DNA from: Arenibacter arenosicollis
Lineage (GTDB): Bacteria; Bacteroidota; Bacteroidia; Flavobacteriales; Flavobacteriaceae
Direction: 5' to 3'
DNA: 64,000 bases
Assembly (NCBI RefSeq): GCF_014397245.1
Contig: NZ_JACLHY010000009.1
Span: 62,001-126,000 of the forward strand
The notes under the pieces were generated by a model, which saw nothing but the letters and a program-made list of their open reading frames with translations, was not told the origin of the DNA and made no database searches. Position numbers and translations under genes: made by a program. Below are positions 1-64,000 of this stretch, piece by piece (position 1 is the first letter of the stretch; each line of letters opens with the position of its first letter).

Positions 1-1
1 T

Positions 2-349
2 AAGCGGGCCTTACCTGGACCTTATACTTTTATTCTTCCAGGCAATAATAATCTGCCCAAAGAATTTAAAAAGAAAAAAACCGTTGGGATACGTATCCCT
101 GATAATTCCATAGCTAGGACATTGGTTGAAGCCTTGGGTAATCCAATAGTTTCTACCTCCATTCGCGATGAGGATGAGCTGTTGGAATATACTACCGACC
201 CTGAATTGATCTTTGAGAAATGGGAAAACCTTGTAGATATTGTTATAGATGGTGGATATGGTGATAATGTTGCTTCTACGGTAATAGACCTTTCAGAGGA
301 CGAGCCCATAATTGTTAGGGAAGGTAAGGGAAGTATAGATATATTTTAG
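2..349 (+). CDS. L-threonylcarbamoyladenylate synthase (Sua5/YciO/YrdC family), 3' part
   Basis: The reading frame is open from the window edge, so the 5' part lies outside; 115 C-terminal residues are visible. They carry the family signature PGPYTFIL followed by a lysine-rich stretch, VGIRIPD and a conserved NPIVSTS segment. Family members condense threonine, bicarbonate and ATP to threonylcarbamoyl-AMP, the donor for t6A37 on ANN-decoding tRNAs. Full-length single-domain members are about 200 residues, so roughly 90 are missing. The gene ends at a bidirectional hairpin terminator shared with the convergent OmpA-like gene. Whether this is the TsaC-type synthase or the YciO paralogue cannot be settled from the fragment. 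Confidence 0.85.
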   Translation, partial: KRALPGPYTFILPGNNNLPKEFKKKKTVGIRIPDNSIARTLVEALGNPIVSTSIRDEDELLEYTTDPELIFEKWENLVDIVIDGGYGDNVASTVIDLSEDEPIIVREGKGSIDIF

Positions 350-387
350 TATTAAGTACTGTTTCTCAATCACGATTTATTCCATAA

Positions 388-414
388 AAAAAGCGACCAA
401 ATTGGTCGCTTTTA
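388..414. terminator. Bidirectional rho-independent terminator
   Basis: An almost perfect inverted repeat, AAAAGCGACCAA / TTGGTCGCTTTT around a central A, is flanked by A and T tracts on both sides. It lies between two convergent genes, so it probably terminates both. Confidence 0.85.
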
Positions 415-435
415 ATATTATATATGAAATGGTCC

Positions 436-1284
436 TTAGTTTATTTTAGGATCTTTCATTCCTTCTTCGATCATGCTGTAGAATTGATCGATTTTTGGAA
501 GAACAACAATACGGGTTCTTCTGTTTTTAGCTTTATCTGTTGGAGATAAAGGAATATATTCTCCTCTACCTGCAGCAGTCATACGCTTAGGATCAACACC
601 GTAATCTTTTTGTAAGATACGAACAACAGAAGTAGCACGTTTAACACTTAAATCCCAGTTGTCATATAAAACTCCACTGTTGTAAGGATCAGTATCGGTA
701 TGACCTTCTACCATAAATTCGAAATCTGGTTTGTTATTAACAACTTGTGCAACCTTGCCCAAAACTTCTTTGGCTCTATTGGTTACGTTGAAGCTACCAC
801 TTCTAAACAAAAGTTTGTCAGAAATAGAAACGAATACAACACCTTTTTCTACACTGATTTCGATATCCTCATCATCCAAGTTTCCAAGAACACCTTTTAA
901 ACTTTGAACTAAAGATAAGTTTACAGAATCCCTTCTTGTAATAGCATCATTTAGCTTTCTTATAGTAAGATCTTTTTCTTTTAAGCTTTCCAAGGATTTC
1001 TCCAAGTTATCGGCACCTTTACTTGTAAGAGTAGTAAGGTTGCCCATATTGTTGATTAAGTCCTGATTATTTGCTTTTAGGAAGGCATTCTGATCTTCCA
1101 ATGTTTGCATTTTCGAAGTAGCAGCAGCTTTATCTTCCAAACAGGTGTTTAATTTAACTGTCGCGGAATTTAATAAATCTTGTGCTTCTTTCGCTTTGTT
1201 TTCCATATCCGCATATTTTTTCTGCGATACACATGAAGACAACAAAAGGGTAATACCTAAACAGCCTAAAATGATTTTTCTCAT
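436..1284 (-). CDS. OmpA-family outer-membrane lipoprotein
   Basis: This 282-residue protein starts with a lipoprotein signal peptide (lipobox LSSC, Cys18). Residues about 22-120 form a charged, probably coiled-coil stalk. The C-terminal domain (about 150-265) is an OmpA/Pal peptidoglycan-binding domain, with VEGHTDTDP at 192-200 and NWDLSVKRA at 209-217; Asp211 and Arg216 fit the diaminopimelate-binding pair. It probably anchors the outer membrane to the cell wall. It is monocistronic: convergent with the gene on its left and separated from the glycosyltransferase by about 90 bases. A CGCAA-TATT-TTGCG inverted repeat lies upstream at 1352-1365. Confidence 0.9.
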   Translation of the reverse strand: MRKIILGCLGITLLLSSCVSQKKYADMENKAKEAQDLLNSATVKLNTCLEDKAAATSKMQTLEDQNAFLKANNQDLINNMGNLTTLTSKGADNLEKSLESLKEKDLTIRKLNDAITRRDSVNLSLVQSLKGVLGNLDDEDIEISVEKGVVFVSISDKLLFRSGSFNVTNRAKEVLGKVAQVVNNKPDFEFMVEGHTDTDPYNSGVLYDNWDLSVKRATSVVRILQKDYGVDPKRMTAAGRGEYIPLSPTDKAKNRRTRIVVLPKIDQFYSMIEEGMKDPKIN

Positions 1285-1377
1285 AGTTATGATAATAGAA
1301 TTAATAATTTAAAAGTTTCGAATTATTTAATGTAGGCAAAATTATATAAAACGCAATATTTTGCGAGACCAATTTAG

Positions 1378-2382
1378 TTAATCTTTTACTAAAATGTTAA
1401 ATTTTTTTACATGATTTATATAATAAGACCAAACAATGGATTTTGTTGCGTAGTAATTCTTTGTAAAACAGGCCTTTTCACGCTTTTTAAAAATGTTTAT
1501 GAAATTTTTATAAAAACTGAAATGGGCCCTTAATACTGCCCAGCAATGCTTATATCTCCCCTGAAATATAAAATTGATTCCTGCTAAACCATCCAAAACC
1601 AATCGCAAGAGTATTATTGGAAATGCTTTTTTTGAAGGAAGATTTTTTACTATGGAATAAAGTGAGTTTCTAAAGTTAAGAAAAGTCTTTTTTGGATTCA
1701 TGCTACTTAGTGTCGAGCCACCCAAATGATACACCTCCGAACCGCCAACGTAAAATACTCCGTGTCCCTTGTTCTTTGCCCTCCAGCATAAATCTATTTC
1801 CTCTTGATGGGCAAAATAATCTTCGTCAAAACCTTTTAGTTCCTCAAATACTTCTCTCTTTATAAATAAACATGCCCCGGTGGCCCAAAATATTTCCTTT
1901 ACATCATTGTATTGACCATTATCCGCTTCCAATTCATTAAAAATTCGTCCCCTACAAAAAGGATAGCCATACTTATCTATAAATCCTCCCGCTGCCCCAG
2001 CGTATTCAAAAAAGGTCTTATTCTTATAATCCAATATTTTTGGTTGGATTATAGCAGCTGAGGGGTTCCCTTTAAATTCTTTTATTATGGGTAACAACCA
2101 ATCTTTGGTAACTTCCACATCAGAATTCAACAAGCAATATATATCGGCATTAACTTTGGGCAAAGCATCATTGTACCCTTTGGCGTAACCTCCATTGCTT
2201 AAATTCTGGATTATGTTTATCTGGGGGTAGTTCTTTTTCAAAAAGGCAATTGAACCATCCGTGGAGGCATTATCGACAACATAGAGCTCTGCCTCTTGGG
2301 AGAACGCGGCTACAGATGGAAGAAACTTTTCCAAAAGCCCTTCACCGTTCCAATTAAGTATAACAACTGCTATTTTCAACAT
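1378..2382 (-). CDS. Glycosyltransferase family 2 (rhamnosyltransferase-like)
   Basis: The GT-A fold is evident: VVILNWNGE at the N-terminus, VDNASTDGS for nucleotide binding, the DxD-like LLNSDVEV, and a distal GFDEDYFAHQEEIDLCWR block typical of WcaA/rhamnosyltransferase-like enzymes. It probably transfers a sugar from a nucleotide donor during surface polysaccharide synthesis. The ATG at 2382 (MLKIAVV) is preferred to a TTG five codons upstream because the family fold starts there. The C-terminus is basic and may associate with the membrane. No other polysaccharide genes adjoin it, so donor and acceptor are unknown. Confidence 0.85.
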   Translation of the reverse strand: MLKIAVVILNWNGEGLLEKFLPSVAAFSQEAELYVVDNASTDGSIAFLKKNYPQINIIQNLSNGGYAKGYNDALPKVNADIYCLLNSDVEVTKDWLLPIIKEFKGNPSAAIIQPKILDYKNKTFFEYAGAAGGFIDKYGYPFCRGRIFNELEADNGQYNDVKEIFWATGACLFIKREVFEELKGFDEDYFAHQEEIDLCWRAKNKGHGVFYVGGSEVYHLGGSTLSSMNPKKTFLNFRNSLYSIVKNLPSKKAFPIILLRLVLDGLAGINFIFQGRYKHCWAVLRAHFSFYKNFINIFKKREKACFTKNYYATKSIVWSYYINHVKKFNILVKD

Positions 2383-2546
2383 TTCTATATTGCCCAATTA
2401 AACAAGGCAATTATTCTAATTAGATAGTAATGGATTAAGTTGGCAATTTAAAGAAATATTCGATAAATGACTATGAATATATGGATAACTGCAAGCCACT
2501 CCCTTTTATTTTTAAGATGTTCCTATGAGCTTTTTAAGGCGTCACC

Positions 2547-2993
2547 TTAGGACTGATAGGATGGAATATCCTTAAGAAAACTATATTGTTCATTTTCGAA
2601 ATCCATTTTGCAAAAAAAATGATTCATCCCATTGGTGACCATTAAATATTTCGCTTTGAGCTGGAGGTTATACCTAGCAATTTGGTCAAAAACTTGCTGT
2701 GTTATTTTAATATCGGGAGATTTGCATTCCACAAGAATTTCGATACTCCCGTTAGGATTAAAGACAACCACATCGTACCTTTTTTTTAAATTATTAATAA
2801 GTAGTTGCTTTTCAACGTTGATATGGGCCTGTGGATAGTTTTTGTCTGAAATTAGATTGTGCACCACGTGTTGGCGTACCCATTCTTCGGGCTGAAGAAC
2901 CACAAATTTTTTGCGTATGACATCAAAAATATAGATTTTATTTTCCCTATTTTTGAATCGAAAGGGATATGAGGGATAGTTTAAAGGTTGCAT
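2547..2993 (-). CDS. HSDR_N_2-type restriction-fold (type I R-subunit N-terminal domain) protein
   Basis: The 148-residue protein resembles the stand-alone Bacteroidota family built on the N-terminal nuclease-like domain of type I restriction R subunits (HSDR_N_2). The PD-(D/E)xK-like core is visible as RYDVVVFNPNG followed by ILVECKSPD, with E and K in the expected E-x-K position. It is divergent from holA, 26 bases away. An upstream TTG start would overlap the holA start, so the ATG at 2993 (MQPLNYP) is chosen. No methylase or specificity subunit is nearby, so a restriction role is doubtful; a housekeeping nucleic-acid role is inference only. Confidence 0.7.
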   Translation of the reverse strand: MQPLNYPSYPFRFKNRENKIYIFDVIRKKFVVLQPEEWVRQHVVHNLISDKNYPQAHINVEKQLLINNLKKRYDVVVFNPNGSIEILVECKSPDIKITQQVFDQIARYNLQLKAKYLMVTNGMNHFFCKMDFENEQYSFLKDIPSYQS

Positions 2994-3019
2994 TGTGCAA
3001 AGTTGATGAATTTTTTTAG

Positions 3020-4018
3020 ATGGAAGAGGTAAAACAAATTGTAAGCAGTATAAAAAATGGAAATATTGCACCTATATATTTTCTAACAGGGGAGGAACCT
3101 TACTATATTGATAAGATTGCGGAGTATATTGAAAAAAATGTGCTTACGGAGGAAGAGCGTGGATTTAATCAGGTGATACTATACGGCAAGGAAATTTCCA
3201 TTGAGGACATCGTTGGCAATGCAAAGAGGTACCCCATGATGGCAGAGCGCCAAGTAGTCATTGTAAAGGAGGCGCAACATTTATCCCGTTCCATAGAAAA
3301 TTTAGTTTCCTATTCCGATCAACCACAACCTTCTACGGTATTGGTGTTATGTTATAAATATAATAAGCTGGATAAGCGTAAAAAATTATATAAATCCATC
3401 AAAAAATCCGGGATTATATTTGAAAGTAAAAAGCTTTATGAAAATCAGGTTGCGGATTGGATTAAAAAATCCTTGCATTCCAGGGGGTACGGAATAACTT
3501 TCAAGGCGGCCAATTTATTGGTTGAATTTCTAGGGACCGATTTAGGTAAGATAGACAAAGAACTGGAGAAATTGTCGTTGGTGGTCCCTAAAGGAATTGA
3601 AATTACACCTGAAGCTATTGAGGCCAATATTGGTATAAGCAAGGACTACAATAATTTTGAGCTTAAAAAAGCCATAGTGGAACGCGATGTTCTAAAAGCC
3701 ACTAGAATTGTCAGTTATTTTGCCCAAAATCCTAAGGACAATCCTTTTGTTTTGACCATTACCCTTTTGTATTCTTTTTTTATCCAAGTGCTCACCTATC
3801 ATGGCCTAAAAGATCATTCTCCCAAAAGTGTTTCCAGTGCCTTGGGCATTAGGCCTTATTTCGTTACTGAAATCCAGGCCGCAGCCAAGAACTATCCCAT
3901 GAGGCGGGTCAGTGAAATTATTTCCAATCTAAGGGAATTGGATGTCAAGGGAAAAGGGGTTGGATCTAATATGGCCCAAGAGGATCTCCTTAAAGAATTA
4001 TTGTTCAAAATTTTCTAA
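3020..4018 (+). CDS. holA: DNA polymerase III subunit delta
   Basis: The 332-residue protein has the HolA layout: N-terminal YFLTGEEPYYIDKIAEYI (the degenerate P-loop region), a middle domain with QVVIVKEAQHL, and a helical C-terminal collar domain ending in EDLLKELLFKIF. Delta is the wrench of the clamp-loader complex that opens the beta sliding clamp. Length is normal for the family. It is transcribed divergently from the HSDR_N_2 gene. The following 170 bases hold no recognisable gene. Confidence 0.9.
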   Translation: MEEVKQIVSSIKNGNIAPIYFLTGEEPYYIDKIAEYIEKNVLTEEERGFNQVILYGKEISIEDIVGNAKRYPMMAERQVVIVKEAQHLSRSIENLVSYSDQPQPSTVLVLCYKYNKLDKRKKLYKSIKKSGIIFESKKLYENQVADWIKKSLHSRGYGITFKAANLLVEFLGTDLGKIDKELEKLSLVVPKGIEITPEAIEANIGISKDYNNFELKKAIVERDVLKATRIVSYFAQNPKDNPFVLTITLLYSFFIQVLTYHGLKDHSPKSVSSALGIRPYFVTEIQAAAKNYPMRRVSEIISNLRELDVKGKGVGSNMAQEDLLKELLFKIF

Positions 4019-4187
4019 ATTAATTCAATACTGCTAGAAACAATAGTTGTTAATGGAAATAAGTCAAATAAGCCATCGAACTTTATTGATTCCAAGGCAT
4101 ACGCACTTATCCAAGTCAATGTTTGGGAAACCAAACGTGGCAGGGATTGTTATAAACCTCATTTAAAGTTCTGAATAGTAGACCGAT

Positions 4188-4550
4188 TTATTTTTTATCC
4201 AAACTATATTTTCCAGGACCAAGTAATAGGATAGAGGTAAAGGTTATTAAAAATAGAATAGCTTTTTCCTTTACATTAAATGGATCGGATCCGTGTACGA
4301 TAAATGTCGCTACCAACATGGTGATTATAGTGGGTACAGTAGCCCAACGTGTTTTAAATCCTATAATAACCAAAATAGGGAATACAAATTCACCTAAAAC
4401 GGCGAGAAATAGGGAAGGTGCAGCACCTATGCCAATGGGATCGCCAAATTCAAAATTACCTCCAATGAGTTTTTGAAATTTTGGGAGTCCATGGGTAATC
4501 ATTAAAACTGCGGAGGAAACGCGTAGAAGTAGTAGGCCTAGGTCTTTCAT
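4188..4550 (-). CDS. DoxX-family membrane protein
   Basis: This 120-residue protein has four predicted transmembrane helices, including MLVATFIVHGSDPF in the third and LLLGPGKYSLD at the end. The N-terminal LLLLRVSSAVLMITHGLPK matches the DoxX N-terminal helix. DoxX proteins are inner-membrane proteins linked in some bacteria to redox or thiol stress; the specific function here is unknown. It is the same strand as the E1 dehydrogenase upstream but 130 bases away, so it may be transcribed alone. Confidence 0.8.
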   Translation of the reverse strand: MKDLGLLLLRVSSAVLMITHGLPKFQKLIGGNFEFGDPIGIGAAPSLFLAVLGEFVFPILVIIGFKTRWATVPTIITMLVATFIVHGSDPFNVKEKAILFLITFTSILLLGPGKYSLDKK

Positions 4551-4682
4551 TCGGGGGTGTATAAATAAATTAATAGATTTAGAGCGGGTTAAAAGTAAAC
4601 ATTAGTTTTTTAAAATTTTAATAAATTAAAAAAAGAATTGCGTTATAGAGCAGGTAAAAAACATTGTCACCCATAGCTAATA

Positions 4683-7094
4683 CTATCTAAGCTTGGGAAA
4701 ATCCATAGGGTTGGATTCGTGCATTATAGAATATACTTTCTCAAAGATATCCTCCAAATTTGGTTTGGAAAAATAGTCTCCATCTGTAGCATAAGCCGGT
4801 CTATGAGGCTTTGCCGTAAGTGTTTGGGGAGCACTGTCCAAATATTTGTAAGCTCCTTGTTTTTCAATAATTTCATGTATTAAATAGGCGGAGCAGCCAC
4901 CAGGTACATCTTCGTCTATAACCAACAACCTACTTGTTTTTTTAACGCTCTTGCATAAATCCTTGCGTAGGTCAAAAGGCAACAAACTTTGGGCATCCAC
5001 TACTTCCGCATCTATACCTACTTCTTTGAGTTCATTAGCTGCTTGCATTACAATTCTAAGGGTAGAGCCATAGGATAACAAGGTAATATCCTCTCCTGGT
5101 CTTACCACTTCAACCACTCCAATTGGGGTACACAGTTCACCTAGGTTATTTGGCATGGGTTCCTTTAGACGATAACCGTTTAAACTTTCGATCAATAGGG
5201 CAGGTTCGTTTCCTTTCATAAGGGTATTGTAAAACCCAGCGGCCTTGGTCATATTTCTGGGCACCAAAATATACATCCCGCGCAACAGATGAATTAATCC
5301 ACCCATTTGCGACCCTGAATGCCATATTCCTTCCAATCTGTGACCACGGGTCCTCACAATCAAAGGAGCTCTCTGTTTACCAACTGTCCTGTATAAAAGT
5401 GTAGCCAAATCATCGGTCAAGGTAAATAGGGCATAAAAAATATAATCCAAATATTGAATTTCAGCAATGGGTCGCAAACCTCTCATTGCCATTCCTATTC
5501 CTTGCCCAATTATACTAGCCTCCCTAATTCCCACATCGGCAACCCGAAGTTCTCCATATTTCTTTTGCAGTCCTTCCAATCCCTGATTTACGTCTCCAAT
5601 AGCCCCACTGTCCTCTCCAAAAATTAGGGCTTGGGAGTACCTTTCAAAAAGCAAATCAAAATTATCCCTTAGAATTACCCTGCCATCTACTTCTTCGGGT
5701 TCTGTATTATATGAAGGTCTCACTTCTGGAACACTCAAAGCATTGTTGCTCTGTTCGTTGTAAAGGTAGGTGCTGAACTTGGCTTGGGATTCCTCTAAAA
5801 AATTATTGGTCCAAGCTGCCAAAAGATCTTTCTCTTTACTGCTTTCCCCCAATAAATAACGCAGCGCTTTTCTAGCCTTGGAAGCCATATCCTTTTTTAT
5901 GGGTTCTTCGATGGCTATTAAATCGTTTTTGATTTTAGTAATAAAATTTTTATTGATACTGGAGTTGGCAGCATTGTCCAATAAGTTCACCAATATTTTT
6001 TTCTGCTGTTTATGGGGAGCCAAAAACTCTTCCCATGCTTCCTTACGCGCACTGCGTACATGTCTTTTTATATTCTTTTCAAGAGTTTTTAAATCCTCTT
6101 CGGTAGCGATCCTATTCTCCAGTATCCATTCCCTATAACGCTTATTGCAATCATTATCCTTTTCCCATTGCAAACGTTCCTCACTTTTGTAACGTTCATG
6201 TGAACCTGAGGTGGAATGACCCTGAGGCTGTGTGAGTTCGGTAATATGGATAATTACAGGTACATGTTCATCCCTCGCAATGTCCGAGGCATTTTCATAA
6301 GCGTGGATCAGGGCGGTATAATCCCAGCCCTTTACTTTCAAAATTTCATAGCCCGCATTCTTTTGGTCACGCTGAAAACCAGCTAAAATCTTGGATATAT
6401 CTTCTTTGGTAGTCTGATGTTTGGCATGAACGGAGATACCGTAATTATCATCCCAAATGCTAATTACCATGGGTACTTGTAATACCCCGGCAGCATTTAT
6501 GGTTTCGAAAAAAACCCCTTCACTGGTACTGGCATTGCCTATGGTTCCCCATGCCACTTCATTGCCGTTATCCGAAAATTTTGAACTATTTTGTACTTTA
6601 ACGTTTCTATAGATTTTAGAGGCTTGTGCCAAGCCTAATAATCTTGGCATTTGTCCGGCCGTACAAGAGATATCGGCACTACTGTTCTTTTGTTTGGTGA
6701 GGTCTCGCCAGCTTCCGTCTTCATTTAAACTAAAAGTAGTAAAATGTCCTCCCATTTGCCTACCCGCACTCATGGTTTCTTTAGTTATATCGGTGGTAGC
6801 GTATAAACCATGGAAAAATTCCTTTGGTGAAAGTAAATCCAGGGCCATCATAAAAGTTTGATCTCTATAATAACCACTTCTGAAATCCCCATCCCTGAAA
6901 GATCTGGCCATAGCCAATTGAGGGAGTTCCTTACCATCGCCAAAAATTCCGAATTTCGCTTTTCCCGTCAGAACTTCCCGTCTTCCCAGTAGGCTACATT
7001 CCCTGCTTGTGACAGCAATTTCATAGTCTTTCAATATCTGTAATTGAAAATCGTCAAATGAAATATCGTTGCTTGCTTCGGAATCTATATTCAT
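4683..7094 (-). CDS. Fused alpha/beta 2-oxoacid dehydrogenase E1 component
   Basis: About 803 residues combine both E1 subunits. The alpha half (about 1-400) has the substrate-channel segment ETMSAGRQMGGHF and the thiamine-diphosphate region WGTIGNASTSEG...DDNYGISV. The beta half (about 480-803) has the pyrimidine-binding segment FGEDSGAIGDVNQG, VGIREASIIGQGIG, and a C-terminal transketolase domain with VVDAQSLLPFD. The enzyme would decarboxylate a branched-chain 2-oxoacid (or pyruvate) and pass the acyl group to an E2 lipoyl subunit, which is not in this window. The ATG at 7094 is preferred to a TTG 11 codons upstream. Substrate choice is inference. Confidence 0.87.
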   Translation of the reverse strand: MNIDSEASNDISFDDFQLQILKDYEIAVTSRECSLLGRREVLTGKAKFGIFGDGKELPQLAMARSFRDGDFRSGYYRDQTFMMALDLLSPKEFFHGLYATTDITKETMSAGRQMGGHFTTFSLNEDGSWRDLTKQKNSSADISCTAGQMPRLLGLAQASKIYRNVKVQNSSKFSDNGNEVAWGTIGNASTSEGVFFETINAAGVLQVPMVISIWDDNYGISVHAKHQTTKEDISKILAGFQRDQKNAGYEILKVKGWDYTALIHAYENASDIARDEHVPVIIHITELTQPQGHSTSGSHERYKSEERLQWEKDNDCNKRYREWILENRIATEEDLKTLEKNIKRHVRSARKEAWEEFLAPHKQQKKILVNLLDNAANSSINKNFITKIKNDLIAIEEPIKKDMASKARKALRYLLGESSKEKDLLAAWTNNFLEESQAKFSTYLYNEQSNNALSVPEVRPSYNTEPEEVDGRVILRDNFDLLFERYSQALIFGEDSGAIGDVNQGLEGLQKKYGELRVADVGIREASIIGQGIGMAMRGLRPIAEIQYLDYIFYALFTLTDDLATLLYRTVGKQRAPLIVRTRGHRLEGIWHSGSQMGGLIHLLRGMYILVPRNMTKAAGFYNTLMKGNEPALLIESLNGYRLKEPMPNNLGELCTPIGVVEVVRPGEDITLLSYGSTLRIVMQAANELKEVGIDAEVVDAQSLLPFDLRKDLCKSVKKTSRLLVIDEDVPGGCSAYLIHEIIEKQGAYKYLDSAPQTLTAKPHRPAYATDGDYFSKPNLEDIFEKVYSIMHESNPMDFPKLR

Positions 7095-7256
7095 TTCGGA
7101 GTTTATGGTTTCTCGCAAAAATATCAAATCATTATGGTTTTTGCAACCAATGGAGGAGGATAATAATTAATAATTCTTTAAAGAAAACAGAAGTGAGTTT
7201 TTAAATATTATGAATATCATAATAATTTAACTTTGTTATAAGAATTTATCAATATT

Positions 7257-10103
7257 TTAAAACCATTTTCTAGTAAATAGTCCGGTTAAGGTCCGAGGAC
7301 TAAAGGTTATAACAAATCTAATTTTTTGATCATATTGAGGTTGTGATATCTCCCAACCATTGTTGGAGTACAAAGGAAGATAAAGTTCAAAATAATCCGT
7401 TAACAGATTTAGTCGTATCCCAGAGTCGTAAACCACTCTTTCTTTCGTTCCTTTATTTTTAACCACACCTAAATCCCCGTATAGTTCTATCCAACGCCAA
7501 ATATTTACACTGGTATTAACGGTTGCCATCCAATCATTGGCAAAAGGGTTTTCCAATTTGGATTTAAAACCACCTTCAGCAACAATAATTTGCTGACTGT
7601 AGATTCCGGATCCTTCCGATCTACCTAAGTAATCATAATCAAAAAGGTAATCCGTAGGTCGGTCAAGGGCAAAACTAAAAAAATCCGTGTTCCCCGCGGT
7701 TTCATTTCTTATAAACTTACCAGCGAAAAAACGTAAGTTAAATTGCCTATTGTTTTCAAAAAGTTTACGGTATTCCAATTCGTAGGCAAGCTTGGTAAAT
7801 TTATTGGAATACTGTGCATCCACAGACCAGGATAGGTAATTAATTATGTTGTTCGTGGTGTTGTAATATTTTGCGTTGAGAACATTATAGTCCGGATCTG
7901 TTTCCAGGCCCAAAGTTTGTAGATTTGGATCAATGTCCCTAAAGACACTTATGGATCTAAGAATTAATGCTTCTCTTTTATTCAGTAAAAGGTTACTGGG
8001 TTTCCAACCAAAACCTATAGACGGACTTAAGGTGCTGTAACGCGAATTTTCCTGAAAATGGGAGGTAGATCCCCTAAGTGAATAATTGGTAACATATAAA
8101 CCACTAGTTCCGTGATAATGCCGAAAATTAAATTTACCATATCCAACGAATGTCTTTTCGTTAGGTGCATATGTGGGCGCTATATCAAAAACAAAAGGCC
8201 TTTCCAATAAGGTTTTGTTGTGCAACCTCATACCTGGTGAGAGTCCATCGTATTTGTTGAACCCCAACACCGGAACATAAAAAACTTGGTTGTAATACGG
8301 ATCTTCGGCATCCTTAAAAAATTGAAATTTCAATTTTTTGTTACTGGAAAAGAAACCGTTCAGTGATTTCCAATTATCCCGCTGGTTGAATTCTGGTATG
8401 GTCTGATCATAATTCAACACCAAACGGTCCTCACCGCTCTTTGGAATGGTGAAAGTCTGTTCTTCGGCAATATTTCTGAACCAATAACTAGAAACAACTG
8501 TGTCATTTTTTATCCCGAATAGGGAAATAGGGACATTAGTGCCTTCTTTATTTTTTAAAGTAACAACTAACGAATCCTCCAGTTTTTGTACTTTTTTTAT
8601 TTTGAAATCAATTTTACTGGTAGTAGACACATATTCATCAAAAAACCAATTAATATCCTTATCGGAGTTTTCCACGACAATAAATTTAAAATCTGCCGCA
8701 GTAGATGGTTTTAATCTGTAGTTTATGTAGAACTCCTTCACACTACGATCTACATGTTCTTTACCTGTATAATCCGCCAAATAGGCCAGACCCAATCCGG
8801 CCTTGTACCTGTTAGCAATTTTTTGATTGAACTTTATTAGCGAATCGTTGGGTGTGGTCAAGGATTGATCAACATTTCTTCTAGCCGATAGCATATGAAG
8901 CAAAGGATACTGTTCGTTAAAATTCATTTTGGCCAAATGAAAACTACGTATACCCCAAATGCTGGATAATTTGCCCAACAATTTTTGATCTGGATAGTAT
9001 TCTTCAACAAAACCAATCATTAGATAGTTCAAAATGGCATCGGTAACCCATTTTTCATTTCTTGTATCAAGAAACATGGTTTCCTTAATAAAACTATTGA
9101 GAGCGGTTTTTAGAAATTTCATTTCAAATTGAAACTGCTCCTCATAAGGTCGTATAAACCTAGGAAGTTGATTTATGCCATATAAGGGGTCCTTATTATA
9201 GTCCAACTCACTTACCAATAAATGCTTATGTGGAAAGTCGCCCAAGTTTTCGTAGATATACTTAGATACTCTGTTAATTGAAATCCCTGAAGAAATTTCA
9301 TCGTATCTAGGAGACCTTAGGTCGGTCAAAATTGTAAGTTCGGGAGTTACATGTTTTACAAAATTTTTGGTTGGACTTATTATTATTTCACCACTTTTTT
9401 GTTGCGTTCCCTGAAAATAAATATGTTGAAGATTGCCTGCAATGTTTTTACTTAATTCATGAAAATTTGAAACTGCATTTAAATTTTCCGGAATAACGAG
9501 TTCTATGGACGTGTTGGCCATATCCGTATAAAGATCTTCCAAATTCTTGTTGGAGTACAAATGCCAACTCCCATCATATACTGCCGGTGTAAGATACCAG
9601 TCCTTAAGATAATAGCCACCTCTATTATTATATCCGTAGGTAGTAAATTTGTCGGAAGGTAATTTTACTTTATAAGTAATAAATATTTTTGTCGATGCAT
9701 GGGGTAGCAGGGGACGGTTAAGGATAATTTTAATAATATCCTTACCAGGAGCATACCCCCAATCCAATCCTCGATAGTCGTCATCAACGGTACTTACTAT
9801 TTTAGTATTACCCCTCTCTTCATCTTTTGCAAGATGAAGGCCTTTTTTAAATTCTTCAGCAAATCTTTTGGCCAATGCCGTATTTTTATTGGCATAGGCA
9901 TTTGCCCAATCATTAAGATAAATAAGATTTAAGGTATCCTGGGATTTATTTACATACTCAATTTCTTGTTGAATAGTAAATTCATTAATTTCCTTATTTA
10001 ATGTTGCTATAACTTTATTGGTATGTTGTGCTATACAAAGACCATTGATAAACAAAATTATCAAGAAAAAAATAGGTTTCGTAATATATACCAACTGCTT
10101 CAA
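7257..10103 (-). CDS. M1-peptidase-like protein lacking the zinc site, with C-terminal outer-membrane barrel
   Basis: A 948-residue secreted protein with a signal peptide (about 1-25). Residues about 30-200 resemble the beta-sandwich of M1 aminopeptidases. The region where M1 enzymes carry HExxH and WLxE reads FEMKF (326-330) and WVTDAI (352-357), so zinc ligands are absent and the peptidase is probably inactive. From about 570 onward the protein is rich in alternating aromatic/polar strands and ends in the outer-membrane signature RKWF with terminal Phe, suggesting a beta-barrel. It probably sits in the outer membrane with a periplasmic binding domain. Its role is unknown. It lies just 10 bases downstream of the LOG gene on the same strand. 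Confidence 0.7.
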   Translation of the reverse strand: MKQLVYITKPIFFLIILFINGLCIAQHTNKVIATLNKEINEFTIQQEIEYVNKSQDTLNLIYLNDWANAYANKNTALAKRFAEEFKKGLHLAKDEERGNTKIVSTVDDDYRGLDWGYAPGKDIIKIILNRPLLPHASTKIFITYKVKLPSDKFTTYGYNNRGGYYLKDWYLTPAVYDGSWHLYSNKNLEDLYTDMANTSIELVIPENLNAVSNFHELSKNIAGNLQHIYFQGTQQKSGEIIISPTKNFVKHVTPELTILTDLRSPRYDEISSGISINRVSKYIYENLGDFPHKHLLVSELDYNKDPLYGINQLPRFIRPYEEQFQFEMKFLKTALNSFIKETMFLDTRNEKWVTDAILNYLMIGFVEEYYPDQKLLGKLSSIWGIRSFHLAKMNFNEQYPLLHMLSARRNVDQSLTTPNDSLIKFNQKIANRYKAGLGLAYLADYTGKEHVDRSVKEFYINYRLKPSTAADFKFIVVENSDKDINWFFDEYVSTTSKIDFKIKKVQKLEDSLVVTLKNKEGTNVPISLFGIKNDTVVSSYWFRNIAEEQTFTIPKSGEDRLVLNYDQTIPEFNQRDNWKSLNGFFSSNKKLKFQFFKDAEDPYYNQVFYVPVLGFNKYDGLSPGMRLHNKTLLERPFVFDIAPTYAPNEKTFVGYGKFNFRHYHGTSGLYVTNYSLRGSTSHFQENSRYSTLSPSIGFGWKPSNLLLNKREALILRSISVFRDIDPNLQTLGLETDPDYNVLNAKYYNTTNNIINYLSWSVDAQYSNKFTKLAYELEYRKLFENNRQFNLRFFAGKFIRNETAGNTDFFSFALDRPTDYLFDYDYLGRSEGSGIYSQQIIVAEGGFKSKLENPFANDWMATVNTSVNIWRWIELYGDLGVVKNKGTKERVVYDSGIRLNLLTDYFELYLPLYSNNGWEISQPQYDQKIRFVITFSPRTLTGLFTRKWF

Positions 10104-10113
10104 ATCTTTAAAT

Positions 10114-10800
10114 TTAAAAATTTGGACTTAATATATTGCCTTTGTAAAAGGCATCGATTATGTCTACAACTTCTTGTTCCGTGTCAACAATCTGGATCAA
10201 ATCCAAATCTTTTGGACTGATGTTTCCGACTGTGAGCATTGAATTTTTCACCCAATCCATCAATCCACCCCAAAACTCGGTACCTACCAAAATGATAGGG
10301 AACTGTTCTATTTTGTTTGTCTGTATAAGGGTTATGGCTTCAAAAAGTTCATCCAACGTGCCAAAACCGCCCGGCATTACCACAAAACCTTGGGAATATT
10401 TTACGAACATAACTTTGCGCACAAAGAAATAATCAAAATCCAAACTTTTATCACCGTCTATATAAGGATTGTCATGTTGCTCAAAGGGAAGATCAATATT
10501 CAATCCAACAGAGGTGCCACCTGCTAAATGTGCCCCTCGATTACCGGCTTCCATAATTCCAGGGCCACCACCGGTAATAATTCCATAACCGGCCTCGGAA
10601 ATGCTTTTGGCAACGCTTACCGCCAATTCATAGAATTTGTCTCCTGGTTTTGTACGTGCCGACCCAAAGATGGAAACACATGGGCCAATAGCGCTCATTT
10701 TTTCAAATCCATTCACAAATTCGCCCATAATCTTAAATAGGGCCCAGGAATCATTGGTTTTTATCTCATTCCATCCTTTATGATGTTGTTCTTTTCTCAT
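10114..10800 (-). CDS. LOG-family (TIGR00730) Rossmann-fold protein
   Basis: The 228-residue protein has the family fingerprints GGGPGIMEAGNRGA and VMPGGFGTLDELFEA, the latter being the PGGxGTxxE motif. Characterised LOG proteins are cytokinin-riboside 5'-monophosphate phosphoribohydrolases; many bacterial ones act on AMP or related nucleotides. Length is typical. It probably forms an operon with the downstream M1-like/barrel gene, the gap being about 10 bases. Its physiological substrate is not deducible here. Confidence 0.88.
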   Translation of the reverse strand: MRKEQHHKGWNEIKTNDSWALFKIMGEFVNGFEKMSAIGPCVSIFGSARTKPGDKFYELAVSVAKSISEAGYGIITGGGPGIMEAGNRGAHLAGGTSVGLNIDLPFEQHDNPYIDGDKSLDFDYFFVRKVMFVKYSQGFVVMPGGFGTLDELFEAITLIQTNKIEQFPIILVGTEFWGGLMDWVKNSMLTVGNISPKDLDLIQIVDTEQEVVDIIDAFYKGNILSPNF

Positions 10801-10896
10801 GTTATAATTTTACCCATAATCAATTTTAGACTATTACCTACATTGCATATAAAATGCTATTTTGAAGAAAATAGTATACTAAATGGACTATTAATT

Positions 10897-13737
10897 TCAC
10901 AAACCTAATTCTTTTCTTAGAAATATTGAGGTATAACTCTTTTTATCCAGGGCCACTTCTTCAGGAGTACCTTTCGCAACTACCATACCACCATTTCGCC
11001 CACCTTCGTAACCAATGTCTATAATATGGTCCATCATTTTAATAACGTCGATATTGTGTTCGATTACGAGAACCGTATTACCTTTATTTACAAGTTTATT
11101 AAGCACGATCATTAATACCCTGATATCCTCAAAATGCAGGCCAGTAGTTGGTTCGTCCAAAATATAAAAGGTATTTCCGGTGTCTCTTTTAGATAGTTCG
11201 GTAGCCAATTTTATTCGTTGTGCCTCTCCTCCTGAAAGGGTGGTAGACTGTTGACCCAAGGAAATATATCCAAGGCCTACATCTTGTATAGTCTTTAATT
11301 TGCGATAAATTTTAGGGATATTCTCAAAGAACGCTACAGATTCATTTATAGTCATTTCCAGTACATCTGCAATGGATTTGCCCTTATATCTAATCTCTAG
11401 TGTTTCCCTATTAAAACGTTTCCCGTTGCAGGTCTCACAGTCGACATATACATCGGGCAAAAAATTCATCTCAATAACCCTTAGACCCCCACCTTGGCAG
11501 GTTTCACAACGGCCACCAGTTACATTGAAGCTAAAACGGCCGGGTTTATACCCTCTAATTGCCGCTTCCTGTGTCTTGGCAAAAAGCGACCTGATTTCGC
11601 TAAAAACACCGGTGTAGGTTGCCGGATTTGACCTTGGTGTTCTTCCAATAGGAGATTGATTAATGTCTATTACCTTGTCTATATTCTCCAGTCCCTTAAT
11701 TTTTTTGTAGGGCATTGGTTTTTTAACACCATTAAAATAAAAGGCATTTAATATAGGATATAGGGTCTCATTGATCAAGGTAGATTTTCCGCTGCCGGAA
11801 ACCCCGGTGACCCCAATCATTTTTCCCAAAGGAAAACTTACTGAGACATTCTTTAAATTATTACCGGTACAACCAGTTAATTCAAGGGTTTTCCCATTCC
11901 CTTCCCTGCGTTTTTTGGGAACCTCAATTTTCAATTTCCCTGAAATATAATCGGCAGTCAGGGTATGATGGTTTTTCAGGGCATCCGGTGTTCCTTCCGA
12001 TATAATTTCCCCTCCGTGTTTCCCCGCTTTAGGTCCAATGTCTATGACATGGTCTGCACGCTCTATCATGTCACGGTCATGTTCCACAACAATTACCGAA
12101 TTTCCGAGGTCCCTAAGCGATTCCAAGGATTTTATTAAACGTTCATTATCCCGTTGGTGCAAACCTATACTAGGTTCATCCAGGATATATAGAACACCTA
12201 CCAGTTGGGATCCAATTTGTGTGGCCAACCTTATGCGCTGTGCTTCTCCTCCCGAAAGGGATTTACTATTTCTATTTAAGGACAGATAATCCAAGCCTAC
12301 ATCCAATAAAAATTGAATCCTTGTTTTTATCTCCTTTATAATTTCCTCGGCAATTTTTAATTGGTTGCCTTCCAATTTTTTTTCCAGACCGCTAAAGAAA
12401 TCGGCCAAATCCGTAATATCCAGATTAGAGAGGTCGGCAATATTTTTATTGGCGATCTTAAAGTATAGGGACTCTTGTTTTAATCTGGTTCCATCGCAGG
12501 TTGGACATTCAATTTTGTCCATATATTCCTTTGCCCATCGTTTGATTGAAGTAGAATTGGCCTCGTGGAATTGACTCTTTATAAAGTTGGATATTCCTTC
12601 GTAATCTATTTTATACAGACGTTTTACCCCTAAGGTTTTGGAGTCAACCTCAAAACTTTCCTTACCGCCGTATAATAAAATCTGAATAGCTTCATCAGGA
12701 ATTTGGGAAACAGGGGAAGTAATTTCAAAATTATACCGTTGGGCTATAGTTTCAATCTGTTTAAAGGCCCAAGAATTTTTATATTCTCCCAAGGGGGCAA
12801 TGCCTCCTCCCTTGATAGATAACTTTTTGTTCGGAAAAATTTTATTCTCATTAACCTCATAGACATGCCCCAGCCCGTTACAATCCGGACACATGCCTTT
12901 GGGTGAATTAAAGGAAAAAGTATTGGGTTCCGGGGAAGGATATGAAATTCCGGTTGTGGGACACATCAAATCCCTACTAAAATAGCGGGGAACCTCGGTT
13001 CCTTCTTCCAAAATCATCAATACATTTTCGCCACTGTACATTGCCGTATTAATAGTTTCAGAAATACGTTTGTCCAATTCGGAACTCTCCTCAATTTTAA
13101 GTCGGTCTATAACAATCTCGATATCATGGGTCTTGTAACGGTCGACTTTCATACCTTTTACAATATCCTTTATTTCCCCATCTATCCTTACCTTAACAAA
13201 TCCTTGTTTGGCAATCTGCTCAAAAAGTTCCCTGTAGTGTCCTTTTCTGGATTTGATAATCGGCGCCAGTACATTGATCTTTTTACCTTTGTAAGAGGAT
13301 ATGATCAATTCCTTTATTTGAGCATCATCATAACTAACCATCTTTTCCCCAGTATTGTAACTGTAGGCATCACTTGCCCTTGCAAATAAAAGTCTAAGGA
13401 AATCGTAAATTTCGGTAATAGTTCCAACTGTTGACCGGGGCGATTTTGAAGTGGTTTTTTGCTCAATGGCAATTACTGGCGATAGTCCGTCAATTTTGTC
13501 AACATCGGGTCGCTCCAATCCACCCAAAAACTGTCGGGCATATGCCGAGAAAGTTTCAATATATCTCCTTTGCCCTTCTGCATAAATAGTATCAAAGGCC
13601 AGGGATGATTTTCCGCTTCCAGACAATCCGGTAATAACAACCAGCTTTTCGCGTGGTATGGTAACATCTATATTTTTTAGGTTGTGCACACGAGCGCCTC
13701 TAACCTCTATATTCTCTTCGTACTTAATCATTTTCAT
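10897..13737 (-). CDS. uvrA: Excinuclease ABC subunit A
   Basis: UvrA, the DNA damage-recognition ATPase of nucleotide excision repair. Two ABC modules are present: Walker [11 protein letters not shown] and [10 protein letters not shown], and signatures [12 protein letters not shown] and [12 protein letters not shown]. Zinc-finger CxxC pairs are visible ([20 protein letters not shown] with CETCNG). The length, about 946 residues, is normal. The start is taken at the ATG at 13737; ATG at 13731 ([12 protein letters not shown]) is equally likely, and an upstream TTG is less so. No LexA-type box is evident in the short upstream region. Confidence 0.95.
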
Positions 13738-13853
13738 TAGCAATGTGCGAAGTTACGACTTTGAAGCCTAAAAATGAAGTTGGTGCTATTTAGTTTTTTG
13801 TAGATTAAAACCTTAGCTATAAATTAGCGTTTTTAACTTTAAATTATTTTTAA

Positions 13854-14381
13854 ATGCAACTTTTAGGAATAGGTTCACGAATCGACCACAGCGAATTTGG
13901 AAAAGGAGTGGTTACCAATGTTACCTCCAAACATTATTGAGTTACTTTTATGGATAATGGACTGGAAACTATTGATTTGGGTTCTGATTTTGAGGTCATA
14001 GAGGCAGTTGAGGATGAAGTGGATACCATAAGTTTTTCCGAGGTAGAACAATCGCTGATCTCAATATTAAAAAGATGGAGTGATGCCAGTGCCATAACCC
14101 CAATTGCGGATAAGTGGAAGGGTGGGAGTTTGGTTCTAAAACCTGGGGATACCAATTTGACGGACAAAGAAATTCCAATGGATACTTTTTTTCACAAAAT
14201 TGTTATGGTCAGAGATCGAATAAGAGTGATGGAACAGAAAATAAACAGTAGTAATAATTTGGACGATCAGGAAAAGGTAGATTTACAACAATACATTACT
14301 CGTATTTATGGAAGCTTAACCACATTCAATGTGCTTTTTAAAAGTCAGAGCGATAATTTTGTGGGCGAAAAAACCAAGTAA
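13854..14381 (+). pseudogene. Conserved flavobacterial hypothetical gene interrupted by in-frame TGA
   Basis: An ATG at 13854 opens 28 codons (MQLLGIGSRIDHSEFGKGVV onward, ending SKHY), then TGA at 13938-13940, after which the same frame stays open to 14381 (VTFMDNGLETIDL onward). The N-terminal piece looks like a KOW-like or beta-barrel motif that runs naturally into VTFMDNG, and a Trp (TGG) is the expected residue at the stop, so one G-to-A change explains the break. The remainder is an acidic segment and a helical region (PMDTFFHKIVMVRDRIRVME, QQYITRIYGSLTTFNVLF). Translation could restart at ATG 13950, giving 143 residues without the N-terminal motif. Function unknown. Confidence 0.75.
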
Positions 14382-14503
14382 ACCAGCTTGGGAATAGGTT
14401 CTTAAATTTAATTAAGCCCATTTCCTATACAAAAGATTAAATTTTAAAATACGGAAAACAGATTTATAATTTCAATTAGCAGAAAACCTAGTCAGATAAA
14501 TAT

Positions 14504-15217
14504 TTATACTGCAGCCCTTTCATTTATATACCCCATCTGCGGTTTATTGGTATATTGTGAATGTAATTTATTGTTTATAAGATATTTTAAGGTAGTCTGG
14601 GATATTACTTCTTTGTTATGATATGCCGATAGCTCCAAGGAGATAATTTCAACAGTGTACAGGTTATAGTATATGGCATATTTTCTTTTTCGGTCATAAA
14701 TGATAAATTCTTGACCCTTGAATTTGGTGCGAAAGTGTTTTGAAATTAAAGGCAGTACATCAAAACCGGGAGATACATCGGAAAAAAGGATTTGGTCTTT
14801 TGATATTGTAAAATTTGCAATGGCCTCAATTCTATGTTTTTCCCTCGCCACCATTCTTGATTGTTGTTGAATTTTTAATATAATTTCCGCAATATCGTCT
14901 ATGCGTTCCTCATCAGGATTGGCATACATGGAACGTATATATTGGTATAGAAGTAGTTCAACACCCTTGGATTCACTTAAAAAGGCGAAGTATATTGACT
15001 TTATAGCTGCATTGCTTTTGTTTTGTATACTATTCCAAACACGCCTTGCCTTATCCATTTGAGTGAAAACGGTTATAGCCTCGGAAAACAAACCTTTTTG
15101 GTTTTCTGTGTTCCTTTGAATATTGGTTACTTCAATTTTCTCCTCAAAAACTTTGAAAACTGTGGTTAAGAACCCGTTGAAGCTACCATCGTAAATTAAA
15201 ATTTTAGGATTTTCCAT
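14504..15217 (-). CDS. DUF4130 / TIGR03915-type putative DNA-repair protein
   Basis: The 237-residue protein matches my memory of TIGR03915, starting ILIYDGSFNGFLTTVF with a later PDEERIDDIAEIILKI and RTKFKGQEFIIYDRKRKYAIYY. In many genomes this family is paired with a SplB-like radical SAM protein (TIGR03916) and is thought to take part in DNA repair; it is often fused to or near uracil-DNA glycosylases. That partner is not next to it here. The gene follows a 59-codon ORF by two bases on the same strand, and both would be read from the regulated divergent promoter facing the S24 repressor. Confidence 0.75.
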   Translation of the reverse strand: MENPKILIYDGSFNGFLTTVFKVFEEKIEVTNIQRNTENQKGLFSEAITVFTQMDKARRVWNSIQNKSNAAIKSIYFAFLSESKGVELLLYQYIRSMYANPDEERIDDIAEIILKIQQQSRMVAREKHRIEAIANFTISKDQILFSDVSPGFDVLPLISKHFRTKFKGQEFIIYDRKRKYAIYYNLYTVEIISLELSAYHNKEVISQTTLKYLINNKLHSQYTNKPQMGYINERAAV

Positions 15218-15219
15218 AA

Positions 15220-15399
15220 TTAATCGAATAAACTGAGTTGCACACTAAATTCCTTTGTTAATCGTCTTCTTTCCTTTTTTACGGAATGACTTCTGATAGC
15301 GTTATGAACCTTATAGGATGGATTGTTGGAATAGTGATTATCCTCCATCCCGGAATGGGCCAGTATGTTTAATTTTTGATGTATGTCTTCCAGAGTCAT
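15220..15399 (-). CDS. Small ORF (59 aa) ending in beta-clamp-binding motif QLSLF
   Basis: An ATG at 15399 opens 59 codons ending in TAA at 15220, two bases before the TIGR03915-type gene. The peptide starts MTLEDIHQKLNILAHSG, has a basic middle (KKERRRLTKEF), and ends VQLSLFD. QLSLF is the canonical QL(S/D)LF pentapeptide by which polymerases and repair proteins bind the DnaN sliding clamp. It sits directly behind the operator-bearing promoter shared with the S24 repressor. It may be a small clamp-binding repair factor; alternatively it is a relic of a larger gene (the radical SAM partner is the obvious candidate), since its N-terminus resembles that family's first residues. No homologue check was possible. 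Confidence 0.6.
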   Translation of the reverse strand: MTLEDIHQKLNILAHSGMEDNHYSNNPSYKVHNAIRSHSVKKERRRLTKEFSVQLSLFD

Positions 15400-15419
15400 T
15401 TCTTTGTATTTGTAATTAT

Positions 15420-15483
15420 TCCAAATATATGGATTATTTCCTAATTATGGAAATAGTCCAATAAATATTTTGGATATATTCCA
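15420..15483. promoter_or_regulatory. Operator array in the divergent S24 / clamp-motif ORF promoter region
   Basis: Three short inverted repeats sit between the two start codons: TCCA-N6-TGGA at 15420-15433, TGGA-N5-TCCA at 15448-15460 and TGGA-N5-TCCA at 15471-15483. The third extends to TTTGGA/TCCAAA. The third overlaps the -33 element of the rightward promoter, and the first overlaps the leftward -7 box, the arrangement expected of an autorepressor controlling both directions. The S24 protein is the likely ligand; this is inference from position. Confidence 0.65.
15422..15429 (-). promoter_or_regulatory. Candidate leftward -7 box (TATATTTG) for the 59-aa ORF operon
   Basis: Read on the reverse strand this octamer is TATATTTG, an exact TAnnTTTG match, 22 bases from the ATG at 15399. 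It overlaps the first operator half-sites. No TTG at the ideal 17-23 base distance was found, so a weak or activator-dependent promoter is possible. Confidence 0.45.
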
Positions 15484-15498
15484 AATTCCGTATATTTG
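15470..15498 (+). promoter_or_regulatory. Bacteroidota-type promoter of the S24 repressor gene
   Basis: TTG at 15470-15472 and TATATTTG at 15491-15498 are separated by 18 bases, fitting the flavobacterial -33 TTG / -7 TAnnTTTG consensus. The -33 element lies inside the third TGGA-N5-TCCA operator. A further inverted repeat TTCAA-CATAT-TTGAA follows at 15519-15533 in the leader. Confidence 0.65.
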
Positions 15499-15571
15499 AG
15501 CCTATAGGAAGTTAAATGTTCAACATATTTGAATATGCCTATTGTAATTTTATCAATTTAAAACCTGGAGA

Positions 15572-16339
15572 ATGAACGAGGATATGGAAATTGTAACAAA
15601 GCGTTTTACAGATCTACGCAGGGAGTTGGGATATACCCAATCCGATTTTGCCAACCTGCTTGGCATTTCAAATACCACTGCGGATATAGAAAGAGGGCGT
15701 ACAAAATTGTCTGGAAAAGTAGTGGTGGAACTGCTTAAGCAATTTAAGATCAATCCACTTTGGTTATTTGGAGAAAGTAACCAAAAGCACCTATCGGTTA
15801 CTAATATTAGTGTTATACCAAAGGTAGTTACCGTAAATTCATCCGATAACGAAAACATGGTATTGGTGAATGCAAAAGCGGCAGCCGGTTATCCACAAAA
15901 TATACAGGATACCAGTTGGTACAGACAACTACCGGCATTTGATATTCCATTGCCAGAGTTTAGAAACGCAACTTATCGCGGTTTTCAGATTGAAGGGGAC
16001 AGTATGTTGCCCAATTTAAAGCCAGGTGAGTGGGTATTGGCCAAGGCAGTGGAAGGTCTACAGGAAATTAGTCCCAATAAGATTTACGTAGTGGTCCTAC
16101 AGGACGCAGTGTTGGTGAAAAAAATAGAAAAATCTCCAAATCCTTCCGTTATTTCATTAATTTCTTTAAATGAAAACTACCCTCCATATTCTGTAAATAC
16201 GGAGGACATACAAGAGCTTTGGCAGGTTAGTAGTAAAATAACTTTTGGTGTTGATGCCACCTCTGAGAAAGGATTACTAAGACAACTTCAAGAATCTATG
16301 GAGGAGCTGAAAAATCAATTAAAAAAGGTCAACGATTAA
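15572..16339 (+). CDS. XRE-HTH / S24 peptidase autocleaving repressor (LexA-like)
   Basis: This 255-residue regulator has an N-terminal XRE helix-turn-helix (about 9-66; LGYTQSDFANLLGISNTTADIERG). A C-terminal S24 protease domain carries the nucleophile Ser144 in EGDSM and the general base Lys183 in VLVKKIE. A self-cleavage site AAAG-YPQ (Ala105-Gly106) sits in the linker. The C-terminus is a short coiled coil. By analogy with LexA/UmuD-type proteins it would be inactivated by RecA-stimulated autocleavage, derepressing itself and the divergent 59-aa ORF/TIGR03915 pair. A GGAG site precedes the ATG. No phage genes surround it, so a chromosomal stress regulator is favoured. Confidence 0.88.
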   Translation: MNEDMEIVTKRFTDLRRELGYTQSDFANLLGISNTTADIERGRTKLSGKVVVELLKQFKINPLWLFGESNQKHLSVTNISVIPKVVTVNSSDNENMVLVNAKAAAGYPQNIQDTSWYRQLPAFDIPLPEFRNATYRGFQIEGDSMLPNLKPGEWVLAKAVEGLQEISPNKIYVVVLQDAVLVKKIEKSPNPSVISLISLNENYPPYSVNTEDIQELWQVSSKITFGVDATSEKGLLRQLQESMEELKNQLKKVND

Positions 16340-16889
16340 GAGGGGGGTCCTGGAATGAAATTATTTAGAATTATATAGAATATTGTATGTAGTCTAAATA
16401 GGATTTAGATCTTGGAATTGTAAGGCTTTACTTATTTTAATTTTATCCGATGAAATGTTCAATATATCCGATGAAATACACGATTTTCTGCAATTTATTA
16501 CTTTCACAACAACATATAGGTATTACACAACAAAATTCTAAAAATTCCAATGTTACAACATATTTTTGATCTGATCAAGAGTCCCAAATCTTATCATTAC
16601 ATATATAAAAAGGCTGTGCAATTATATTGTATCGCCTTTTTTATTTTTGAATCCCACATATTGCAGGCAAAAACAGGAGAGCTGAAATATTGGTTAACTT
16701 GCCCACTTAAACCTAGAATTGGGTAGTGTTGGTGATAGGGCCGCAAATATGATGGTTTATGAGACTATTCGGGGAACAACAATAAGCCCGATTTAACGTT
16801 TGTAATATTGTGTACCATTATACCAAAGGCCATAAATAATAATAAAAATACTAAAGACTAATTAGAGAATTTTAGACAACAATTGAACA
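16340..16889. other. 550-base intergenic region
   Basis: This AT-rich gap holds a direct repeat of ATCCGATGAAAT (16445-16456 and 16465-16476), a possible 39-codon ORF (16450-16569) with no family resemblance, a TATTTTTG octamer at 16561-16568 and an orphan hairpin terminator at about 16608-16640. No convincing gene is seen. A short non-coding transcript ending at the hairpin is possible. Confidence 0.5.
16608..16640 (+). terminator. Orphan rho-independent terminator
   Basis: AAAAGGC pairs with GCCTTTT, with an inner TGCAAT/ATTGTA stem, followed by a T-rich run. The nearest upstream coding stop is about 270 bases away, so it may end the S24 transcript or a short RNA. Confidence 0.6.
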
Positions 16890-18854
16890 ATGGCGAAGTC
16901 TTTTAAAAAAATATTTGTTTCATTATTGATTTGTTCAGTGAGTTTTTGGTATCTACCAGCCCAAGATTCAGTTGCCAAGCCCAATCATTTTCAAGAGTTT
17001 CAAAATAAACAGGGCGTGCAGGAGAGATTCGATTATTTCTTTGGTACCACAAATCGCTATTCGGAAAATTCAGCCTATGACTGGCAGGCAACTGTAAATG
17101 TTTATCACAACAATGCACAAAAAGTCCAGGATACATTAAGCATAAGGAAATATGAGCTTATGCAATCCCAGCTTTATTATGATATAGGGGACTTTAGCAA
17201 AAGTGTGGCCATTGCAAACCAATTATACAAGAAAATTGAAAATTTGGATATGGAATCCAAAAAGATTCTATTGGATCTAATAGACAACAACTATGCTAAA
17301 TTGGGACTATATGATCGCCAATTTGAAATTAGAAATGAAAAAAAGAACTTAGGTCTTACGGACAAGGTTATTTTTTATGATATCTACTCCAACCTTGGAC
17401 TTCATAGAAAGGCTATGGATGACTATATCAAGGATAAGTTAAAAACTATTCGCGAGGACGACTATTATGGCCAGGCCCAATATCAGAGCAACGTTGGAAA
17501 CTATCTACTATTGGATATGTCCATACCTACTGCCTTAACTTATTATAAGAAGGCCAAAGGCTTTATTGATGTTTATCTAAATGACATAAGCAGGGAGAAA
17601 ACCGAACAGGAAATAAGTAATGGCAATTTATTAAAGGGAATCATTGAGGGAAATATTGGTAAATGTCATGCCCTCCTAAAGGAATATGATATTGCCATTC
17701 CATATTTGGAAAATTCCGTAACCTTGATCAACGAGTTCAACAAAGGCAAATTCTCTTCAGAAATGGTAGAGAATACCTTGGAATTGGCAGATTGCTATCT
17801 ACAGAAAGAAGATTACGAAAAAGCTAAGGAGTATCTTTTGAATGGATTAGATCCCGTAAAAATTGAAAATATTCTTAGAAAGAATAGATTATTGGCTTCA
17901 TACTATGACCGAATAGGGGATTTTAAAAATTCTGTTGAATATTTAAAGAGAAACGTAAGGATTAGAGATTCATTAAATAGGAATGAATCCTCTATGAAAA
18001 AGCAACAGTTGGCGGCTGTTGCAGGGCAGGAAATAGAATACTCCAAAAAGATGATGGAGCAGCAGAAGAAGGATTTGGAGCAATCCCGTAGCGACTTACA
18101 GGCCAAAGAGGAAAGAATCAACATTGTTTTTATTTCCTTGATTTTTACCCTTCTGGGATTTGCAGGCCTTGTATTTGCTTATTTAAAAAGTATTAAGAAC
18201 CAGCGATTGATAGCCGAGCAAAAGAGGATTATTGAGGCATCCTTGGTGGAAAAGGATTCACTTTTAAAAGAAATACACCATAGGGTAAAAAATAACCTAC
18301 AGATGGTTTCCAGCTTACTTAGTTTACAAACAAAAAATACCCGAAGCAAGGCCGCCATAGAGGCCCTTGAAGAAGGGAAGAGTAGGGTAAAGGCCATGGC
18401 GTTGATCCATCAAAAATTGTATCAGAATGATGATCTCTCGGTCATAGAAATGCAAGGTTATATAGAAAGCCTTATCAACAGTGTACAATCGGTTTACAAA
18501 AAAGGTGGCCATAATATAAATATTGCCATAGATGCCGAAGGCGTGGAATTGGATATTGACAGGGCCATTCCTTTTGGGCTTATTTTAAACGAATTGGTTT
18601 CCAATTCATTTAAGTATGCCTTCCCGGACGATGATGAAAATGGAAAAATTTATATCCATTTAAGGAAAACTGGGACTCAAGAAGGGTATTTTGAGTATAC
18701 CGATAATGGCATAGGATTACCGGAAGATACAGACGACAGGGCCAATTCCTCTATGGGAATCAGGCTAATGAATCGTCTGGTAAATCAACTTCAATCTACA
18801 TTAAATATTGATAAAACTTCAGAAGGAGTTCGTTTTTGGTTCAATTTTAAATAA
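16890..18854 (+). CDS. TPR-containing membrane sensor histidine kinase (HisKA_2 type)
   Basis: This 654-residue protein has a signal peptide (about 1-25) and a periplasmic TPR-rich region (about 60-370). A coiled coil (QKKDLEQSRSDLQAKEE) leads to one transmembrane helix (about 410-430). The cytoplasmic HisKA_2 dimerisation domain has EIHHRVKNNLQMVSSLLSLQ (His463/His464), and the HATPase domain has NELVSNSFKYAFP and DNGIGLPED. It should autophosphorylate in response to an envelope signal. No response regulator is adjacent, so it is an orphan kinase here. A UPF0173 hydrolase follows 24 bases later on the same strand and could be co-transcribed. Confidence 0.9.
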   Translation: MAKSFKKIFVSLLICSVSFWYLPAQDSVAKPNHFQEFQNKQGVQERFDYFFGTTNRYSENSAYDWQATVNVYHNNAQKVQDTLSIRKYELMQSQLYYDIGDFSKSVAIANQLYKKIENLDMESKKILLDLIDNNYAKLGLYDRQFEIRNEKKNLGLTDKVIFYDIYSNLGLHRKAMDDYIKDKLKTIREDDYYGQAQYQSNVGNYLLLDMSIPTALTYYKKAKGFIDVYLNDISREKTEQEISNGNLLKGIIEGNIGKCHALLKEYDIAIPYLENSVTLINEFNKGKFSSEMVENTLELADCYLQKEDYEKAKEYLLNGLDPVKIENILRKNRLLASYYDRIGDFKNSVEYLKRNVRIRDSLNRNESSMKKQQLAAVAGQEIEYSKKMMEQQKKDLEQSRSDLQAKEERINIVFISLIFTLLGFAGLVFAYLKSIKNQRLIAEQKRIIEASLVEKDSLLKEIHHRVKNNLQMVSSLLSLQTKNTRSKAAIEALEEGKSRVKAMALIHQKLYQNDDLSVIEMQGYIESLINSVQSVYKKGGHNINIAIDAEGVELDIDRAIPFGLILNELVSNSFKYAFPDDDENGKIYIHLRKTGTQEGYFEYTDNGIGLPEDTDDRANSSMGIRLMNRLVNQLQSTLNIDKTSEGVRFWFNFK

Positions 18855-18878
18855 ATTTGAATTAAAACAGTTCAACTT

Positions 18879-19559
18879 ATGCAAATTACTTTTCTAGGTC
18901 ACGCTTCCCTGCTAATTACAACTGCAGGCAAAAGAATATTGGTAGACCCCTTTATTACCGGGAATGAAAAAGCTTCTGGGAAAATTGATATAAAAAATTT
19001 AAAACCCGATTATATCCTGGTTACCCATGCCCATCAAGATCATATTTTGGATGTAGAGGAAATTGGGAAAATGAATAATGCCACGGTAGTGAGCAATTTT
19101 GAAATTGCAACCTATTATGAAAATAAAGGACTCAAAGCCCATCCCATGAATCATGGAGGCAGTTGGAAATTTGATTTTGGGACCCTGAAATATGTAAATG
19201 CCATTCATACCTCTTCCTTTCCTGATGGATCTTACGGGGGTCAACCTGGCGGATTTGTTTTATCTTCTGAAGGTAAACATGTCTATATTGCGGGAGATAC
19301 GGCATTGACTATGGATATGAAGCTTATCCCAATGTCTTTTAAATTAGACCTCGCAATATTACCAGTTGGGGATAATTTTACCATGGGGGTGGACGATGCC
19401 ATTAAAGCCTCCGATTTTGTTGAGTGCTCTAAGGTTTTGGGCTACCATTACGATACCTTCGGGTATATAGTAATAGATCATAAAGAATCCATTCAAAAAT
19501 TTTCCAAGCTTGGGAAGGATTTAATATTGTTGGAAATAGGGGAGTCTTTAGAAGTTTAA
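18879..19559 (+). CDS. UPF0173-type metal-dependent hydrolase (metallo-beta-lactamase fold)
   Basis: The 226-residue protein is a compact MBL-fold hydrolase: FLGHASLLI at the start, metal-binding THAHQDHILD, then HTSSFPDG, IAGDTALTMDMKLI and GYHYDTFGYI at the end. These are hallmarks of the UPF0173/YtkL group, whose substrate is unknown. It is convergent with the SDR gene, the stop codons abutting without a gap. Confidence 0.88.
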   Translation: MQITFLGHASLLITTAGKRILVDPFITGNEKASGKIDIKNLKPDYILVTHAHQDHILDVEEIGKMNNATVVSNFEIATYYENKGLKAHPMNHGGSWKFDFGTLKYVNAIHTSSFPDGSYGGQPGGFVLSSEGKHVYIAGDTALTMDMKLIPMSFKLDLAILPVGDNFTMGVDDAIKASDFVECSKVLGYHYDTFGYIVIDHKESIQKFSKLGKDLILLEIGESLEV

Positions 19560-20353
19560 CTATCTCACTTTATTTCGTAGTACCACCTTGTGTAGCAGTA
19601 TAGGGAAAAATCTTTTTAAATAGATACCCATCACTTCCTTCCGACCAATGTAAACTTCGAATTTTTCGTTTTCAATAGCCTTCACCATCTTTTTGGCAAA
19701 GACCTGGGGAGATAACCCATTTCTTGTGGCAGTATCATTGTCTACTTGGGGAGTGCCATCTGCAGTAAGGGCATTTATCGCTACATTGGTATTTACAAAA
19801 CCGGGACACACTAAGGTAACCTTTAGGTTGTCCTTTTCGTGTTCCATACGTAGGACATCGAAAAAACCATGAAGAGCGTGTTTCGCCCCGCAATATCCTG
19901 AACGATAAGGAGATCCAAACTTTCCCATTAAACTGGTTACAGTAACAAAGTGGCCGTTTTTTTGGGACACAAAATGAGGAAGGATTGCTTTGGTAAGGGC
20001 GATGGTGCCCATATAATTTACGTCCATTAATTTCTTATATACTTCCAAATCCGTTTCCATAATTAAGGAACGTTGGCTAATACCTGCATTATTTATCAAT
20101 ATGTCTATTCGTCCATAGAAAGACAAAGCTTCATTTACCATTTCAGACATTTTATCCAGAGCTGCCAGATCTAGTGGGAGTATGGAGATATAATCCTTGT
20201 TTGGGCAACGATTCTTTACTAGTTGTAGATCTTTTAATTTTCTGGAAGAAATAACCAGTTTATAGCCCTTCATTTAAGTTCATAGGTCAGTGCTTCACCA
20301 ATGCCAGAGGAAGCTCCCGTTATCCAAACCATTTTGTTGACTTTTGTCGTCAT
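19560..20353 (-). pseudogene. Short-chain dehydrogenase/reductase with N-terminal frameshift
   Basis: The main open frame (19560-20273) encodes a typical SDR lacking its nucleotide-binding start. It has DILINNAGISQRS, the catalytic serine in VTSLMGKFGSP, and YCGAK. The missing start lies just upstream in another frame: an ATG at 20353 gives MTTKVNKMVWITGASSGIGE (the TGxxxGIG cofactor motif) and continues to YELK, then TGA. One extra A in the AAA at the junction would give ELK-M-KGYKLVISSRK and restore a normal protein of about 264 residues. So the gene carries a one-base deletion, or a sequencing error. Without the first 27 residues the product could not bind NAD(P) normally. The substrate is unknown. 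Confidence 0.8.
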
Positions 20354-20381
20354 TTTTTTCAGTTTAAGAAAAAAAGATAAC

Positions 20382-20389
20382 TAAATTTG
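20382..20389 (+). promoter_or_regulatory. Candidate -7 box (TAAATTTG) for menC operon
   Basis: TAAATTTG matches TAnnTTTG 12 bases before the chosen menC ATG, which would leave a very short leader. No well-placed TTG is seen upstream. Confidence 0.35.
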
Positions 20390-20401
20390 ATTTTATATTT
20401 C

Positions 20402-21457
20402 ATGAAAGCGACCTACAAAAAATACATTTTAGAATTTAAACGTCCCAGCGGTACTTCCAGGGGTATAATGACCCATAAAGAAACCTTCTTTATTATTTTG
20501 GAAAAGGATCAAAAATTCGGAATTGGGGAATGCGGTATTTTAAGGGGGCTAAGTGTTGATGATGTCCCAGACTATGAAGAAAGGCTAAAATGGACCTGCC
20601 ATAATATCCATTTGGGGAAAGAAAGACTATGGAACGCTTTAATGGATTACCCGAGTATTCAGTTTGGGGTGGAGCAAGCTTTTTTATCCCTAAATTCCAA
20701 AGATCCATTTTTACTTTATCCTTCAGAATTCACGGAAAACAATCGGCCCATAGCAATCAACGGACTGATTTGGATGGGAGATGAACATTTTATGCATCAA
20801 CAAATCCAACAAAAGTTGGAGGAAGGCTTCAAATGCTTAAAATTAAAAATTGGAGCAATAGATTTTGAGAAAGAAACAGCCCTTTTAGAATCCATTCGAA
20901 ATAAATACAGCGAAAAGGAAATTGAACTAAGGGTCGATGCCAATGGCGCTTTTCTTGCCTCGGAGGCCATGGATAAACTGGAACGCCTTTCTCAATTTGA
21001 TCTACACTCCATAGAGCAGCCTATAAAGGCTGGGAAGCCCGATGAAATGAGAAAATTGTGCTCAAATACGCCCATTCCAATTGCTTTGGACGAGGAGCTT
21101 ATTGGAGTAACACATGTAACGGAAAAGGAGAATCTGCTACAAACTATAAAACCAGAATATATAATCCTAAAACCAAGTTTAATCGGTGGATTCAAGGGAA
21201 GCTTGGAGTGGATTGAAATAGCAGAAGAACGCAATATAAAATGGTGGGTTACCAGTGCATTGGAAAGTAATATTGGTCTTAACGCCATTGCCCAGTGGAC
21301 CTATACATTAAATAATAACTTACCTCAGGGACTGGGTACCGGAGGTTTGTACAACAATAATTTTGACAGTCCGTTAACCGTGGAGAATGGCACTTTAAAG
21401 TACGCAAATAACAAGGTTTGGGAAACTAATTTAATACAGAGCATATATGTATATTGA
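20402..21457 (+). CDS. menC: o-Succinylbenzoate synthase
   Basis: Enolase-superfamily enzyme that dehydrates SHCHC to o-succinylbenzoate in menaquinone synthesis. Active-site elements are visible in order: the lysine motif CLKLKIG, metal-binding RVDANG, SIEQPI and ALDEEL, and the second-base lysine in ILKPSLIGGF. The ATG at 20402 (MKATYKKYILEF) is preferred to an in-frame TTG at 20387. Dipeptide epimerases share the fold, but the menE gene two genes downstream supports the OSBS assignment. Its end overlaps the next gene by 11 bases, indicating an operon of menC, CPBP protease and menE. Confidence 0.88.
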   Translation: MKATYKKYILEFKRPSGTSRGIMTHKETFFIILEKDQKFGIGECGILRGLSVDDVPDYEERLKWTCHNIHLGKERLWNALMDYPSIQFGVEQAFLSLNSKDPFLLYPSEFTENNRPIAINGLIWMGDEHFMHQQIQQKLEEGFKCLKLKIGAIDFEKETALLESIRNKYSEKEIELRVDANGAFLASEAMDKLERLSQFDLHSIEQPIKAGKPDEMRKLCSNTPIPIALDEELIGVTHVTEKENLLQTIKPEYIILKPSLIGGFKGSLEWIEIAEERNIKWWVTSALESNIGLNAIAQWTYTLNNNLPQGLGTGGLYNNNFDSPLTVENGTLKYANNKVWETNLIQSIYVY

Positions 21458-22406
21458 ACAAGGATATAAAGGAAATCACGAATCTTGGAGGTATTTGGTA
21501 GGAATTGTGATCATATTTATTGGATGGCAACTTTTAGGTTCAATTCCATTGCTTGGGGTCATCATTGTGAAGTCTCTTGGAGGAGAAACCTTTCCTACGG
21601 ATGTCACTGGGATGTCCAAAATGGTAGGAAGCAACCTATTTCTATTTTTAATGTTGATTTCTTTTGTTTTTGGTCTTTTGGCAACCTTTCTTACCGTTAA
21701 ATTTGTACATCGCCAAACCATAGTTTCCCTTACCACCAGCAGAAATAGGATAGATTGGAAAAGAGTTTTCTTTGCTTTCGGGCTTTGGGGATTGATTACT
21801 ATTTTAATAACTGGAGTGGACATTTATATGTCCCCTGAGGATTATGTTTTCAATTTTAATGCGAAACCCTTTATTATTTTGTGCCTTATCTCAGTGTTTT
21901 TGATTCCACTCCAAACAAGTTTTGAAGAATATTTTATGCGCGGATATCTCATGCAGGGCATAGGGTTAATGGCAGGTAAAAGATGGGTGCCATTGGTAAT
22001 CACCTCAATGATTTTTGGATTGTTGCATCTTTTTAATCCTGAGGTTGAAAAATTGGGGTACGGAATAATGGTCTATTATATTGGTACTGGATTTTTTCTT
22101 GGAATATTAACGCTAATGGACGAAGGATTGGAATTGGCCATAGGTTTCCATGCGGCCAATAATTTATTGACGGCCCTCTTAGTAACCGCAGATTGGACTG
22201 CCTTTCAGACCGAATCCCTTTATCGGGATATATCGGAACCTAAGTTGGGCTGGGATGTTTTTTTACCAGTTTTGGTAATATATCCCATTTTATTGATTGT
22301 ATTTTCCAAAAAATATGGCTGGACCGATTGGAAGGAGCGGCTTGCTGGTGATGTGCAAAGTATTGAAACGGTACAACTAGTTGAAGAAAGTGAGTCCAAT
22401 CTATAA
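21447..22406 (+). CDS. CPBP-family intramembrane metalloprotease
   Basis: The 319-residue polytopic membrane protein (about eight helices) has the CPBP/ABI glutamic-type protease motifs: FEEYFMRGYLMQG (EExxxR), GLLHLFNP with the conserved His, and GFHAANN. Members include Rce1-like prenyl-protein proteases; bacterial substrates are mostly unknown. It overlaps menC by 11 bases and menE by about 17 bases. This tight embedding is found in other flavobacteria in my recollection and suggests co-expression with menaquinone synthesis, though not necessarily shared function. Confidence 0.87.
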   Translation: MYIEQGYKGNHESWRYLVGIVIIFIGWQLLGSIPLLGVIIVKSLGGETFPTDVTGMSKMVGSNLFLFLMLISFVFGLLATFLTVKFVHRQTIVSLTTSRNRIDWKRVFFAFGLWGLITILITGVDIYMSPEDYVFNFNAKPFIILCLISVFLIPLQTSFEEYFMRGYLMQGIGLMAGKRWVPLVITSMIFGLLHLFNPEVEKLGYGIMVYYIGTGFFLGILTLMDEGLELAIGFHAANNLLTALLVTADWTAFQTESLYRDISEPKLGWDVFLPVLVIYPILLIVFSKKYGWTDWKERLAGDVQSIETVQLVEESESNL

Positions 22407-23463
22407 AAATATCCATCCTAAATCCAAATTCAACGGAATCCATTACGATTTTGTGGATTTAAAGGAATTGGCATACAGCCTGGTTAAGGAAGGACAGGAG
22501 TATGAAGTTGCAGTAGGCAATTTTCTTATGGACTGGCTGGATGATTCAGATTCCGTTCAAGTTAAAACTTCAGGCTCTACTGGCGTTCCGAAAATAATTT
22601 CCTTGAAAAAGGAGCATATGGTCAACTCCGCACTTGCCACAGGAACATTTTTTAATTTGGGACCTGGGGCAAAAGCCCTTAACTGTTTGTCCTCATATTT
22701 TATTGCTGGTAAAATGATGTTGGTCCGGGGCATGGTTCTAGGGTGGGAAATGGACTTTGTTGAACCTTCCACCCATCCACTGGAATTGAACTCCCAGCAT
22801 TATGATTTTGTGGCCATGGTACCTATGCAGGTCCAAAATTCAATATCTTATTTAGACCAAATCGGTACTTTAATAATAGGAGGTGCACCCATTTCATCTG
22901 AACTTAAAATAAGTTTAAGTAATGTAAACACCAGGGTTTTCGAAACTTATGGAATGACCGAAACCATTACTCATATAGCGGTAAAGGAGTTTGCCAATGA
23001 TTCTAATACCAACAATTTTAAAGCATTGCCAAATGTTGTTTTCACAAAAGATGAAAGGGATTGTCTAGTAATTGAAGCTCCTAAAGTTTCGGACGATATT
23101 ATAGTTACCAATGATGTGGTAAACCTTATGTCTTCTTCAGAATTCCAGTGGCTGGGCAGGTATGACAACGTCATTAATTCCGGGGGGATAAAAATAATTC
23201 CAGAGCAGTTGGAATTAAAGTTGTCGTCGTTAATAAATACAAGGTTTTTTGTCTCTGGACTCCCTGACGCCCAATTGGGCCAGAAAATGGTTTTGGTCGT
23301 CGAAGGAAATGTTGATGAGGAGCAATTACATGTGAATATCAAATCCCTAAACTCAATTTCTAAATTTGAAATTCCTAAAGAAATATTTAACGTACCAAAG
23401 TTCTTGGAGACGGGCAATGGAAAGGTAAATAGAACCGAAACTTTATTCAAATATAAGATATAG
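22390..23463 (+). CDS. menE: o-Succinylbenzoate-CoA ligase (AMP-binding)
   Basis: A short adenylate-forming enzyme (about 357 residues) that activates o-succinylbenzoate to its CoA thioester for menaquinone synthesis. Signatures: VKTSGSTGVPK (P-loop), YGMTETITHIA (aromatic/TxE motif), GRYDNVINSGGIKI (hinge) and the C-terminal lysine in GNGKVNRTE. Bacteroidota MenE proteins are shorter than the roughly 450-residue E. coli enzyme. No ATG is available at the N-terminus; either TTG at 22381 or GTG at 22390 is the start. GTG (VSPIYKN) is chosen because a GAAGAAAG purine run precedes it. It overlaps the upstream gene. Confidence 0.87.
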   Translation: MSPIYKNIHPKSKFNGIHYDFVDLKELAYSLVKEGQEYEVAVGNFLMDWLDDSDSVQVKTSGSTGVPKIISLKKEHMVNSALATGTFFNLGPGAKALNCLSSYFIAGKMMLVRGMVLGWEMDFVEPSTHPLELNSQHYDFVAMVPMQVQNSISYLDQIGTLIIGGAPISSELKISLSNVNTRVFETYGMTETITHIAVKEFANDSNTNNFKALPNVVFTKDERDCLVIEAPKVSDDIIVTNDVVNLMSSSEFQWLGRYDNVINSGGIKIIPEQLELKLSSLINTRFFVSGLPDAQLGQKMVLVVEGNVDEEQLHVNIKSLNSISKFEIPKEIFNVPKFLETGNGKVNRTETLFKYKI

Positions 23464-23540
23464 AGGATCAGGGTTTTAAATTAAAATAATTACCTAAATT
23501 CAAGAATTGAATATTACTTTCAATTTAAAAAGATTACCAG

Positions 23541-23885
23541 ATGGTCAGGGTTTTAATCGCTATCATATTTTTTGGAGTTTTCTTTATAGGCACCTCTCAG
23601 GAAACTAAGATTACCATCAGCGGTAAGGTCACACATTTGGGCCAACCTTTGCCCAATGCCAATGTGGTCATCAAAGGTACCGCGAGTGGAACAAAAACGG
23701 ATGCCAAAGGAAAATACAGTATCGAAGTGTATTCTGGAAATATACTGGCATTTTCCTATTTGGGAATGCAAACTATTGAAGTAACTGTTGATGATTATAA
23801 CAATGTATTGGATATAAAGCTATCACAACATATAGAGGAATTGGATGAAGTTGTAGTAAAAAAGAGAAAGCGTAAAAGTCAATAA
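23541..23885 (+). CDS. Carboxypeptidase-regulatory-like domain protein; first part of a split TonB-plug protein
   Basis: The 114-residue product has a signal peptide (MVRVLIAIIFFGVFFIG) and one CarboxypepD_reg-like beta-sandwich (ISGKVTHLGQPLPNANVVIK, FSYLGMQTIEV), then LDEVVVKKRKRKSQ, the linker that normally precedes a TonB plug. It stops at TAA 23883-23885, but the same frame continues open for about 19 codons to the ATG of the next gene. The two are therefore almost certainly one gene, divided by a single CAA-to-TAA change. The product as read could still be exported, but would lack the plug. Confidence 0.7.
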   Translation: MVRVLIAIIFFGVFFIGTSQETKITISGKVTHLGQPLPNANVVIKGTASGTKTDAKGKYSIEVYSGNILAFSYLGMQTIEVTVDDYNNVLDIKLSQHIEELDEVVVKKRKRKSQ

Positions 23886-23942
23886 GAACTACTGGTAGAT
23901 TACCCCACCAACACTAACTTAATTAAGTCCTCATGGGGAATT

Positions 23943-25286
23943 ATGGACAAGGACCGGACTTCATATTCGATGCGGGTCATTGATGGTAAAAATCTAATGC
24001 CAGCAGGGACAGATTTTTTGGATGCCCTACTTGTATGGGTTCCTAACATGGTAATTGACAGGGTAACTAACCCCTTGGACCCTCGTGTTTATCTGCCGCA
24101 ATATGCAAGTACAAAAGGCTCAGTCATTTTTGATGTTGACGGCTTTGTATATGAACAGGCCCCGACATTTATTTCAGTTCATGATATTGAACGTGTTGCG
24201 GTACTTACCCGTAACGGTGCATTTTCTAGATATGGTCCTAGAGGTGCTGGCGGAGTCATTATTATAAATACCAAGGAGCAGACCCGCATAGATGAACTAG
24301 GGGTAGAGAAAATCTACAATAATTCTGGATTAAGGGATAGTATTTATGATCAGTTGGCAGTAAAACGGGCATATTCTCCAGAAATTCCTGAGTATATTTT
24401 AGAATATTCGTTGGCCGATTCGGAAGAAAAAGCCTATCGATTATTTAAAAATCAAAAAACAAGGTTTAGCAACTCTCCCTATTATTTACTCGACATTTCC
24501 GAATATTTCAGGACCACTTGGGGCAATACCAAAAAATGCTTAGCAATTCTGGATACTATGGCACATCAATTTGCCCATGATGCCATGGCGCTAAAGGCAT
24601 TGGCCTACAGGTATGAAAAATTAAGATTTTCGGAAAATGCCTTACAGCAATACTTGAAAGTGTTGAAGCTTAGGCCTAGGGATGCCCAGTCGCACAGGGA
24701 TGTGGCTAATGCCTATGAAGATATAGGGAATTACCAAAAGGCATTACATATTTATACCCGTTATGAGCTTGCTGTTAACGACTTAGACTCTGTTCCCTTT
24801 GACAGATGCAGTACGGATGAGCTTATGAACACAGAACGGATGAATATAATAAACTTGTATAGGGAGAAGTTTATATTGGAAAGTGAGGTGGTGAAGGACA
24901 ATTCTGAAAATCCAAAGACCAGGGTAGTTATAGAATGGAACAATAATGCAGCCGAATTTGAATTACAATTTATTGATCCTGAAAAGTATTATGATAGTTG
25001 GGAATATACTATTGAATCTAAGGAAGCCCAATTGTCCGCAGAAATTTTAAAAGGATACTCTAGTAAACAATTCTTTTTGGACGACGAACTAAAAGGGGAA
25101 TGGGTGGTTAATATTTCTTACTTCGGAAACGGAACGCAAGACCCAACATACCTAAAAGTAACTACATTTTTTGATTATGGCACTTCGGCCCAAAGAAAGT
25201 CGATGAAAGTTTTTAAACTTACCCATACTAATGATGATGTATACCTGTTTACCATCAATACGGAGTTAAAATTATTTATTGAATAA
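23943..25286 (+). CDS. TonB-receptor plug-like domain with TPR repeats; second part of a split gene
   Basis: The 447-residue product has a plug-like domain (about 1-120; GSVIFDVDGFVYEQAP, DIERVAVLTRNGAFSRYGPRGAGGVIIINTK), a TPR region (about 195-280; DAQSHRDVANAYEDIGNYQKAL) and a beta-rich tail. It has no outer-membrane barrel. It is in the same frame as the preceding gene; codons between TAA 23883 and ATG 23943 read ELLVDYPTNTNLIKSSWGI without a stop. GGGGA lies just before the ATG, but without the upstream signal peptide the product would stay in the cytoplasm, so it is probably non-functional alone. Flavobacterial relatives look like single-chain surface or periplasmic scaffold proteins. 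Confidence 0.65.
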   Translation: MDKDRTSYSMRVIDGKNLMPAGTDFLDALLVWVPNMVIDRVTNPLDPRVYLPQYASTKGSVIFDVDGFVYEQAPTFISVHDIERVAVLTRNGAFSRYGPRGAGGVIIINTKEQTRIDELGVEKIYNNSGLRDSIYDQLAVKRAYSPEIPEYILEYSLADSEEKAYRLFKNQKTRFSNSPYYLLDISEYFRTTWGNTKKCLAILDTMAHQFAHDAMALKALAYRYEKLRFSENALQQYLKVLKLRPRDAQSHRDVANAYEDIGNYQKALHIYTRYELAVNDLDSVPFDRCSTDELMNTERMNIINLYREKFILESEVVKDNSENPKTRVVIEWNNNAAEFELQFIDPEKYYDSWEYTIESKEAQLSAEILKGYSSKQFFLDDELKGEWVVNISYFGNGTQDPTYLKVTTFFDYGTSAQRKSMKVFKLTHTNDDVYLFTINTELKLFIE

Positions 25287-25358
25287 GAATAAAAGGTACT
25301 AGGTTAGCCATAAAACAAAACATTGTCACATTAATTAATTGGTAAATTCAAACCATTC

Positions 25359-26987
25359 CTAAACCTGAATCACCCCCAAATTAAAAGGCTTTTTAATAGG
25401 AGCATGGTTGGCTGCCGCTATGCCCATGGAAATATATTTCCGAGTGTCCAAAGGATCTATTACAGCGTCCGTCCATAAACGGGAGGCAGCATAATAGGGC
25501 GATATTTGGTTGTCATATCGCTGTTTTATTTTATTAAAAAGTTCGTTTTCTTGAGCCTCCGTTATCTTTTCTCCTTTTTTCTTTAGCGAAGCTGTTTCTA
25601 TCTGAAGTAATACTTTGGCGGCAGAATTACCGCTCATTACTGCTAATTCGGCACTGGGCCAAGCCACAATCAATCTTGGGTCATACGCTTTTCCGCACAT
25701 GGCATAATTTCCAGCCCCATAACTATTGCCTATAATAATGGTGAATTTAGGAACAACCGAATTACTCACTGCATTGACCATTTTTGCACCGTCCTTTATA
25801 ATTCCCCCATGCTCACTTTTACTACCCACCATAAATCCGGTAACGTCCTGTAAAAATACCAGAGGGATTTTCTTTTGGTTGCAATTGGCAATAAATCGGG
25901 TGGCCTTATCCGCAGAATCGGAATATATGACACCACCAAATTGCATTTCCCCATTTTTGGTTTTTACCACCTTGCGTTGATTTGCTACAATGCCCACAGC
26001 CCAACCGTCTATACGGGCGTATCCTGTAAGTATTGTTTTTCCATAGCCTTCCTTGTATTGTTCAAATTCGGAATTATCAACCAATCGCTTTATAATTTCC
26101 AACATATCGTATTGCTCCGTTCTTGATTTTGGGAGAATGCCATAGATGTCATCTTCCTTTTCCTTAGGTTTAATTGGAGTTATTCTATTGTACCCTGCCT
26201 TGTCATAGTCTCCTATTTTATCAACAATTTTCTTTATAGTATCCAAAGCATCTTTATCGTCTTTCGCCTTATAATCCGTAACCCCACTAATTTCACAATG
26301 AGTTGTTGCTCCCCCTAAGGTTTCATTGTCGATTAACTCCCCAATGGCAGCTTTTACCAGATAGCTACCAGCTAAAAAAATGCTTCCTGTCTTGTCCACT
26401 ATCAATGCCTCATCGCTCATGATAGGGAGATAGGCCCCACCTGCAACACAACTGCCCATAACAGCGGAAATTTGAGTAATCCCCATGCTGCTCATAATGG
26501 CGTTGTTTCTAAATATTCTTCCAAAGTGTTCCTTGTCCGGGAAAATTTCGTCCTGCATGGGAAGGTATACCCCGGCACTATCTACCAGGTATATTATGGG
26601 CAAGCGGTTTTCCATGGCAATTTCCTGTGCCCTTAGGTTTTTTTTTGCAGTAATCGGAAACCAGGCACCAGCCTTAACGGTAGCATCATTGGCCACAACG
26701 ATACATTGTTTGCCCTTTACATAGCCAATTTTTATAACCACGCCTCCAGACGGACATCCACCATGGGCTTCATACATTCCATCACCTACAAATGCCCCAA
26801 TTTCTATAGCATCCCTTCCCTTGTCCAATAGATAATCAATACGCTCACGGGCACTTAATTTGCCTTGGGCATGTTGTTTTTCAATTCGACTTTTTCCACC
26901 ACCAAGTTTTACCTTGGCAAGTCTATTTTTTAAATCTGATAGTAGTAATTTATTGTGGTCTTCGTTTTTGTTGAAGTTGATGTCCAT
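25359..26987 (-). CDS. Acyl-CoA carboxylase carboxyltransferase (beta) subunit, methylcrotonyl-CoA type
   Basis: The 542-residue protein is a biotin-dependent carboxyltransferase with the two crotonase-like halves. An N-terminal region (KLSARERIDYLLDKG) precedes LVDSAGVYLPMQ, oxyanion-hole GSCVAGGAYLPIMSDEALIV, FLAGSYLVKAA and, in the second half, FLQDVTGFMVGSKSE and GNSYGAGNYAMCGKAY. The Tyr-Leu-Pro-Met-Gln segment resembles 3-methylcrotonyl-CoA carboxylase (leucine breakdown) more than propionyl-CoA carboxylase; substrate remains an inference. The biotin carboxylase subunit is not in the window. Confidence 0.88.
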   Translation of the reverse strand: MDINFNKNEDHNKLLLSDLKNRLAKVKLGGGKSRIEKQHAQGKLSARERIDYLLDKGRDAIEIGAFVGDGMYEAHGGCPSGGVVIKIGYVKGKQCIVVANDATVKAGAWFPITAKKNLRAQEIAMENRLPIIYLVDSAGVYLPMQDEIFPDKEHFGRIFRNNAIMSSMGITQISAVMGSCVAGGAYLPIMSDEALIVDKTGSIFLAGSYLVKAAIGELIDNETLGGATTHCEISGVTDYKAKDDKDALDTIKKIVDKIGDYDKAGYNRITPIKPKEKEDDIYGILPKSRTEQYDMLEIIKRLVDNSEFEQYKEGYGKTILTGYARIDGWAVGIVANQRKVVKTKNGEMQFGGVIYSDSADKATRFIANCNQKKIPLVFLQDVTGFMVGSKSEHGGIIKDGAKMVNAVSNSVVPKFTIIIGNSYGAGNYAMCGKAYDPRLIVAWPSAELAVMSGNSAAKVLLQIETASLKKKGEKITEAQENELFNKIKQRYDNQISPYYAASRLWTDAVIDPLDTRKYISMGIAAANHAPIKKPFNLGVIQV

Positions 26988-27060
26988 GTTACGCTGGCTT
27001 TCTTTTGCGCAATAAAGATAAGGAGTTATATTTATTAACTTTAATTAAATCATATTCAAA

Positions 27061-28044
27061 ATGGGACAAAAAGTGAGATGGGGAATTATTGGCTTGGGCA
27101 ATATTGCCCGTAATTTTGTTAAGGACCTTGCCTTGGTAAATGAAGCTCAAATATATGCCGTCGCCTCTAGAGATATGGGCAAGGCCCAAGCATTTTCTAA
27201 GGAATACCAAGTGCCCAATGCTTTTGGGAGCTATAAAGAACTTTTCGATTGCAAGGAAGTTGATGTAGTCTATATTGCCACACCACACACCTTGCACTCA
27301 GAACTTACTATTATGGCCATGGATAACGGTAAACACGTGTTATGTGAAAAACCCATGGGTGTAAATAGGGTAGAGGTCCAAAAAATGATAGCGGCTGCGC
27401 AACGCAACAAAGTATTTTTAATGGAGGCCTTATGGAGTAGATTTAATCCTGCCATTAAAAAGGTAAAGGAGACGGTAGACTCTGGTGAAATAGGTTCATT
27501 GGCCTATTTACATGCAGATTTTGCCTTTTATGCCCTGGATAGGGATTTTGAAGGAAGGGTGTTGAATCCGAAACTTGCTGGAGGATCTTTATTGGACATC
27601 GGAATTTATCCTATTTTTTTAAGCTATTTGCTTCTTGGTAACCCGGATCAAATTTTATCTACTTCCAATTTTCACGCCAATGGTGCCGAAATACAGACTT
27701 CAATAATCTTTAAATACCCCAAGGCCCAGGCCATTTTATATTCTGGCTTTACCAGTAGATCCGAAATGAAAGCAGAAATTTCCGGGGAAAAAGGCACCAT
27801 ATATATTCCTGGCAGATGGCATGAGGCCCAAGGATTTACCATTGACAGAAATAATGAAAACGAAGAGATTAAGCTACCAACCACTGGAAGGGGGTATTAC
27901 TATGAAATTAATGAGGTGCATGCCTGTCTTAGCCAAGGTAAATTAGAAAGTGATCTTTGGAGCCATCAAAACAGTTTGGATTTAATAACCATAATGGACA
28001 CGGTGAGAAAGCAAAATGGAATAGTATTTCCTTTCGAGGAATAA
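27061..28044 (+). CDS. Gfo/Idh/MocA-family oxidoreductase
   Basis: The 327-residue NAD(P)-dependent oxidoreductase has an N-terminal Rossmann motif GIIGLGNIARNF and CEKPMGVN with the conserved Lys-Pro of the family. Its C-terminal alpha/beta domain includes the ALWSRFNPA and GGSLLDIGIYP segments of the trans-dihydrodiol dehydrogenase-like subgroup. It is divergent from the carboxylase gene, about 70 bases apart. The sugar or cyclitol substrate is not deducible. Confidence 0.87.
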   Translation: MGQKVRWGIIGLGNIARNFVKDLALVNEAQIYAVASRDMGKAQAFSKEYQVPNAFGSYKELFDCKEVDVVYIATPHTLHSELTIMAMDNGKHVLCEKPMGVNRVEVQKMIAAAQRNKVFLMEALWSRFNPAIKKVKETVDSGEIGSLAYLHADFAFYALDRDFEGRVLNPKLAGGSLLDIGIYPIFLSYLLLGNPDQILSTSNFHANGAEIQTSIIFKYPKAQAILYSGFTSRSEMKAEISGEKGTIYIPGRWHEAQGFTIDRNNENEEIKLPTTGRGYYYEINEVHACLSQGKLESDLWSHQNSLDLITIMDTVRKQNGIVFPFEE

Positions 28045-28115
28045 AAGGTATTAAACCCCAAGGGAAAATCTGAACCCCTATTAGGAAACAATCCATGGGT
28101 AGTGGTATTAAACTA

Positions 28116-28200
28116 GAAACCCCGCTAAACAGGCGGGATTCGTTCGACTATCGCATTTCAATGAGCCTGCGGCTTCTGAAATACGTGTTTCACGAATAAA
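28116..28200 (-). repeat. Dispersed intergenic repeat, copy 1 (inverted relative to copy 2)
   Basis: Read on the reverse strand: TTTATTCGTGAAACACGTAT at the start, then TTTCAGAAGCC, the shared core GAAATGCGATAGTCGAAC and a CCCGC/GCGGG hairpin ending in GGTTTC. The same blocks in the same order occur at 32873-32953 on the forward strand. Only a short T-run flanks it, so it may also act as a terminator for the oxidoreductase gene. Confidence 0.65.
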
Positions 28201-28272
28201 GTTTTTTGTATGATGATAAATTCTTGTAAAATTTACGATATTTGAGGCTCTACAAACCAAACCGATTAAAAC

Positions 28273-28455
28273 ATGGGAATGAATAAGAATACAGTGCTTG
28301 CTTGGGCAACCTTTATAATGATAATTGTAGGTCTTTCGCTAATTGCGTTGGGCGCTTTTAGATATGATGATGTAGCCGGATGGGGATTTGCCTCAGTTGG
28401 AATAGGTTTCTTCGCAATTGCTTGGGTTTTTAATGCATTAAAAGGAAGGGTATAG
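28273..28455 (+). CDS. CAL67264-family small membrane protein
   Basis: A 60-residue protein with two transmembrane helices, TFIMIIVGLSLIALGAF and FASVGIGFFAIAWVFNAL, separated by RYDDVAGWG. It matches the flavobacterial CAL67264 family by eye; function unknown. It precedes ettA on the same strand by 115 bases. Confidence 0.75.
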   Translation: MGMNKNTVLAWATFIMIIVGLSLIALGAFRYDDVAGWGFASVGIGFFAIAWVFNALKGRV

Positions 28456-28569
28456 GGTACTATAATGGGTTAAGGTTAATCTTAAGAATAGAACAGAATA
28501 CTGAAAACCCATATTGACTGACCCAACACTTCAAAATAAAATAATCAAAATTAATAATACATATATAAT

Positions 28570-30261
28570 ATGTCGGACGATAAGAAAGTGATTTTCTCCA
28601 TGTCCGGGGTTACCAAAACGTACAAAACTGCCAATACCCCGGTATTAAAGAATATTTATTTAAGCTTCTTTTATGGAGCAAAGATCGGAATTCTAGGTCT
28701 TAATGGTTCCGGTAAATCTACCTTGCTAAAAATAATAGCCGGTGTGGATAAGAACTTCCAGGGAGATGTAGTTTTTTCTCCAGGGTATAAGGTTGGATAT
28801 CTGGAGCAGGAACCACAATTGGATGAAAATAAAACAGTGCTGGAAGTAGTCAAGGAAGGAGTTGCCGAAACCGTTGCCATTTTGGATGAGTACAATAAGA
28901 TAAATGATATGTTCGGGCTTCCCGAAGTATATGAGGATGCAGATAAGATGCAAAAACTCATGGACAAGCAAGCGGAACTACAAGACAAAATAGACGCCAG
29001 CAATGCTTGGGAGCTGGACACCAAATTGGAAATAGCAATGGATGCCTTACGCACACCAGACCCCGATAAAAAAATTGGAATACTTTCCGGCGGTGAAAGG
29101 AGACGTGTTGCGCTTTGCCGATTATTGTTGCAAGAACCTGAAATTCTTTTGTTGGATGAGCCAACGAACCATTTGGATGCAGAATCCGTTCATTGGTTGG
29201 AGCATCATCTAGCGGAGTATAAAGGAACCGTTATTGCCGTAACCCACGATAGATATTTCTTGGATAATGTGGCCGGATGGATATTGGAATTGGACAGGGG
29301 AGAAGGTATTCCGTGGAAAGGGAACTACTCTAGCTGGTTAGATCAAAAATCCAAGCGTATGGCCCAAGAAAGCAAAACAGCCTCCAAAAGACAAAAAATA
29401 TTGGAGCGAGAGTTGGATTGGGTTAGACAAGGGGCAAAGGGCAGACAGACCAAACAAAAGGCCCGTTTGCAGAACTACGATAAATTAATGAGCCAGGACC
29501 AAAAACAACTGGATGAGAAACTGGAGATCTATATCCCAAACGGACCTCGATTGGGAACCAATGTTATTGAAGCCAATGGAGTAAGTAAGGCCTACGGGGA
29601 TAAATTACTTTATGAAGATTTGAACTTTAAATTGCCACAAGCGGGCATAGTAGGTATAATTGGCCCCAACGGGGCAGGTAAAACCACCATTTTCCGTATG
29701 ATAATGGGCGAGGAAAAACCGGACAAGGGCGAATTTGTGGTTGGAGACACAGCAAAAATTGCCTATGTAGATCAGAGTCATTCCAATATAGACCCTGAAA
29801 AAACTATCTGGCAGAATTTTAGTGATGAGCAGGAATTGATCATGATGGGAGGCAGACAGGTAAATTCCAGAGCCTATTTAAGTAGATTCAATTTTTCTGG
29901 TAGTGAGCAGAACAAGAAAGTGGATATGCTTTCCGGTGGTGAGCGTAACCGTTTGCATTTGGCCATGACCTTAAAAGAGGAAGGTAACGTACTACTTTTA
30001 GATGAGCCAACAAACGATTTGGATGTAAATACCTTAAGGGCCTTGGAAGAAGGTCTCGAAAATTTTGCCGGATGTGCGGTAGTTATTTCCCACGACAGAT
30101 GGTTCCTGGATAGGGTTTGCACCCATATTTTATCGTTTGAAGGGGATTCCCAAGTATACTTCTTTGAAGGTTCTTTCTCTGAATACGAAGAAAATAAAAA
30201 GAAACGTTTAGGGGGCGATTTAATACCTAAGCGACTAAAATACAAGAAGTTAATACGTTAG
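28570..30261 (+). CDS. ettA: Energy-dependent translational throttle protein EttA (ABC-F)
   Basis: A 563-residue ABC-F ATPase with two nucleotide-binding domains and no membrane segment. Walker A GLNGSGKSTL and GPNGAGKTTI; signatures LSGGERRRVAL and LSGGERNRLHLA; Walker B LLLDEPTNHLD and LLLDEPTNDLD. The linker between them carries the basic region RQGAKGRQTKQKARLQNYD. In E. coli EttA binds the ribosomal E site and gates entry into elongation according to the ATP/ADP ratio. Length and layout match the EttA subfamily. A strong terminator follows. Confidence 0.93.
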   Translation: MSDDKKVIFSMSGVTKTYKTANTPVLKNIYLSFFYGAKIGILGLNGSGKSTLLKIIAGVDKNFQGDVVFSPGYKVGYLEQEPQLDENKTVLEVVKEGVAETVAILDEYNKINDMFGLPEVYEDADKMQKLMDKQAELQDKIDASNAWELDTKLEIAMDALRTPDPDKKIGILSGGERRRVALCRLLLQEPEILLLDEPTNHLDAESVHWLEHHLAEYKGTVIAVTHDRYFLDNVAGWILELDRGEGIPWKGNYSSWLDQKSKRMAQESKTASKRQKILERELDWVRQGAKGRQTKQKARLQNYDKLMSQDQKQLDEKLEIYIPNGPRLGTNVIEANGVSKAYGDKLLYEDLNFKLPQAGIVGIIGPNGAGKTTIFRMIMGEEKPDKGEFVVGDTAKIAYVDQSHSNIDPEKTIWQNFSDEQELIMMGGRQVNSRAYLSRFNFSGSEQNKKVDMLSGGERNRLHLAMTLKEEGNVLLLDEPTNDLDVNTLRALEEGLENFAGCAVVISHDRWFLDRVCTHILSFEGDSQVYFFEGSFSEYEENKKKRLGGDLIPKRLKYKKLIR

Positions 30262-30279
30262 TTCAGAGGATTACTAATA

Positions 30280-30323
30280 AAAACGCTGTTTCTATAATCG
30301 AGATGATTAAGAAACAGCGTTTT
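30280..30323. terminator. Bidirectional terminator after ettA
   Basis: AAAACGCTGTTTCT pairs with AGAAACAGCGTTTT around a 16-base loop, between convergent genes. Confidence 0.85.
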
Positions 30324-30379
30324 ATGTTTTAAAAGGTTCTGGATTTTATGTTAACCAATATGGTTTTTCAGAACATCCA

Positions 30380-31180
30380 TTAATAATCTTCCTTAGGATA
30401 CCAATCCAATTGTACTACTTCAATATTGGAATCCTTTTCATTTACCAATTTTTTAAACTTAACAACGTCTCCAACATCTGGCTTACCCCTATAATGATAA
30501 GGATATACTTGTTTTGGCTTAAACTCAGCTACGGCATCCGCTGCACTTTCAACGGTCATTGTATAAGGAAGGTTCATACAGACAAAGGCCTTATCTATAT
30601 TTTGTAGAGCGCGCATTTCAGGAATATCCTCGGTATCGCCGGAAAAATATATACGTTGATCATTTTTACTGAGCACATACCCATTGCCTCTTCCCTTGGT
30701 ATGAAAATCTTTAGCTTCTTCACGTAGATTGTACATGGGTATCGCTTCGATATTAATTCCATAACGTTCTTTTGAGTCCCCATTATTCAGAATGTCCAGT
30801 TGTGGAGTAAATTCGGCTGGAATCTTATCGGCTACTGCTTGTGGTACAATTATTTTGGCCTTACCGGTATTTAAAGCCTGCAGTGTTTCCAAGCTAAAAT
30901 GGTCACCATGAATGTCGGTAATCAATATAAGGTCTGGCTCCTCGACATTGGCAAAGGCATCCTTGCCTCCAACAGGATCAACGTAAATGATTGTACCATC
31001 CCAATCCAAAACTGCCGTGGCGTGTTCTATTGGTGTAATATTAAGACCTGAAGCCGTGTTTTCGGCCACAAGATTAACAACTTCCTCCATTACTGGAGCT
31101 GACTTGGATTTTTCCTTGCATCCCAGTGACAAAAAACCTGTTAGGGAAACCAAGGCAATAATATAATTTGAATACCGCAT
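30380..31180 (-). CDS. MBL-fold metallo-hydrolase lipoprotein
   Basis: The 266-residue protein starts with a lipoprotein signal (lipobox LSLGC) and has an UlaG/UPF0173-like MBL fold: HATAVLDWDGTIIYVDPVGG, DIHGDHFSLETL (metal ligands), IYFSGDTEDIPEM and YPYHYRGKPD. It is probably an envelope-anchored hydrolase of unknown substrate. The GNAT gene lies 12 bases upstream on the same strand, so the two form a likely operon. It is a distant relative of the cytosolic UPF0173 gene at 18.9 kb but not its tandem copy. Confidence 0.83.
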   Translation of the reverse strand: MRYSNYIIALVSLTGFLSLGCKEKSKSAPVMEEVVNLVAENTASGLNITPIEHATAVLDWDGTIIYVDPVGGKDAFANVEEPDLILITDIHGDHFSLETLQALNTGKAKIIVPQAVADKIPAEFTPQLDILNNGDSKERYGINIEAIPMYNLREEAKDFHTKGRGNGYVLSKNDQRIYFSGDTEDIPEMRALQNIDKAFVCMNLPYTMTVESAADAVAEFKPKQVYPYHYRGKPDVGDVVKFKKLVNEKDSNIEVVQLDWYPKEDY

Positions 31181-31192
31181 GATTAGAATATT

Positions 31193-31657
31193 TTAATTTA
31201 TTAATAGTTCCATTTTAATGTCACTCCTGGCGTAGGGTAGATTTTTTTCAATTTCAACCTCTATAAAGCCATGTTTCTTATAAATATAGAGGGCATTTTC
31301 CAACTTGGTATTGGAGTACAAAATTAATTTCTTCCATCTCTTTTGTTTCGCAAGGTCAATAGCAAAACCTAGAAGTGTCTGACCAATTTTTAACCCCTGA
31401 TAATTTGGATCTACCGCCATTTTACCCAATTCATATTCATTGGGGCCCATTTTTAGCAATGCAAAACAACCCACTAAATCATCATTGTACTGGGCAAAAT
31501 AAATATATCCGCCCTTATCTATTATGTTGGCCTCACAATTTTCCAAAAGAATGGCGTCTTTTGGTTCAACATAAAAATATTTTTCCAACCATGCTACATT
31601 AAGTTCCTTAAACCTTTTGGCATAGCTGGATTTAAAGGGGACTATTTTTAAATCCAT
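31193..31657 (-). CDS. GNAT-family N-acetyltransferase
   Basis: The 154-residue protein has the GNAT fold: ELGKMAVDPNYQGLKIGQTLLGFAID contains the acetyl-CoA pyrophosphate-binding loop, followed by KKLILYSNTKLENALYIYKKHGFIEVE. Acceptor unknown. It is read first in a two-gene operon with the MBL lipoprotein. Confidence 0.87.
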   Translation of the reverse strand: MDLKIVPFKSSYAKRFKELNVAWLEKYFYVEPKDAILLENCEANIIDKGGYIYFAQYNDDLVGCFALLKMGPNEYELGKMAVDPNYQGLKIGQTLLGFAIDLAKQKRWKKLILYSNTKLENALYIYKKHGFIEVEIEKNLPYARSDIKMELLIN

Positions 31658-31829
31658 ATCAGCAAAATCACCAAATTCCTAAGGTTAAGGTAAGAATTTT
31701 GGATTCTTTGTGATAAAATTTATTTTTTTTTAACTAAAAAAATCTAAAATCCAAACTTGATCGTATATAGAGTGTTACAAACAAATAATTTTAAGGCTAA
31801 AAAAAATTAAATAATTAATAATTACAATT

Positions 31830-32717
31830 ATGACTGAAACAAAAAGTAATAATGGATTGAAGGTTATAGCAGGTTTATTAGGTGTTATTTTACTTGGTGT
31901 AATCATTTACACAGTAAGTTTATATCAAGATAAACAAAAGAACACTGCATTACTTACAAAAGAAAAAGAATTGGTTGTTGAAGACCTGACCAGTTTAAAA
32001 TCAGAATACGACAAAGCTATCTTGGAAAGTAATGCTACCAACGAAGAATTGGTTTCTGCTAGAGATAACATTGCAAAATACATTGATTCTGTTAAGACTA
32101 TGAAATCTGATATTGCAAGTCTTTATCGTTACAGAAAGCAAGTAGGTATTTTAACAAAAGAAAGAGAGCAATTAATAAGAAAAGTAGATTCTTTAACCAG
32201 ATCTAATACTTTCTTGGCAATGCAAAGGGACAGTACTTATGTTGAATTGGAAAAACAAACAGTTTTCAACGATTCATTGGTAGTACAGAACACTCAGTTG
32301 GCAGATGTAGTTTCAAAAGGGTCAGCTTTAAATCTATCTAAATTTTCTGTTGACGCGGTTAAAGAAAGAACTAGTGGTAAACTGGTATCTACTTCTAGAG
32401 CTAAGGCTACTGACAAATTAAAAGTTTGTTTTACTGTAGCTGATAACGTAATTGCACAAGCTGGTGACAGACAATTCTTTATTGAAGTTTTAGATCCACA
32501 AGGAAATGTACTTGGAGAAAGTTTCTCTAAAACAAGTGATTCTGGAGCTTCTGTAACTTACAGTAAAGGAACCGATTTCTACTATGAGAACCGTTCTTTG
32601 GATGTATGTGATTTCATTGACAAGCCAGCTGGAGAATTCCAAAAAGGGAATTATATGGTAAATGTCTATGACAATGGTTTAAAATTATTGGGAACTTCCA
32701 AGTTTCAATTGAAATAA
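31830..32717 (+). CDS. Membrane-anchored coiled-coil protein of unknown function
   Basis: The 295-residue protein has one N-terminal transmembrane helix (about 10-30; VIAGLLGVILLGVIIYTVSL), an extended coiled coil (about 35-165), and a C-terminal beta-rich domain (about 175-295; LKVCFTVADNVIAQAGDRQF, FFIEVLDPQGNVLGES). The likely topology places the coil and beta domain in the periplasm. I do not recognise a named family, though such proteins are common in flavobacteria. Codon usage looks highly biased (frequent AGA, TTA, GTT), hinting at high expression, and a very strong terminator follows. Confidence 0.7.
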   Translation: MTETKSNNGLKVIAGLLGVILLGVIIYTVSLYQDKQKNTALLTKEKELVVEDLTSLKSEYDKAILESNATNEELVSARDNIAKYIDSVKTMKSDIASLYRYRKQVGILTKEREQLIRKVDSLTRSNTFLAMQRDSTYVELEKQTVFNDSLVVQNTQLADVVSKGSALNLSKFSVDAVKERTSGKLVSTSRAKATDKLKVCFTVADNVIAQAGDRQFFIEVLDPQGNVLGESFSKTSDSGASVTYSKGTDFYYENRSLDVCDFIDKPAGEFQKGNYMVNVYDNGLKLLGTSKFQLK

Positions 32718-32740
32718 TAGTAACACTACCCATTTAACTA

Positions 32741-32770
32741 AAAGGCCAATCCGTATGGATTGGCCTTTTT
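32741..32770 (+). terminator. Strong rho-independent terminator
   Basis: AAAGGCCAATCC-GTAT-GGATTGGCCTTT is a perfect 12-base-pair hairpin followed by T residues, 24 bases after the stop of the coiled-coil gene. Confidence 0.92.
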
Positions 32771-33119
32771 TATTCTAGAGGGGTGAATACCCCGAGACTT
32801 GTCTCGTTAGTAAGTGGCTAAAGTTTGAAAACGTGTTCCTTTAAAATGCTCCGTGGGCTTGCCCCGGAGAAATTTACTCGTGAGACCCGTATTTCAAAAG
32901 CCCCAAATTGGAATGCGATAGTCGAACTAACCCCGCCGATAAGGCGGGGTTTCTTGTTTAATTACCCCAATCCTTGGATCGGGACCTTAAATGGGGAGCA
33001 GTGATTGGCTTGGGATTTAATTCCCTTTATCAATTAACTAATCCAGCTAAAACAGCGGGATATATAGGTCTGATACCAGGCAACTCGCTTCGAGGATTTT
33101 TACTTATTTACTTCTGGCA
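32771..33119. other. Hairpin-rich intergenic region
   Basis: Beyond the terminator the gap holds the short hairpin CGAGAC-TT-GTCTCG (32793-32806), the hairpin CTCCGTGGGCTTGCCCCGGAG (32849-32869), and the second copy of the dispersed repeat (32873-32953). No open frame of interest is seen. The rest, up to the fumC stop, appears featureless. Confidence 0.55.
32873..32953 (+). repeat. Dispersed intergenic repeat, copy 2
   Basis: TTTACTCGTGAGACCCGTAT, TTTCAAAAGCC, the core GGAATGCGATAGTCGAAC and a perfect terminal hairpin AACCCCGCC-GATAA-GGCGGGGTT. The blocks match copy 1 (28116-28200, opposite strand) in order and spacing, with scattered substitutions and the hairpin better preserved here. Confidence 0.7.
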
Positions 33120-34517
33120 TTAATCCAAGGTACCTACCATATCTTCAGGTTTTACCCACTCATCGTATTCCTCTGCGCTAACATATCCCAAATTTATAGC
33201 CTCCTCCTTTAAAGTAGTCCCATTTTTATGGGCAGTATTCGCTATTTCCGCAGCCTTATAATAACCAATCTTTGTGTTTAATGCAGTAACTAACATTAAG
33301 GAGTTATTTAGAAGTTGCTTTATTACATCGTGGTTTGGTTCTATACCAACGGCACAATTCTCGTCGAAACTAACACAGGCATCGCCAATCAATTGTGCAG
33401 ACTGTAAAATATTCGCCGCCATCATGGGTTTAAAAACATTCAGTTCATAATGGCCCTGTGTTCCACCTACACTTATGGCAACGTCGTTCCCCATTACTTG
33501 TGCACACACCATGGTCAAGGCTTCACATTGGGTAGGATTTACTTTTCCTGGCATAATGGAACTACCTGGTTCGTTCGCCGGAATAATAATTTCTCCAATG
33601 CCTGATCTTGGACCTGATGCCATCATTCTAATGTCATTGGCTATTTTATTAAGTGCTACAGCCAACTGTTTTAAAGCACCGTGGCTTTCTACAATGGCAT
33701 CATGGGCCGCCAAGGCCTCGAATTTGTTCTCGGCTGTTTTAAAAGGTAGCCCGGTAAATCTGGCTATATATTGTGAAACCAACACATCATAGCCCTTAGG
33801 AGCATTCAAGCCAGTTCCTACCGCCGTACCGCCAAGTGCCAACTCACTTAAGTGATCTAAAGTGTTGTTCAAAGCTTTCAATCCATGGTCCAATTGGGAA
33901 ACATAACCCGAAATTTCCTGTCCCAAGGTTAGGGGAGTGGCATCCATTAAATGCGTACGTCCAATTTTTACAACCTTGGCAAATTCTTTTGCCTTTTTAT
34001 CCAAGGTGTTTCTTAGTTGTGTAACGCCCGGAATAGTAACTTCAATAATTTTTTTATAGGCAGCAATATGCATCCCAGTGGGGAAGGTATCATTGGACGA
34101 CTGGGATTTGTTCACATCGTCATTGGGCTGAATGGTTTTTTCACCTTCACCGATTTTCTTTCCGGCAAGCTCATGGGCTCTATTGGCAATAACCTCATTT
34201 ACGTTCATATTACTTTGTGTTCCCGAACCGGTCTGCCAAATCACCAAAGGAAATTGGTCATCGTGGTTTCCTTCTAAAATCTCATCACAAACCTGAGCAA
34301 TACGGTCTCTTTTTTCTTCGGAAAGTACGCCTAATTCATGGTTGGCGTAGGCCGCCGCTTTTTTTAAATAGGCAAATCCATAAACTATATCCAATGGCAT
34401 TGAAGCCGCTGGACCAATTTTGAAATTATTTCTTGAGCGTTCGGTCTGCGCTCCCCAGTATTTGTTGGACGGCACTTTAACCTCGCCCATGGTATCCTTT
34501 TCTATACGGTATTCCAT
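33120..34517 (-). CDS. fumC: Fumarate hydratase class II
   Basis: The 465-residue protein is a class II fumarase, hydrating fumarate to L-malate in the TCA cycle without an iron-sulfur cluster. The fumarase/aspartase signature [15 protein letters not shown] is present, as are [14 protein letters not shown], the QSSNDTFPT substrate-site segment and [12 protein letters not shown]. Length is normal. A TAAATTTG octamer (reverse strand, 34545-34552) lies about 28 bases before the ATG and may be the -7 box. Confidence 0.94.
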
Positions 34518-34674
34518 AATTTAAATTGAGTTTATTGATAATTACAAATTTACGTTTATCTACTTAAGTAATAAAATATCCAAATTAGTTTATCGAGTGT
34601 ACGCTACTTCTTCAGGACAATATGCAGCCATTAAATATCTGCACAGTCCTTAAATAATACAGGGCAGTGACGTA

Positions 34675-35088
34675 CTATTTTTGATCCAAAAATTTTGACT
34701 TTAATTCAGCAGTGGGAATCATGCACGCTTCTTTTTTGCCATACCAGTGATATCTGTTTCTAGCCACATAGTCATATACCCAATTCCTAATCTTTTCCGG
34801 AATCCATTCCAATACGCTAGTCAATCCCCAAGCACCCCCAAAAGATTGCGCAATTTTTAGTGCAGCTGTAGATTTGGTATAGTAGGCCACTCCTGGTTCT
34901 ATAAGAATAATTGAATCAACCACAGAAGTGTCTATTCCACGTTCTTGGGCTAATTTTTGCCCAATTTCGCTTTGTAAGGCAGCAAACTTAAAATCGTTAC
35001 GGGTATCGTGTTTAATTACGTATTGCACGGACCTATTGCAGAGGTTACAAACCCCGTCAAATAGAATTATTTTTTTGTTTTCAATCAT
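34675..35088 (-). CDS. DCC-family thiol-disulfide oxidoreductase
   Basis: The 137-residue protein belongs to the DUF393/DCC family: ILFDGVCNLCNRSVQYVIKHD contains the eponymous DxxCxxC motif, and the end reads VARNRYHWYGKK. Predicted thioredoxin-like, cytosolic; substrate unknown. It lies about 25 bases downstream of the MutS2-like gene on the same strand and could be co-transcribed. Confidence 0.88.
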   Translation of the reverse strand: MIENKKIILFDGVCNLCNRSVQYVIKHDTRNDFKFAALQSEIGQKLAQERGIDTSVVDSIILIEPGVAYYTKSTAALKIAQSFGGAWGLTSVLEWIPEKIRNWVYDYVARNRYHWYGKKEACMIPTAELKSKFLDQK

Positions 35089-35113
35089 TTCAGTAGAGGT
35101 GCGACCCCTTTTT

Positions 35114-37285
35114 TTATTTTTTTCTTTCTACCAATTCCAGTTGGTCTACTCCCACATTGGTGGTAAAAATGCCATAGTTGACAATGGCCTTGTTCTTTTC
35201 CAAACTATCTATACTGCCTACAGCCTTTCCGTCTATTAAACGAACACGATCGCCCACTGTAAATATGGGGCGTGGTTTGTTTTTCTCCTTTACTTCGGCC
35301 TTCTTCTTTTCTACTTTTTTCTTTTCGCGGATTACCTCTACCTTTTTAATGACCTCTTGCTCAACTTTGGCTTTTCTTGCCTTTTGAACCTTAACTTCCT
35401 TTACAGTTTGTTTTTTGCGCTTACTGTTTTCTGTTTCAACAATACGTATTAATTCGGAAACCAAAATACGCTTCTTATTATCCTGAAAATATTTTTCTGC
35501 AGCCGTATTTACCTTGTTCCCCAAATAGATCATCCTTTGGTTGTGGTCATATAGTTCCTGATAATTTTCCAATTTGGATTTGATCTTGGAATTTAGGTCT
35601 TCCAGTTTTTGGGCTTCGGTTCTAGCCTTGGATTCTTCCTCCTGTAGCCTGGAACCGGTTTTCTCCATTTTACTGCGTTCCTTTTGAAGCTTCGCAATAG
35701 TGGCATCAAAACGGACCTTACCGCGTTCTATTTTCTTTTTAGCCTTGTTTATGAGGCTATAGGGAATACCATTCTTCTGTGCCACTTCAAAGGTAAAGGA
35801 ACTACCGGCCTGTCCCAAGACCAATTGATACGTAGGTTCCAACGATTTTCCATCGAATAGCATATTGGCATTGGTAACATGCGGCAATTCGTTGGCCAAG
35901 AGTTTAAGATTGGCATAATGGGTAGTTATTACACCATAGGCACCTCGTTCGTAAAAGACCTCCAAAAAAGTCTCGGCCAGGGCACCACCCAATTCTGGGT
36001 CACTCCCGGTTCCAAATTCGTCGATTAGAAATAGGGTCTTATCGTTGCACTTCCGCAAGAAATAATTCATGTTCTTTAACCGGTAACTATAGGTACTGAG
36101 ATGGTTCTCTATAGATTGGTTGTCACCGATATCGGTAAGTACATTGTCGAACAAACAAACCTTGGATCGCTCATGAACCGGAATTAATAAACCGCTTTGG
36201 AACATTACCTGTAATAGGCCTATGGTTTTTAAAGTAATACTCTTACCTCCTGCATTAGGTCCTGATATGACGATAATTCTGTTTTCTGGATGGAGGCCTA
36301 TGGTTTGTGGATACGTTTTCTCCTTTTTGTATTTATTGCTCAAATACAGCAAAGGGTGGTAGGCATCTCTAAGGTAAAGCTCTCTGTTATCACTTATTTC
36401 GGGCAGTAGCGCATCCATTTCCAAGGCATATTTAGCCTTAGAAGCGGTTATATCCATATGTACCAGAAAATCCTGGTAGGAGTACAGGTCAGGGCTAAAA
36501 GGCCGTATCCTATTTGTTAAATCGTTCAGTATTTTTTGAATCTCTTCCCTTTCCTCGAATTCCAGGTTACTTAGTTCCCTACTGTACCTAAGAGTGGCTT
36601 CTGGTTCAATGTAAACAATACTACCGGTTTTGGAGGTTCCCATCACGGCCCCTTTGACCTTTTTCCTATACATGCTCTTAACGGCAAGTACCCGTCTATT
36701 GTCTACCACCGACTCCCTAATTTCATCCAACAGTTCGGAAGCGTGATAGGTGTTGAGGGCGCTGGCAAAGCTTTGATTTATCTTACCCTTGACTACTCCC
36801 ATTTGAGAGCGAATGTTTTGTAGGTTGGATGAGGCATTGTCCTTTATTTCTCCAAACTTATCCAAAACGCCCTCTATATGCCGAGGAATTTCTGTGTTGA
36901 GGGAAATAGATTCCGTAACCTCAAAAAGTAAGGGATAGTATTCCTTGAATTTTATAAAAAACTTTATGTGTGTTGCAACTGTTGTACAAAGGGCACCAAT
37001 TTTCTTAAAACCACCTACTTCCAAGGTGGTATTCTCAATTTTCAGGAGCTTTAGTTCAGAGTTTATGGCATCAAAATTATGGTTGGGTATCCTATTGTCA
37101 TTGGAGTAGGAGGCCAGATACTCTGAAGTTTGCCCCAAAACCTTCAAAAGTTCAGTTTTAGACGCTATTGGCTCCAAACTTAGGACCTGTTCCTTTCCGA
37201 GTTCTGTGGTACAACGCCCAGCCAATTGCTGGAGTACGGTGTTGAATTCTAAATCTTGAAGCGTTTTTGAACCTATATTATTCAT
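35114..37285 (-). CDS. MutS2-like DNA mismatch-repair-family ATPase lacking an Smr domain
   Basis: The 723-residue protein has the MutS-family core: a lever/clamp region, then Walker A SGPNAGGKSITLKTIGL, Walker B FLIDEFGTGSDPELGGALAE and VITTHYANLK. It lacks mismatch-recognition domain I, placing it in the MutS2 branch. After a coiled coil and a very lysine/glutamate-rich linker (about 620-665) the C-terminus is a small KOW-like barrel (IFTVGDRVRLIDGKAVGSID) instead of the Smr nuclease of firmicute MutS2. Family roles include suppressing recombination and rescuing collided ribosomes; which applies here is unknown. Confidence 0.87.
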   Translation of the reverse strand: MNNIGSKTLQDLEFNTVLQQLAGRCTTELGKEQVLSLEPIASKTELLKVLGQTSEYLASYSNDNRIPNHNFDAINSELKLLKIENTTLEVGGFKKIGALCTTVATHIKFFIKFKEYYPLLFEVTESISLNTEIPRHIEGVLDKFGEIKDNASSNLQNIRSQMGVVKGKINQSFASALNTYHASELLDEIRESVVDNRRVLAVKSMYRKKVKGAVMGTSKTGSIVYIEPEATLRYSRELSNLEFEEREEIQKILNDLTNRIRPFSPDLYSYQDFLVHMDITASKAKYALEMDALLPEISDNRELYLRDAYHPLLYLSNKYKKEKTYPQTIGLHPENRIIVISGPNAGGKSITLKTIGLLQVMFQSGLLIPVHERSKVCLFDNVLTDIGDNQSIENHLSTYSYRLKNMNYFLRKCNDKTLFLIDEFGTGSDPELGGALAETFLEVFYERGAYGVITTHYANLKLLANELPHVTNANMLFDGKSLEPTYQLVLGQAGSSFTFEVAQKNGIPYSLINKAKKKIERGKVRFDATIAKLQKERSKMEKTGSRLQEEESKARTEAQKLEDLNSKIKSKLENYQELYDHNQRMIYLGNKVNTAAEKYFQDNKKRILVSELIRIVETENSKRKKQTVKEVKVQKARKAKVEQEVIKKVEVIREKKKVEKKKAEVKEKNKPRPIFTVGDRVRLIDGKAVGSIDSLEKNKAIVNYGIFTTNVGVDQLELVERKK

Positions 37286-37527
37286 CTATTGTGATTTCCT
37301 TACCATAACATTTTATAACCTTCAAAGGTAAGGAATAGGAGTAATATGGGAGGTCAGTAGAACCATGTATTTACACGTAAAGTCTACCTTTTTTAGGGTA
37401 ATTAGTTGTGCTGACCACGTAAAAAGTTGATGAATGTTGGTCCATGGAACAATATTTTTGGCACAGTATGTGTTTTATAGCTAGACTATTTCAATAGTTT
37501 TTAATAAAAACCATAAAAGACCTACCT

Positions 37528-38577
37528 ATGAAAAACCTTAAATTAATCTTCGGATATATTGGTATTGGCATTTTATTGATGTCATGTAGTGCCACCAATA
37601 ATTTAACCATGGGAGCTACTGAACCAGCTATTGTTCATATTCCAAATGATATTCAGAGAATTGGTATTATCAATAGAAGTTTACCTTCCGAGGGAAATAA
37701 ACAACTTGATAAAATAGATCAAATATTGTCCGCCGAAGGCCTTAATTTGGATAAAAAAGGGGCAGAGGCAGCTATTACCGCCCTATCTGATGAATTAATA
37801 AGATCTGGAAGGTTTGAAGAAATATTAATTTTGGATAACGAAACAGAAATCCGAAAAGGACTGGATGTCTTTCCGGCTAGCCTGTCATGGGATGCTATAG
37901 AAGAAATTTGCGAAGCCAACGGTGTTGACGCCATCTTTTCGCTTGCATTTTACGATACCGATACCCAAGTATCCTATAAACCCTCTATGATGCAACTTCC
38001 CAACAGTTTGGGAATAAAAGTGGCGGTGCCAGCGCATGAAGTCACTTTAAACACTTTCATAAAAAATGGGTGGCGAATCTATAACCCCCAGACTAGGGAA
38101 ATTGTGGACGAATTCATGTACACAGATCATCTTGTCTCAACGGGAAAGGGGATTAATCCTATCAAGGCAATAGAGGCCGTAGCCCGTAGAAATGAAACTG
38201 TTGAAGAATTCAGTAAAAATATTGGTTATGCCTATGGATCTAGGATATCCCCATACAAACATAGGATCAGCAGGGATTACTTTGTACGTGGTACCGACAA
38301 TTTCGTTGTGGCCAAAAGAAGGGCACAAACTGGAGACTGGCAAGGTGCTGCCCAGCTGTGGGAAAAAGAGTTGGATAATAGAAAAGCCAAAATTGCCGGC
38401 AGGGCCTGTTATAATATGGCCATAATAAATGAAATTAATGGCGACTTGAACGCTGCAATGGATTGGGCTTCAAAATCCTATGCTGATTATGATAATAAGG
38501 ATGCCCTTAGGTATTTGAATATCCTAAAGTATAGGCTCTCCCAGAATGAAGTCTTGGAGCAACAAGCGTCTAGATAA
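37528..38577 (+). CDS. DUF6340-family lipoprotein, copy 1
   Basis: The 349-residue protein has a lipoprotein signal (lipobox LLMSC). The body resembles DUF6340: IQRIGIINRS, VDAIFSLAFYDTDTQVSY, then DYFVRGTDNFVVAKRRAQTG and a TPR-like end (AGRACYNMAIINEINGDLNAAMDWA). Probably anchored in the outer or inner membrane facing the periplasm; function unknown. The next gene is a paralogue of exactly the same length (349 residues) ending in the near-identical LEQQxSR, so this is a tandem duplication. Confidence 0.8.
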   Translation: MKNLKLIFGYIGIGILLMSCSATNNLTMGATEPAIVHIPNDIQRIGIINRSLPSEGNKQLDKIDQILSAEGLNLDKKGAEAAITALSDELIRSGRFEEILILDNETEIRKGLDVFPASLSWDAIEEICEANGVDAIFSLAFYDTDTQVSYKPSMMQLPNSLGIKVAVPAHEVTLNTFIKNGWRIYNPQTREIVDEFMYTDHLVSTGKGINPIKAIEAVARRNETVEEFSKNIGYAYGSRISPYKHRISRDYFVRGTDNFVVAKRRAQTGDWQGAAQLWEKELDNRKAKIAGRACYNMAIINEINGDLNAAMDWASKSYADYDNKDALRYLNILKYRLSQNEVLEQQASR

Positions 38578-38624
38578 GCACATCTACCTTAGAATAGGTG
38601 TACATTTTGTTGGAATAATCCAAC

Positions 38625-38666
38625 AAAAGAGTCCAGTATCCAGAAAATGGGAACTGGACTCTTTTT
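38625..38666 (+). terminator. Terminator after DUF6340 copy 1
   Basis: AAAAGAGTCCAGT pairs with ACTGGACTCTTTTT around a 15-base loop with a trailing T run, showing the two paralogues are probably separate transcripts. Confidence 0.85.
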
Positions 38667-38891
38667 GCTTTTGGACAATGCTATCAACTACTTTATAGAA
38701 TTGACGGCCTTGTTTGGAAGAGTACTAAACGCATTGCATAAATGGAGGTATTTATCCAGTTTAAAGATTAAATAGCCCCTAAATACAATGTTTTTGGGGC
38801 TATTGGACAATATTTTGCCTATAAAATGAGTTTTAGGAAGGTTATGTTAATACGCTTAATCCTTTTATCAATTCAACTTCATTTAAATAGC
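38667..38891. other. Leader region of DUF6340 copy 2 with a hairpin
   Basis: Between the terminator and the second paralogue lies an inverted repeat AATAGCCCC / GGGGCTATT (38771-38804, 16-base loop), about 90 bases before the ATG. No T run follows it on the forward strand, so it is more likely an operator or leader structure than a terminator. Otherwise nothing is recognised. Confidence 0.45.
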
Positions 38892-39941
38892 ATGAGCAAG
38901 TTTTCTATTAGGTTTTTTGCCTCAGGCCTACTAATGATAATTATAAGTTGTAGCCCAACCAAGCAAATCGTTCTTCAGACGATTGAGCCCTCACCTGTAA
39001 ATATTTCAAAAAAAATTAAGAAGATAGGCATCATCAATAGGAGCATTCTGCCAGATGTAGAAGAGGATGAAACTGGTCTTAACAGAATGGTGTCAGCTGA
39101 GGAACAATGGCTTGCCGAGCAGGGCAGGGATGCCGCTCTTACAGGGTTATTCAACGAACTTTTAAAGGATAACCGATTCCAATCTATTAAAATGCTCGAT
39201 TCCGTGCAGGAAGGGCTATTGAATTTTGACACTGGAAATGATTCCATCTCCTGGGCTTCCATTGAACAAATTTGCCAGGCCCACAATGTGGATGCCATAT
39301 TTTCCATGTCCTATTTTGATGCGGAGACCACAGTTTCGGTAAAGAAAACATCCATGATGCAACCTAACCTTATGAGAGTTAAGGTAAAGGTACCGGCTCA
39401 GGAGATTACCTTGGAAACACTTATAGAAAATGGCTGGAAAATTTATTATCCAAATAAGAATGAAATCATTGATGAATTTGTTTTTAATGGCCAGGTGGTC
39501 TCCAAGGGCAAAGGCACCAACCGTATAGAGGCTTATAGAGCCATAGAGGGGCGAAAGGACACCTTGGTTGAGCAGAGTAAGTCAACGGGCAGCAATTACG
39601 GCCAACGATTATTACCCTATGAAAACAATGTAGAGAGATCGTATTTTACACGAGGTAACGATAACCTGGACCTAGCTGGCAAGCTAATAGAAAATGGAGA
39701 TTTAGAGGGAGCATCAGTATTGTGGGAAAAGGATGTAGAGAATTCCAATCCCCGAATTGCAGGAAGGGCCTGTTATAACATGGCAGTCATTAACGAGATC
39801 AATGGCGACTTAAAATCGGCCATGGAATGGGCAACAAAATCACATACGGATTATGACAATAAGGAAGCCCTCGAATATTTGGACGTACTTAAGAATAGGT
39901 TGACCCAAAACCAAATCTTGGAACAACAGGTTTCAAGATAA
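38892..39941 (+). CDS. DUF6340-family lipoprotein, copy 2
   Basis: Start is taken at the ATG at 38892 (MSKFSIRFFASGLLMIIISC, a lipobox at IISC) because the 22 codons upstream do not fit a signal peptide; this gives 349 residues, equal to copy 1. Shared segments with copy 1 include KIGIINRS, VDAIFSMSYFDAETTVSV, SYFTRGNDNLDLAGKLIENG and AGRACYNMAVINEINGDL. Divergence is considerable, so the duplication is old. Function unknown; an envelope role is inferred from the signal. Confidence 0.8.
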   Translation: MSKFSIRFFASGLLMIIISCSPTKQIVLQTIEPSPVNISKKIKKIGIINRSILPDVEEDETGLNRMVSAEEQWLAEQGRDAALTGLFNELLKDNRFQSIKMLDSVQEGLLNFDTGNDSISWASIEQICQAHNVDAIFSMSYFDAETTVSVKKTSMMQPNLMRVKVKVPAQEITLETLIENGWKIYYPNKNEIIDEFVFNGQVVSKGKGTNRIEAYRAIEGRKDTLVEQSKSTGSNYGQRLLPYENNVERSYFTRGNDNLDLAGKLIENGDLEGASVLWEKDVENSNPRIAGRACYNMAVINEINGDLKSAMEWATKSHTDYDNKEALEYLDVLKNRLTQNQILEQQVSR

Positions 39942-40017
39942 CGGTATTTTTCAAGTTGCCTAACTGGTCAATCTAAAATCCAGTGGTTATAAATAGGTAA
40001 GGGATTGTTTACCTCGC

Positions 40018-41838
40018 TTAGAAAGATTGCATGGTAACCAACTTATTATAAACTCCATCTTTGGCCAAGAGCTGAGCATGAGATCCCTGTTCCACAATCT
40101 CTCCCTTCTGTAAAACCACTATAGTATCGGCATTTTGTATGGTGGAAAGCCTATGGGCAATTACTATTGAAGTTCTATTCTGCATCATTTTCTCCAAGGC
40201 ATCCTGAACCAATCTTTCACTCTCGGTATCCAAAGCGGAAGTGGCCTCATCCAAAATCATTATAGGCGGATTTTTAAGAACGGCCCTGGCAATGGACAAG
40301 CGTTGTTTTTGTCCTCCGCTCAATTTATTCCCGCTATCACCTATGTTGGTGTCGTAACCAAGGGGCAGCTCTGAAATAAAATCGTGGGCATTGGCTATTT
40401 TGGCCGCAGCAATTATTTCTTCCTCTGTTGCATTCTCCTTGCCCAAACCAATATTGTTTTTAACGGTATCATTAAAAAGAATGGAATCCTGCGTAACCAG
40501 CCCCATTAGGCTGCGTAGCGATTTTTTGCTAAAATCCCTTATATCTATACCATCTATTGCGATATCACCTTCATTTACATCATAAAAGCGGGTCATTAAA
40601 TTAGCTATTGTGCTTTTCCCACTTCCAGATTGTCCAACAAGGGCTACGGTCTTACCTTTAGGAACCTTTAAATTAAAATTTTTTAAGACGTACTCATCCT
40701 CATACTTAAAGGAAACGTTTTTAATTTCTATTCCTTGATCAAATGTAGATTTTGAAATGGCATCCTTCTTTTCTACGATAGGATTATCCGTTTCCAAAAT
40801 TTCCAGTACTCGTTCGGCTGCTGAATTACCCTTTTTTACCCCAAAGGAAGCCTTACTAATGGCTTTGGCCGGGGTAAGGATGTTGTATGCCAGCCCCATG
40901 TATGCAATAAATGAGGATGCATCCAAAGTCTTATCTATCAGAACCATTTTTCCTCCGAACCAAAGTAAGACGCCAATGACCAATATCCCTAAAAATTCGC
41001 CAGTTGGTGAAGCAAGATTTTGTCTGTTCAACAACTTGTTGGAAAAGTGGAAAAACCTATTGGTGGAATTTGAAAAAGTTTTATAAAATCTAGATTCGGA
41101 ATTGAAGGCCTTTATAACCCTTAAACCGCCCAGGGTTTCTTCCACAATGGATAAAAACTCCCCCTGTTCCCTTTGTACGCGATCCGATTTCTTTTTCAGG
41201 GATTTTCCAATTCTGGAAATAATCATTCCTGCTATCGGAATAAAAATAAACACGAAGAGGGTAAGCTTTGTACTTATCCCAAACATGATCAAAATAGTAA
41301 ACAGGATGGTAAGGGGTTCTCTAACTATCAGTTCCAAAATGGATAGGAATGAATGTTGGATTTCCAATACATCGGAGGTAATACGGGCAATAACATCGCC
41401 CTTTCTCTTTTCAGAATAATAGGAAATAGGCAAGTCCACTATTTTGGCATACATCTTATTTCTAATGTCCTTTAATACCCCATTTCTTAAAAAGGTAATG
41501 AAATACATGGCCAGGTAATTAAAGAAATTCTTTAAAAGAAAAAGAATCAATACTAGGCCAATCACCAAGACCAAACCTCGCATTTCATCATCGCCGGAAT
41601 ATAGGTTGACACGATAATTGATATAATCCTGCAGATAATCCTTAAGTTCCCCAAAGCCTTCATAGACCGGTTCTACCAAAATCTTTTTTTCCGGTTTAAA
41701 AAGCACATCCAACATGGGAATTAAAGCGGCAAAAGAAAGGGCACTGAAAAGGGCGTATAGAATATTAAAAAAAATGTTTAAAAATCCGTATTTACGGTAT
41801 GGTTTCGCAAAGCGAAGAATTTTCTTAAAATACTCCAT
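40018..41838 (-). CDS. MsbA-like ABC exporter (fused permease/ATPase)
   Basis: The 606-residue half-transporter has six transmembrane helices (about 15-320) and one ATPase domain: Walker A GQSGSGKSTI, signature LSGGQKQRLSIARA, Walker B IMILDEATSALD, and H-loop IVIAHRLSTI. It would flip lipid A core or another lipid across the inner membrane as a homodimer. Its start overlaps the phosphomutase stop by one base (TAATG), so it is the last gene of an operon with sugar-nucleotide and glycosyltransfer genes, which fits a glycolipid export role. Confidence 0.9.
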   Translation of the reverse strand: MEYFKKILRFAKPYRKYGFLNIFFNILYALFSALSFAALIPMLDVLFKPEKKILVEPVYEGFGELKDYLQDYINYRVNLYSGDDEMRGLVLVIGLVLILFLLKNFFNYLAMYFITFLRNGVLKDIRNKMYAKIVDLPISYYSEKRKGDVIARITSDVLEIQHSFLSILELIVREPLTILFTILIMFGISTKLTLFVFIFIPIAGMIISRIGKSLKKKSDRVQREQGEFLSIVEETLGGLRVIKAFNSESRFYKTFSNSTNRFFHFSNKLLNRQNLASPTGEFLGILVIGVLLWFGGKMVLIDKTLDASSFIAYMGLAYNILTPAKAISKASFGVKKGNSAAERVLEILETDNPIVEKKDAISKSTFDQGIEIKNVSFKYEDEYVLKNFNLKVPKGKTVALVGQSGSGKSTIANLMTRFYDVNEGDIAIDGIDIRDFSKKSLRSLMGLVTQDSILFNDTVKNNIGLGKENATEEEIIAAAKIANAHDFISELPLGYDTNIGDSGNKLSGGQKQRLSIARAVLKNPPIMILDEATSALDTESERLVQDALEKMMQNRTSIVIAHRLSTIQNADTIVVLQKGEIVEQGSHAQLLAKDGVYNKLVTMQSF

Positions 41839-43547
41839 TAACCTATATTCAACTCTTTAAGGATTCTTTCAATTTTAGCATCGAGTTCAGCATCTACTTT
41901 TTTATAATCGGATGCCTTCTTCAATTGGGTATTGATACTAAAGTAAAATTTAATTTTGGGTTCCGTACCACTGGGTCTGGCTGCCATTTTGGTACCATCT
42001 TCGGTAATGTATATCAATACATTGGATTTTGGGATATCTATTGGGGATACTTTACCTGTAATTACATTTTTAGAAGTTGCCGTATTGTAATCCTCTACAA
42101 CAACCACTTTTGAGCCATCAATGGTTTCAACGGGATTATCCTTGAAATCGATCATCATCTGTTTAATTTCCTCAGCGCCCGACATTCCTTTCTTGGTCAA
42201 GGAAATTAATTTTTCCTTAAAGAACCCGTAATCCACATAGCAATCTATTAAATCTTTGTAGAAAGAACTGCCATTAGCCTTGGCGTTGGCCCCAATCTCA
42301 CATGCCAATAGGGTAGCGGTAACCGCATCCTTGTCGCGCACAAAATCACCTACCATAAAACCAAAACTTTCCTCACCCCCTCCAATAAAAGGCTGGTTTG
42401 GAAAATCCTTGATCATTTTAGCAATCCACTTAAATCCTGTTAGGGCAGTTTTACATTCCACTCCATAGGCCTTGGCCAGCGAGTCCATCATTGGTGTAGA
42501 AACTATGGTGGAGGCAATAAACTCCTTCCCTGAAATACCTTTTTTCTTTCTTTGCTCCAATAAGAACTTGGTCATCATGATCATGGATTGGTTACCATTT
42601 AGAATTTCCATTTCTCCTTCCAAATTGCGGACGGCCACTCCTAGTCGGTCACTATCAGGATCGGTACCAATAACCATGTCCGCTCCAATTTCCTCGGCTT
42701 TTTTAATAGCCATGGATAGGGCTTCCGGTTCTTCGGGGTTAGGGGAGACTACAGTTGGAAAATTACCATCGGGTTTGGCTTGCTCCTCAATTATGGTAAC
42801 ATTTTTATACCCTGCCCGTTTCAATACTTCGGGGATTACAGTAATGGATGTGCCGTGTAAGGAGGTAAATACAATTTTAAAGTTGTCCTTGCCCTTGGCA
42901 TTGAAGTTTCCATTTTTAACGGATGCTTCAATAAATGCTTCGTCAACCTCCTTGTCTATTAATTCTATTAAACTTTCATCTGCATTGAATTTTATATCTT
43001 CAAATGAAAGGCTATTTATTTCGCTTACAATAGCGCCGTCCTCAGGTGGTACTATTTGTCCACCGTCCGTCCAATATACTTTATAGCCATTGTATTCCGG
43101 CGGATTATGTGAAGCTGTTAAAACAATACCGGCGTGGCAATTAAGGTATTTTACGGCAAAGGATAGTTCAGGGGTGGTCCTCAATTCTGAAAAAAGGAAC
43201 ACCTTTATACCATTGGCAGCAAAAACTTGGGCAACTGTCCTGGCCAAAGTGTCACTATTATGCCTGCAATCATAGGCGATGACCACTTTAACCTGTTCAT
43301 CCTTATAAACCTGGTTAAGGTAGTTACTAAGGCCTTGGGTACTTTTCCCCAAGGTATATTTATTGATCCTATTGGTACCGGCACCCATAATTCCGCGCAT
43401 ACCTCCCGTCCCAAATTCAAGGTTCTTATAAAAGCGGTCTTTTAACTCTTCGGTATTGTTGTCAATTAACTTTTGAATCTCGTTTTTGGTCTTGTCGTCG
43501 AAAAAATCGGTCAACCAGCTTTTGGCATTTTTTAGTATGGCTTCCAT
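41838..43547 (-). CDS. Phospho-sugar mutase (phosphoglucomutase/phosphomannomutase)
   Basis: The 569-residue alpha-D-phosphohexomutase shows all four active-site loops: catalytic TASHNPPEYNGYKVYW (phosphoserine), metal-binding DPDSDRLG, sugar-binding GGEESFG and phosphate-binding RPSGTEPKIKFY. The long form of about 570 residues is like PGM2-type enzymes active on glucose-, mannose- or deoxyribose-phosphates. It supplies sugar-1-phosphates for the cell surface. It sits between the DPMS-like glycosyltransferase and the ABC exporter in one operon. Confidence 0.9.
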   Translation of the reverse strand: MEAILKNAKSWLTDFFDDKTKNEIQKLIDNNTEELKDRFYKNLEFGTGGMRGIMGAGTNRINKYTLGKSTQGLSNYLNQVYKDEQVKVVIAYDCRHNSDTLARTVAQVFAANGIKVFLFSELRTTPELSFAVKYLNCHAGIVLTASHNPPEYNGYKVYWTDGGQIVPPEDGAIVSEINSLSFEDIKFNADESLIELIDKEVDEAFIEASVKNGNFNAKGKDNFKIVFTSLHGTSITVIPEVLKRAGYKNVTIIEEQAKPDGNFPTVVSPNPEEPEALSMAIKKAEEIGADMVIGTDPDSDRLGVAVRNLEGEMEILNGNQSMIMMTKFLLEQRKKKGISGKEFIASTIVSTPMMDSLAKAYGVECKTALTGFKWIAKMIKDFPNQPFIGGGEESFGFMVGDFVRDKDAVTATLLACEIGANAKANGSSFYKDLIDCYVDYGFFKEKLISLTKKGMSGAEEIKQMMIDFKDNPVETIDGSKVVVVEDYNTATSKNVITGKVSPIDIPKSNVLIYITEDGTKMAARPSGTEPKIKFYFSINTQLKKASDYKKVDAELDAKIERILKELNIG

Positions 43548-43592
43548 AGTCGTTTGGTATTATATGTTCTTAAAAATACAAAGAATATTTGT

Positions 43593-44549
43593 TTATTTTT
43601 CGGTAAGATTTATCTCTTCTGTGATATTGTAGCGGGTTTCATTATTTCTGGACCGTACCATAATTTCTCCTAAAAAGCCGGCAAGGAAAAGTTGTGTTCC
43701 TATTACCATGGCTATCAGTGATATATAAAATTGAGGTCGTTCGGTTATTAGCCTTCCGAAGGGGTTGATAAAAACTTTATCGATACCCAAATAAAGTGCA
43801 AATCCAAATCCAATGGTAAACATCAATACTCCCAAAGCACCAAAAAGATGCATGGGACGTTTGCCAAACTTGGAAACGAACCAGATGGTAATTAAATCCA
43901 AAAAACCATTAATGAAGCGGTCCATACCAAATTTGGTTTTTCCATATTTCCTGGCTTGATGTTGAACTATCTTTTCGTCAATTTTGTGAAATCCGGCACT
44001 TTTGGCCAATACTGGAATATAGCGGTGCATTTCCCCGGAAACTTCAATGGTCTTTATAACCTCTTTTTTATAGGCTTTTAGGCCACAATTAAAATCGTGC
44101 AGCCGTACCCCTGAAGTTTTACGGGCGGCCCAATTAAATAGTTTGGAGGGGAGATTTTTGGAAATGATGGAGTCATATCTTTTTTTCTTCCAACCGGAGA
44201 TAAGATCAAAGCCTTCATTAGCGATCATTTGGTATAATTCCGGGATTTCCTCTGGATTGTCCTGAAGGTCTGCATCCATAGTTATGACCACATCGCCTTG
44301 AGCGGCCTTAAAACCGGCATGTAAGGCTTGGGATTTCCCAAAATTCTTTAAGAAGCGTATTCCTTTTACATTAGGATTGGTCTTGCCCAAATTAGTGATA
44401 ATGTCCCAAGAAGAATCTGTACTTCCATCATCGATAAAAAGTATTTCATATAAAAAATGATTGGATTGCATTACGCGTACAATCCAATCATGCAGTTCTG
44501 TTAACGATTCTTCTTCGTTGAGTAAAGGAATTATTATAGATATATTCAT
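43593..44549 (-). CDS. DPMS/GtrB-like family 2 glycosyltransferase with two C-terminal membrane helices
   Basis: The 318-residue enzyme has a GT-A domain (IIIPLLNEEESL, FIDDGSTDSSW, VITMDADLQDNPEEIP) and two C-terminal transmembrane helices (about 235-255 and 270-295). This layout is typical of polyprenyl-phosphate sugar transferases such as dolichyl-phosphate mannose synthase or GtrB, which load a sugar on a lipid carrier at the inner membrane. It is followed by the phosphomutase and preceded by a DUF4199 gene on the same strand. Confidence 0.88.
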   Translation of the reverse strand: MNISIIIPLLNEEESLTELHDWIVRVMQSNHFLYEILFIDDGSTDSSWDIITNLGKTNPNVKGIRFLKNFGKSQALHAGFKAAQGDVVITMDADLQDNPEEIPELYQMIANEGFDLISGWKKKRYDSIISKNLPSKLFNWAARKTSGVRLHDFNCGLKAYKKEVIKTIEVSGEMHRYIPVLAKSAGFHKIDEKIVQHQARKYGKTKFGMDRFINGFLDLITIWFVSKFGKRPMHLFGALGVLMFTIGFGFALYLGIDKVFINPFGRLITERPQFYISLIAMVIGTQLFLAGFLGEIMVRSRNNETRYNITEEINLTEK

Positions 44550-44584
44550 TCGGTACTAATGGAAAATCTTTTCAAAAGTACAAA

Positions 44585-45109
44585 TTACTGAATAGTTTCT
44601 TGCTTTTTTAAAATTAATGCGGGAATAAGTGATAATAAAAGACTTGCCACTACGCTATAAATTAGTCCGAATACTATTTGCATTGAGGGCGTTGTGAATT
44701 TTTTACCCATTTCCATTTGAGCATCAATTTGTTCAGGAGTCATTTTAGTAGTTTCCATAAGCATCCCTTTTTGATACTCCATGGCCTTGTTCATCATTTC
44801 TGGATCAATAACTCCGGCCAAGATCTGATTGAAGATAATGCCAATGATACCGGCAACTAGGCCAATACCGATACCAATTTTCAAGCCTTCACCAAAGGAC
44901 ATAAAACCGCTGTTGTCTTTTTTGAACTGCATCATACCTATAACGATTACGGCAATGGTTATAAGAAGGCTTACACCCATGACCAATGGGCCACCTTGGT
45001 AATGCATATCCAACGAGTATAACATCAATATAAATACAACACTAATGGCACCGAGGATAAGTCCATAAGTTAAAGCGTATTTACCTGTTTTTGGTTTGGT
45101 TTCTTCCAT
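44585..45109 (-). CDS. DUF4199-family membrane protein
   Basis: The 174-residue protein has four predicted helices (YGLILGAISVVFILMLYSL; VMGVSLLITIAVIVIGMMQF; IGIGIGLVAGIIGIIFNQI; IVFGLIYSVVASLLLSLI) separated by a polar loop rich in Met and Glu, matching DUF4199. Function unknown. It is the first gene of the operon leading to the GT2, phosphomutase and ABC exporter genes, a neighbourhood common in flavobacteria. Confidence 0.82.
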   Translation of the reverse strand: MEETKPKTGKYALTYGLILGAISVVFILMLYSLDMHYQGGPLVMGVSLLITIAVIVIGMMQFKKDNSGFMSFGEGLKIGIGIGLVAGIIGIIFNQILAGVIDPEMMNKAMEYQKGMLMETTKMTPEQIDAQMEMGKKFTTPSMQIVFGLIYSVVASLLLSLIPALILKKQETIQ

Positions 45110-45212
45110 GTTGATTAAAGTTTTAATGATTTTTTCAGATTAGTTGTGAAGTTGTTAAATTTGTTACATTTAAAGTTAGATAATTTTTATTTTTCTTTTT
45201 TAAGATTTTAAG

Positions 45213-45242
45213 TTGTTGTTTTCAGAAAAATATTTAAATTTG
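45213..45242 (+). promoter_or_regulatory. Promoter of rpmE2
   Basis: TTG at 45213-45215, a 19-base spacer, then TAAATTTG at 45235-45242 fit the Bacteroidota consensus. The start codon follows 36 bases later. Confidence 0.6.
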
Positions 45243-45277
45243 CACCTCGAAATTAAGCAGGAACAAACGTTTTTACA

Positions 45278-45529
45278 ATGAAAAAAGATATACATCCAGA
45301 GAATTATAGATTGGTAGCCTTTAAGGACATGTCCAATGAAGAGGTTTTCCTTACTAAATCCACAGCTGATACCAAAGAAACTTTAGATGTTGATGGAGTT
45401 GAATACCCATTAGTAAAATTGGAGATTTCAAGAACTTCACATCCATTCTATACCGGTAAGGCCAAATTTTTGGATACTGCAGGTCGTATCGATAAATTTA
45501 AGAGCAAGTACGAGAAGTTTAAAAAATAA
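45278..45529 (+). CDS. rpmE2: 50S ribosomal protein L31 type B
   Basis: The 83-residue protein begins [20 protein letters not shown] and ends [15 protein letters not shown]. It lacks the zinc-binding cysteines of the A-type L31, so it is the C-minus (type B) form that does not need zinc. L31 bridges the two ribosomal subunits. Monocistronic, with its own promoter and terminator. Confidence 0.93.
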
Positions 45530-45553
45530 TATTTTCTTTACAAAAGAGTTATT

Positions 45554-45581
45554 AAGTCACGCAACTGCGTGACTTTTTTTG
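45554..45581 (+). terminator. Terminator after rpmE2
   Basis: AAGTCACGCA-AC-TGCGTGACTT hairpin followed by a T run. Confidence 0.9.
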
Positions 45582-45596
45582 TTTTAATTTAGTTGT

Positions 45597-46772
45597 ATGA
45601 ATTATATTCTTTTTGATGGTACGGTAAGAAAGGCCTTATTGCCTTTTACCTTTACCAGGCCGGTTGCAGATATTAGGATCGGGATTTTGACCATTAGGGA
45701 AAAATGGGAAAAATACCTTGGTAATACTATCACCACTATAACGGAGGATTATCTTTCTGAAAGATTTCCAATGGTGGAGATGGAGGAGAACGTTCTTATT
45801 AATGCTTCCTTTTTGCCCAATGCCGAATTGGTAGATCTGGTAGCAAATTTAAGATCCAAGGAAGCTGTATTTTATGGAGAGGAGGTTATCGCCTTTTATT
45901 CCGAAGAGACTCAAGAGGAGGTAGATTTTTCCACCTATACCCATATAGAATTTAAAGGACCCATATTGCGGATTCAAAATACTTGGGATATTTTCTCTAA
46001 AAATGGTGAAGCCCTACAGGCAGATTTTGACCTCTTGACCGAAGGCAGGAAAAGCGCCTCCATTTCCCAGACCAATAGTTTGGTAAACCCCGAAAATATA
46101 TTTTTGGAGGAAGGGGCAAGCGTGGAGTACAGTATTCTAAACGCTTCCGAAGGACCTATATATCTTGGTAAGAATTCCGAGGTATGGGAAGGTAACCTAA
46201 TTAGGGGAGGTTTTGCACTTTGCGAAAAAGCCGTCGTAAAAATGGGTGCCAGAATTTATGGCCCAACTACTGTTGGCCCCTATAGCAAGGTCTGTGGAGA
46301 AATCTCTAATTCGGTTCTTATAGGATACTCCAGTAAAGGCCATGAAGGTTACCTTGGCAATTCGGTACTTGGAGAATGGTGCAACATTGGCGCTGACTCC
46401 AATAATTCAAATTTAAAGAACAATTATGCCAAAGTTCGCCTGTGGAATTACGATACAGAGAAATTTGAACAGACTGGATTACAATTCTGCGGCCTAATGA
46501 TGGGAGACCACAGCAAGACGGCCATAAACACCATGTTTAATACTGGAACGGTAATAGGTGTAAACTGCAATATTTATGTGCCCGGCTTCCCTAGGAATTT
46601 TGTCCCCAGTTTTAGTTGGGGTGGTGCCACGGGATTCACTACCTATCAGCCCAACAAGGCTTTTGAGGCCGCTAAAGTAATGATGGCGCGTAGGGGAGTG
46701 GAATTCAATGAAATGGACGCTAAGATCCTTAACCACGTTTTTGAGGAAACCAAGCGCTGGCGTAAAGAATAA
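45597..46772 (+). CDS. GlmU-like sugar nucleotidyltransferase/acyltransferase
   Basis: The 391-residue protein belongs to the GlmU-like family of Bacteroidota. A short N-terminal nucleotidyltransferase-like domain (FDGTVRKALLPFTFTRPVAD) is followed by a left-handed beta-helix of hexapeptide repeats (about 180-350; IYLGKNSEVWEGNLIRGG, GARIYGPTTVGPY, GVNCNIYVPGFPRNFVPSF). Probably binds a sugar-1-phosphate or its nucleotide derivative in cell-wall or glycan synthesis; exact activity unknown. The N-terminal half lacks an obvious full GXGTRM loop, so nucleotidyltransferase activity is uncertain. mtaB follows from its own promoter. Confidence 0.82.
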   Translation: MNYILFDGTVRKALLPFTFTRPVADIRIGILTIREKWEKYLGNTITTITEDYLSERFPMVEMEENVLINASFLPNAELVDLVANLRSKEAVFYGEEVIAFYSEETQEEVDFSTYTHIEFKGPILRIQNTWDIFSKNGEALQADFDLLTEGRKSASISQTNSLVNPENIFLEEGASVEYSILNASEGPIYLGKNSEVWEGNLIRGGFALCEKAVVKMGARIYGPTTVGPYSKVCGEISNSVLIGYSSKGHEGYLGNSVLGEWCNIGADSNNSNLKNNYAKVRLWNYDTEKFEQTGLQFCGLMMGDHSKTAINTMFNTGTVIGVNCNIYVPGFPRNFVPSFSWGGATGFTTYQPNKAFEAAKVMMARRGVEFNEMDAKILNHVFEETKRWRKE

Positions 46773-46833
46773 CCATATCCCATTAAATTTTCCAAACCAT
46801 TTGTATTGACTAAATGGCTGCCTAATTATTTGG

Positions 46834-46841
46834 TATATTTG
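46834..46841 (+). promoter_or_regulatory. Candidate -7 box (TATATTTG) of mtaB
   Basis: Exact TAnnTTTG match 57 bases before the mtaB ATG; the best TTG upstream is 25 bases away, slightly beyond the usual spacing. Confidence 0.45.
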
Positions 46842-46898
46842 CAGTCATTATAGATTAGGTGTAATAGAAACTGAATTTTATTCAGAGAAAGAAAGATA

Positions 46899-48230
46899 AT
46901 GATGAAAAAAAAGGTCGCTTTCTATACTTTGGGCTGCAAGCTCAATTTTTCGGAAACTTCAACTATAGCGCGGGATTTGGTAGAAGAAGGTTTTGAACGT
47001 GTAGATTTTTCTGAAAATGCGGATATGTATGTCATCAACACTTGTTCCGTTACTGAAAATGCCGACAAGCGATTTAAGTCGATCGTTAAGCAAGCACAAA
47101 AAAGCAATCCAAACGCTTTTGTAGCCGCAATTGGCTGCTATGCACAACTTAAACCCGAAGAACTGGCAGCGGTAGACGGCGTTGATCTTGTTTTGGGAGC
47201 AACCGAGAAATTCAAAATCGCAGATTATGTCAATGACCTTTCCAAGAACGATTTTGGACAAGTGCATTCCTGTGAAATTGAAGAGGCCGACTTTTATGTA
47301 GGTAGTTATGCGATTGGGGATCGCACCAGGGCGTTTTTAAAAGTACAGGATGGTTGCGATTACAAATGTACCTATTGCACTATTCCTTTGGCCAGGGGAA
47401 TTTCCAGGAGCGATACCCTGCTGAACGTCTTAACGAATGCCGCGGAAATCTCCGCAAAGGGCATCAAAGAAATTGTACTTACAGGAGTTAATATTGGCGA
47501 TTATGGAAAAGGGGAATTTGGCAACAAAAAACATGAACATACTTTTTTAGATCTGGTAAAAGCATTGGATAAGGTAGAGGGAATTCACCGTTTACGGATT
47601 TCATCCATAGAACCAAATTTATTAAAAAATGAAACCATAGATTTTGTGGCGCAGAGCAATTCTTTTGTACCCCATTTTCATATTCCACTTCAGAGCGGTA
47701 GTGATGCCATTCTAAAATTAATGAGCAGAAGATATTTGACCCAATTATACGTTGATAGGGTAAAAAGAATTAAAGAGGTTATGCCACACGCCTGTATAGG
47801 TGTGGATGTAATAGTTGGATTTCCAGGAGAAACGGAGGAACATTTTTTGCAGACCTATAACTTTTTAAATGAGTTGGATATTTCCTATCTGCACGTATTT
47901 ACCTATTCCGAAAGGGATAATACCAAGGCAGTGGAACTAAATGGTGTAGTGCCCAAAAAAGTCAGAAATAAGAGAAGTAAGATGTTACGGGGGCTTTCAG
48001 TGAAAAAAAGAAGGGCTTTTTATGAGGGACAACTGGGTTCCAGAAGAACGGTATTGTACGAAGCTGAAAACAAGGAAGGTTACATACACGGTTTTACTGA
48101 AAATTATGTAAAAATAAAGGCACCTTGGAATCCTGGCTTGGTAAATACATTGCAAGAGGTGAATCTTACAGAAATTGATGATGACGGATTGGTAAGATGT
48201 ACTGAAGTGGAAAGTATGGCATCGGTCTAG
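46899..48230 (+). CDS. mtaB: tRNA t6A37 C2-methylthiotransferase
   Basis: The 443-residue radical SAM enzyme adds a methylthio group to t6A37, giving ms2t6A. The N-terminal UPF0004 cluster-binding cysteines occur in TLGCKLN, NTCSVT and AIGCYAQ; the radical SAM cluster is CDYKCTYC; the C-terminal TRAM domain starts near GSRRTVLYE. Within the MiaB/RimO/MtaB family, TLGCKLNFSET favours MtaB. The first gene in the window makes threonylcarbamoyl-AMP, the precursor of its substrate modification, though the two are 46 kb apart. Confidence 0.92.
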   Translation: MMKKKVAFYTLGCKLNFSETSTIARDLVEEGFERVDFSENADMYVINTCSVTENADKRFKSIVKQAQKSNPNAFVAAIGCYAQLKPEELAAVDGVDLVLGATEKFKIADYVNDLSKNDFGQVHSCEIEEADFYVGSYAIGDRTRAFLKVQDGCDYKCTYCTIPLARGISRSDTLLNVLTNAAEISAKGIKEIVLTGVNIGDYGKGEFGNKKHEHTFLDLVKALDKVEGIHRLRISSIEPNLLKNETIDFVAQSNSFVPHFHIPLQSGSDAILKLMSRRYLTQLYVDRVKRIKEVMPHACIGVDVIVGFPGETEEHFLQTYNFLNELDISYLHVFTYSERDNTKAVELNGVVPKKVRNKRSKMLRGLSVKKRRAFYEGQLGSRRTVLYEAENKEGYIHGFTENYVKIKAPWNPGLVNTLQEVNLTEIDDDGLVRCTEVESMASV

Positions 48231-48291
48231 CCAAACCTTTCATACATGTTTATTATTTTTGATAAGACTTAAAATCCACAAGAATAAAAAT

Positions 48292-48321
48292 AAAAAACCT
48301 CTCGATTGTGAGAGGTTTTTT
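48292..48321. terminator. Bidirectional terminator
   Basis: AAAAAACCTCTC-GATTGT-GAGAGGTTTTTT lies between the convergent mtaB and GNAT genes. Confidence 0.9.
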
Positions 48322-48329
48322 AATGACGG

Positions 48330-48623
48330 TTATATTCTTATCCCAACGGGAAGCATTTCCTTATATTGTCGATTTTTTCTCAAGAAACCTGCTATTTGAG
48401 GGCTAGTAGGTACGACTCTTAAATTTTGTTCTTGGATATGGCTCAAAACACTTTTAATAAAATCTTCTTTAAAACCTTCCTTTGTTATTTCCTCAGGTAT
48501 AACAAGTTTGGTTAAAAAAACTTTACGCTCTTGGGAAGAATACTCAATTTTGGCCAAGTGGCCGTCAACCCTGGCTTCAAATTGTCTCAAGAAGCCATTG
48601 TCCTTAATTTCTACTTCATTCAT
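48330..48623 (-). CDS. Small GNAT-like N-acetyltransferase (YjdJ/Gcn5-related type)
   Basis: The 97-residue protein matches the short GNAT_CG (Gcn5-related) family: FEARVDGHLAKIEYSSQERKV, TKLVIPEEITKEG and a C-terminal VVPTSPQIAGFLRKNRQYKEML. It lacks the first strands of full GNATs, as is usual for this group. Cytosolic; acceptor unknown. Confidence 0.82.
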   Translation of the reverse strand: MNEVEIKDNGFLRQFEARVDGHLAKIEYSSQERKVFLTKLVIPEEITKEGFKEDFIKSVLSHIQEQNLRVVPTSPQIAGFLRKNRQYKEMLPVGIRI

Positions 48624-48772
48624 ATAGTTTGATTTTAAATAATGACTAATTTTGGATCATAACGTTCTCAAATTATAATCTAGGCTTGTAAATTAAGCAA
48701 ATACTAAGTGGGGACAAAAAAGCCAAGAAAACAAAGTTAGCTAAAAAAAAGCAAATATCCTATTTAAATAGC

Positions 48773-49450
48773 ATGCTCAAAAACCAAATGGTCCAAAATA
48801 AAAAACACGTATATTTCATGCCCGGCATGGCAGCCAATCCTTCCATTTTTGATAAAATAGAATTGCCGTCCGGGACCTTTGAAAAGCATTGTTTGGATTG
48901 GGTAATTCCCGACAAGAATATATCCTTGGAAGATTACGCGTTAAAAATGTGCAGTTATATAAAACATGAAAATGCTATTCTAATAGGAGTGTCCTTTGGT
49001 GGAATTCTAGTTCAGGAAATGGCAAAACATATTAAAGTAGAGAAAGTCATCATTATTTCGAGTGTTAAAAGTAAATCGGAACTACCCAAGAGAATGATTT
49101 TTGCCAAGTACACCAAAGTGCATAAACTGTTGCCTACCGGACTAGTAAATAATATGGAATTATTGGCAAAATATGCCTTTGGAGAAACCGTACCCAAGCG
49201 CTTGGCGCTTTATGAACAGTATTTATCTATCCGCGATAAATATTACCTGGACTGGTCTATAGATACTATCGTGAATTGGAAACAAACCCAGTACCAGGAG
49301 AATATTGTACATATTCACGGTGAGAAGGATCCCGTCTTCCCCATTGGTCACATCAAAGATTGTATCACGGTTAAAAATGGGACTCATACGATGATAATTC
49401 ACCGATCAAAATGGTTTAATGAACACTTACCAACAATTATTTTGCAATAA
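48773..49450 (+). CDS. Alpha/beta hydrolase
   Basis: The 225-residue protein has the alpha/beta-hydrolase triad: nucleophile Ser in IGVSFGGILVQ, an Asp in GEKDPVFP and a His in GTHTMIIH, with an oxyanion-loop segment FMPGMAANPSIF. Substrate unknown. ATG at 48773 or 48788 can start it; no decisive ribosome-binding site separates them. Confidence 0.85.
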   Translation: MLKNQMVQNKKHVYFMPGMAANPSIFDKIELPSGTFEKHCLDWVIPDKNISLEDYALKMCSYIKHENAILIGVSFGGILVQEMAKHIKVEKVIIISSVKSKSELPKRMIFAKYTKVHKLLPTGLVNNMELLAKYAFGETVPKRLALYEQYLSIRDKYYLDWSIDTIVNWKQTQYQENIVHIHGEKDPVFPIGHIKDCITVKNGTHTMIIHRSKWFNEHLPTIILQ

Positions 49451-49575
49451 GGCAGTTCTATTTAATATCTTTGAGGTAGAACTGGGTACGGGGTATGGAT
49501 TACCAAAGTGGCAGAATGGCCTTACCCAATGTAGTACGACTTAAAAAAATAGTAATAAATTATAAAATTTAAAAA

Positions 49576-50532
49576 ATGAAAATTATAAAGAATATTTTAA
49601 TGATTTTGGGAGTTTTTTTCGTGGGAAGTACCTTAATATTTGCTGTACAAAACCAGTATAAGGAAACCGCCATGGTGATAGAAAATCCCAAACCTGAGAA
49701 TAATGACGGAGGGGATGTGGGCTACCGCATTACAGCAATTGAGATACCTGAGGATTTAAATTTCGCCGGTGAAGCGGTACCTTTTGAGGATCCAGAGATT
49801 ATGGAACGTGTTGATCGCGAGTTTTTGGTGAATACCTATTGGCAATCCAATGCCCTATTGTTAATGAAGAGAGCCAATAAGTTCTTCCCCATTATAGAAC
49901 CTATATTGGTTAAGAATGGCATTCCGGACGATTTTAAATATTTGGCCTTGGCAGAAAGTGGACTTCAAAATGTAGTTTCTCCTGCGGGCGCAACAGGTTT
50001 TTGGCAGATAATGAGCGCTACCGGTAAAGAATACGGTTTGGAAATTAACGGCAACGTGGATGAAAGATATCACATTGAAAAATCGACAGAGGTAGCTTGT
50101 AGGTATTTAAAAAGATCAAAAGATAAATTTGGTAGTTGGACCTTGGCCGCTGCAGCATACAACGCCGGAGCAGGGGGAATTCAAAAGTATATGGGTATTC
50201 AGAAAGCGGATGGCTACTACGATCTTCTTTTAGGGGAAGAAACAGGTCGTTATGTATTTCGAATTTTGGCAATTAAAGAAATACTATCAAATCCTGAGAA
50301 ATACGGATTCCATCTTGAAAAAGAGGATATGTATACCGCTGTTCCAACTTTTAATGTTGAAATTAATGAACCGGTGAGCAATTTTGCCGATTTCGCTAAT
50401 CAATATGAAATAAACTACAAGATTTTAAAGAGGCACAATCCATGGTTGAGGGAGCCACATCTAAATAACTCTTCTAAAAAGAAATATACTATAGAAATTC
50501 CAAATAAAGGCTACTACAAGATTTCCAAATAA
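49576..50532 (+). CDS. Membrane-anchored lytic transglycosylase
   Basis: The 318-residue protein has an N-terminal signal anchor (about 5-24). A family 1 SLT domain (about 105-225) has catalytic Glu in LALAESGLQN, then SPAGATGFWQIMSATGK and AAAYNAGAGG. A C-terminal LysM-like region (about 255-315; FANQYEINYKILKRHNPWL) probably binds peptidoglycan. It cleaves the glycan strand with 1,6-anhydro-muropeptide formation. Its stop overlaps the cls start by one base (TAATG), indicating translational coupling. Confidence 0.88.
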   Translation: MKIIKNILMILGVFFVGSTLIFAVQNQYKETAMVIENPKPENNDGGDVGYRITAIEIPEDLNFAGEAVPFEDPEIMERVDREFLVNTYWQSNALLLMKRANKFFPIIEPILVKNGIPDDFKYLALAESGLQNVVSPAGATGFWQIMSATGKEYGLEINGNVDERYHIEKSTEVACRYLKRSKDKFGSWTLAAAAYNAGAGGIQKYMGIQKADGYYDLLLGEETGRYVFRILAIKEILSNPEKYGFHLEKEDMYTAVPTFNVEINEPVSNFADFANQYEINYKILKRHNPWLREPHLNNSSKKKYTIEIPNKGYYKISK

Positions 50533-51995
50533 TGGCAACTTATGTAAGGGATAATATTTGGTCCATTCTCATTGGAATCAATTACATTCTGGTGATTATT
50601 TTATCGGTGTTCATTGTTTTAAAAAACAGAAACCCTGTTAAAACTTTATCCTACGTATTTGCACTTATCGTCTTCCCATTTTTAGGCCTCTTGGGTTATT
50701 ATTTTTTTGGCCAGGACTACAGAAAGGATAAGATATTCGACAAAAAATACATAAATGATAATAGTCGACTCAAGCGCTGGCAGAAAAAATTTAGTCTTAA
50801 TAGTGCGGAGAGAGAAGATTTGGAGGAAGTTTTCGGGGAAGGGATCGCCAAGATTTACCGTTTATTAAGGAATAATGATAAGGCAGTTCTTACTTTTGAT
50901 AATGAGGTAGATATCCTAATTAATGGGGAGGCAAAGTTTAAATTATTACGAGAGGATCTGAATAATGCTAAGCATCATATCCACTTGGAATATTTTGTGC
51001 TTTTTGATAATGGACTTGGGACCCAAATTATAGATATACTTTGCAAGAAGGCCGAAGAAGGGGTGATTGTAAGATTGATTTATGATGATGTAGGCAGTAA
51101 TATCTCTACTAAAAATAAGAAAAAATTAACCAAGAGCGGTGTTCAACATTTTGCGTTCATGCCTGTTCTATTTTCCAATTCTACCAGCAAATTAAATTAT
51201 AGGGATCATAGGAAGATTGTTGTAATCGATGGTGATATAGGTTATGTTGGAGGAATTAATCTGGATCAAAAATATGACAACAGCTTCCAAAATGATCGAT
51301 ATTGGAGGGATACACATCTCCGTATAACGGGAGGGGCCGTTGGAGCCTTGCAATCCTCATTCATACTAAGTTGGAATTTTGCCGCAAAAGAAGAGTTGGA
51401 TATTGAGGAAATATTATTACCGAAACATAAAGCTGAGCCCAAGAAGCCTGTTGCCATACAGATCGCTGCCAGTGGTCCCGATAGTGATTGGGCAAATATT
51501 ATGGAGGCGATGTTTTGTGCCATTAATACAGCCAAGAAAAGTATACTGATCACTACTCCCTATTTTATGCCCAATGCTGCTATTTTAACAGCATTGACCA
51601 CAGCTGCCAGGAGTGGGGTGGAAGTTAAAGTGATTATACCTTATGAATCGGATTCCTGGGCAGCACAATATGCCTCTGACTCCTATATAGAAGAATGTCT
51701 AAATTCTGGAATAATTATTTTTAGATATTGCAAGGGTTTTATTCATGCCAAAACCTTCGTTATAGATGAGATGTTTTCCAGTATAGGTACTGCTAATTTG
51801 GATTATCGTAGTTTTTCACTAAACTTCGAGATAAATGCATTAATCTATAACAAGACGGTAAACGAACAAATGCGAAAACAATTTGAACTGGATATTGCCG
51901 ATTGTGAGGAAGTTACATTAGACCGGTGGATAAACCGCGGAATTGGTCGTAAACTAAAGGAATCCTTTAGTAGGTTATGGGCTCCCTTATTATAA
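50532..51995 (+). CDS. cls: Cardiolipin synthase (phospholipase D family)
   Basis: The 487-residue protein has two N-terminal transmembrane helices (about 10-60) and two phospholipase D HKD motifs: HRKIVVIDG with GGINL, and HAKTFVIDE with GTANLDYRS. It condenses two phosphatidylglycerols to cardiolipin at the inner membrane. It directly follows the lytic transglycosylase, overlapping by one base. Confidence 0.92.
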   Translation: MATYVRDNIWSILIGINYILVIILSVFIVLKNRNPVKTLSYVFALIVFPFLGLLGYYFFGQDYRKDKIFDKKYINDNSRLKRWQKKFSLNSAEREDLEEVFGEGIAKIYRLLRNNDKAVLTFDNEVDILINGEAKFKLLREDLNNAKHHIHLEYFVLFDNGLGTQIIDILCKKAEEGVIVRLIYDDVGSNISTKNKKKLTKSGVQHFAFMPVLFSNSTSKLNYRDHRKIVVIDGDIGYVGGINLDQKYDNSFQNDRYWRDTHLRITGGAVGALQSSFILSWNFAAKEELDIEEILLPKHKAEPKKPVAIQIAASGPDSDWANIMEAMFCAINTAKKSILITTPYFMPNAAILTALTTAARSGVEVKVIIPYESDSWAAQYASDSYIEECLNSGIIIFRYCKGFIHAKTFVIDEMFSSIGTANLDYRSFSLNFEINALIYNKTVNEQMRKQFELDIADCEEVTLDRWINRGIGRKLKESFSRLWAPLL

Positions 51996-52109
51996 ATTAT
52001 ATATATTCCCTATTCCTAAGTTCTGAACGTCTAGGCTCTTGTAACAGGAAAAATCAAAGGTAATACTACTGTTTTAAAAAAGCTCTATGGAAAAATCATG
52101 GACAAGGCC

Positions 52110-52625
52110 TTAGATTTTTTTCATCTGCTGTTGCATCATCTTTATCTGTTCTGCCAGCATATTTTGTTTGTCCAACTTTTTGGCCTCGTTCAATAGCATG
52201 GTCGCTTCTCTTTTTCTACGTTTCTGCATTGCAATACCGGCAAGGCTTAATTTGGCCATCGCCACATCATAATCCATATTAAGGCCAAATTTCAATGCTT
52301 TTTTAAAGTATTTTTCGGCTTGGGTAAGATTTGTCTGTGAAAAAATAATACCGTTTAAGTAATTGTAATACCCATTTTGCTTTTGGGTAAGGGCAGCATC
52401 CGGATTTTTTATTTTATCGAGCCATTTTTTGGTACCCTCCAAATCTTGCTTACGCATTCTTAAGAACGCCAATAAAATAATTTCATTCCTAAAATATAGA
52501 AATATAAAAATAGAGGAGAGGAGAATCAAGGAAATCCCATTTCCGATATTACCTTCTATAAATTGATATACTGCATAAGCTATAATCAGAGCAGCTATGA
52601 CTATTTTTAAATTTTTATTGAACAT
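52110..52625 (-). CDS. DUF2892-like membrane protein with TPR region
   Basis: The 171-residue protein has two close N-terminal helices (about 8-50) like the DUF2892 module, then a helical TPR-like region (NYLNGIIFSQTNLTQAEKYF, DYDVAMAKLSLAGIAMQKRR) and a coiled-coil end rich in Gln/Met/Lys. Function unknown. It is 4 bases downstream of the DUF6263 gene and must be co-transcribed. Confidence 0.75.
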   Translation of the reverse strand: MFNKNLKIVIAALIIAYAVYQFIEGNIGNGISLILLSSIFIFLYFRNEIILLAFLRMRKQDLEGTKKWLDKIKNPDAALTQKQNGYYNYLNGIIFSQTNLTQAEKYFKKALKFGLNMDYDVAMAKLSLAGIAMQKRRKREATMLLNEAKKLDKQNMLAEQIKMMQQQMKKI

Positions 52626-52629
52626 ATTA

Positions 52630-53511
52630 CTATTTAATTAATTGGTATGTAATTTTAGATTTTATAGTGGTTGGAATCTTTTCTCCGCCCATTTGTGTCA
52701 TTGTGGACATCCCACTCGTTAGGCTTTCTACTACCATATTTATAATAAAACCGGAATTAGTGTCGGCGGTGACCGTCGTGGTCTGTGTCCCGCTTAGTTT
52801 CATACTGGTATTGGCATCCGTTATATCCATTAATACCTTGGCCTTTCCACTAATCTTCGTCTTGTTGTCTACAATACTCTTAAGAGTCCAGGTATTGGTG
52901 GTCTTCAATTTACCATCATACGCGTTCTCCCATTTGTCATTTATATTGACTTTTTTATCAGGATAAATAAATGTCATCTGCTTGTAACTATTGGATAAAG
53001 CTTCCGATCCAAACTCATTTTCCAAGGATTTTTTCATCATATTGATAGCGAATTCATCTTCCAACCCCGAGGCCCTCGCCATTTTCGCTACCAGACTATC
53101 ACCGCCCTGTACTTTCAATATATTACCATTCTTTGCCAAAACTATTTTCACTGGATTGTTCAAAATAGTATTGAATATTTTGGACTGCATGTCTTCTTCC
53201 TTGACCACTTTCGCCTTCACATTCATTAACTCGCCTTGAATACTGGAGGTCATTTTAAGGTTTAAATCCTTGAAAGTCAAAGTTACCTCATAACCATTAT
53301 TGACCTCACCAAGCACTTTAAATTCCAAAATTCCATCAATATGATTCGTAATTTCATGGGCCGCGCCATCCAATTCCTGTGTGATTATTTGTTCGGCATC
53401 CTGTTTGATCTTAAAAACGTCTCCCTTTTTTAAGTGATATTGTAATGTGGTTTGTCCAAAAACACCCGTATTACAAAGGATGCAAACCATTAAAAATAAA
53501 AAGCGCTTCAT
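52630..53511 (-). CDS. DUF6263-family secreted protein
   Basis: The 293-residue protein has a Sec signal peptide (MKRFLFLMVCILCNTGVFGQ) and a mostly beta-stranded body (LQYHLKKGDVFKIKQDAEQ, VLGEVNNGYEVTLTFKDL, TTTVTADTNSGFIINMVVES) matching DUF6263 as I remember it. Predicted periplasmic. Function unknown. First gene of a two-gene operon, and divergent from rpmH. Confidence 0.75.
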   Translation of the reverse strand: MKRFLFLMVCILCNTGVFGQTTLQYHLKKGDVFKIKQDAEQIITQELDGAAHEITNHIDGILEFKVLGEVNNGYEVTLTFKDLNLKMTSSIQGELMNVKAKVVKEEDMQSKIFNTILNNPVKIVLAKNGNILKVQGGDSLVAKMARASGLEDEFAINMMKKSLENEFGSEALSNSYKQMTFIYPDKKVNINDKWENAYDGKLKTTNTWTLKSIVDNKTKISGKAKVLMDITDANTSMKLSGTQTTTVTADTNSGFIINMVVESLTSGMSTMTQMGGEKIPTTIKSKITYQLIK

Positions 53512-53606
53512 GTTAAACTATCATTCTGGTTAAGCCGATGCAAAAGTAATAAAATCCTGTGGGCCTTAGGGTGGGCAATCCTAAAAAAATATTTTTTTAA
53601 TTTGAT

Positions 53607-53636
53607 TTGCCAATGAAAAAACTCTTTGTATATTTG
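53607..53636 (+). promoter_or_regulatory. Promoter of rpmH
   Basis: TTG at 53607-53609, 19-base spacer, TATATTTG at 53629-53636: a full match to the flavobacterial consensus, about 80 bases before the ATG. Confidence 0.65.
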
Positions 53637-53716
53637 CAGCCGGATTTTGCTGTCTATGAAGCAAAATTTAAACATTGTCAAAAGAAATTTAAGCATACTA
53701 TAAAAAATACGCTACG

Positions 53717-53878
53717 ATGAGCAAAAGAACATTTCAACCATCAAAAAGGAAGAGAAAAAACAAACATGGTTTTAGAGAACGTATGGCTACTGCCAATGGT
53801 AGAAAAGTTCTAGCTAGAAGAAGAGCTAAAGGAAGAAAGAAACTATCTGTATCCTCGGAGCTGAAGCACAAAAAATAA
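53717..53878 (+). CDS. rpmH: 50S ribosomal protein L34
   Basis: Fifty-three codons from ATG 53717 to TAA 53878 encode a very basic protein: [39 protein letters not shown], then [11 protein letters not shown]. This is the L34 consensus, an early-assembling protein of the large ribosomal subunit. The usual dnaA/rnpA neighbours are absent; carB follows instead. A terminator lies 27 bases after the stop. Confidence 0.96.
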
Positions 53879-53904
53879 TGATAGAATTGTTTTTTTAAAA
53901 TAAC

Positions 53905-53940
53905 AAGGTGTTACTTTTTCCGAAGTAGCACCTTTTTTTT
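53905..53940 (+). terminator. Terminator after rpmH
   Basis: AAGGTGTTACTT pairs with AAGTAGCACCTT (one G-T pair) and runs into an eight-T tract. Confidence 0.9.
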
Positions 53941-53980
53941 GTCCAATTCCCTTTTTTCATATTTATAAATAACTATTAAA

Positions 53981-56833
53981 ATGCCCAAAAGAAAAGATTT
54001 AAATTCTATTTTAATTATTGGTTCCGGCCCTATCGTTATTGGTCAAGCTTGTGAGTTCGATTATTCAGGCACACAGGCATTAAGATCATTAAGAGAAGAC
54101 GGCATAGAAACCATACTTATCAACAGTAATCCAGCTACGATCATGACCGACCCAACCATGGCGGATCATGTTTATTTAAAACCTTTGACTACAAAATCTA
54201 TAAGGGAGATTTTGGAAAAACATCCCAATATAGATGCGGTTTTACCTACTATGGGTGGTCAAACTGCATTAAATCTTTGTATAGAAGCGGATACTAAAGG
54301 AATTTGGGAAGATTACGGAGTAAAGATAATAGGTGTAGATATTGATGCCATAAATATAACTGAAGACAGGGAGAAATTCCGTGAGCTGATGCTTAAAATT
54401 GGCATAGGCATGGCACCCCAAGCAACTGCCACCTCCTTTCTTAAAGGGAAGGAAATTGCCCAGGAGTTTGGATTTCCATTGGTAATACGAGCTTCCTATA
54501 CCCTTGGTGGTGCAGGAGCATCAATAGTCTATAAACCAGAGGATTTTGATGAACTTCTAAGTCTTGGACTTGAAATTTCCCCAATTCACGAGGTTATGAT
54601 AGACAAGGCCTTAATGGGCTGGAAAGAATACGAATTGGAATTGTTAAGGGATAAGAATGACAATGTGGTCATTATTTGTACCATTGAAAATATGGACCCC
54701 ATGGGAATCCATACAGGAGACTCCATCACTGTAGCACCTGCAATGACCCTATCTGATAAAACCTTTCAGAAAATGCGTGATATGGCAATTCATATGATGC
54801 GCAGTATCGGGGATTTTGCCGGTGGATGTAACGTTCAGTTTGCGGTAAGTCCAGATGAGAAAGAAGACATTATTGCTATTGAAATAAATCCTAGGGTTTC
54901 CAGATCTTCAGCTTTGGCATCCAAAGCCACTGGTTATCCTATCGCTAAGATAGCCGCTAAACTTGCTATTGGGTATAACCTAAATGAGCTGAGTAATCAA
55001 ATTACAAAATCCACTTCAGCTTTATTTGAACCTACGTTGGATTATGTTATCGTAAAAATACCACGTTGGAATTTTGATAAATTTGAAGGTTCGGACAGAA
55101 CTTTGGGACTTCAAATGAAATCGGTAGGAGAGGTAATGGGCATTGGACGTTCTTTTCAAGAAGCCCTGCACAAAGCTACCCAGTCTTTGGAAATAAAGAG
55201 AAACGGTCTTGGAGCAGATGGCAAAGGGTACACTAATTATGATGAAATCATTAGCAAACTTACCATCCCAAGCTGGGACCGAGTTTTTGTAATCTATGAT
55301 GCCATACAATTGGGGATACCTTTGAGCAGAATCCATGAGATCACCAAAATAGATATGTGGTTCTTAAAGCAATACGAAGAGCTTTATCAACTGGAAAAAG
55401 AAATTTCCAACTATAACATAGAAACACTTTCCAAAGATCTTTTGTTGGAAGCCAAGCAAAAAGGCTTTGCCGATAGGCAAATAGCCCATATGCTGGATTG
55501 CTACGAGAGTGAAGTATACAACAAACGTGTAGCCCTAAATATTAATAGAATTTACAAGTTGGTTGATACCTGTGCGGCCGAGTTTAAGGCAATGACCCCT
55601 TATTATTACTCTACTTTTGAAGCGGAAATAGAAACTCCGGACGGAAAAAGATATGTGGAGAACGATAGTATTGTAACCGATAAGAAAAAGATTGTAGTCT
55701 TAGGTTCTGGGCCCAACCGAATTGGACAGGGTATAGAATTTGACTATTGCTGTGTACACGGTGTGTTGGCCGCTTCCGAATGCGGTTATGAGACCATCAT
55801 GATCAATTGTAATCCCGAAACGGTATCCACGGATTTTGATATCTCTGACAAACTTTATTTTGAGCCGGTCTTTTGGGAACACATCTATGATATTATAAGG
55901 CATGAAAAGCCAGAGGGCGTTATTGTTCAACTTGGAGGTCAAACGGCACTTAAGTTGGCAGAAAAGCTTGATAAATACGGAATAAAAATAATCGGCACCA
56001 GTTTCAAGGCATTGGATTTGGCTGAGGACCGAGGAAGTTTCTCAAACTTATTATTGGAAAATAACATTCCTTTCCCACAGTTTGGTGTAGCCGAAACGGC
56101 TGATGAAGCATTGGCACTTTCAGATGAGCTGGACTTTCCTTTGTTGGTTAGACCTTCCTATGTACTGGGAGGACAGGGAATGAAGATTGTAATCAATAAA
56201 GAGGAGTTGGAAGCACATGTTGTAGACCTTTTAAGAAAAATACCCAACAATAAATTGTTGTTAGATCATTATCTGGATGGCGCCATAGAAGCGGAAGCTG
56301 ATGCCATTTGTGACGGGGAAGATGTATACATCATCGGAATTATGGAGCATATAGAACCATGTGGAATCCACTCCGGTGATTCAAACGCTACCTTGCCGCC
56401 TTTTAATTTGGGTGAATTTGTAATGCAGCAGATAAAGGACCACACCAAGAAAATTGCCTTGGCACTTAACACGGTAGGGTTGATCAATATTCAATTTGCA
56501 ATCAAAGATGATATCGTTTATATCATAGAGGCTAACCCTAGAGCATCCAGAACAGTACCTTTTATCGCGAAAGCCTACAAGGAGCCGTATGTAAATTATG
56601 CGACCAAGGTGATGCTGGGCGAGAAAAAAGTAAAAGATTTTAACTTTAATCCTCAGTTGGAAGGTTTTGCCATAAAACAACCTGTATTTTCCTTTAATAA
56701 ATTCCCGAACGTAAATAAGAATTTAGGACCGGAAATGAAGAGTACCGGGGAGAGCATTTTGTTTATAGACAGTCTTAAGGACGACGAATTTTACAATTTG
56801 TACTCTAGACGTAAGATGTACTTGAGCAAGTAA
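53981..56833 (+). CDS. carB: Carbamoyl-phosphate synthase large subunit, short form
   Basis: The 950-residue protein makes carbamoyl phosphate for arginine and pyrimidine synthesis, using ammonia from the CarA glutaminase. It shows the two homologous synthetase halves: GSGPIVIGQACEFDYSG at the N-terminus and GSGPNRIGQGIEFDYCC near residue 570, with ATP-grasp segments (RASYTLGGAG, RPSYVLGGQG). It ends about 120 residues earlier than E. coli CarB, so the C-terminal MGS-like allosteric domain that binds UMP and ornithine is missing, as I recall for other flavobacteria. carA is not in the window. Confidence 0.95.
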   Translation: MPKRKDLNSILIIGSGPIVIGQACEFDYSGTQALRSLREDGIETILINSNPATIMTDPTMADHVYLKPLTTKSIREILEKHPNIDAVLPTMGGQTALNLCIEADTKGIWEDYGVKIIGVDIDAINITEDREKFRELMLKIGIGMAPQATATSFLKGKEIAQEFGFPLVIRASYTLGGAGASIVYKPEDFDELLSLGLEISPIHEVMIDKALMGWKEYELELLRDKNDNVVIICTIENMDPMGIHTGDSITVAPAMTLSDKTFQKMRDMAIHMMRSIGDFAGGCNVQFAVSPDEKEDIIAIEINPRVSRSSALASKATGYPIAKIAAKLAIGYNLNELSNQITKSTSALFEPTLDYVIVKIPRWNFDKFEGSDRTLGLQMKSVGEVMGIGRSFQEALHKATQSLEIKRNGLGADGKGYTNYDEIISKLTIPSWDRVFVIYDAIQLGIPLSRIHEITKIDMWFLKQYEELYQLEKEISNYNIETLSKDLLLEAKQKGFADRQIAHMLDCYESEVYNKRVALNINRIYKLVDTCAAEFKAMTPYYYSTFEAEIETPDGKRYVENDSIVTDKKKIVVLGSGPNRIGQGIEFDYCCVHGVLAASECGYETIMINCNPETVSTDFDISDKLYFEPVFWEHIYDIIRHEKPEGVIVQLGGQTALKLAEKLDKYGIKIIGTSFKALDLAEDRGSFSNLLLENNIPFPQFGVAETADEALALSDELDFPLLVRPSYVLGGQGMKIVINKEELEAHVVDLLRKIPNNKLLLDHYLDGAIEAEADAICDGEDVYIIGIMEHIEPCGIHSGDSNATLPPFNLGEFVMQQIKDHTKKIALALNTVGLINIQFAIKDDIVYIIEANPRASRTVPFIAKAYKEPYVNYATKVMLGEKKVKDFNFNPQLEGFAIKQPVFSFNKFPNVNKNLGPEMKSTGESILFIDSLKDDEFYNLYSRRKMYLSK

Positions 56834-56880
56834 ACTTGGAATTTACGAATCTCAAGGAAATTATATTTCCTCTTTAATAT

Positions 56881-56924
56881 AAAAACTCCTTTTTCCAATA
56901 CTGACGGAAAAAGGAGTTTTTTTT
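56881..56924 (+). terminator. Terminator after carB
   Basis: AAAAACTCCTTTTTCC pairs with GGAAAAAGGAGTTTTT around a 9-base loop and continues into T residues. Confidence 0.92.
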
Positions 56925-57031
56925 TGGGTGATTATGATTATTGTCGCCGAGATGATATTATTATGATGTTAAATTCAAAAATTTCAAAATGAAGCCAAGT
57001 CTGCTTTAGGCTATATTTCCATTTTAGATAG

Positions 57032-58882
57032 CTATTCTGCAAATATATTTAGAGCTACTTCTCCACCCACAACAGGTAAGCTTATAGAAGTTTTATCCAA
57101 ATCCACCGATAATTCGGTACCCGGATCAGGCCAGAGCGTGAATTCCTTGTCACTAGAGAAGACCATAAGACCAATTTGCTGGCCTTTGGGTATAATCTGG
57201 TCGTCTGGCATTAGTTCAAAGCTTAGATCGTAGAATTGCCCAGCTGCCAATGGTTCACTCTGGGTAAGGGATCTATGGTTTTGGGGGTCTGCCCAACCCC
57301 GGGTAATAATATTATCCGTTATTTTAGCATCGTGCCGGTCGTTCCAAGGCAAGGAAACCAACCATACCGATAAATTGGCGGCAGCTTTATTACTAGAAAC
57401 AGAAATACTTATTTTCGGAGATCCGGAAATATGGATATCCTTTGATAAAACAGGTGTAACATATAGCAAACGATGGTTTGTGTTTTCAGCTTGGGCCAAA
57501 GTAGCTCCAGAAAACGAAAAATTATCCTCCAAGGTTTCCACACCTTGCCCTACCGTTTTTTCTGTACTTAATTCGCCTTTCTCGGGGGCACCTTTTTTCA
57601 AATATAAAGTTACGGGAGCTGCTTCAGGATTAGGATAATCCGTATATGGCGTTGGGCTTTTTTTATCATCTTTTTCACGAACGATCCACGCTTTGGCATC
57701 TTCTTCAACTCCATTTTCAACACCGTGCAAATACCGCGTAAACCATCTGTTCATCATGGTCAAAGGTGGTTCTCCTCCATGACCGTTCTGGTGATAATAG
57801 ATTTGAGCGGGCAGGCCTTTGGCTTTGGCCGCTTTATAAATTCGATAACTATGTTCCGACATTACGTTCCAATCATTGAATCCGTGCGCCATTAATAAGG
57901 CAGCCTTCATGGGGCCTATATCATTTAAATAGTCCCGTCCTGCCCAAAAATCATTGTAATCACCTGTTATCCTATCCATACCATTTTTCATTTCGGTATC
58001 CCTAACAACCCTATTGCTATATGACCGTTTGGATTCATCACCACTATGGATATAATCATAGAGTACATCTATATCCTCACCCAAATACCCTCCCGGGGAA
58101 CGAACAAGGCCATTGGATCTATAATAATGATAATAAGAAGTGTTAGGAGCAATAGGAATAATGGCTTCCAAACCTTTAACCCCAGTTGTGGCGGCCGCCA
58201 GGGGTATAGTTCCGTTATACGAAGTGCCGGTCATACCTACTTTACCAGTAGACCAGTAAGCCCTTACCTTTTCATTCCCATAAGGTTCCGTGTATCCTTT
58301 TGCCCTGCCACATAACCAATCTATAACCGCTTTAGGCGCCAAGGATTCATTGTCTCCACCAACAGTAGGAGAACCTTGGGACAGCCCTGTTCCTGGGGAA
58401 GAGGAATGTACCACGATATACCCGCGGGGTACCCATGTTTGGATATGGGAATTGGAAATAATAGGCCTTTCTCCAGTCCGTACTACCTCGGGGTGTAAAC
58501 GCTCCCCAGCACTGGCCCCGAGTTCGTGCCTTACATTCCAGAAACTATCTTGCAAATTAGGGGCAACGCCGGAAAAATAAGGACTGCTTATATAAATTAT
58601 AGGTAATTTAAGCCCTTCGGTTTCAGTTTGGTTAGGCCTGGTTACCGAAACATGCATTCTGTCCTTTTTGCCATCCCCGTCGGTATCAAATTCAGTTTCA
58701 ACCCAGAGGTCATGTGTTATCCATTTTGTTTCGTCACTAAAACCGGGAATTACCTGAGCCTCACCATTCTCAAAAATAGGAACGGATTTTTTTTCCAATA
58801 AAGCTTCACTTTTCTGAGCGGTGACGAGGGAAAGAAATCCAAATAAAAATGTAAATAAAAATGTGATTTTGTTTCTTATCAT
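57032..58882 (-). CDS. S15/CocE-family X-Pro dipeptidyl-peptidase-like serine hydrolase
   Basis: The 616-residue protein has a Sec signal peptide (about 1-22). An S15 alpha/beta-hydrolase domain has the nucleophile in GMTGTSYNGTIPLAA and the Asp/His region GFNDWNVMSEHS ... HQNGHGG. A C-terminal X-Pro peptidase beta-domain (about 420-616; APVTLYLKKG, IHISGSPKISISV) completes it. Exported, so it likely removes X-Pro dipeptides from imported peptides in the periplasm or outside. Close CocE/NonD esterases cannot be excluded. Confidence 0.88.
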   Translation of the reverse strand: MIRNKITFLFTFLFGFLSLVTAQKSEALLEKKSVPIFENGEAQVIPGFSDETKWITHDLWVETEFDTDGDGKKDRMHVSVTRPNQTETEGLKLPIIYISSPYFSGVAPNLQDSFWNVRHELGASAGERLHPEVVRTGERPIISNSHIQTWVPRGYIVVHSSSPGTGLSQGSPTVGGDNESLAPKAVIDWLCGRAKGYTEPYGNEKVRAYWSTGKVGMTGTSYNGTIPLAAATTGVKGLEAIIPIAPNTSYYHYYRSNGLVRSPGGYLGEDIDVLYDYIHSGDESKRSYSNRVVRDTEMKNGMDRITGDYNDFWAGRDYLNDIGPMKAALLMAHGFNDWNVMSEHSYRIYKAAKAKGLPAQIYYHQNGHGGEPPLTMMNRWFTRYLHGVENGVEEDAKAWIVREKDDKKSPTPYTDYPNPEAAPVTLYLKKGAPEKGELSTEKTVGQGVETLEDNFSFSGATLAQAENTNHRLLYVTPVLSKDIHISGSPKISISVSSNKAAANLSVWLVSLPWNDRHDAKITDNIITRGWADPQNHRSLTQSEPLAAGQFYDLSFELMPDDQIIPKGQQIGLMVFSSDKEFTLWPDPGTELSVDLDKTSISLPVVGGEVALNIFAE

Positions 58883-59273
58883 AATCGATTATAAATTAAT
58901 ATATAGAATTGGGTTTATATTAAAAGCGAGTATTTGCCGTTGTTTCCCAACCAATTTAATCTTCACCCTAACTAAGTTCCTACTTCCAAGAACTAAATAG
59001 GAAAGTTTAATCCCAATAAGGAATAATAGGTTGGTATGTTGGGTACTTTGGACCAAAGTATTTGATAATTTTATTGGAAAGGAGTTCTGAACCCACATGT
59101 AAACTGGCAATAAACAGAAATTTTATTGGGCGAATATAACTATAAAAGGCTGGACAAGGATTGCAATAAGTTAGCCAATATGTATGATTTTATTACTTCC
59201 TATTGATTGTATAAGCGAATTGAAAATAGAATGCTATGTCATGTAAGGTCTACCTTAATCACCTTAAACTACT
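58883..59273. other. 391-base intergenic region
   Basis: AT-rich, between two reverse-strand genes. It contains a perfect 8-base inverted repeat TACTTTGG-A-CCAAAGTA at 59044-59060 that could be a regulator site, and a 73-codon open frame (58889-59110, reverse) without coding character. Nothing else is recognised. Confidence 0.5.
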
Positions 59274-59963
59274 TCACTCATTAATAACCTTGGCAATAAT
59301 GGGCCAGATATTATTGGCTACAATCTTTTGTCCCTCAGCAGTGGGATGTATGCCATCTGCCTGATTCAGTTCTGGATTTCCTGCCACATCCTCCAGAAGA
59401 AATGGGATTAGACCAATATCATACTTTTGCGCAAGTGAAGGAAATATATCCTTGAATTCTGTGGTGTATTCCTGCCCCATATTGGGAGGAATTTGCATTC
59501 CCGCTAAAATAATGGTCGTATTTGGATTTTTCTGATGCACTACATCTATAATTTCCTCTAAATTCTTGCGCGTTTCTTCCAGTGGAATACCACGAAGACC
59601 ATCATTGGCGCCGAGTTCCAATACAAATATGTCTATATCCCCATTTAGCACCCAGCTAATTCTATTTTTGCCACTTGCAGTAGTTTCACCACTTAAACCG
59701 GCATTTATCACCTTAAAAGGCAACTGTAAAGAATCAATTTTTGCCTGGATCAAAGCTGGAAACGCCTCATTGGGGTCGAGCCCCATACCAGCTGTAAGGC
59801 TGTTTCCAAAAAACAATATCACCTTTTTTTCAGTTTTGGTATCAAATATGCTTTCAGAACCATTATTCTCCTTTTTTTCAGAATCGGGATTCTTGGTGCC
59901 CAAATTCCCGCAAGAGGCGCAAAAAATAAATAATAAATAAGAAAATCTTAACAAGGTTCGCAT
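59274..59963 (-). CDS. SGNH-hydrolase arylesterase lipoprotein (TesA-like)
   Basis: From ATG 59963 the product is 229 residues: a lipoprotein signal (lipobox around CASC), then the GDSL/SGNH blocks I (FFGNSLTAGMGL), II (INAGLSGETTASG), III (LELGANDGLRG) and V (DGIHPTAEGQ). TesA is a periplasmic thioesterase/lysophospholipase/arylesterase in E. coli. A longer reading from TTG 59990 would disrupt the lipoprotein signal and is rejected. It is divergent from the ABC ATPase gene, 72 bases apart, as in the E. coli tesA-ybbA-ybbP locus. Confidence 0.87.
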   Translation of the reverse strand: MRTLLRFSYLLFIFCASCGNLGTKNPDSEKKENNGSESIFDTKTEKKVILFFGNSLTAGMGLDPNEAFPALIQAKIDSLQLPFKVINAGLSGETTASGKNRISWVLNGDIDIFVLELGANDGLRGIPLEETRKNLEEIIDVVHQKNPNTTIILAGMQIPPNMGQEYTTEFKDIFPSLAQKYDIGLIPFLLEDVAGNPELNQADGIHPTAEGQKIVANNIWPIIAKVINE

Positions 59964-60035
59964 GGGATATTGGATTAAAATCAAAATCATTTCTGTATTT
60001 TGCCTACTTCAGAAAAACCACGAAATAGACATTAT

Positions 60036-60725
60036 ATGGCAAAGATATTAAACGTGAACAATTTAGGGAAAATCTATAGTAGTGGTTCCAAAAAACTTAC
60101 TGTATTGCAGGAAATTACCTTTGATGTGGAAGAGAGGGATTCTTTTTCCATTGTAGGGCCTTCTGGCAGCGGAAAAACCACCTTATTAGGTCTATGTGCA
60201 GGTTTGGACCAACCGGATTCTGGCACGGTGACCTTATGCGGTACCGAGCTGGGAAGTTTAAACGAAGATGAAAGAGCCATACTTCGGAATAGACATGTCG
60301 GTTTTGTTTTTCAGGATTTCCAACTACTGCCAACACTTACTGCTTTAGAAAATGTTGCTATTCCACTGGAATTAAGGGGTGATAAAAATGCGATGAAGAA
60401 CGGGATGGAACTACTGGACAAGGTAGGTTTGCAAAATCGTTTTCATCATTATCCCTCACAACTCTCTGGTGGCGAGCAACAGCGTGTTGCCTTGGCCAGG
60501 GCATTTTCCAATAATCCATCTATCCTATTTGCGGATGAACCTACTGGTAATTTAGACGCAGAAACAGGGGAAAAGGTAATACAATTACTTTTCCAGCTCA
60601 ATGCAGATGCCGGCACTACCTTGGTAATTGTAACCCATGATTTGGAATTGGCGGCCAAAACCCAACACATTTTAAGGTTAAAAGGAGGTAAGATTATTGC
60701 CAACCAGAAAACAACAGCCTTGTGA
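60036..60725 (+). CDS. ABC transporter ATP-binding protein (LolD/YbbA-like)
   Basis: From ATG 60036 the product is 229 residues: Walker A GPSGSGKTTL, signature LSGGEQQRVALARAF, Walker B ILFADEPTGNLD and an H-loop in IVTHD. This is the MacB/LolD/YbbA type that energises extracytoplasmic processes rather than ordinary transport. The upstream in-frame extension from 60000 is not needed. Its stop overlaps the permease start by four bases (GTGA), indicating coupling. Confidence 0.9.
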   Translation: MAKILNVNNLGKIYSSGSKKLTVLQEITFDVEERDSFSIVGPSGSGKTTLLGLCAGLDQPDSGTVTLCGTELGSLNEDERAILRNRHVGFVFQDFQLLPTLTALENVAIPLELRGDKNAMKNGMELLDKVGLQNRFHHYPSQLSGGEQQRVALARAFSNNPSILFADEPTGNLDAETGEKVIQLLFQLNADAGTTLVIVTHDLELAAKTQHILRLKGGKIIANQKTTAL

Positions 60726-63271
60726 AAAATAATACCAGCACTACGAAGGCCGGGTTTCAGTGGCTCCTAAAAATGGCATGGCGAGATGGAAAAGCCAGCA
60801 GGAGAAAACTACTACTTTTTATGGCCTCTATCATTATGGGGATTGCAGCAGTTGTCTCTATACAGTCCTTTGGTGATAACCTTAAAAAAAATATTTCGGA
60901 ACAATCCAAATCCTTAATGGGAGCCGATTTTATAGTGGATAGTAGAAATCCTCCCAACGAAAGGGTAGAAGGAATATTGGACTCCCTTGGGGGACCTGAT
61001 GCCAAAGAAATTAATTTTCCCTCCATGGCAGCTTTCCCAAAATCGGGAACTTCTAAATTGGTACAAGTTCGCGGTATTGAAGGAGGATTTCCGTTTTATG
61101 GTGTTTTGGAGACGGTACCGGTATCAGCAGCGAATAACTATCAGCAAGAGGGAGCCGCTTTGGTGGATGCCACAGTTATGCTACAATATAACCTACAGCC
61201 TGGGGATAGTATTAAAGTTGGTGAAGTAACCTTTCCTATTGCGGGTTCTTTAAGATCCATACCGGGGAGTTCCGGGCTGTTCAGTTCTATAGCTCCTCCC
61301 GTAGTAATTCCGTATAGGTTTATCCAGGAAACAGGATTGATCCAAAAGGGAAGTAGGTTGGACTATGAATTTTATTTTGTCCAGCCCGATGCAAATCTAG
61401 AAAAATTGGAAAAATATTTGGATCCGCTCTTAGATGCCGAAGGGGCAGATTTGGACACCCATACTTCTACCAGTGCCAACCTGGGACGGAGATATGGTAA
61501 TTTTGGAAAATTCCTTAATCTAGTCGCTTTTATTGCCCTCCTTTTAGGCTGTATTGGGATTGCAAGTGCTATCAACATTTACATAAAGGAAAAATTACGA
61601 TCGGTAGCCGTTTTAAAATGTATAGGGGCAACCAAAAGACAAACTTTTTTAATTTATTTATTACAAATTGGAGCGCTAGGGTTGATAGGTGGAATTATTG
61701 GTACCATAGTTGGCTTAATATTACAGCAGGTGTTTCCTATATTTCTAGGGGATCTACTACCTGTGGATGTGCAAATATCCCTGGCGCCAAAAGCTATAGC
61801 CATGGGTCTTTTGTTAGGTCTCTTTATGTCTATTTTGTTTGCCCTTTACCCCTTAATGAGTACCCTATATGTTTCACCGCTTCAGGCTTTAAGGGTACAG
61901 GAAGTGGACCGGTCAAGATCTAAGAGAGGACTGGCGTTGGTCTCATTGGGAATTTTGGGCTTTTTATTTCTTTTCTCCTATTGGTTATTAAAGGATTGGA
62001 GATATTCCGTGTCGTTTGTGGCTGGAATTTTGATAACCTTCGTTATACTGGCAGGTCTGTCCGCATTGGCAATGAAAACCATAAAGAAATACTTTCCAAC
62101 TTCCTGGAATTTTACTGCCCGTCATAGTTTATTGAACCTTTTTAGACCCCAGAACCAAACCCTCACATTGGTGTTGGCAATTGGTATAGGAACATTTCTA
62201 ATCAGCACCCTATATTTTACCAAAGATTTTTTGTTGGCCAAGACGGCTATGGGAACAGACCCCAATAGTCCAAATATGATTCTTTTGGACATCCAAACAG
62301 AACAGAAAGAGGCTGTAGCCAATACCATTCTCCGGGATGGATATCCGGTATTGACCAATATCCCGATTATTACCATGAGGGTAAATAGCATACAGGGGAA
62401 GGGGGTAAACGATATCAGAAAGGATACCACTTCTACCATAAATTCTTGGATCTTAAACCATGAGTTTAGGGTAACCTATAGGGATAGCCTAATTGCATCC
62501 GAGAAATTGGAATCTGGCGAATGGGTTTCCAAGGTAACTTCTAAGGAAAAAATACCTATTTCCATTAGCGACAACTTTGCGAGGGATGCCAAGGTAGGGG
62601 TTGGGGACGAATTGACCTTTAATGTACAAGGTGTAATCATGAATACTGTTGTTGCCAATATAAGAACGGTGGATTGGGGACGTATGCAACTAAATTTCTC
62701 CATTGTTTTTCCTTTGGGCATTTTGGAAGAGGCTCCTCAATTTACAGTTCTTACGACCAGGGTAGCCGATGAAAATGCGTCGGCATCTCTTCAGAAGGAA
62801 TTGGTAAAAGAATTTCCCAATGTATCCATCCTGGATATAAGACAAATACTGGTTGTTATAGAAAACTTATTAAACAAGATTTCTTGGATCATTAATTTTA
62901 TGGCCTTTTTTAGTATCCTTACGGGGATAATTGTGCTTTTGGGTGCAGTAAGGACCAGTAAATATCAGCGGATACGTGAAAGTGTACTTCTAAGGACTAT
63001 TGGAGCCAAGAGCAAACAAATATTGAAAATAGTGGCCTTGGAGTATCTGTACTTAGGTATTTTAGGAGGTTTATCTGGAATTCTACTATCTTTAATAAGT
63101 AGCCAATTGTTGGCTATGTTCGTATTCGAATCCCCTTTTACACCATCCTTATTTCCATTTTTGGTGCTGTTCCCTGGAATTACCGTGCTTGTTTTGCTAA
63201 TTGGTCTGGGGAATAGCATAGGCGTTATAAAAAGTCCACCTTTGGAAGTTTTACGGAAGGAGGGAAGGTAG
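60722..63271 (+). CDS. FtsX-family ABC transporter permease (YbbP-like)
   Basis: The 849-residue membrane protein starts at GTG, overlapping the ATPase stop. An N-terminal helix (about 25-50) precedes a large periplasmic region; two FtsX modules follow, with helix groups at about 260-390 and 720-845. An additional pair of helices around 400-450 matches the roughly ten-helix YbbP architecture. YbbA-YbbP in E. coli is an ATPase/permease pair next to the periplasmic esterase TesA, of unsettled function; a lipid or lipoprotein extraction role is inferred. The conserved KCIGATKRQ and RTIGAKSKQ helix-turn segments are visible. Confidence 0.88.
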   Translation: MKNNTSTTKAGFQWLLKMAWRDGKASRRKLLLFMASIIMGIAAVVSIQSFGDNLKKNISEQSKSLMGADFIVDSRNPPNERVEGILDSLGGPDAKEINFPSMAAFPKSGTSKLVQVRGIEGGFPFYGVLETVPVSAANNYQQEGAALVDATVMLQYNLQPGDSIKVGEVTFPIAGSLRSIPGSSGLFSSIAPPVVIPYRFIQETGLIQKGSRLDYEFYFVQPDANLEKLEKYLDPLLDAEGADLDTHTSTSANLGRRYGNFGKFLNLVAFIALLLGCIGIASAINIYIKEKLRSVAVLKCIGATKRQTFLIYLLQIGALGLIGGIIGTIVGLILQQVFPIFLGDLLPVDVQISLAPKAIAMGLLLGLFMSILFALYPLMSTLYVSPLQALRVQEVDRSRSKRGLALVSLGILGFLFLFSYWLLKDWRYSVSFVAGILITFVILAGLSALAMKTIKKYFPTSWNFTARHSLLNLFRPQNQTLTLVLAIGIGTFLISTLYFTKDFLLAKTAMGTDPNSPNMILLDIQTEQKEAVANTILRDGYPVLTNIPIITMRVNSIQGKGVNDIRKDTTSTINSWILNHEFRVTYRDSLIASEKLESGEWVSKVTSKEKIPISISDNFARDAKVGVGDELTFNVQGVIMNTVVANIRTVDWGRMQLNFSIVFPLGILEEAPQFTVLTTRVADENASASLQKELVKEFPNVSILDIRQILVVIENLLNKISWIINFMAFFSILTGIIVLLGAVRTSKYQRIRESVLLRTIGAKSKQILKIVALEYLYLGILGGLSGILLSLISSQLLAMFVFESPFTPSLFPFLVLFPGITVLVLLIGLGNSIGVIKSPPLEVLRKEGR

Positions 63272-63356
63272 GCCGTACAGCACTATTAATTAATTTATTT
63301 TGTTTAACGTTAAAGAATAAAGGCTAGTCCAGTAATAGGAATATTACTTACAACCC

Positions 63357-63869
63357 TTACGACTGCAGATAAAGGGCACGTGCCTTCTGCAGGTCCGTTT
63401 TATAATTTTGTTCAATGGTCAAAAAATATTCAAGTTGCCATTTCTGGGTTTTTTGAGCGGTTTTGTTGTCGGGTTGTGACCAAGGAGGGTAAACACGAAA
63501 ACCACGTTTGCCCGACTTTTTACCGTGGGATATAATTCCTTTTTCCATCAGGAGGTTTTTTGGAAAAACAAATTGGCCTAAGTGTGATTCCTCTCGTGAG
63601 GTGATTACAATAAGGTCTATTTCTTCAGAATCTTCCAATGGTATTGTTTCCCCGTTTACATTTCTTTTCCACAGGGTAACGAATTGCCCAATTTTTTTTG
63701 GAGTGATTTTACTTCTTCTCGCTTTTATAATGAGAGCGTTCAAATTAAAAGTGGAGGCCTCATATTCTTTGCTTTCCTTGTCCAGAACCAGGTTTGATGT
63801 TTTTAAGCCACATGGAACATAGACTTCTTCAACAATAAGGGTAAAATCTGTATTTACTGTATTCTTCAT
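63357..63869 (-). CDS. MepB-family protein
   Basis: From ATG 63869 the product is 170 residues. It matches the MepB family by eye: YEASTFNLNALIIKARRSKITPKKIG, QFVTLWKRN, GQFVFPKNLLMEKGIIS and GKRGFRVYPPW. In Staphylococcus the mepB gene is in the mepRAB multidrug-efflux operon, but its role there is unclear. Here it stands alone, convergent with the YbbP-like gene. The TTG at 63887 is rejected as start. Confidence 0.85.
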   Translation of the reverse strand: MKNTVNTDFTLIVEEVYVPCGLKTSNLVLDKESKEYEASTFNLNALIIKARRSKITPKKIGQFVTLWKRNVNGETIPLEDSEEIDLIVITSREESHLGQFVFPKNLLMEKGIISHGKKSGKRGFRVYPPWSQPDNKTAQKTQKWQLEYFLTIEQNYKTDLQKARALYLQS

Positions 63870-63919
63870 TTCTACAAATCTACCCAAAAGGCAAATATCC
63901 AGGTGCTAATTTGTGAGTA

Positions 63920-64000
63920 TTAAATAGTGTTATCGGCCAATTTAAGCCTTTCCGCTTCCCAACCGTGATCTATATATTCCCAGGAAAAATCATTACCACT
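63920..64000 (-). CDS. 3' end of an unidentified reverse-strand gene
   Basis: Reading from the window edge, 26 codons (SGNDFSWEYIDHGWEAERLK to NTI) end in TAA at 63920. Coding-like composition and a position about 50 bases before the MepB start suggest a real gene running out of the window. Too short to identify. Confidence 0.45.
   Translation of the reverse strand, partial: SGNDFSWEYIDHGWEAERLKLADNTI

Follow-up and report, generated by a model that had tools for sequence, protein, structure and literature searches.

What is a 59-codon reading frame that ends in a sliding-clamp-binding motif doing between a LexA-like repressor gene and a TIGR03915-type gene? The question is raised by a stretch of 64,000 nucleotides from Arenibacter arenosicollis, here called the window. 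Positions 15220 to 15399, on the reverse strand, hold a frame of 59 codons plus stop that begins with ATG and encodes a protein with an N-terminal helix motif, a basic linker and a C-terminal clamp-binding motif, its final residues being VQLSLFD. The stop codon lies 2 nt before the ATG of a TIGR03915/DUF4130 gene (14504 to 15217, reverse strand), and a divergent S24/HTH repressor gene follows at 15572 to 16339 on the forward strand. In these respects the coordinates and sequence agree with the initial annotation: the QLSLF motif is real and conserved, and the divergent gene matches HTH_3 and Peptidase_S24, its product showing the Ala-Gly, Ser and Lys residues characteristic of autocleaving repressors.

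The 59-codon frame is a real, conserved gene. In a search of 100 related genomes, strong or weak matches ran through the genus, and the best 14, all from Arenibacter, contained no internal stop. When loci were read individually, 17 of the 18 Arenibacter genomes proved to have the frame; only in A. amylolyticus (L173) is it absent from the locus. All small-gene loci read consist of an operon with TIGR03915/DUF4130, a divergent S24 repressor and two or three GGA-N5-TCC operators upstream. Gene order is S24, operators, small ORF and TIGR03915, with TIGR03916, a radical-SAM gene, intervening in L281 and L282. The 2-nt junction with TIGR03915 recurs in 15 of the 17 small-gene loci tabulated.

The small gene is also under purifying selection. 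Across 11 Arenibacter small genes of equal length, dN/dS was 0.38 for the whole gene (codon bootstrap 0.26-0.55), 0.24 for residues 2-20 (0.10-0.53), 0.54 for the linker (0.33-0.84) and 0.07 for the last eight codons (0.00-0.35). The motif's AGT-TTA-TTY codons show little variation, and the start of TIGR03915 translation may therefore impose some constraint on them.

A first profile, built from 21 members, gave 14 strong matches (E < 5e-15) among 397 Flavobacteriaceae genomes. With a renewed profile and six weak places read, the small gene was found in 20 of the 397 genomes and 13 of 237 genera; the renewed profile contains most known members, which match by construction, and G451 stood outside it. 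An order-wide sample contained the gene in 4 of 296 genomes, every one of them Flavobacteriaceae. Many marine flavobacteria are among the carriers, and some relatives, including G010, G035 and G054, lack the gene wholly. The prospect that homologues would prove to be merely parts of longer genes, or would lack sequence conservation, was therefore not borne out: the gene stands alone in 13 genera and is conserved. In L149, by comparison, the codons QQLSLFN and a stop before TIGR03915 are all that is left, a picture of plain loss, unlike the small gene.

Conservation is concentrated at the two ends of the protein. Residues 1-20 (MTLEDIHQKLNILAHSGMED; 15340 to 15399, reverse strand) follow the pattern xxIxxKLxxLAxxGxxD over about 20 conserved residues, and the linker that follows, of 32-49 residues, carries a net charge between +4 and +11 in all 28 distinct members. 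The QLSLF codons (15226 to 15240, reverse strand) precede D59 and the stop. Q54, L57 and F58 are invariant among 21 aligned members; QLSLF itself is present in most and is followed by D, E, N, S, Q or nothing, with an acidic residue in most Arenibacter members. Variants within Arenibacter include QPSLF (G003), QISLF (G007) and QFSLF (G001), of which P and F at position 2 fall outside the clamp-motif consensus, Q-phi-x-[L/M]-[F/L], which the window's QLSLF matches. Such an ending is rare in the DNA examined. Q[LIFMP]xLF occurs near the C-terminus of 7 of 2113 other distinct ORFs, namely two further copies of the small protein, four TIGR03916 proteins and a different radical-SAM gene that shares the regulon.

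According to the portion of PMC11139829 available, QLxLF is among the tightest clamp-binding sequences, and an acidic or free C-terminal end helps. The small protein thus resembles the clamp-binding-motif proteins treated there (Pol IV, Hda, UmuC and others) in its C-terminal QLxLF and its acidic or free end. It differs from them in lacking any domain of the polymerase, nuclease or ATPase kind, and its tail is nearly all that can be recognised. NCBIfam returned zero matches to the 59-residue protein at E up to 10, TIGR03916 included, and a Pfam match to DUF1128 (E 0.06) lies below the cut-off and was treated as chance.

How is the gene controlled? Judged from its sequence, the product of 15572 to 16339 is a repressor of the Bacteroidetes non-canonical LexA class, combining S24 with a CI-type HTH. 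In the accessible text of PMC8565304, S24/CI-type repressors are described as the LexA of Bacteroidetes, binding GGA-N5-TCC mainly in Flavobacteriaceae; the COG1573-COG4277 operon belongs to their regulon, and induction of the regulon by DNA damage is reported for other species. Upstream of the small gene, operators AGGAAATAATCCA (GGA-N5-TCC; 15430 to 15442), TGGACTATTTCCA (15448 to 15460) and TGGAATATATCCA (15471 to 15483) lie at -43, -61 and -84 from the ATG. A degenerate possible fourth operator (15411 to 15423) lies 19 bp from the site at 15430, making a pair with 2 mismatches. Only two operators are found by pattern in 4 of the 20 members tabulated.

In the window's genome, the single non-palindromic operator pattern occurred 11 times on the forward strand against 7 in the control, and 28 times on the reverse against 8. 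The paired pattern is stronger evidence: with up to 2 mismatches, it was found at 8 genomic places, whereas the reversed control gave 1. Two Y-family polymerases, SRAP and a radical-SAM gene lie behind the four best pairs (0-1 mismatch), and the locus in the window belongs to the places with 2 mismatches. The LexA-like, SOS-type control suggested by the initial annotation is therefore well supported for the small-gene operon by the published repressor class, the matching operators and the shared regulon. A clamp-like QMKLF also ends a further radical-SAM gene that lies behind paired operators of this kind (L117 and L108; contig C23 of the window's genome, G000). Two more small ORFs, of 94 and 85 residues, lie behind the same operators (L116, L118), before a Y-polymerase and opposite SRAP, with no Pfam match above cut-off.

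Where might such a gene have come from? A full radical-SAM TIGR03916 gene precedes TIGR03915 in 55 of 80 named loci (those holding a TIGR03915 relative), at a gap of 1-433 nt that is 2 nt in 7 of the 55. In 51 of these 55 loci an S24 gene diverges from the pair at a distance of no more than 800 bp, and in most the operators lie at about -40, -58 and -81, compared with about -43, -61 and -84 at the small-gene locus. The enzyme's C-terminus is similar as well, with Q[LMIF]xLF among the final 20 residues of 94 of 94 TIGR03916 rows (some genomes being counted twice) and Q, L, L and F invariant in 25 aligned. TIGR03916 (rSAM_link_UDG, a putative DNA modification/repair radical-SAM protein) and the small protein are alike in the C-terminal QLxLF, in the operon slot before TIGR03915 and in the operators, and probably also in their N-terminal 20 or so residues, in register. 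They differ in length (about 420 residues against 59), and the small protein has neither a radical-SAM nor an HhH domain; it contains no Cys, and the CxxxCxxC iron-sulphur motif is therefore absent.

The N-terminal likeness was assessed in several ways. The enzyme's first segment reads MxFxRxxEKLxILADAAKYD, and the window's small protein shares 8 of 20 residues with the TIGR03916 enzyme of its own genome. Scored against TIGR03916, the N-termini average +8.8 at register 0 and -8 to -20 at ten other shifts. The null set first used for this score (592 ORFs) excluded ORFs matching a motif-like regular expression, which biased it towards the result. In a repeat against 2112 other ORFs, made without that exclusion, no more than 3 ORFs scored higher than each of 25 of the 28 distinct members, two of these ORFs being TIGR03916 themselves. 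As for the exceptions, L237 has 8 ORFs above it, and shifted starts make L243 and L193 fail at the fixed register. Profile-profile comparison of the N-termini (hhalign) gave P 1.8e-4 with a probability of only 49. Finally, the small-gene profile weakly matched (E 0.016-0.083) the N-terminus of 13 frames, which are 420-442 residues long and about 1.2-1.4 kb upstream of TIGR03915 matches, and the C-terminus of 2 frames immediately before TIGR03915 matches; by position and length these frames are taken as TIGR03916.

Two genomes, G216 and G395, carry both genes, in the order S24, operators, small gene, intact TIGR03916 and TIGR03915 with an intact tail, and the small gene therefore persists alongside the enzyme. 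Simple internal deletion in place was set aside, given that the small gene adjoins an intact TIGR03916 in these genomes. Their gene order may be ancestral, or may reflect the later joining of a foreign TIGR03916-TIGR03915 pair. With both ends like those of TIGR03916 and the slot shared, the small gene is probably the enzyme cut down to its ends; it is no dead remnant, being under selection and preceding an intact TIGR03916 in two genomes. The initial annotation had offered a TIGR03916 remnant as one of its two readings, the other being a small clamp-binding factor induced by damage, and each is borne out in part. Its observation of N-terminal likeness holds, and the C-terminus matches too; the idea of a mere remnant does not survive the gene's stand-alone presence in 13 genera, its purifying selection and its coexistence with the intact enzyme.

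Phylogenies of the neighbouring genes bear on how often this happened. In a first TIGR03915 tree (36 rows), where Arenibacter L205 and L154 were still labelled as having neither gene, small-gene loci grouped with some loci lacking the small gene (87/84), and L149 was placed among enzyme-bearing relatives. In a second tree of 75 rows, with seven loci added, the small-gene loci fell in an open fork. TIGR03915 of G216 and G395 takes a basal position in the S24-linked group; that of G451, from the same genus and with no TIGR03916 in the stretch read, falls with the other small-gene loci. Small-gene loci are scattered in the S24 tree, where a single small-gene clade is not rejected (p-AU 0.26) in a test that included a wrong protein as its L242 row (branch length 10). 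Long branches make the number of origins uncertain, a single origin included.

The partner gene differs between the two kinds of locus. In the window, TIGR03915 scores 155.6 bits against its family profile (cut-off 112.25), matching positions 1-195 of 243, and is without the family's C-terminal tail. All 86 rows with TIGR03916 retain the YW-containing tail. It is kept by 1 of the 28 rows that have the small gene in the enzyme's place and by 5 of 19 with neither, and so is lost in 41 of the 47 rows lacking the enzyme. In these counts L168, L210, L177, L038 and L046 were entered as TIGR03916-bearing and L149 as neither, and the small-gene class includes Arenibacter L205 and L154 (QPSLF and QISLF). 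Comparisons of independent pairs all ran in one direction and were not significant (8 pairs, median p 0.125). Beyond TIGR03915, at about 13854-14381, the gene for a conserved 175-residue protein has a premature stop in the window's genome and is intact in relatives.

Structure prediction with AlphaFold2 was applied to the small gene and TIGR03915 of a homologue (G049), joined by read-through. The TIGR03915 core was confident and resembled PAP phosphatase (Z 10.3, 189 residues, 4.4 Å), RecJ (Z 9.4, 196 residues, 4.7 Å) and Cdc45 (Z 8.2, 193 residues, 4.3 Å). DUF4130/TIGR03915 (14504 to 15217; L078) is accordingly predicted by modelling to have a DHH phosphoesterase fold, the match being one of fold only. 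Its YDGSFNG motif presumably resembles a degenerate DHH metal motif, and a search up to E 1 yielded no sequence relative of solved structure for the window's TIGR03915. The small part of the model has a pLDDT of about 41-55 with one helix (4-16), and docking on TIGR03915 is therefore unsupported; residues 44-65, which bear on whether the clamp motif lies accessible in a disordered region, score below 50, and this may reflect disorder or a thin alignment of two rows. A TIGR03916-TIGR03915 model had a mean pLDDT of 45, too poor to show pairing.

We lean, a little beyond even, towards the view that the small gene encodes an SOS-induced adaptor that tethers TIGR03915 to DnaN and that arose from TIGR03916. 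Its origin would probably lie in duplication and internal deletion of a TIGR03916 gene, or in reduction in place. The protein would then consist of the first 20 or so and the last six or so TIGR03916-like residues, joined by a basic, probably disordered linker. Upon DNA damage, self-cleavage of the S24 repressor would release co-expression of the small gene and TIGR03915. The C-terminal QLSLF would dock on the DnaN sliding clamp and the N-terminal segment would hold TIGR03915, so that the clamp could deliver TIGR03915 to damaged forks without the radical-SAM enzyme. We infer the clamp step from conservation of the motif, and TIGR03915 binding from constant adjacency and likeness to the enzyme's ends; derepression of the operon and a role in repair are likewise proposed on sequence grounds.

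Other explanations fit parts of the evidence. The SocB toxin acts by occupying DnaN and displacing polymerases. The small protein could similarly be a clamp competitor or fork checkpoint, with free QLSLF peptide produced in bulk after damage filling DnaN pockets and displacing polymerases or TIGR03916. This is unlikely, even though the protein is small and basic, has a motif of the tightest class with an added acidic residue in most Arenibacter members, and coexists in two genomes with a TIGR03916 bearing the same motif. A pure competitor needs neither the N-terminal 20 residues, which are also selected (dN/dS 0.24), nor a partner, and TIGR03915 accompanies the small gene at all loci read.

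Descent from TIGR03916 could also be questioned. An independent microprotein might mimic the enzyme, sharing a helix and a tail as motifs that bind the same partners. In most lineages Gly indeed replaces the enzymes' Ala (LAxxGxxD against LADAAKYD), and in G216 and G395 the small gene is separate and upstream of TIGR03916. Mimicry is nevertheless rather improbable, given that the distance from start codon to operator nearly equals that of TIGR03916, the 2-nt junction with TIGR03915 is common to some TIGR03916 loci, and the weak profile matches lie on TIGR03916-like frames, 13 at the N-terminus and 2 at the C-terminus. The reading of a decaying, functionless TIGR03916 remnant left open by chance, appears quite improbable. 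Both ends match the enzyme, the slot is identical and plain losses do exist (L149; A. amylolyticus L173), but a dN/dS of 0.38 overall and 0.07 at the C-terminus, presence in 13 genera and a position beside intact TIGR03916 in G216 and G395 all speak against decay. Finally, a leader ORF that couples TIGR03915 translation would account for a stop and ATG 2 nt apart in those 15 of 17 loci, but is highly improbable, as amino acids are conserved at both ends despite synonymous change and TIGR03915 lies soon after the operators even in loci without the small gene.

Known systems offer partial parallels to the proposed adaptor. The COG1573-COG4277 operon has the same repressor class, operator and SOS regulon, and we read COG4277 as presumably TIGR03916. 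It is a two-gene UDG-like operon, and the available part of PMC8565304 describes neither a third small gene nor a replacement of COG4277. ImuB-C and SRAP-type recruiters, for which the available part of PMC3765255 proposes that they bring in repair enzymes, are likewise accessory proteins of SOS operons that stand alone; they have folded domains, whereas the small protein shows no confident fold. No description of a small SOS clamp-binding gene of this kind was found in the literature searched, which covered few subscription journals.

A broader reading is more tentative and falls somewhat short of even: a radical-SAM repair enzyme would have been reduced to its two binding ends, which persist in 13 genera as an SOS microprotein in its own right, so that an enzyme pair became a non-catalytic, clamp-tethering pair with TIGR03915. 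If true, the value lay in the binding ends and not in the active site. Evolution would seem to have dispensed with the catalytic part and retained the initial 20 residues and a clamp tag, a natural experiment on how the uncharacterised TIGR03916-TIGR03915 repair pair is held together. Two predictions follow, namely that TIGR03916 itself acts on the sliding clamp, as the motif at its end suggests, and that TIGR03915 works at forks even without the enzyme.

The enzyme pair itself gave rise to two further observations. The window's genome contains a second, complete TIGR03916-TIGR03915 pair on contig C8 (L033, L073), with no S24 gene seen near it in the stretch read. In addition, a second, different small ORF of about 45-75 residues recurs between TIGR03916 and TIGR03915 in many loci (L151, L153, L161, L179, L184, L186 and L190), with a core like LERSRxxILxLGYDxIxFKSKxKKxL.
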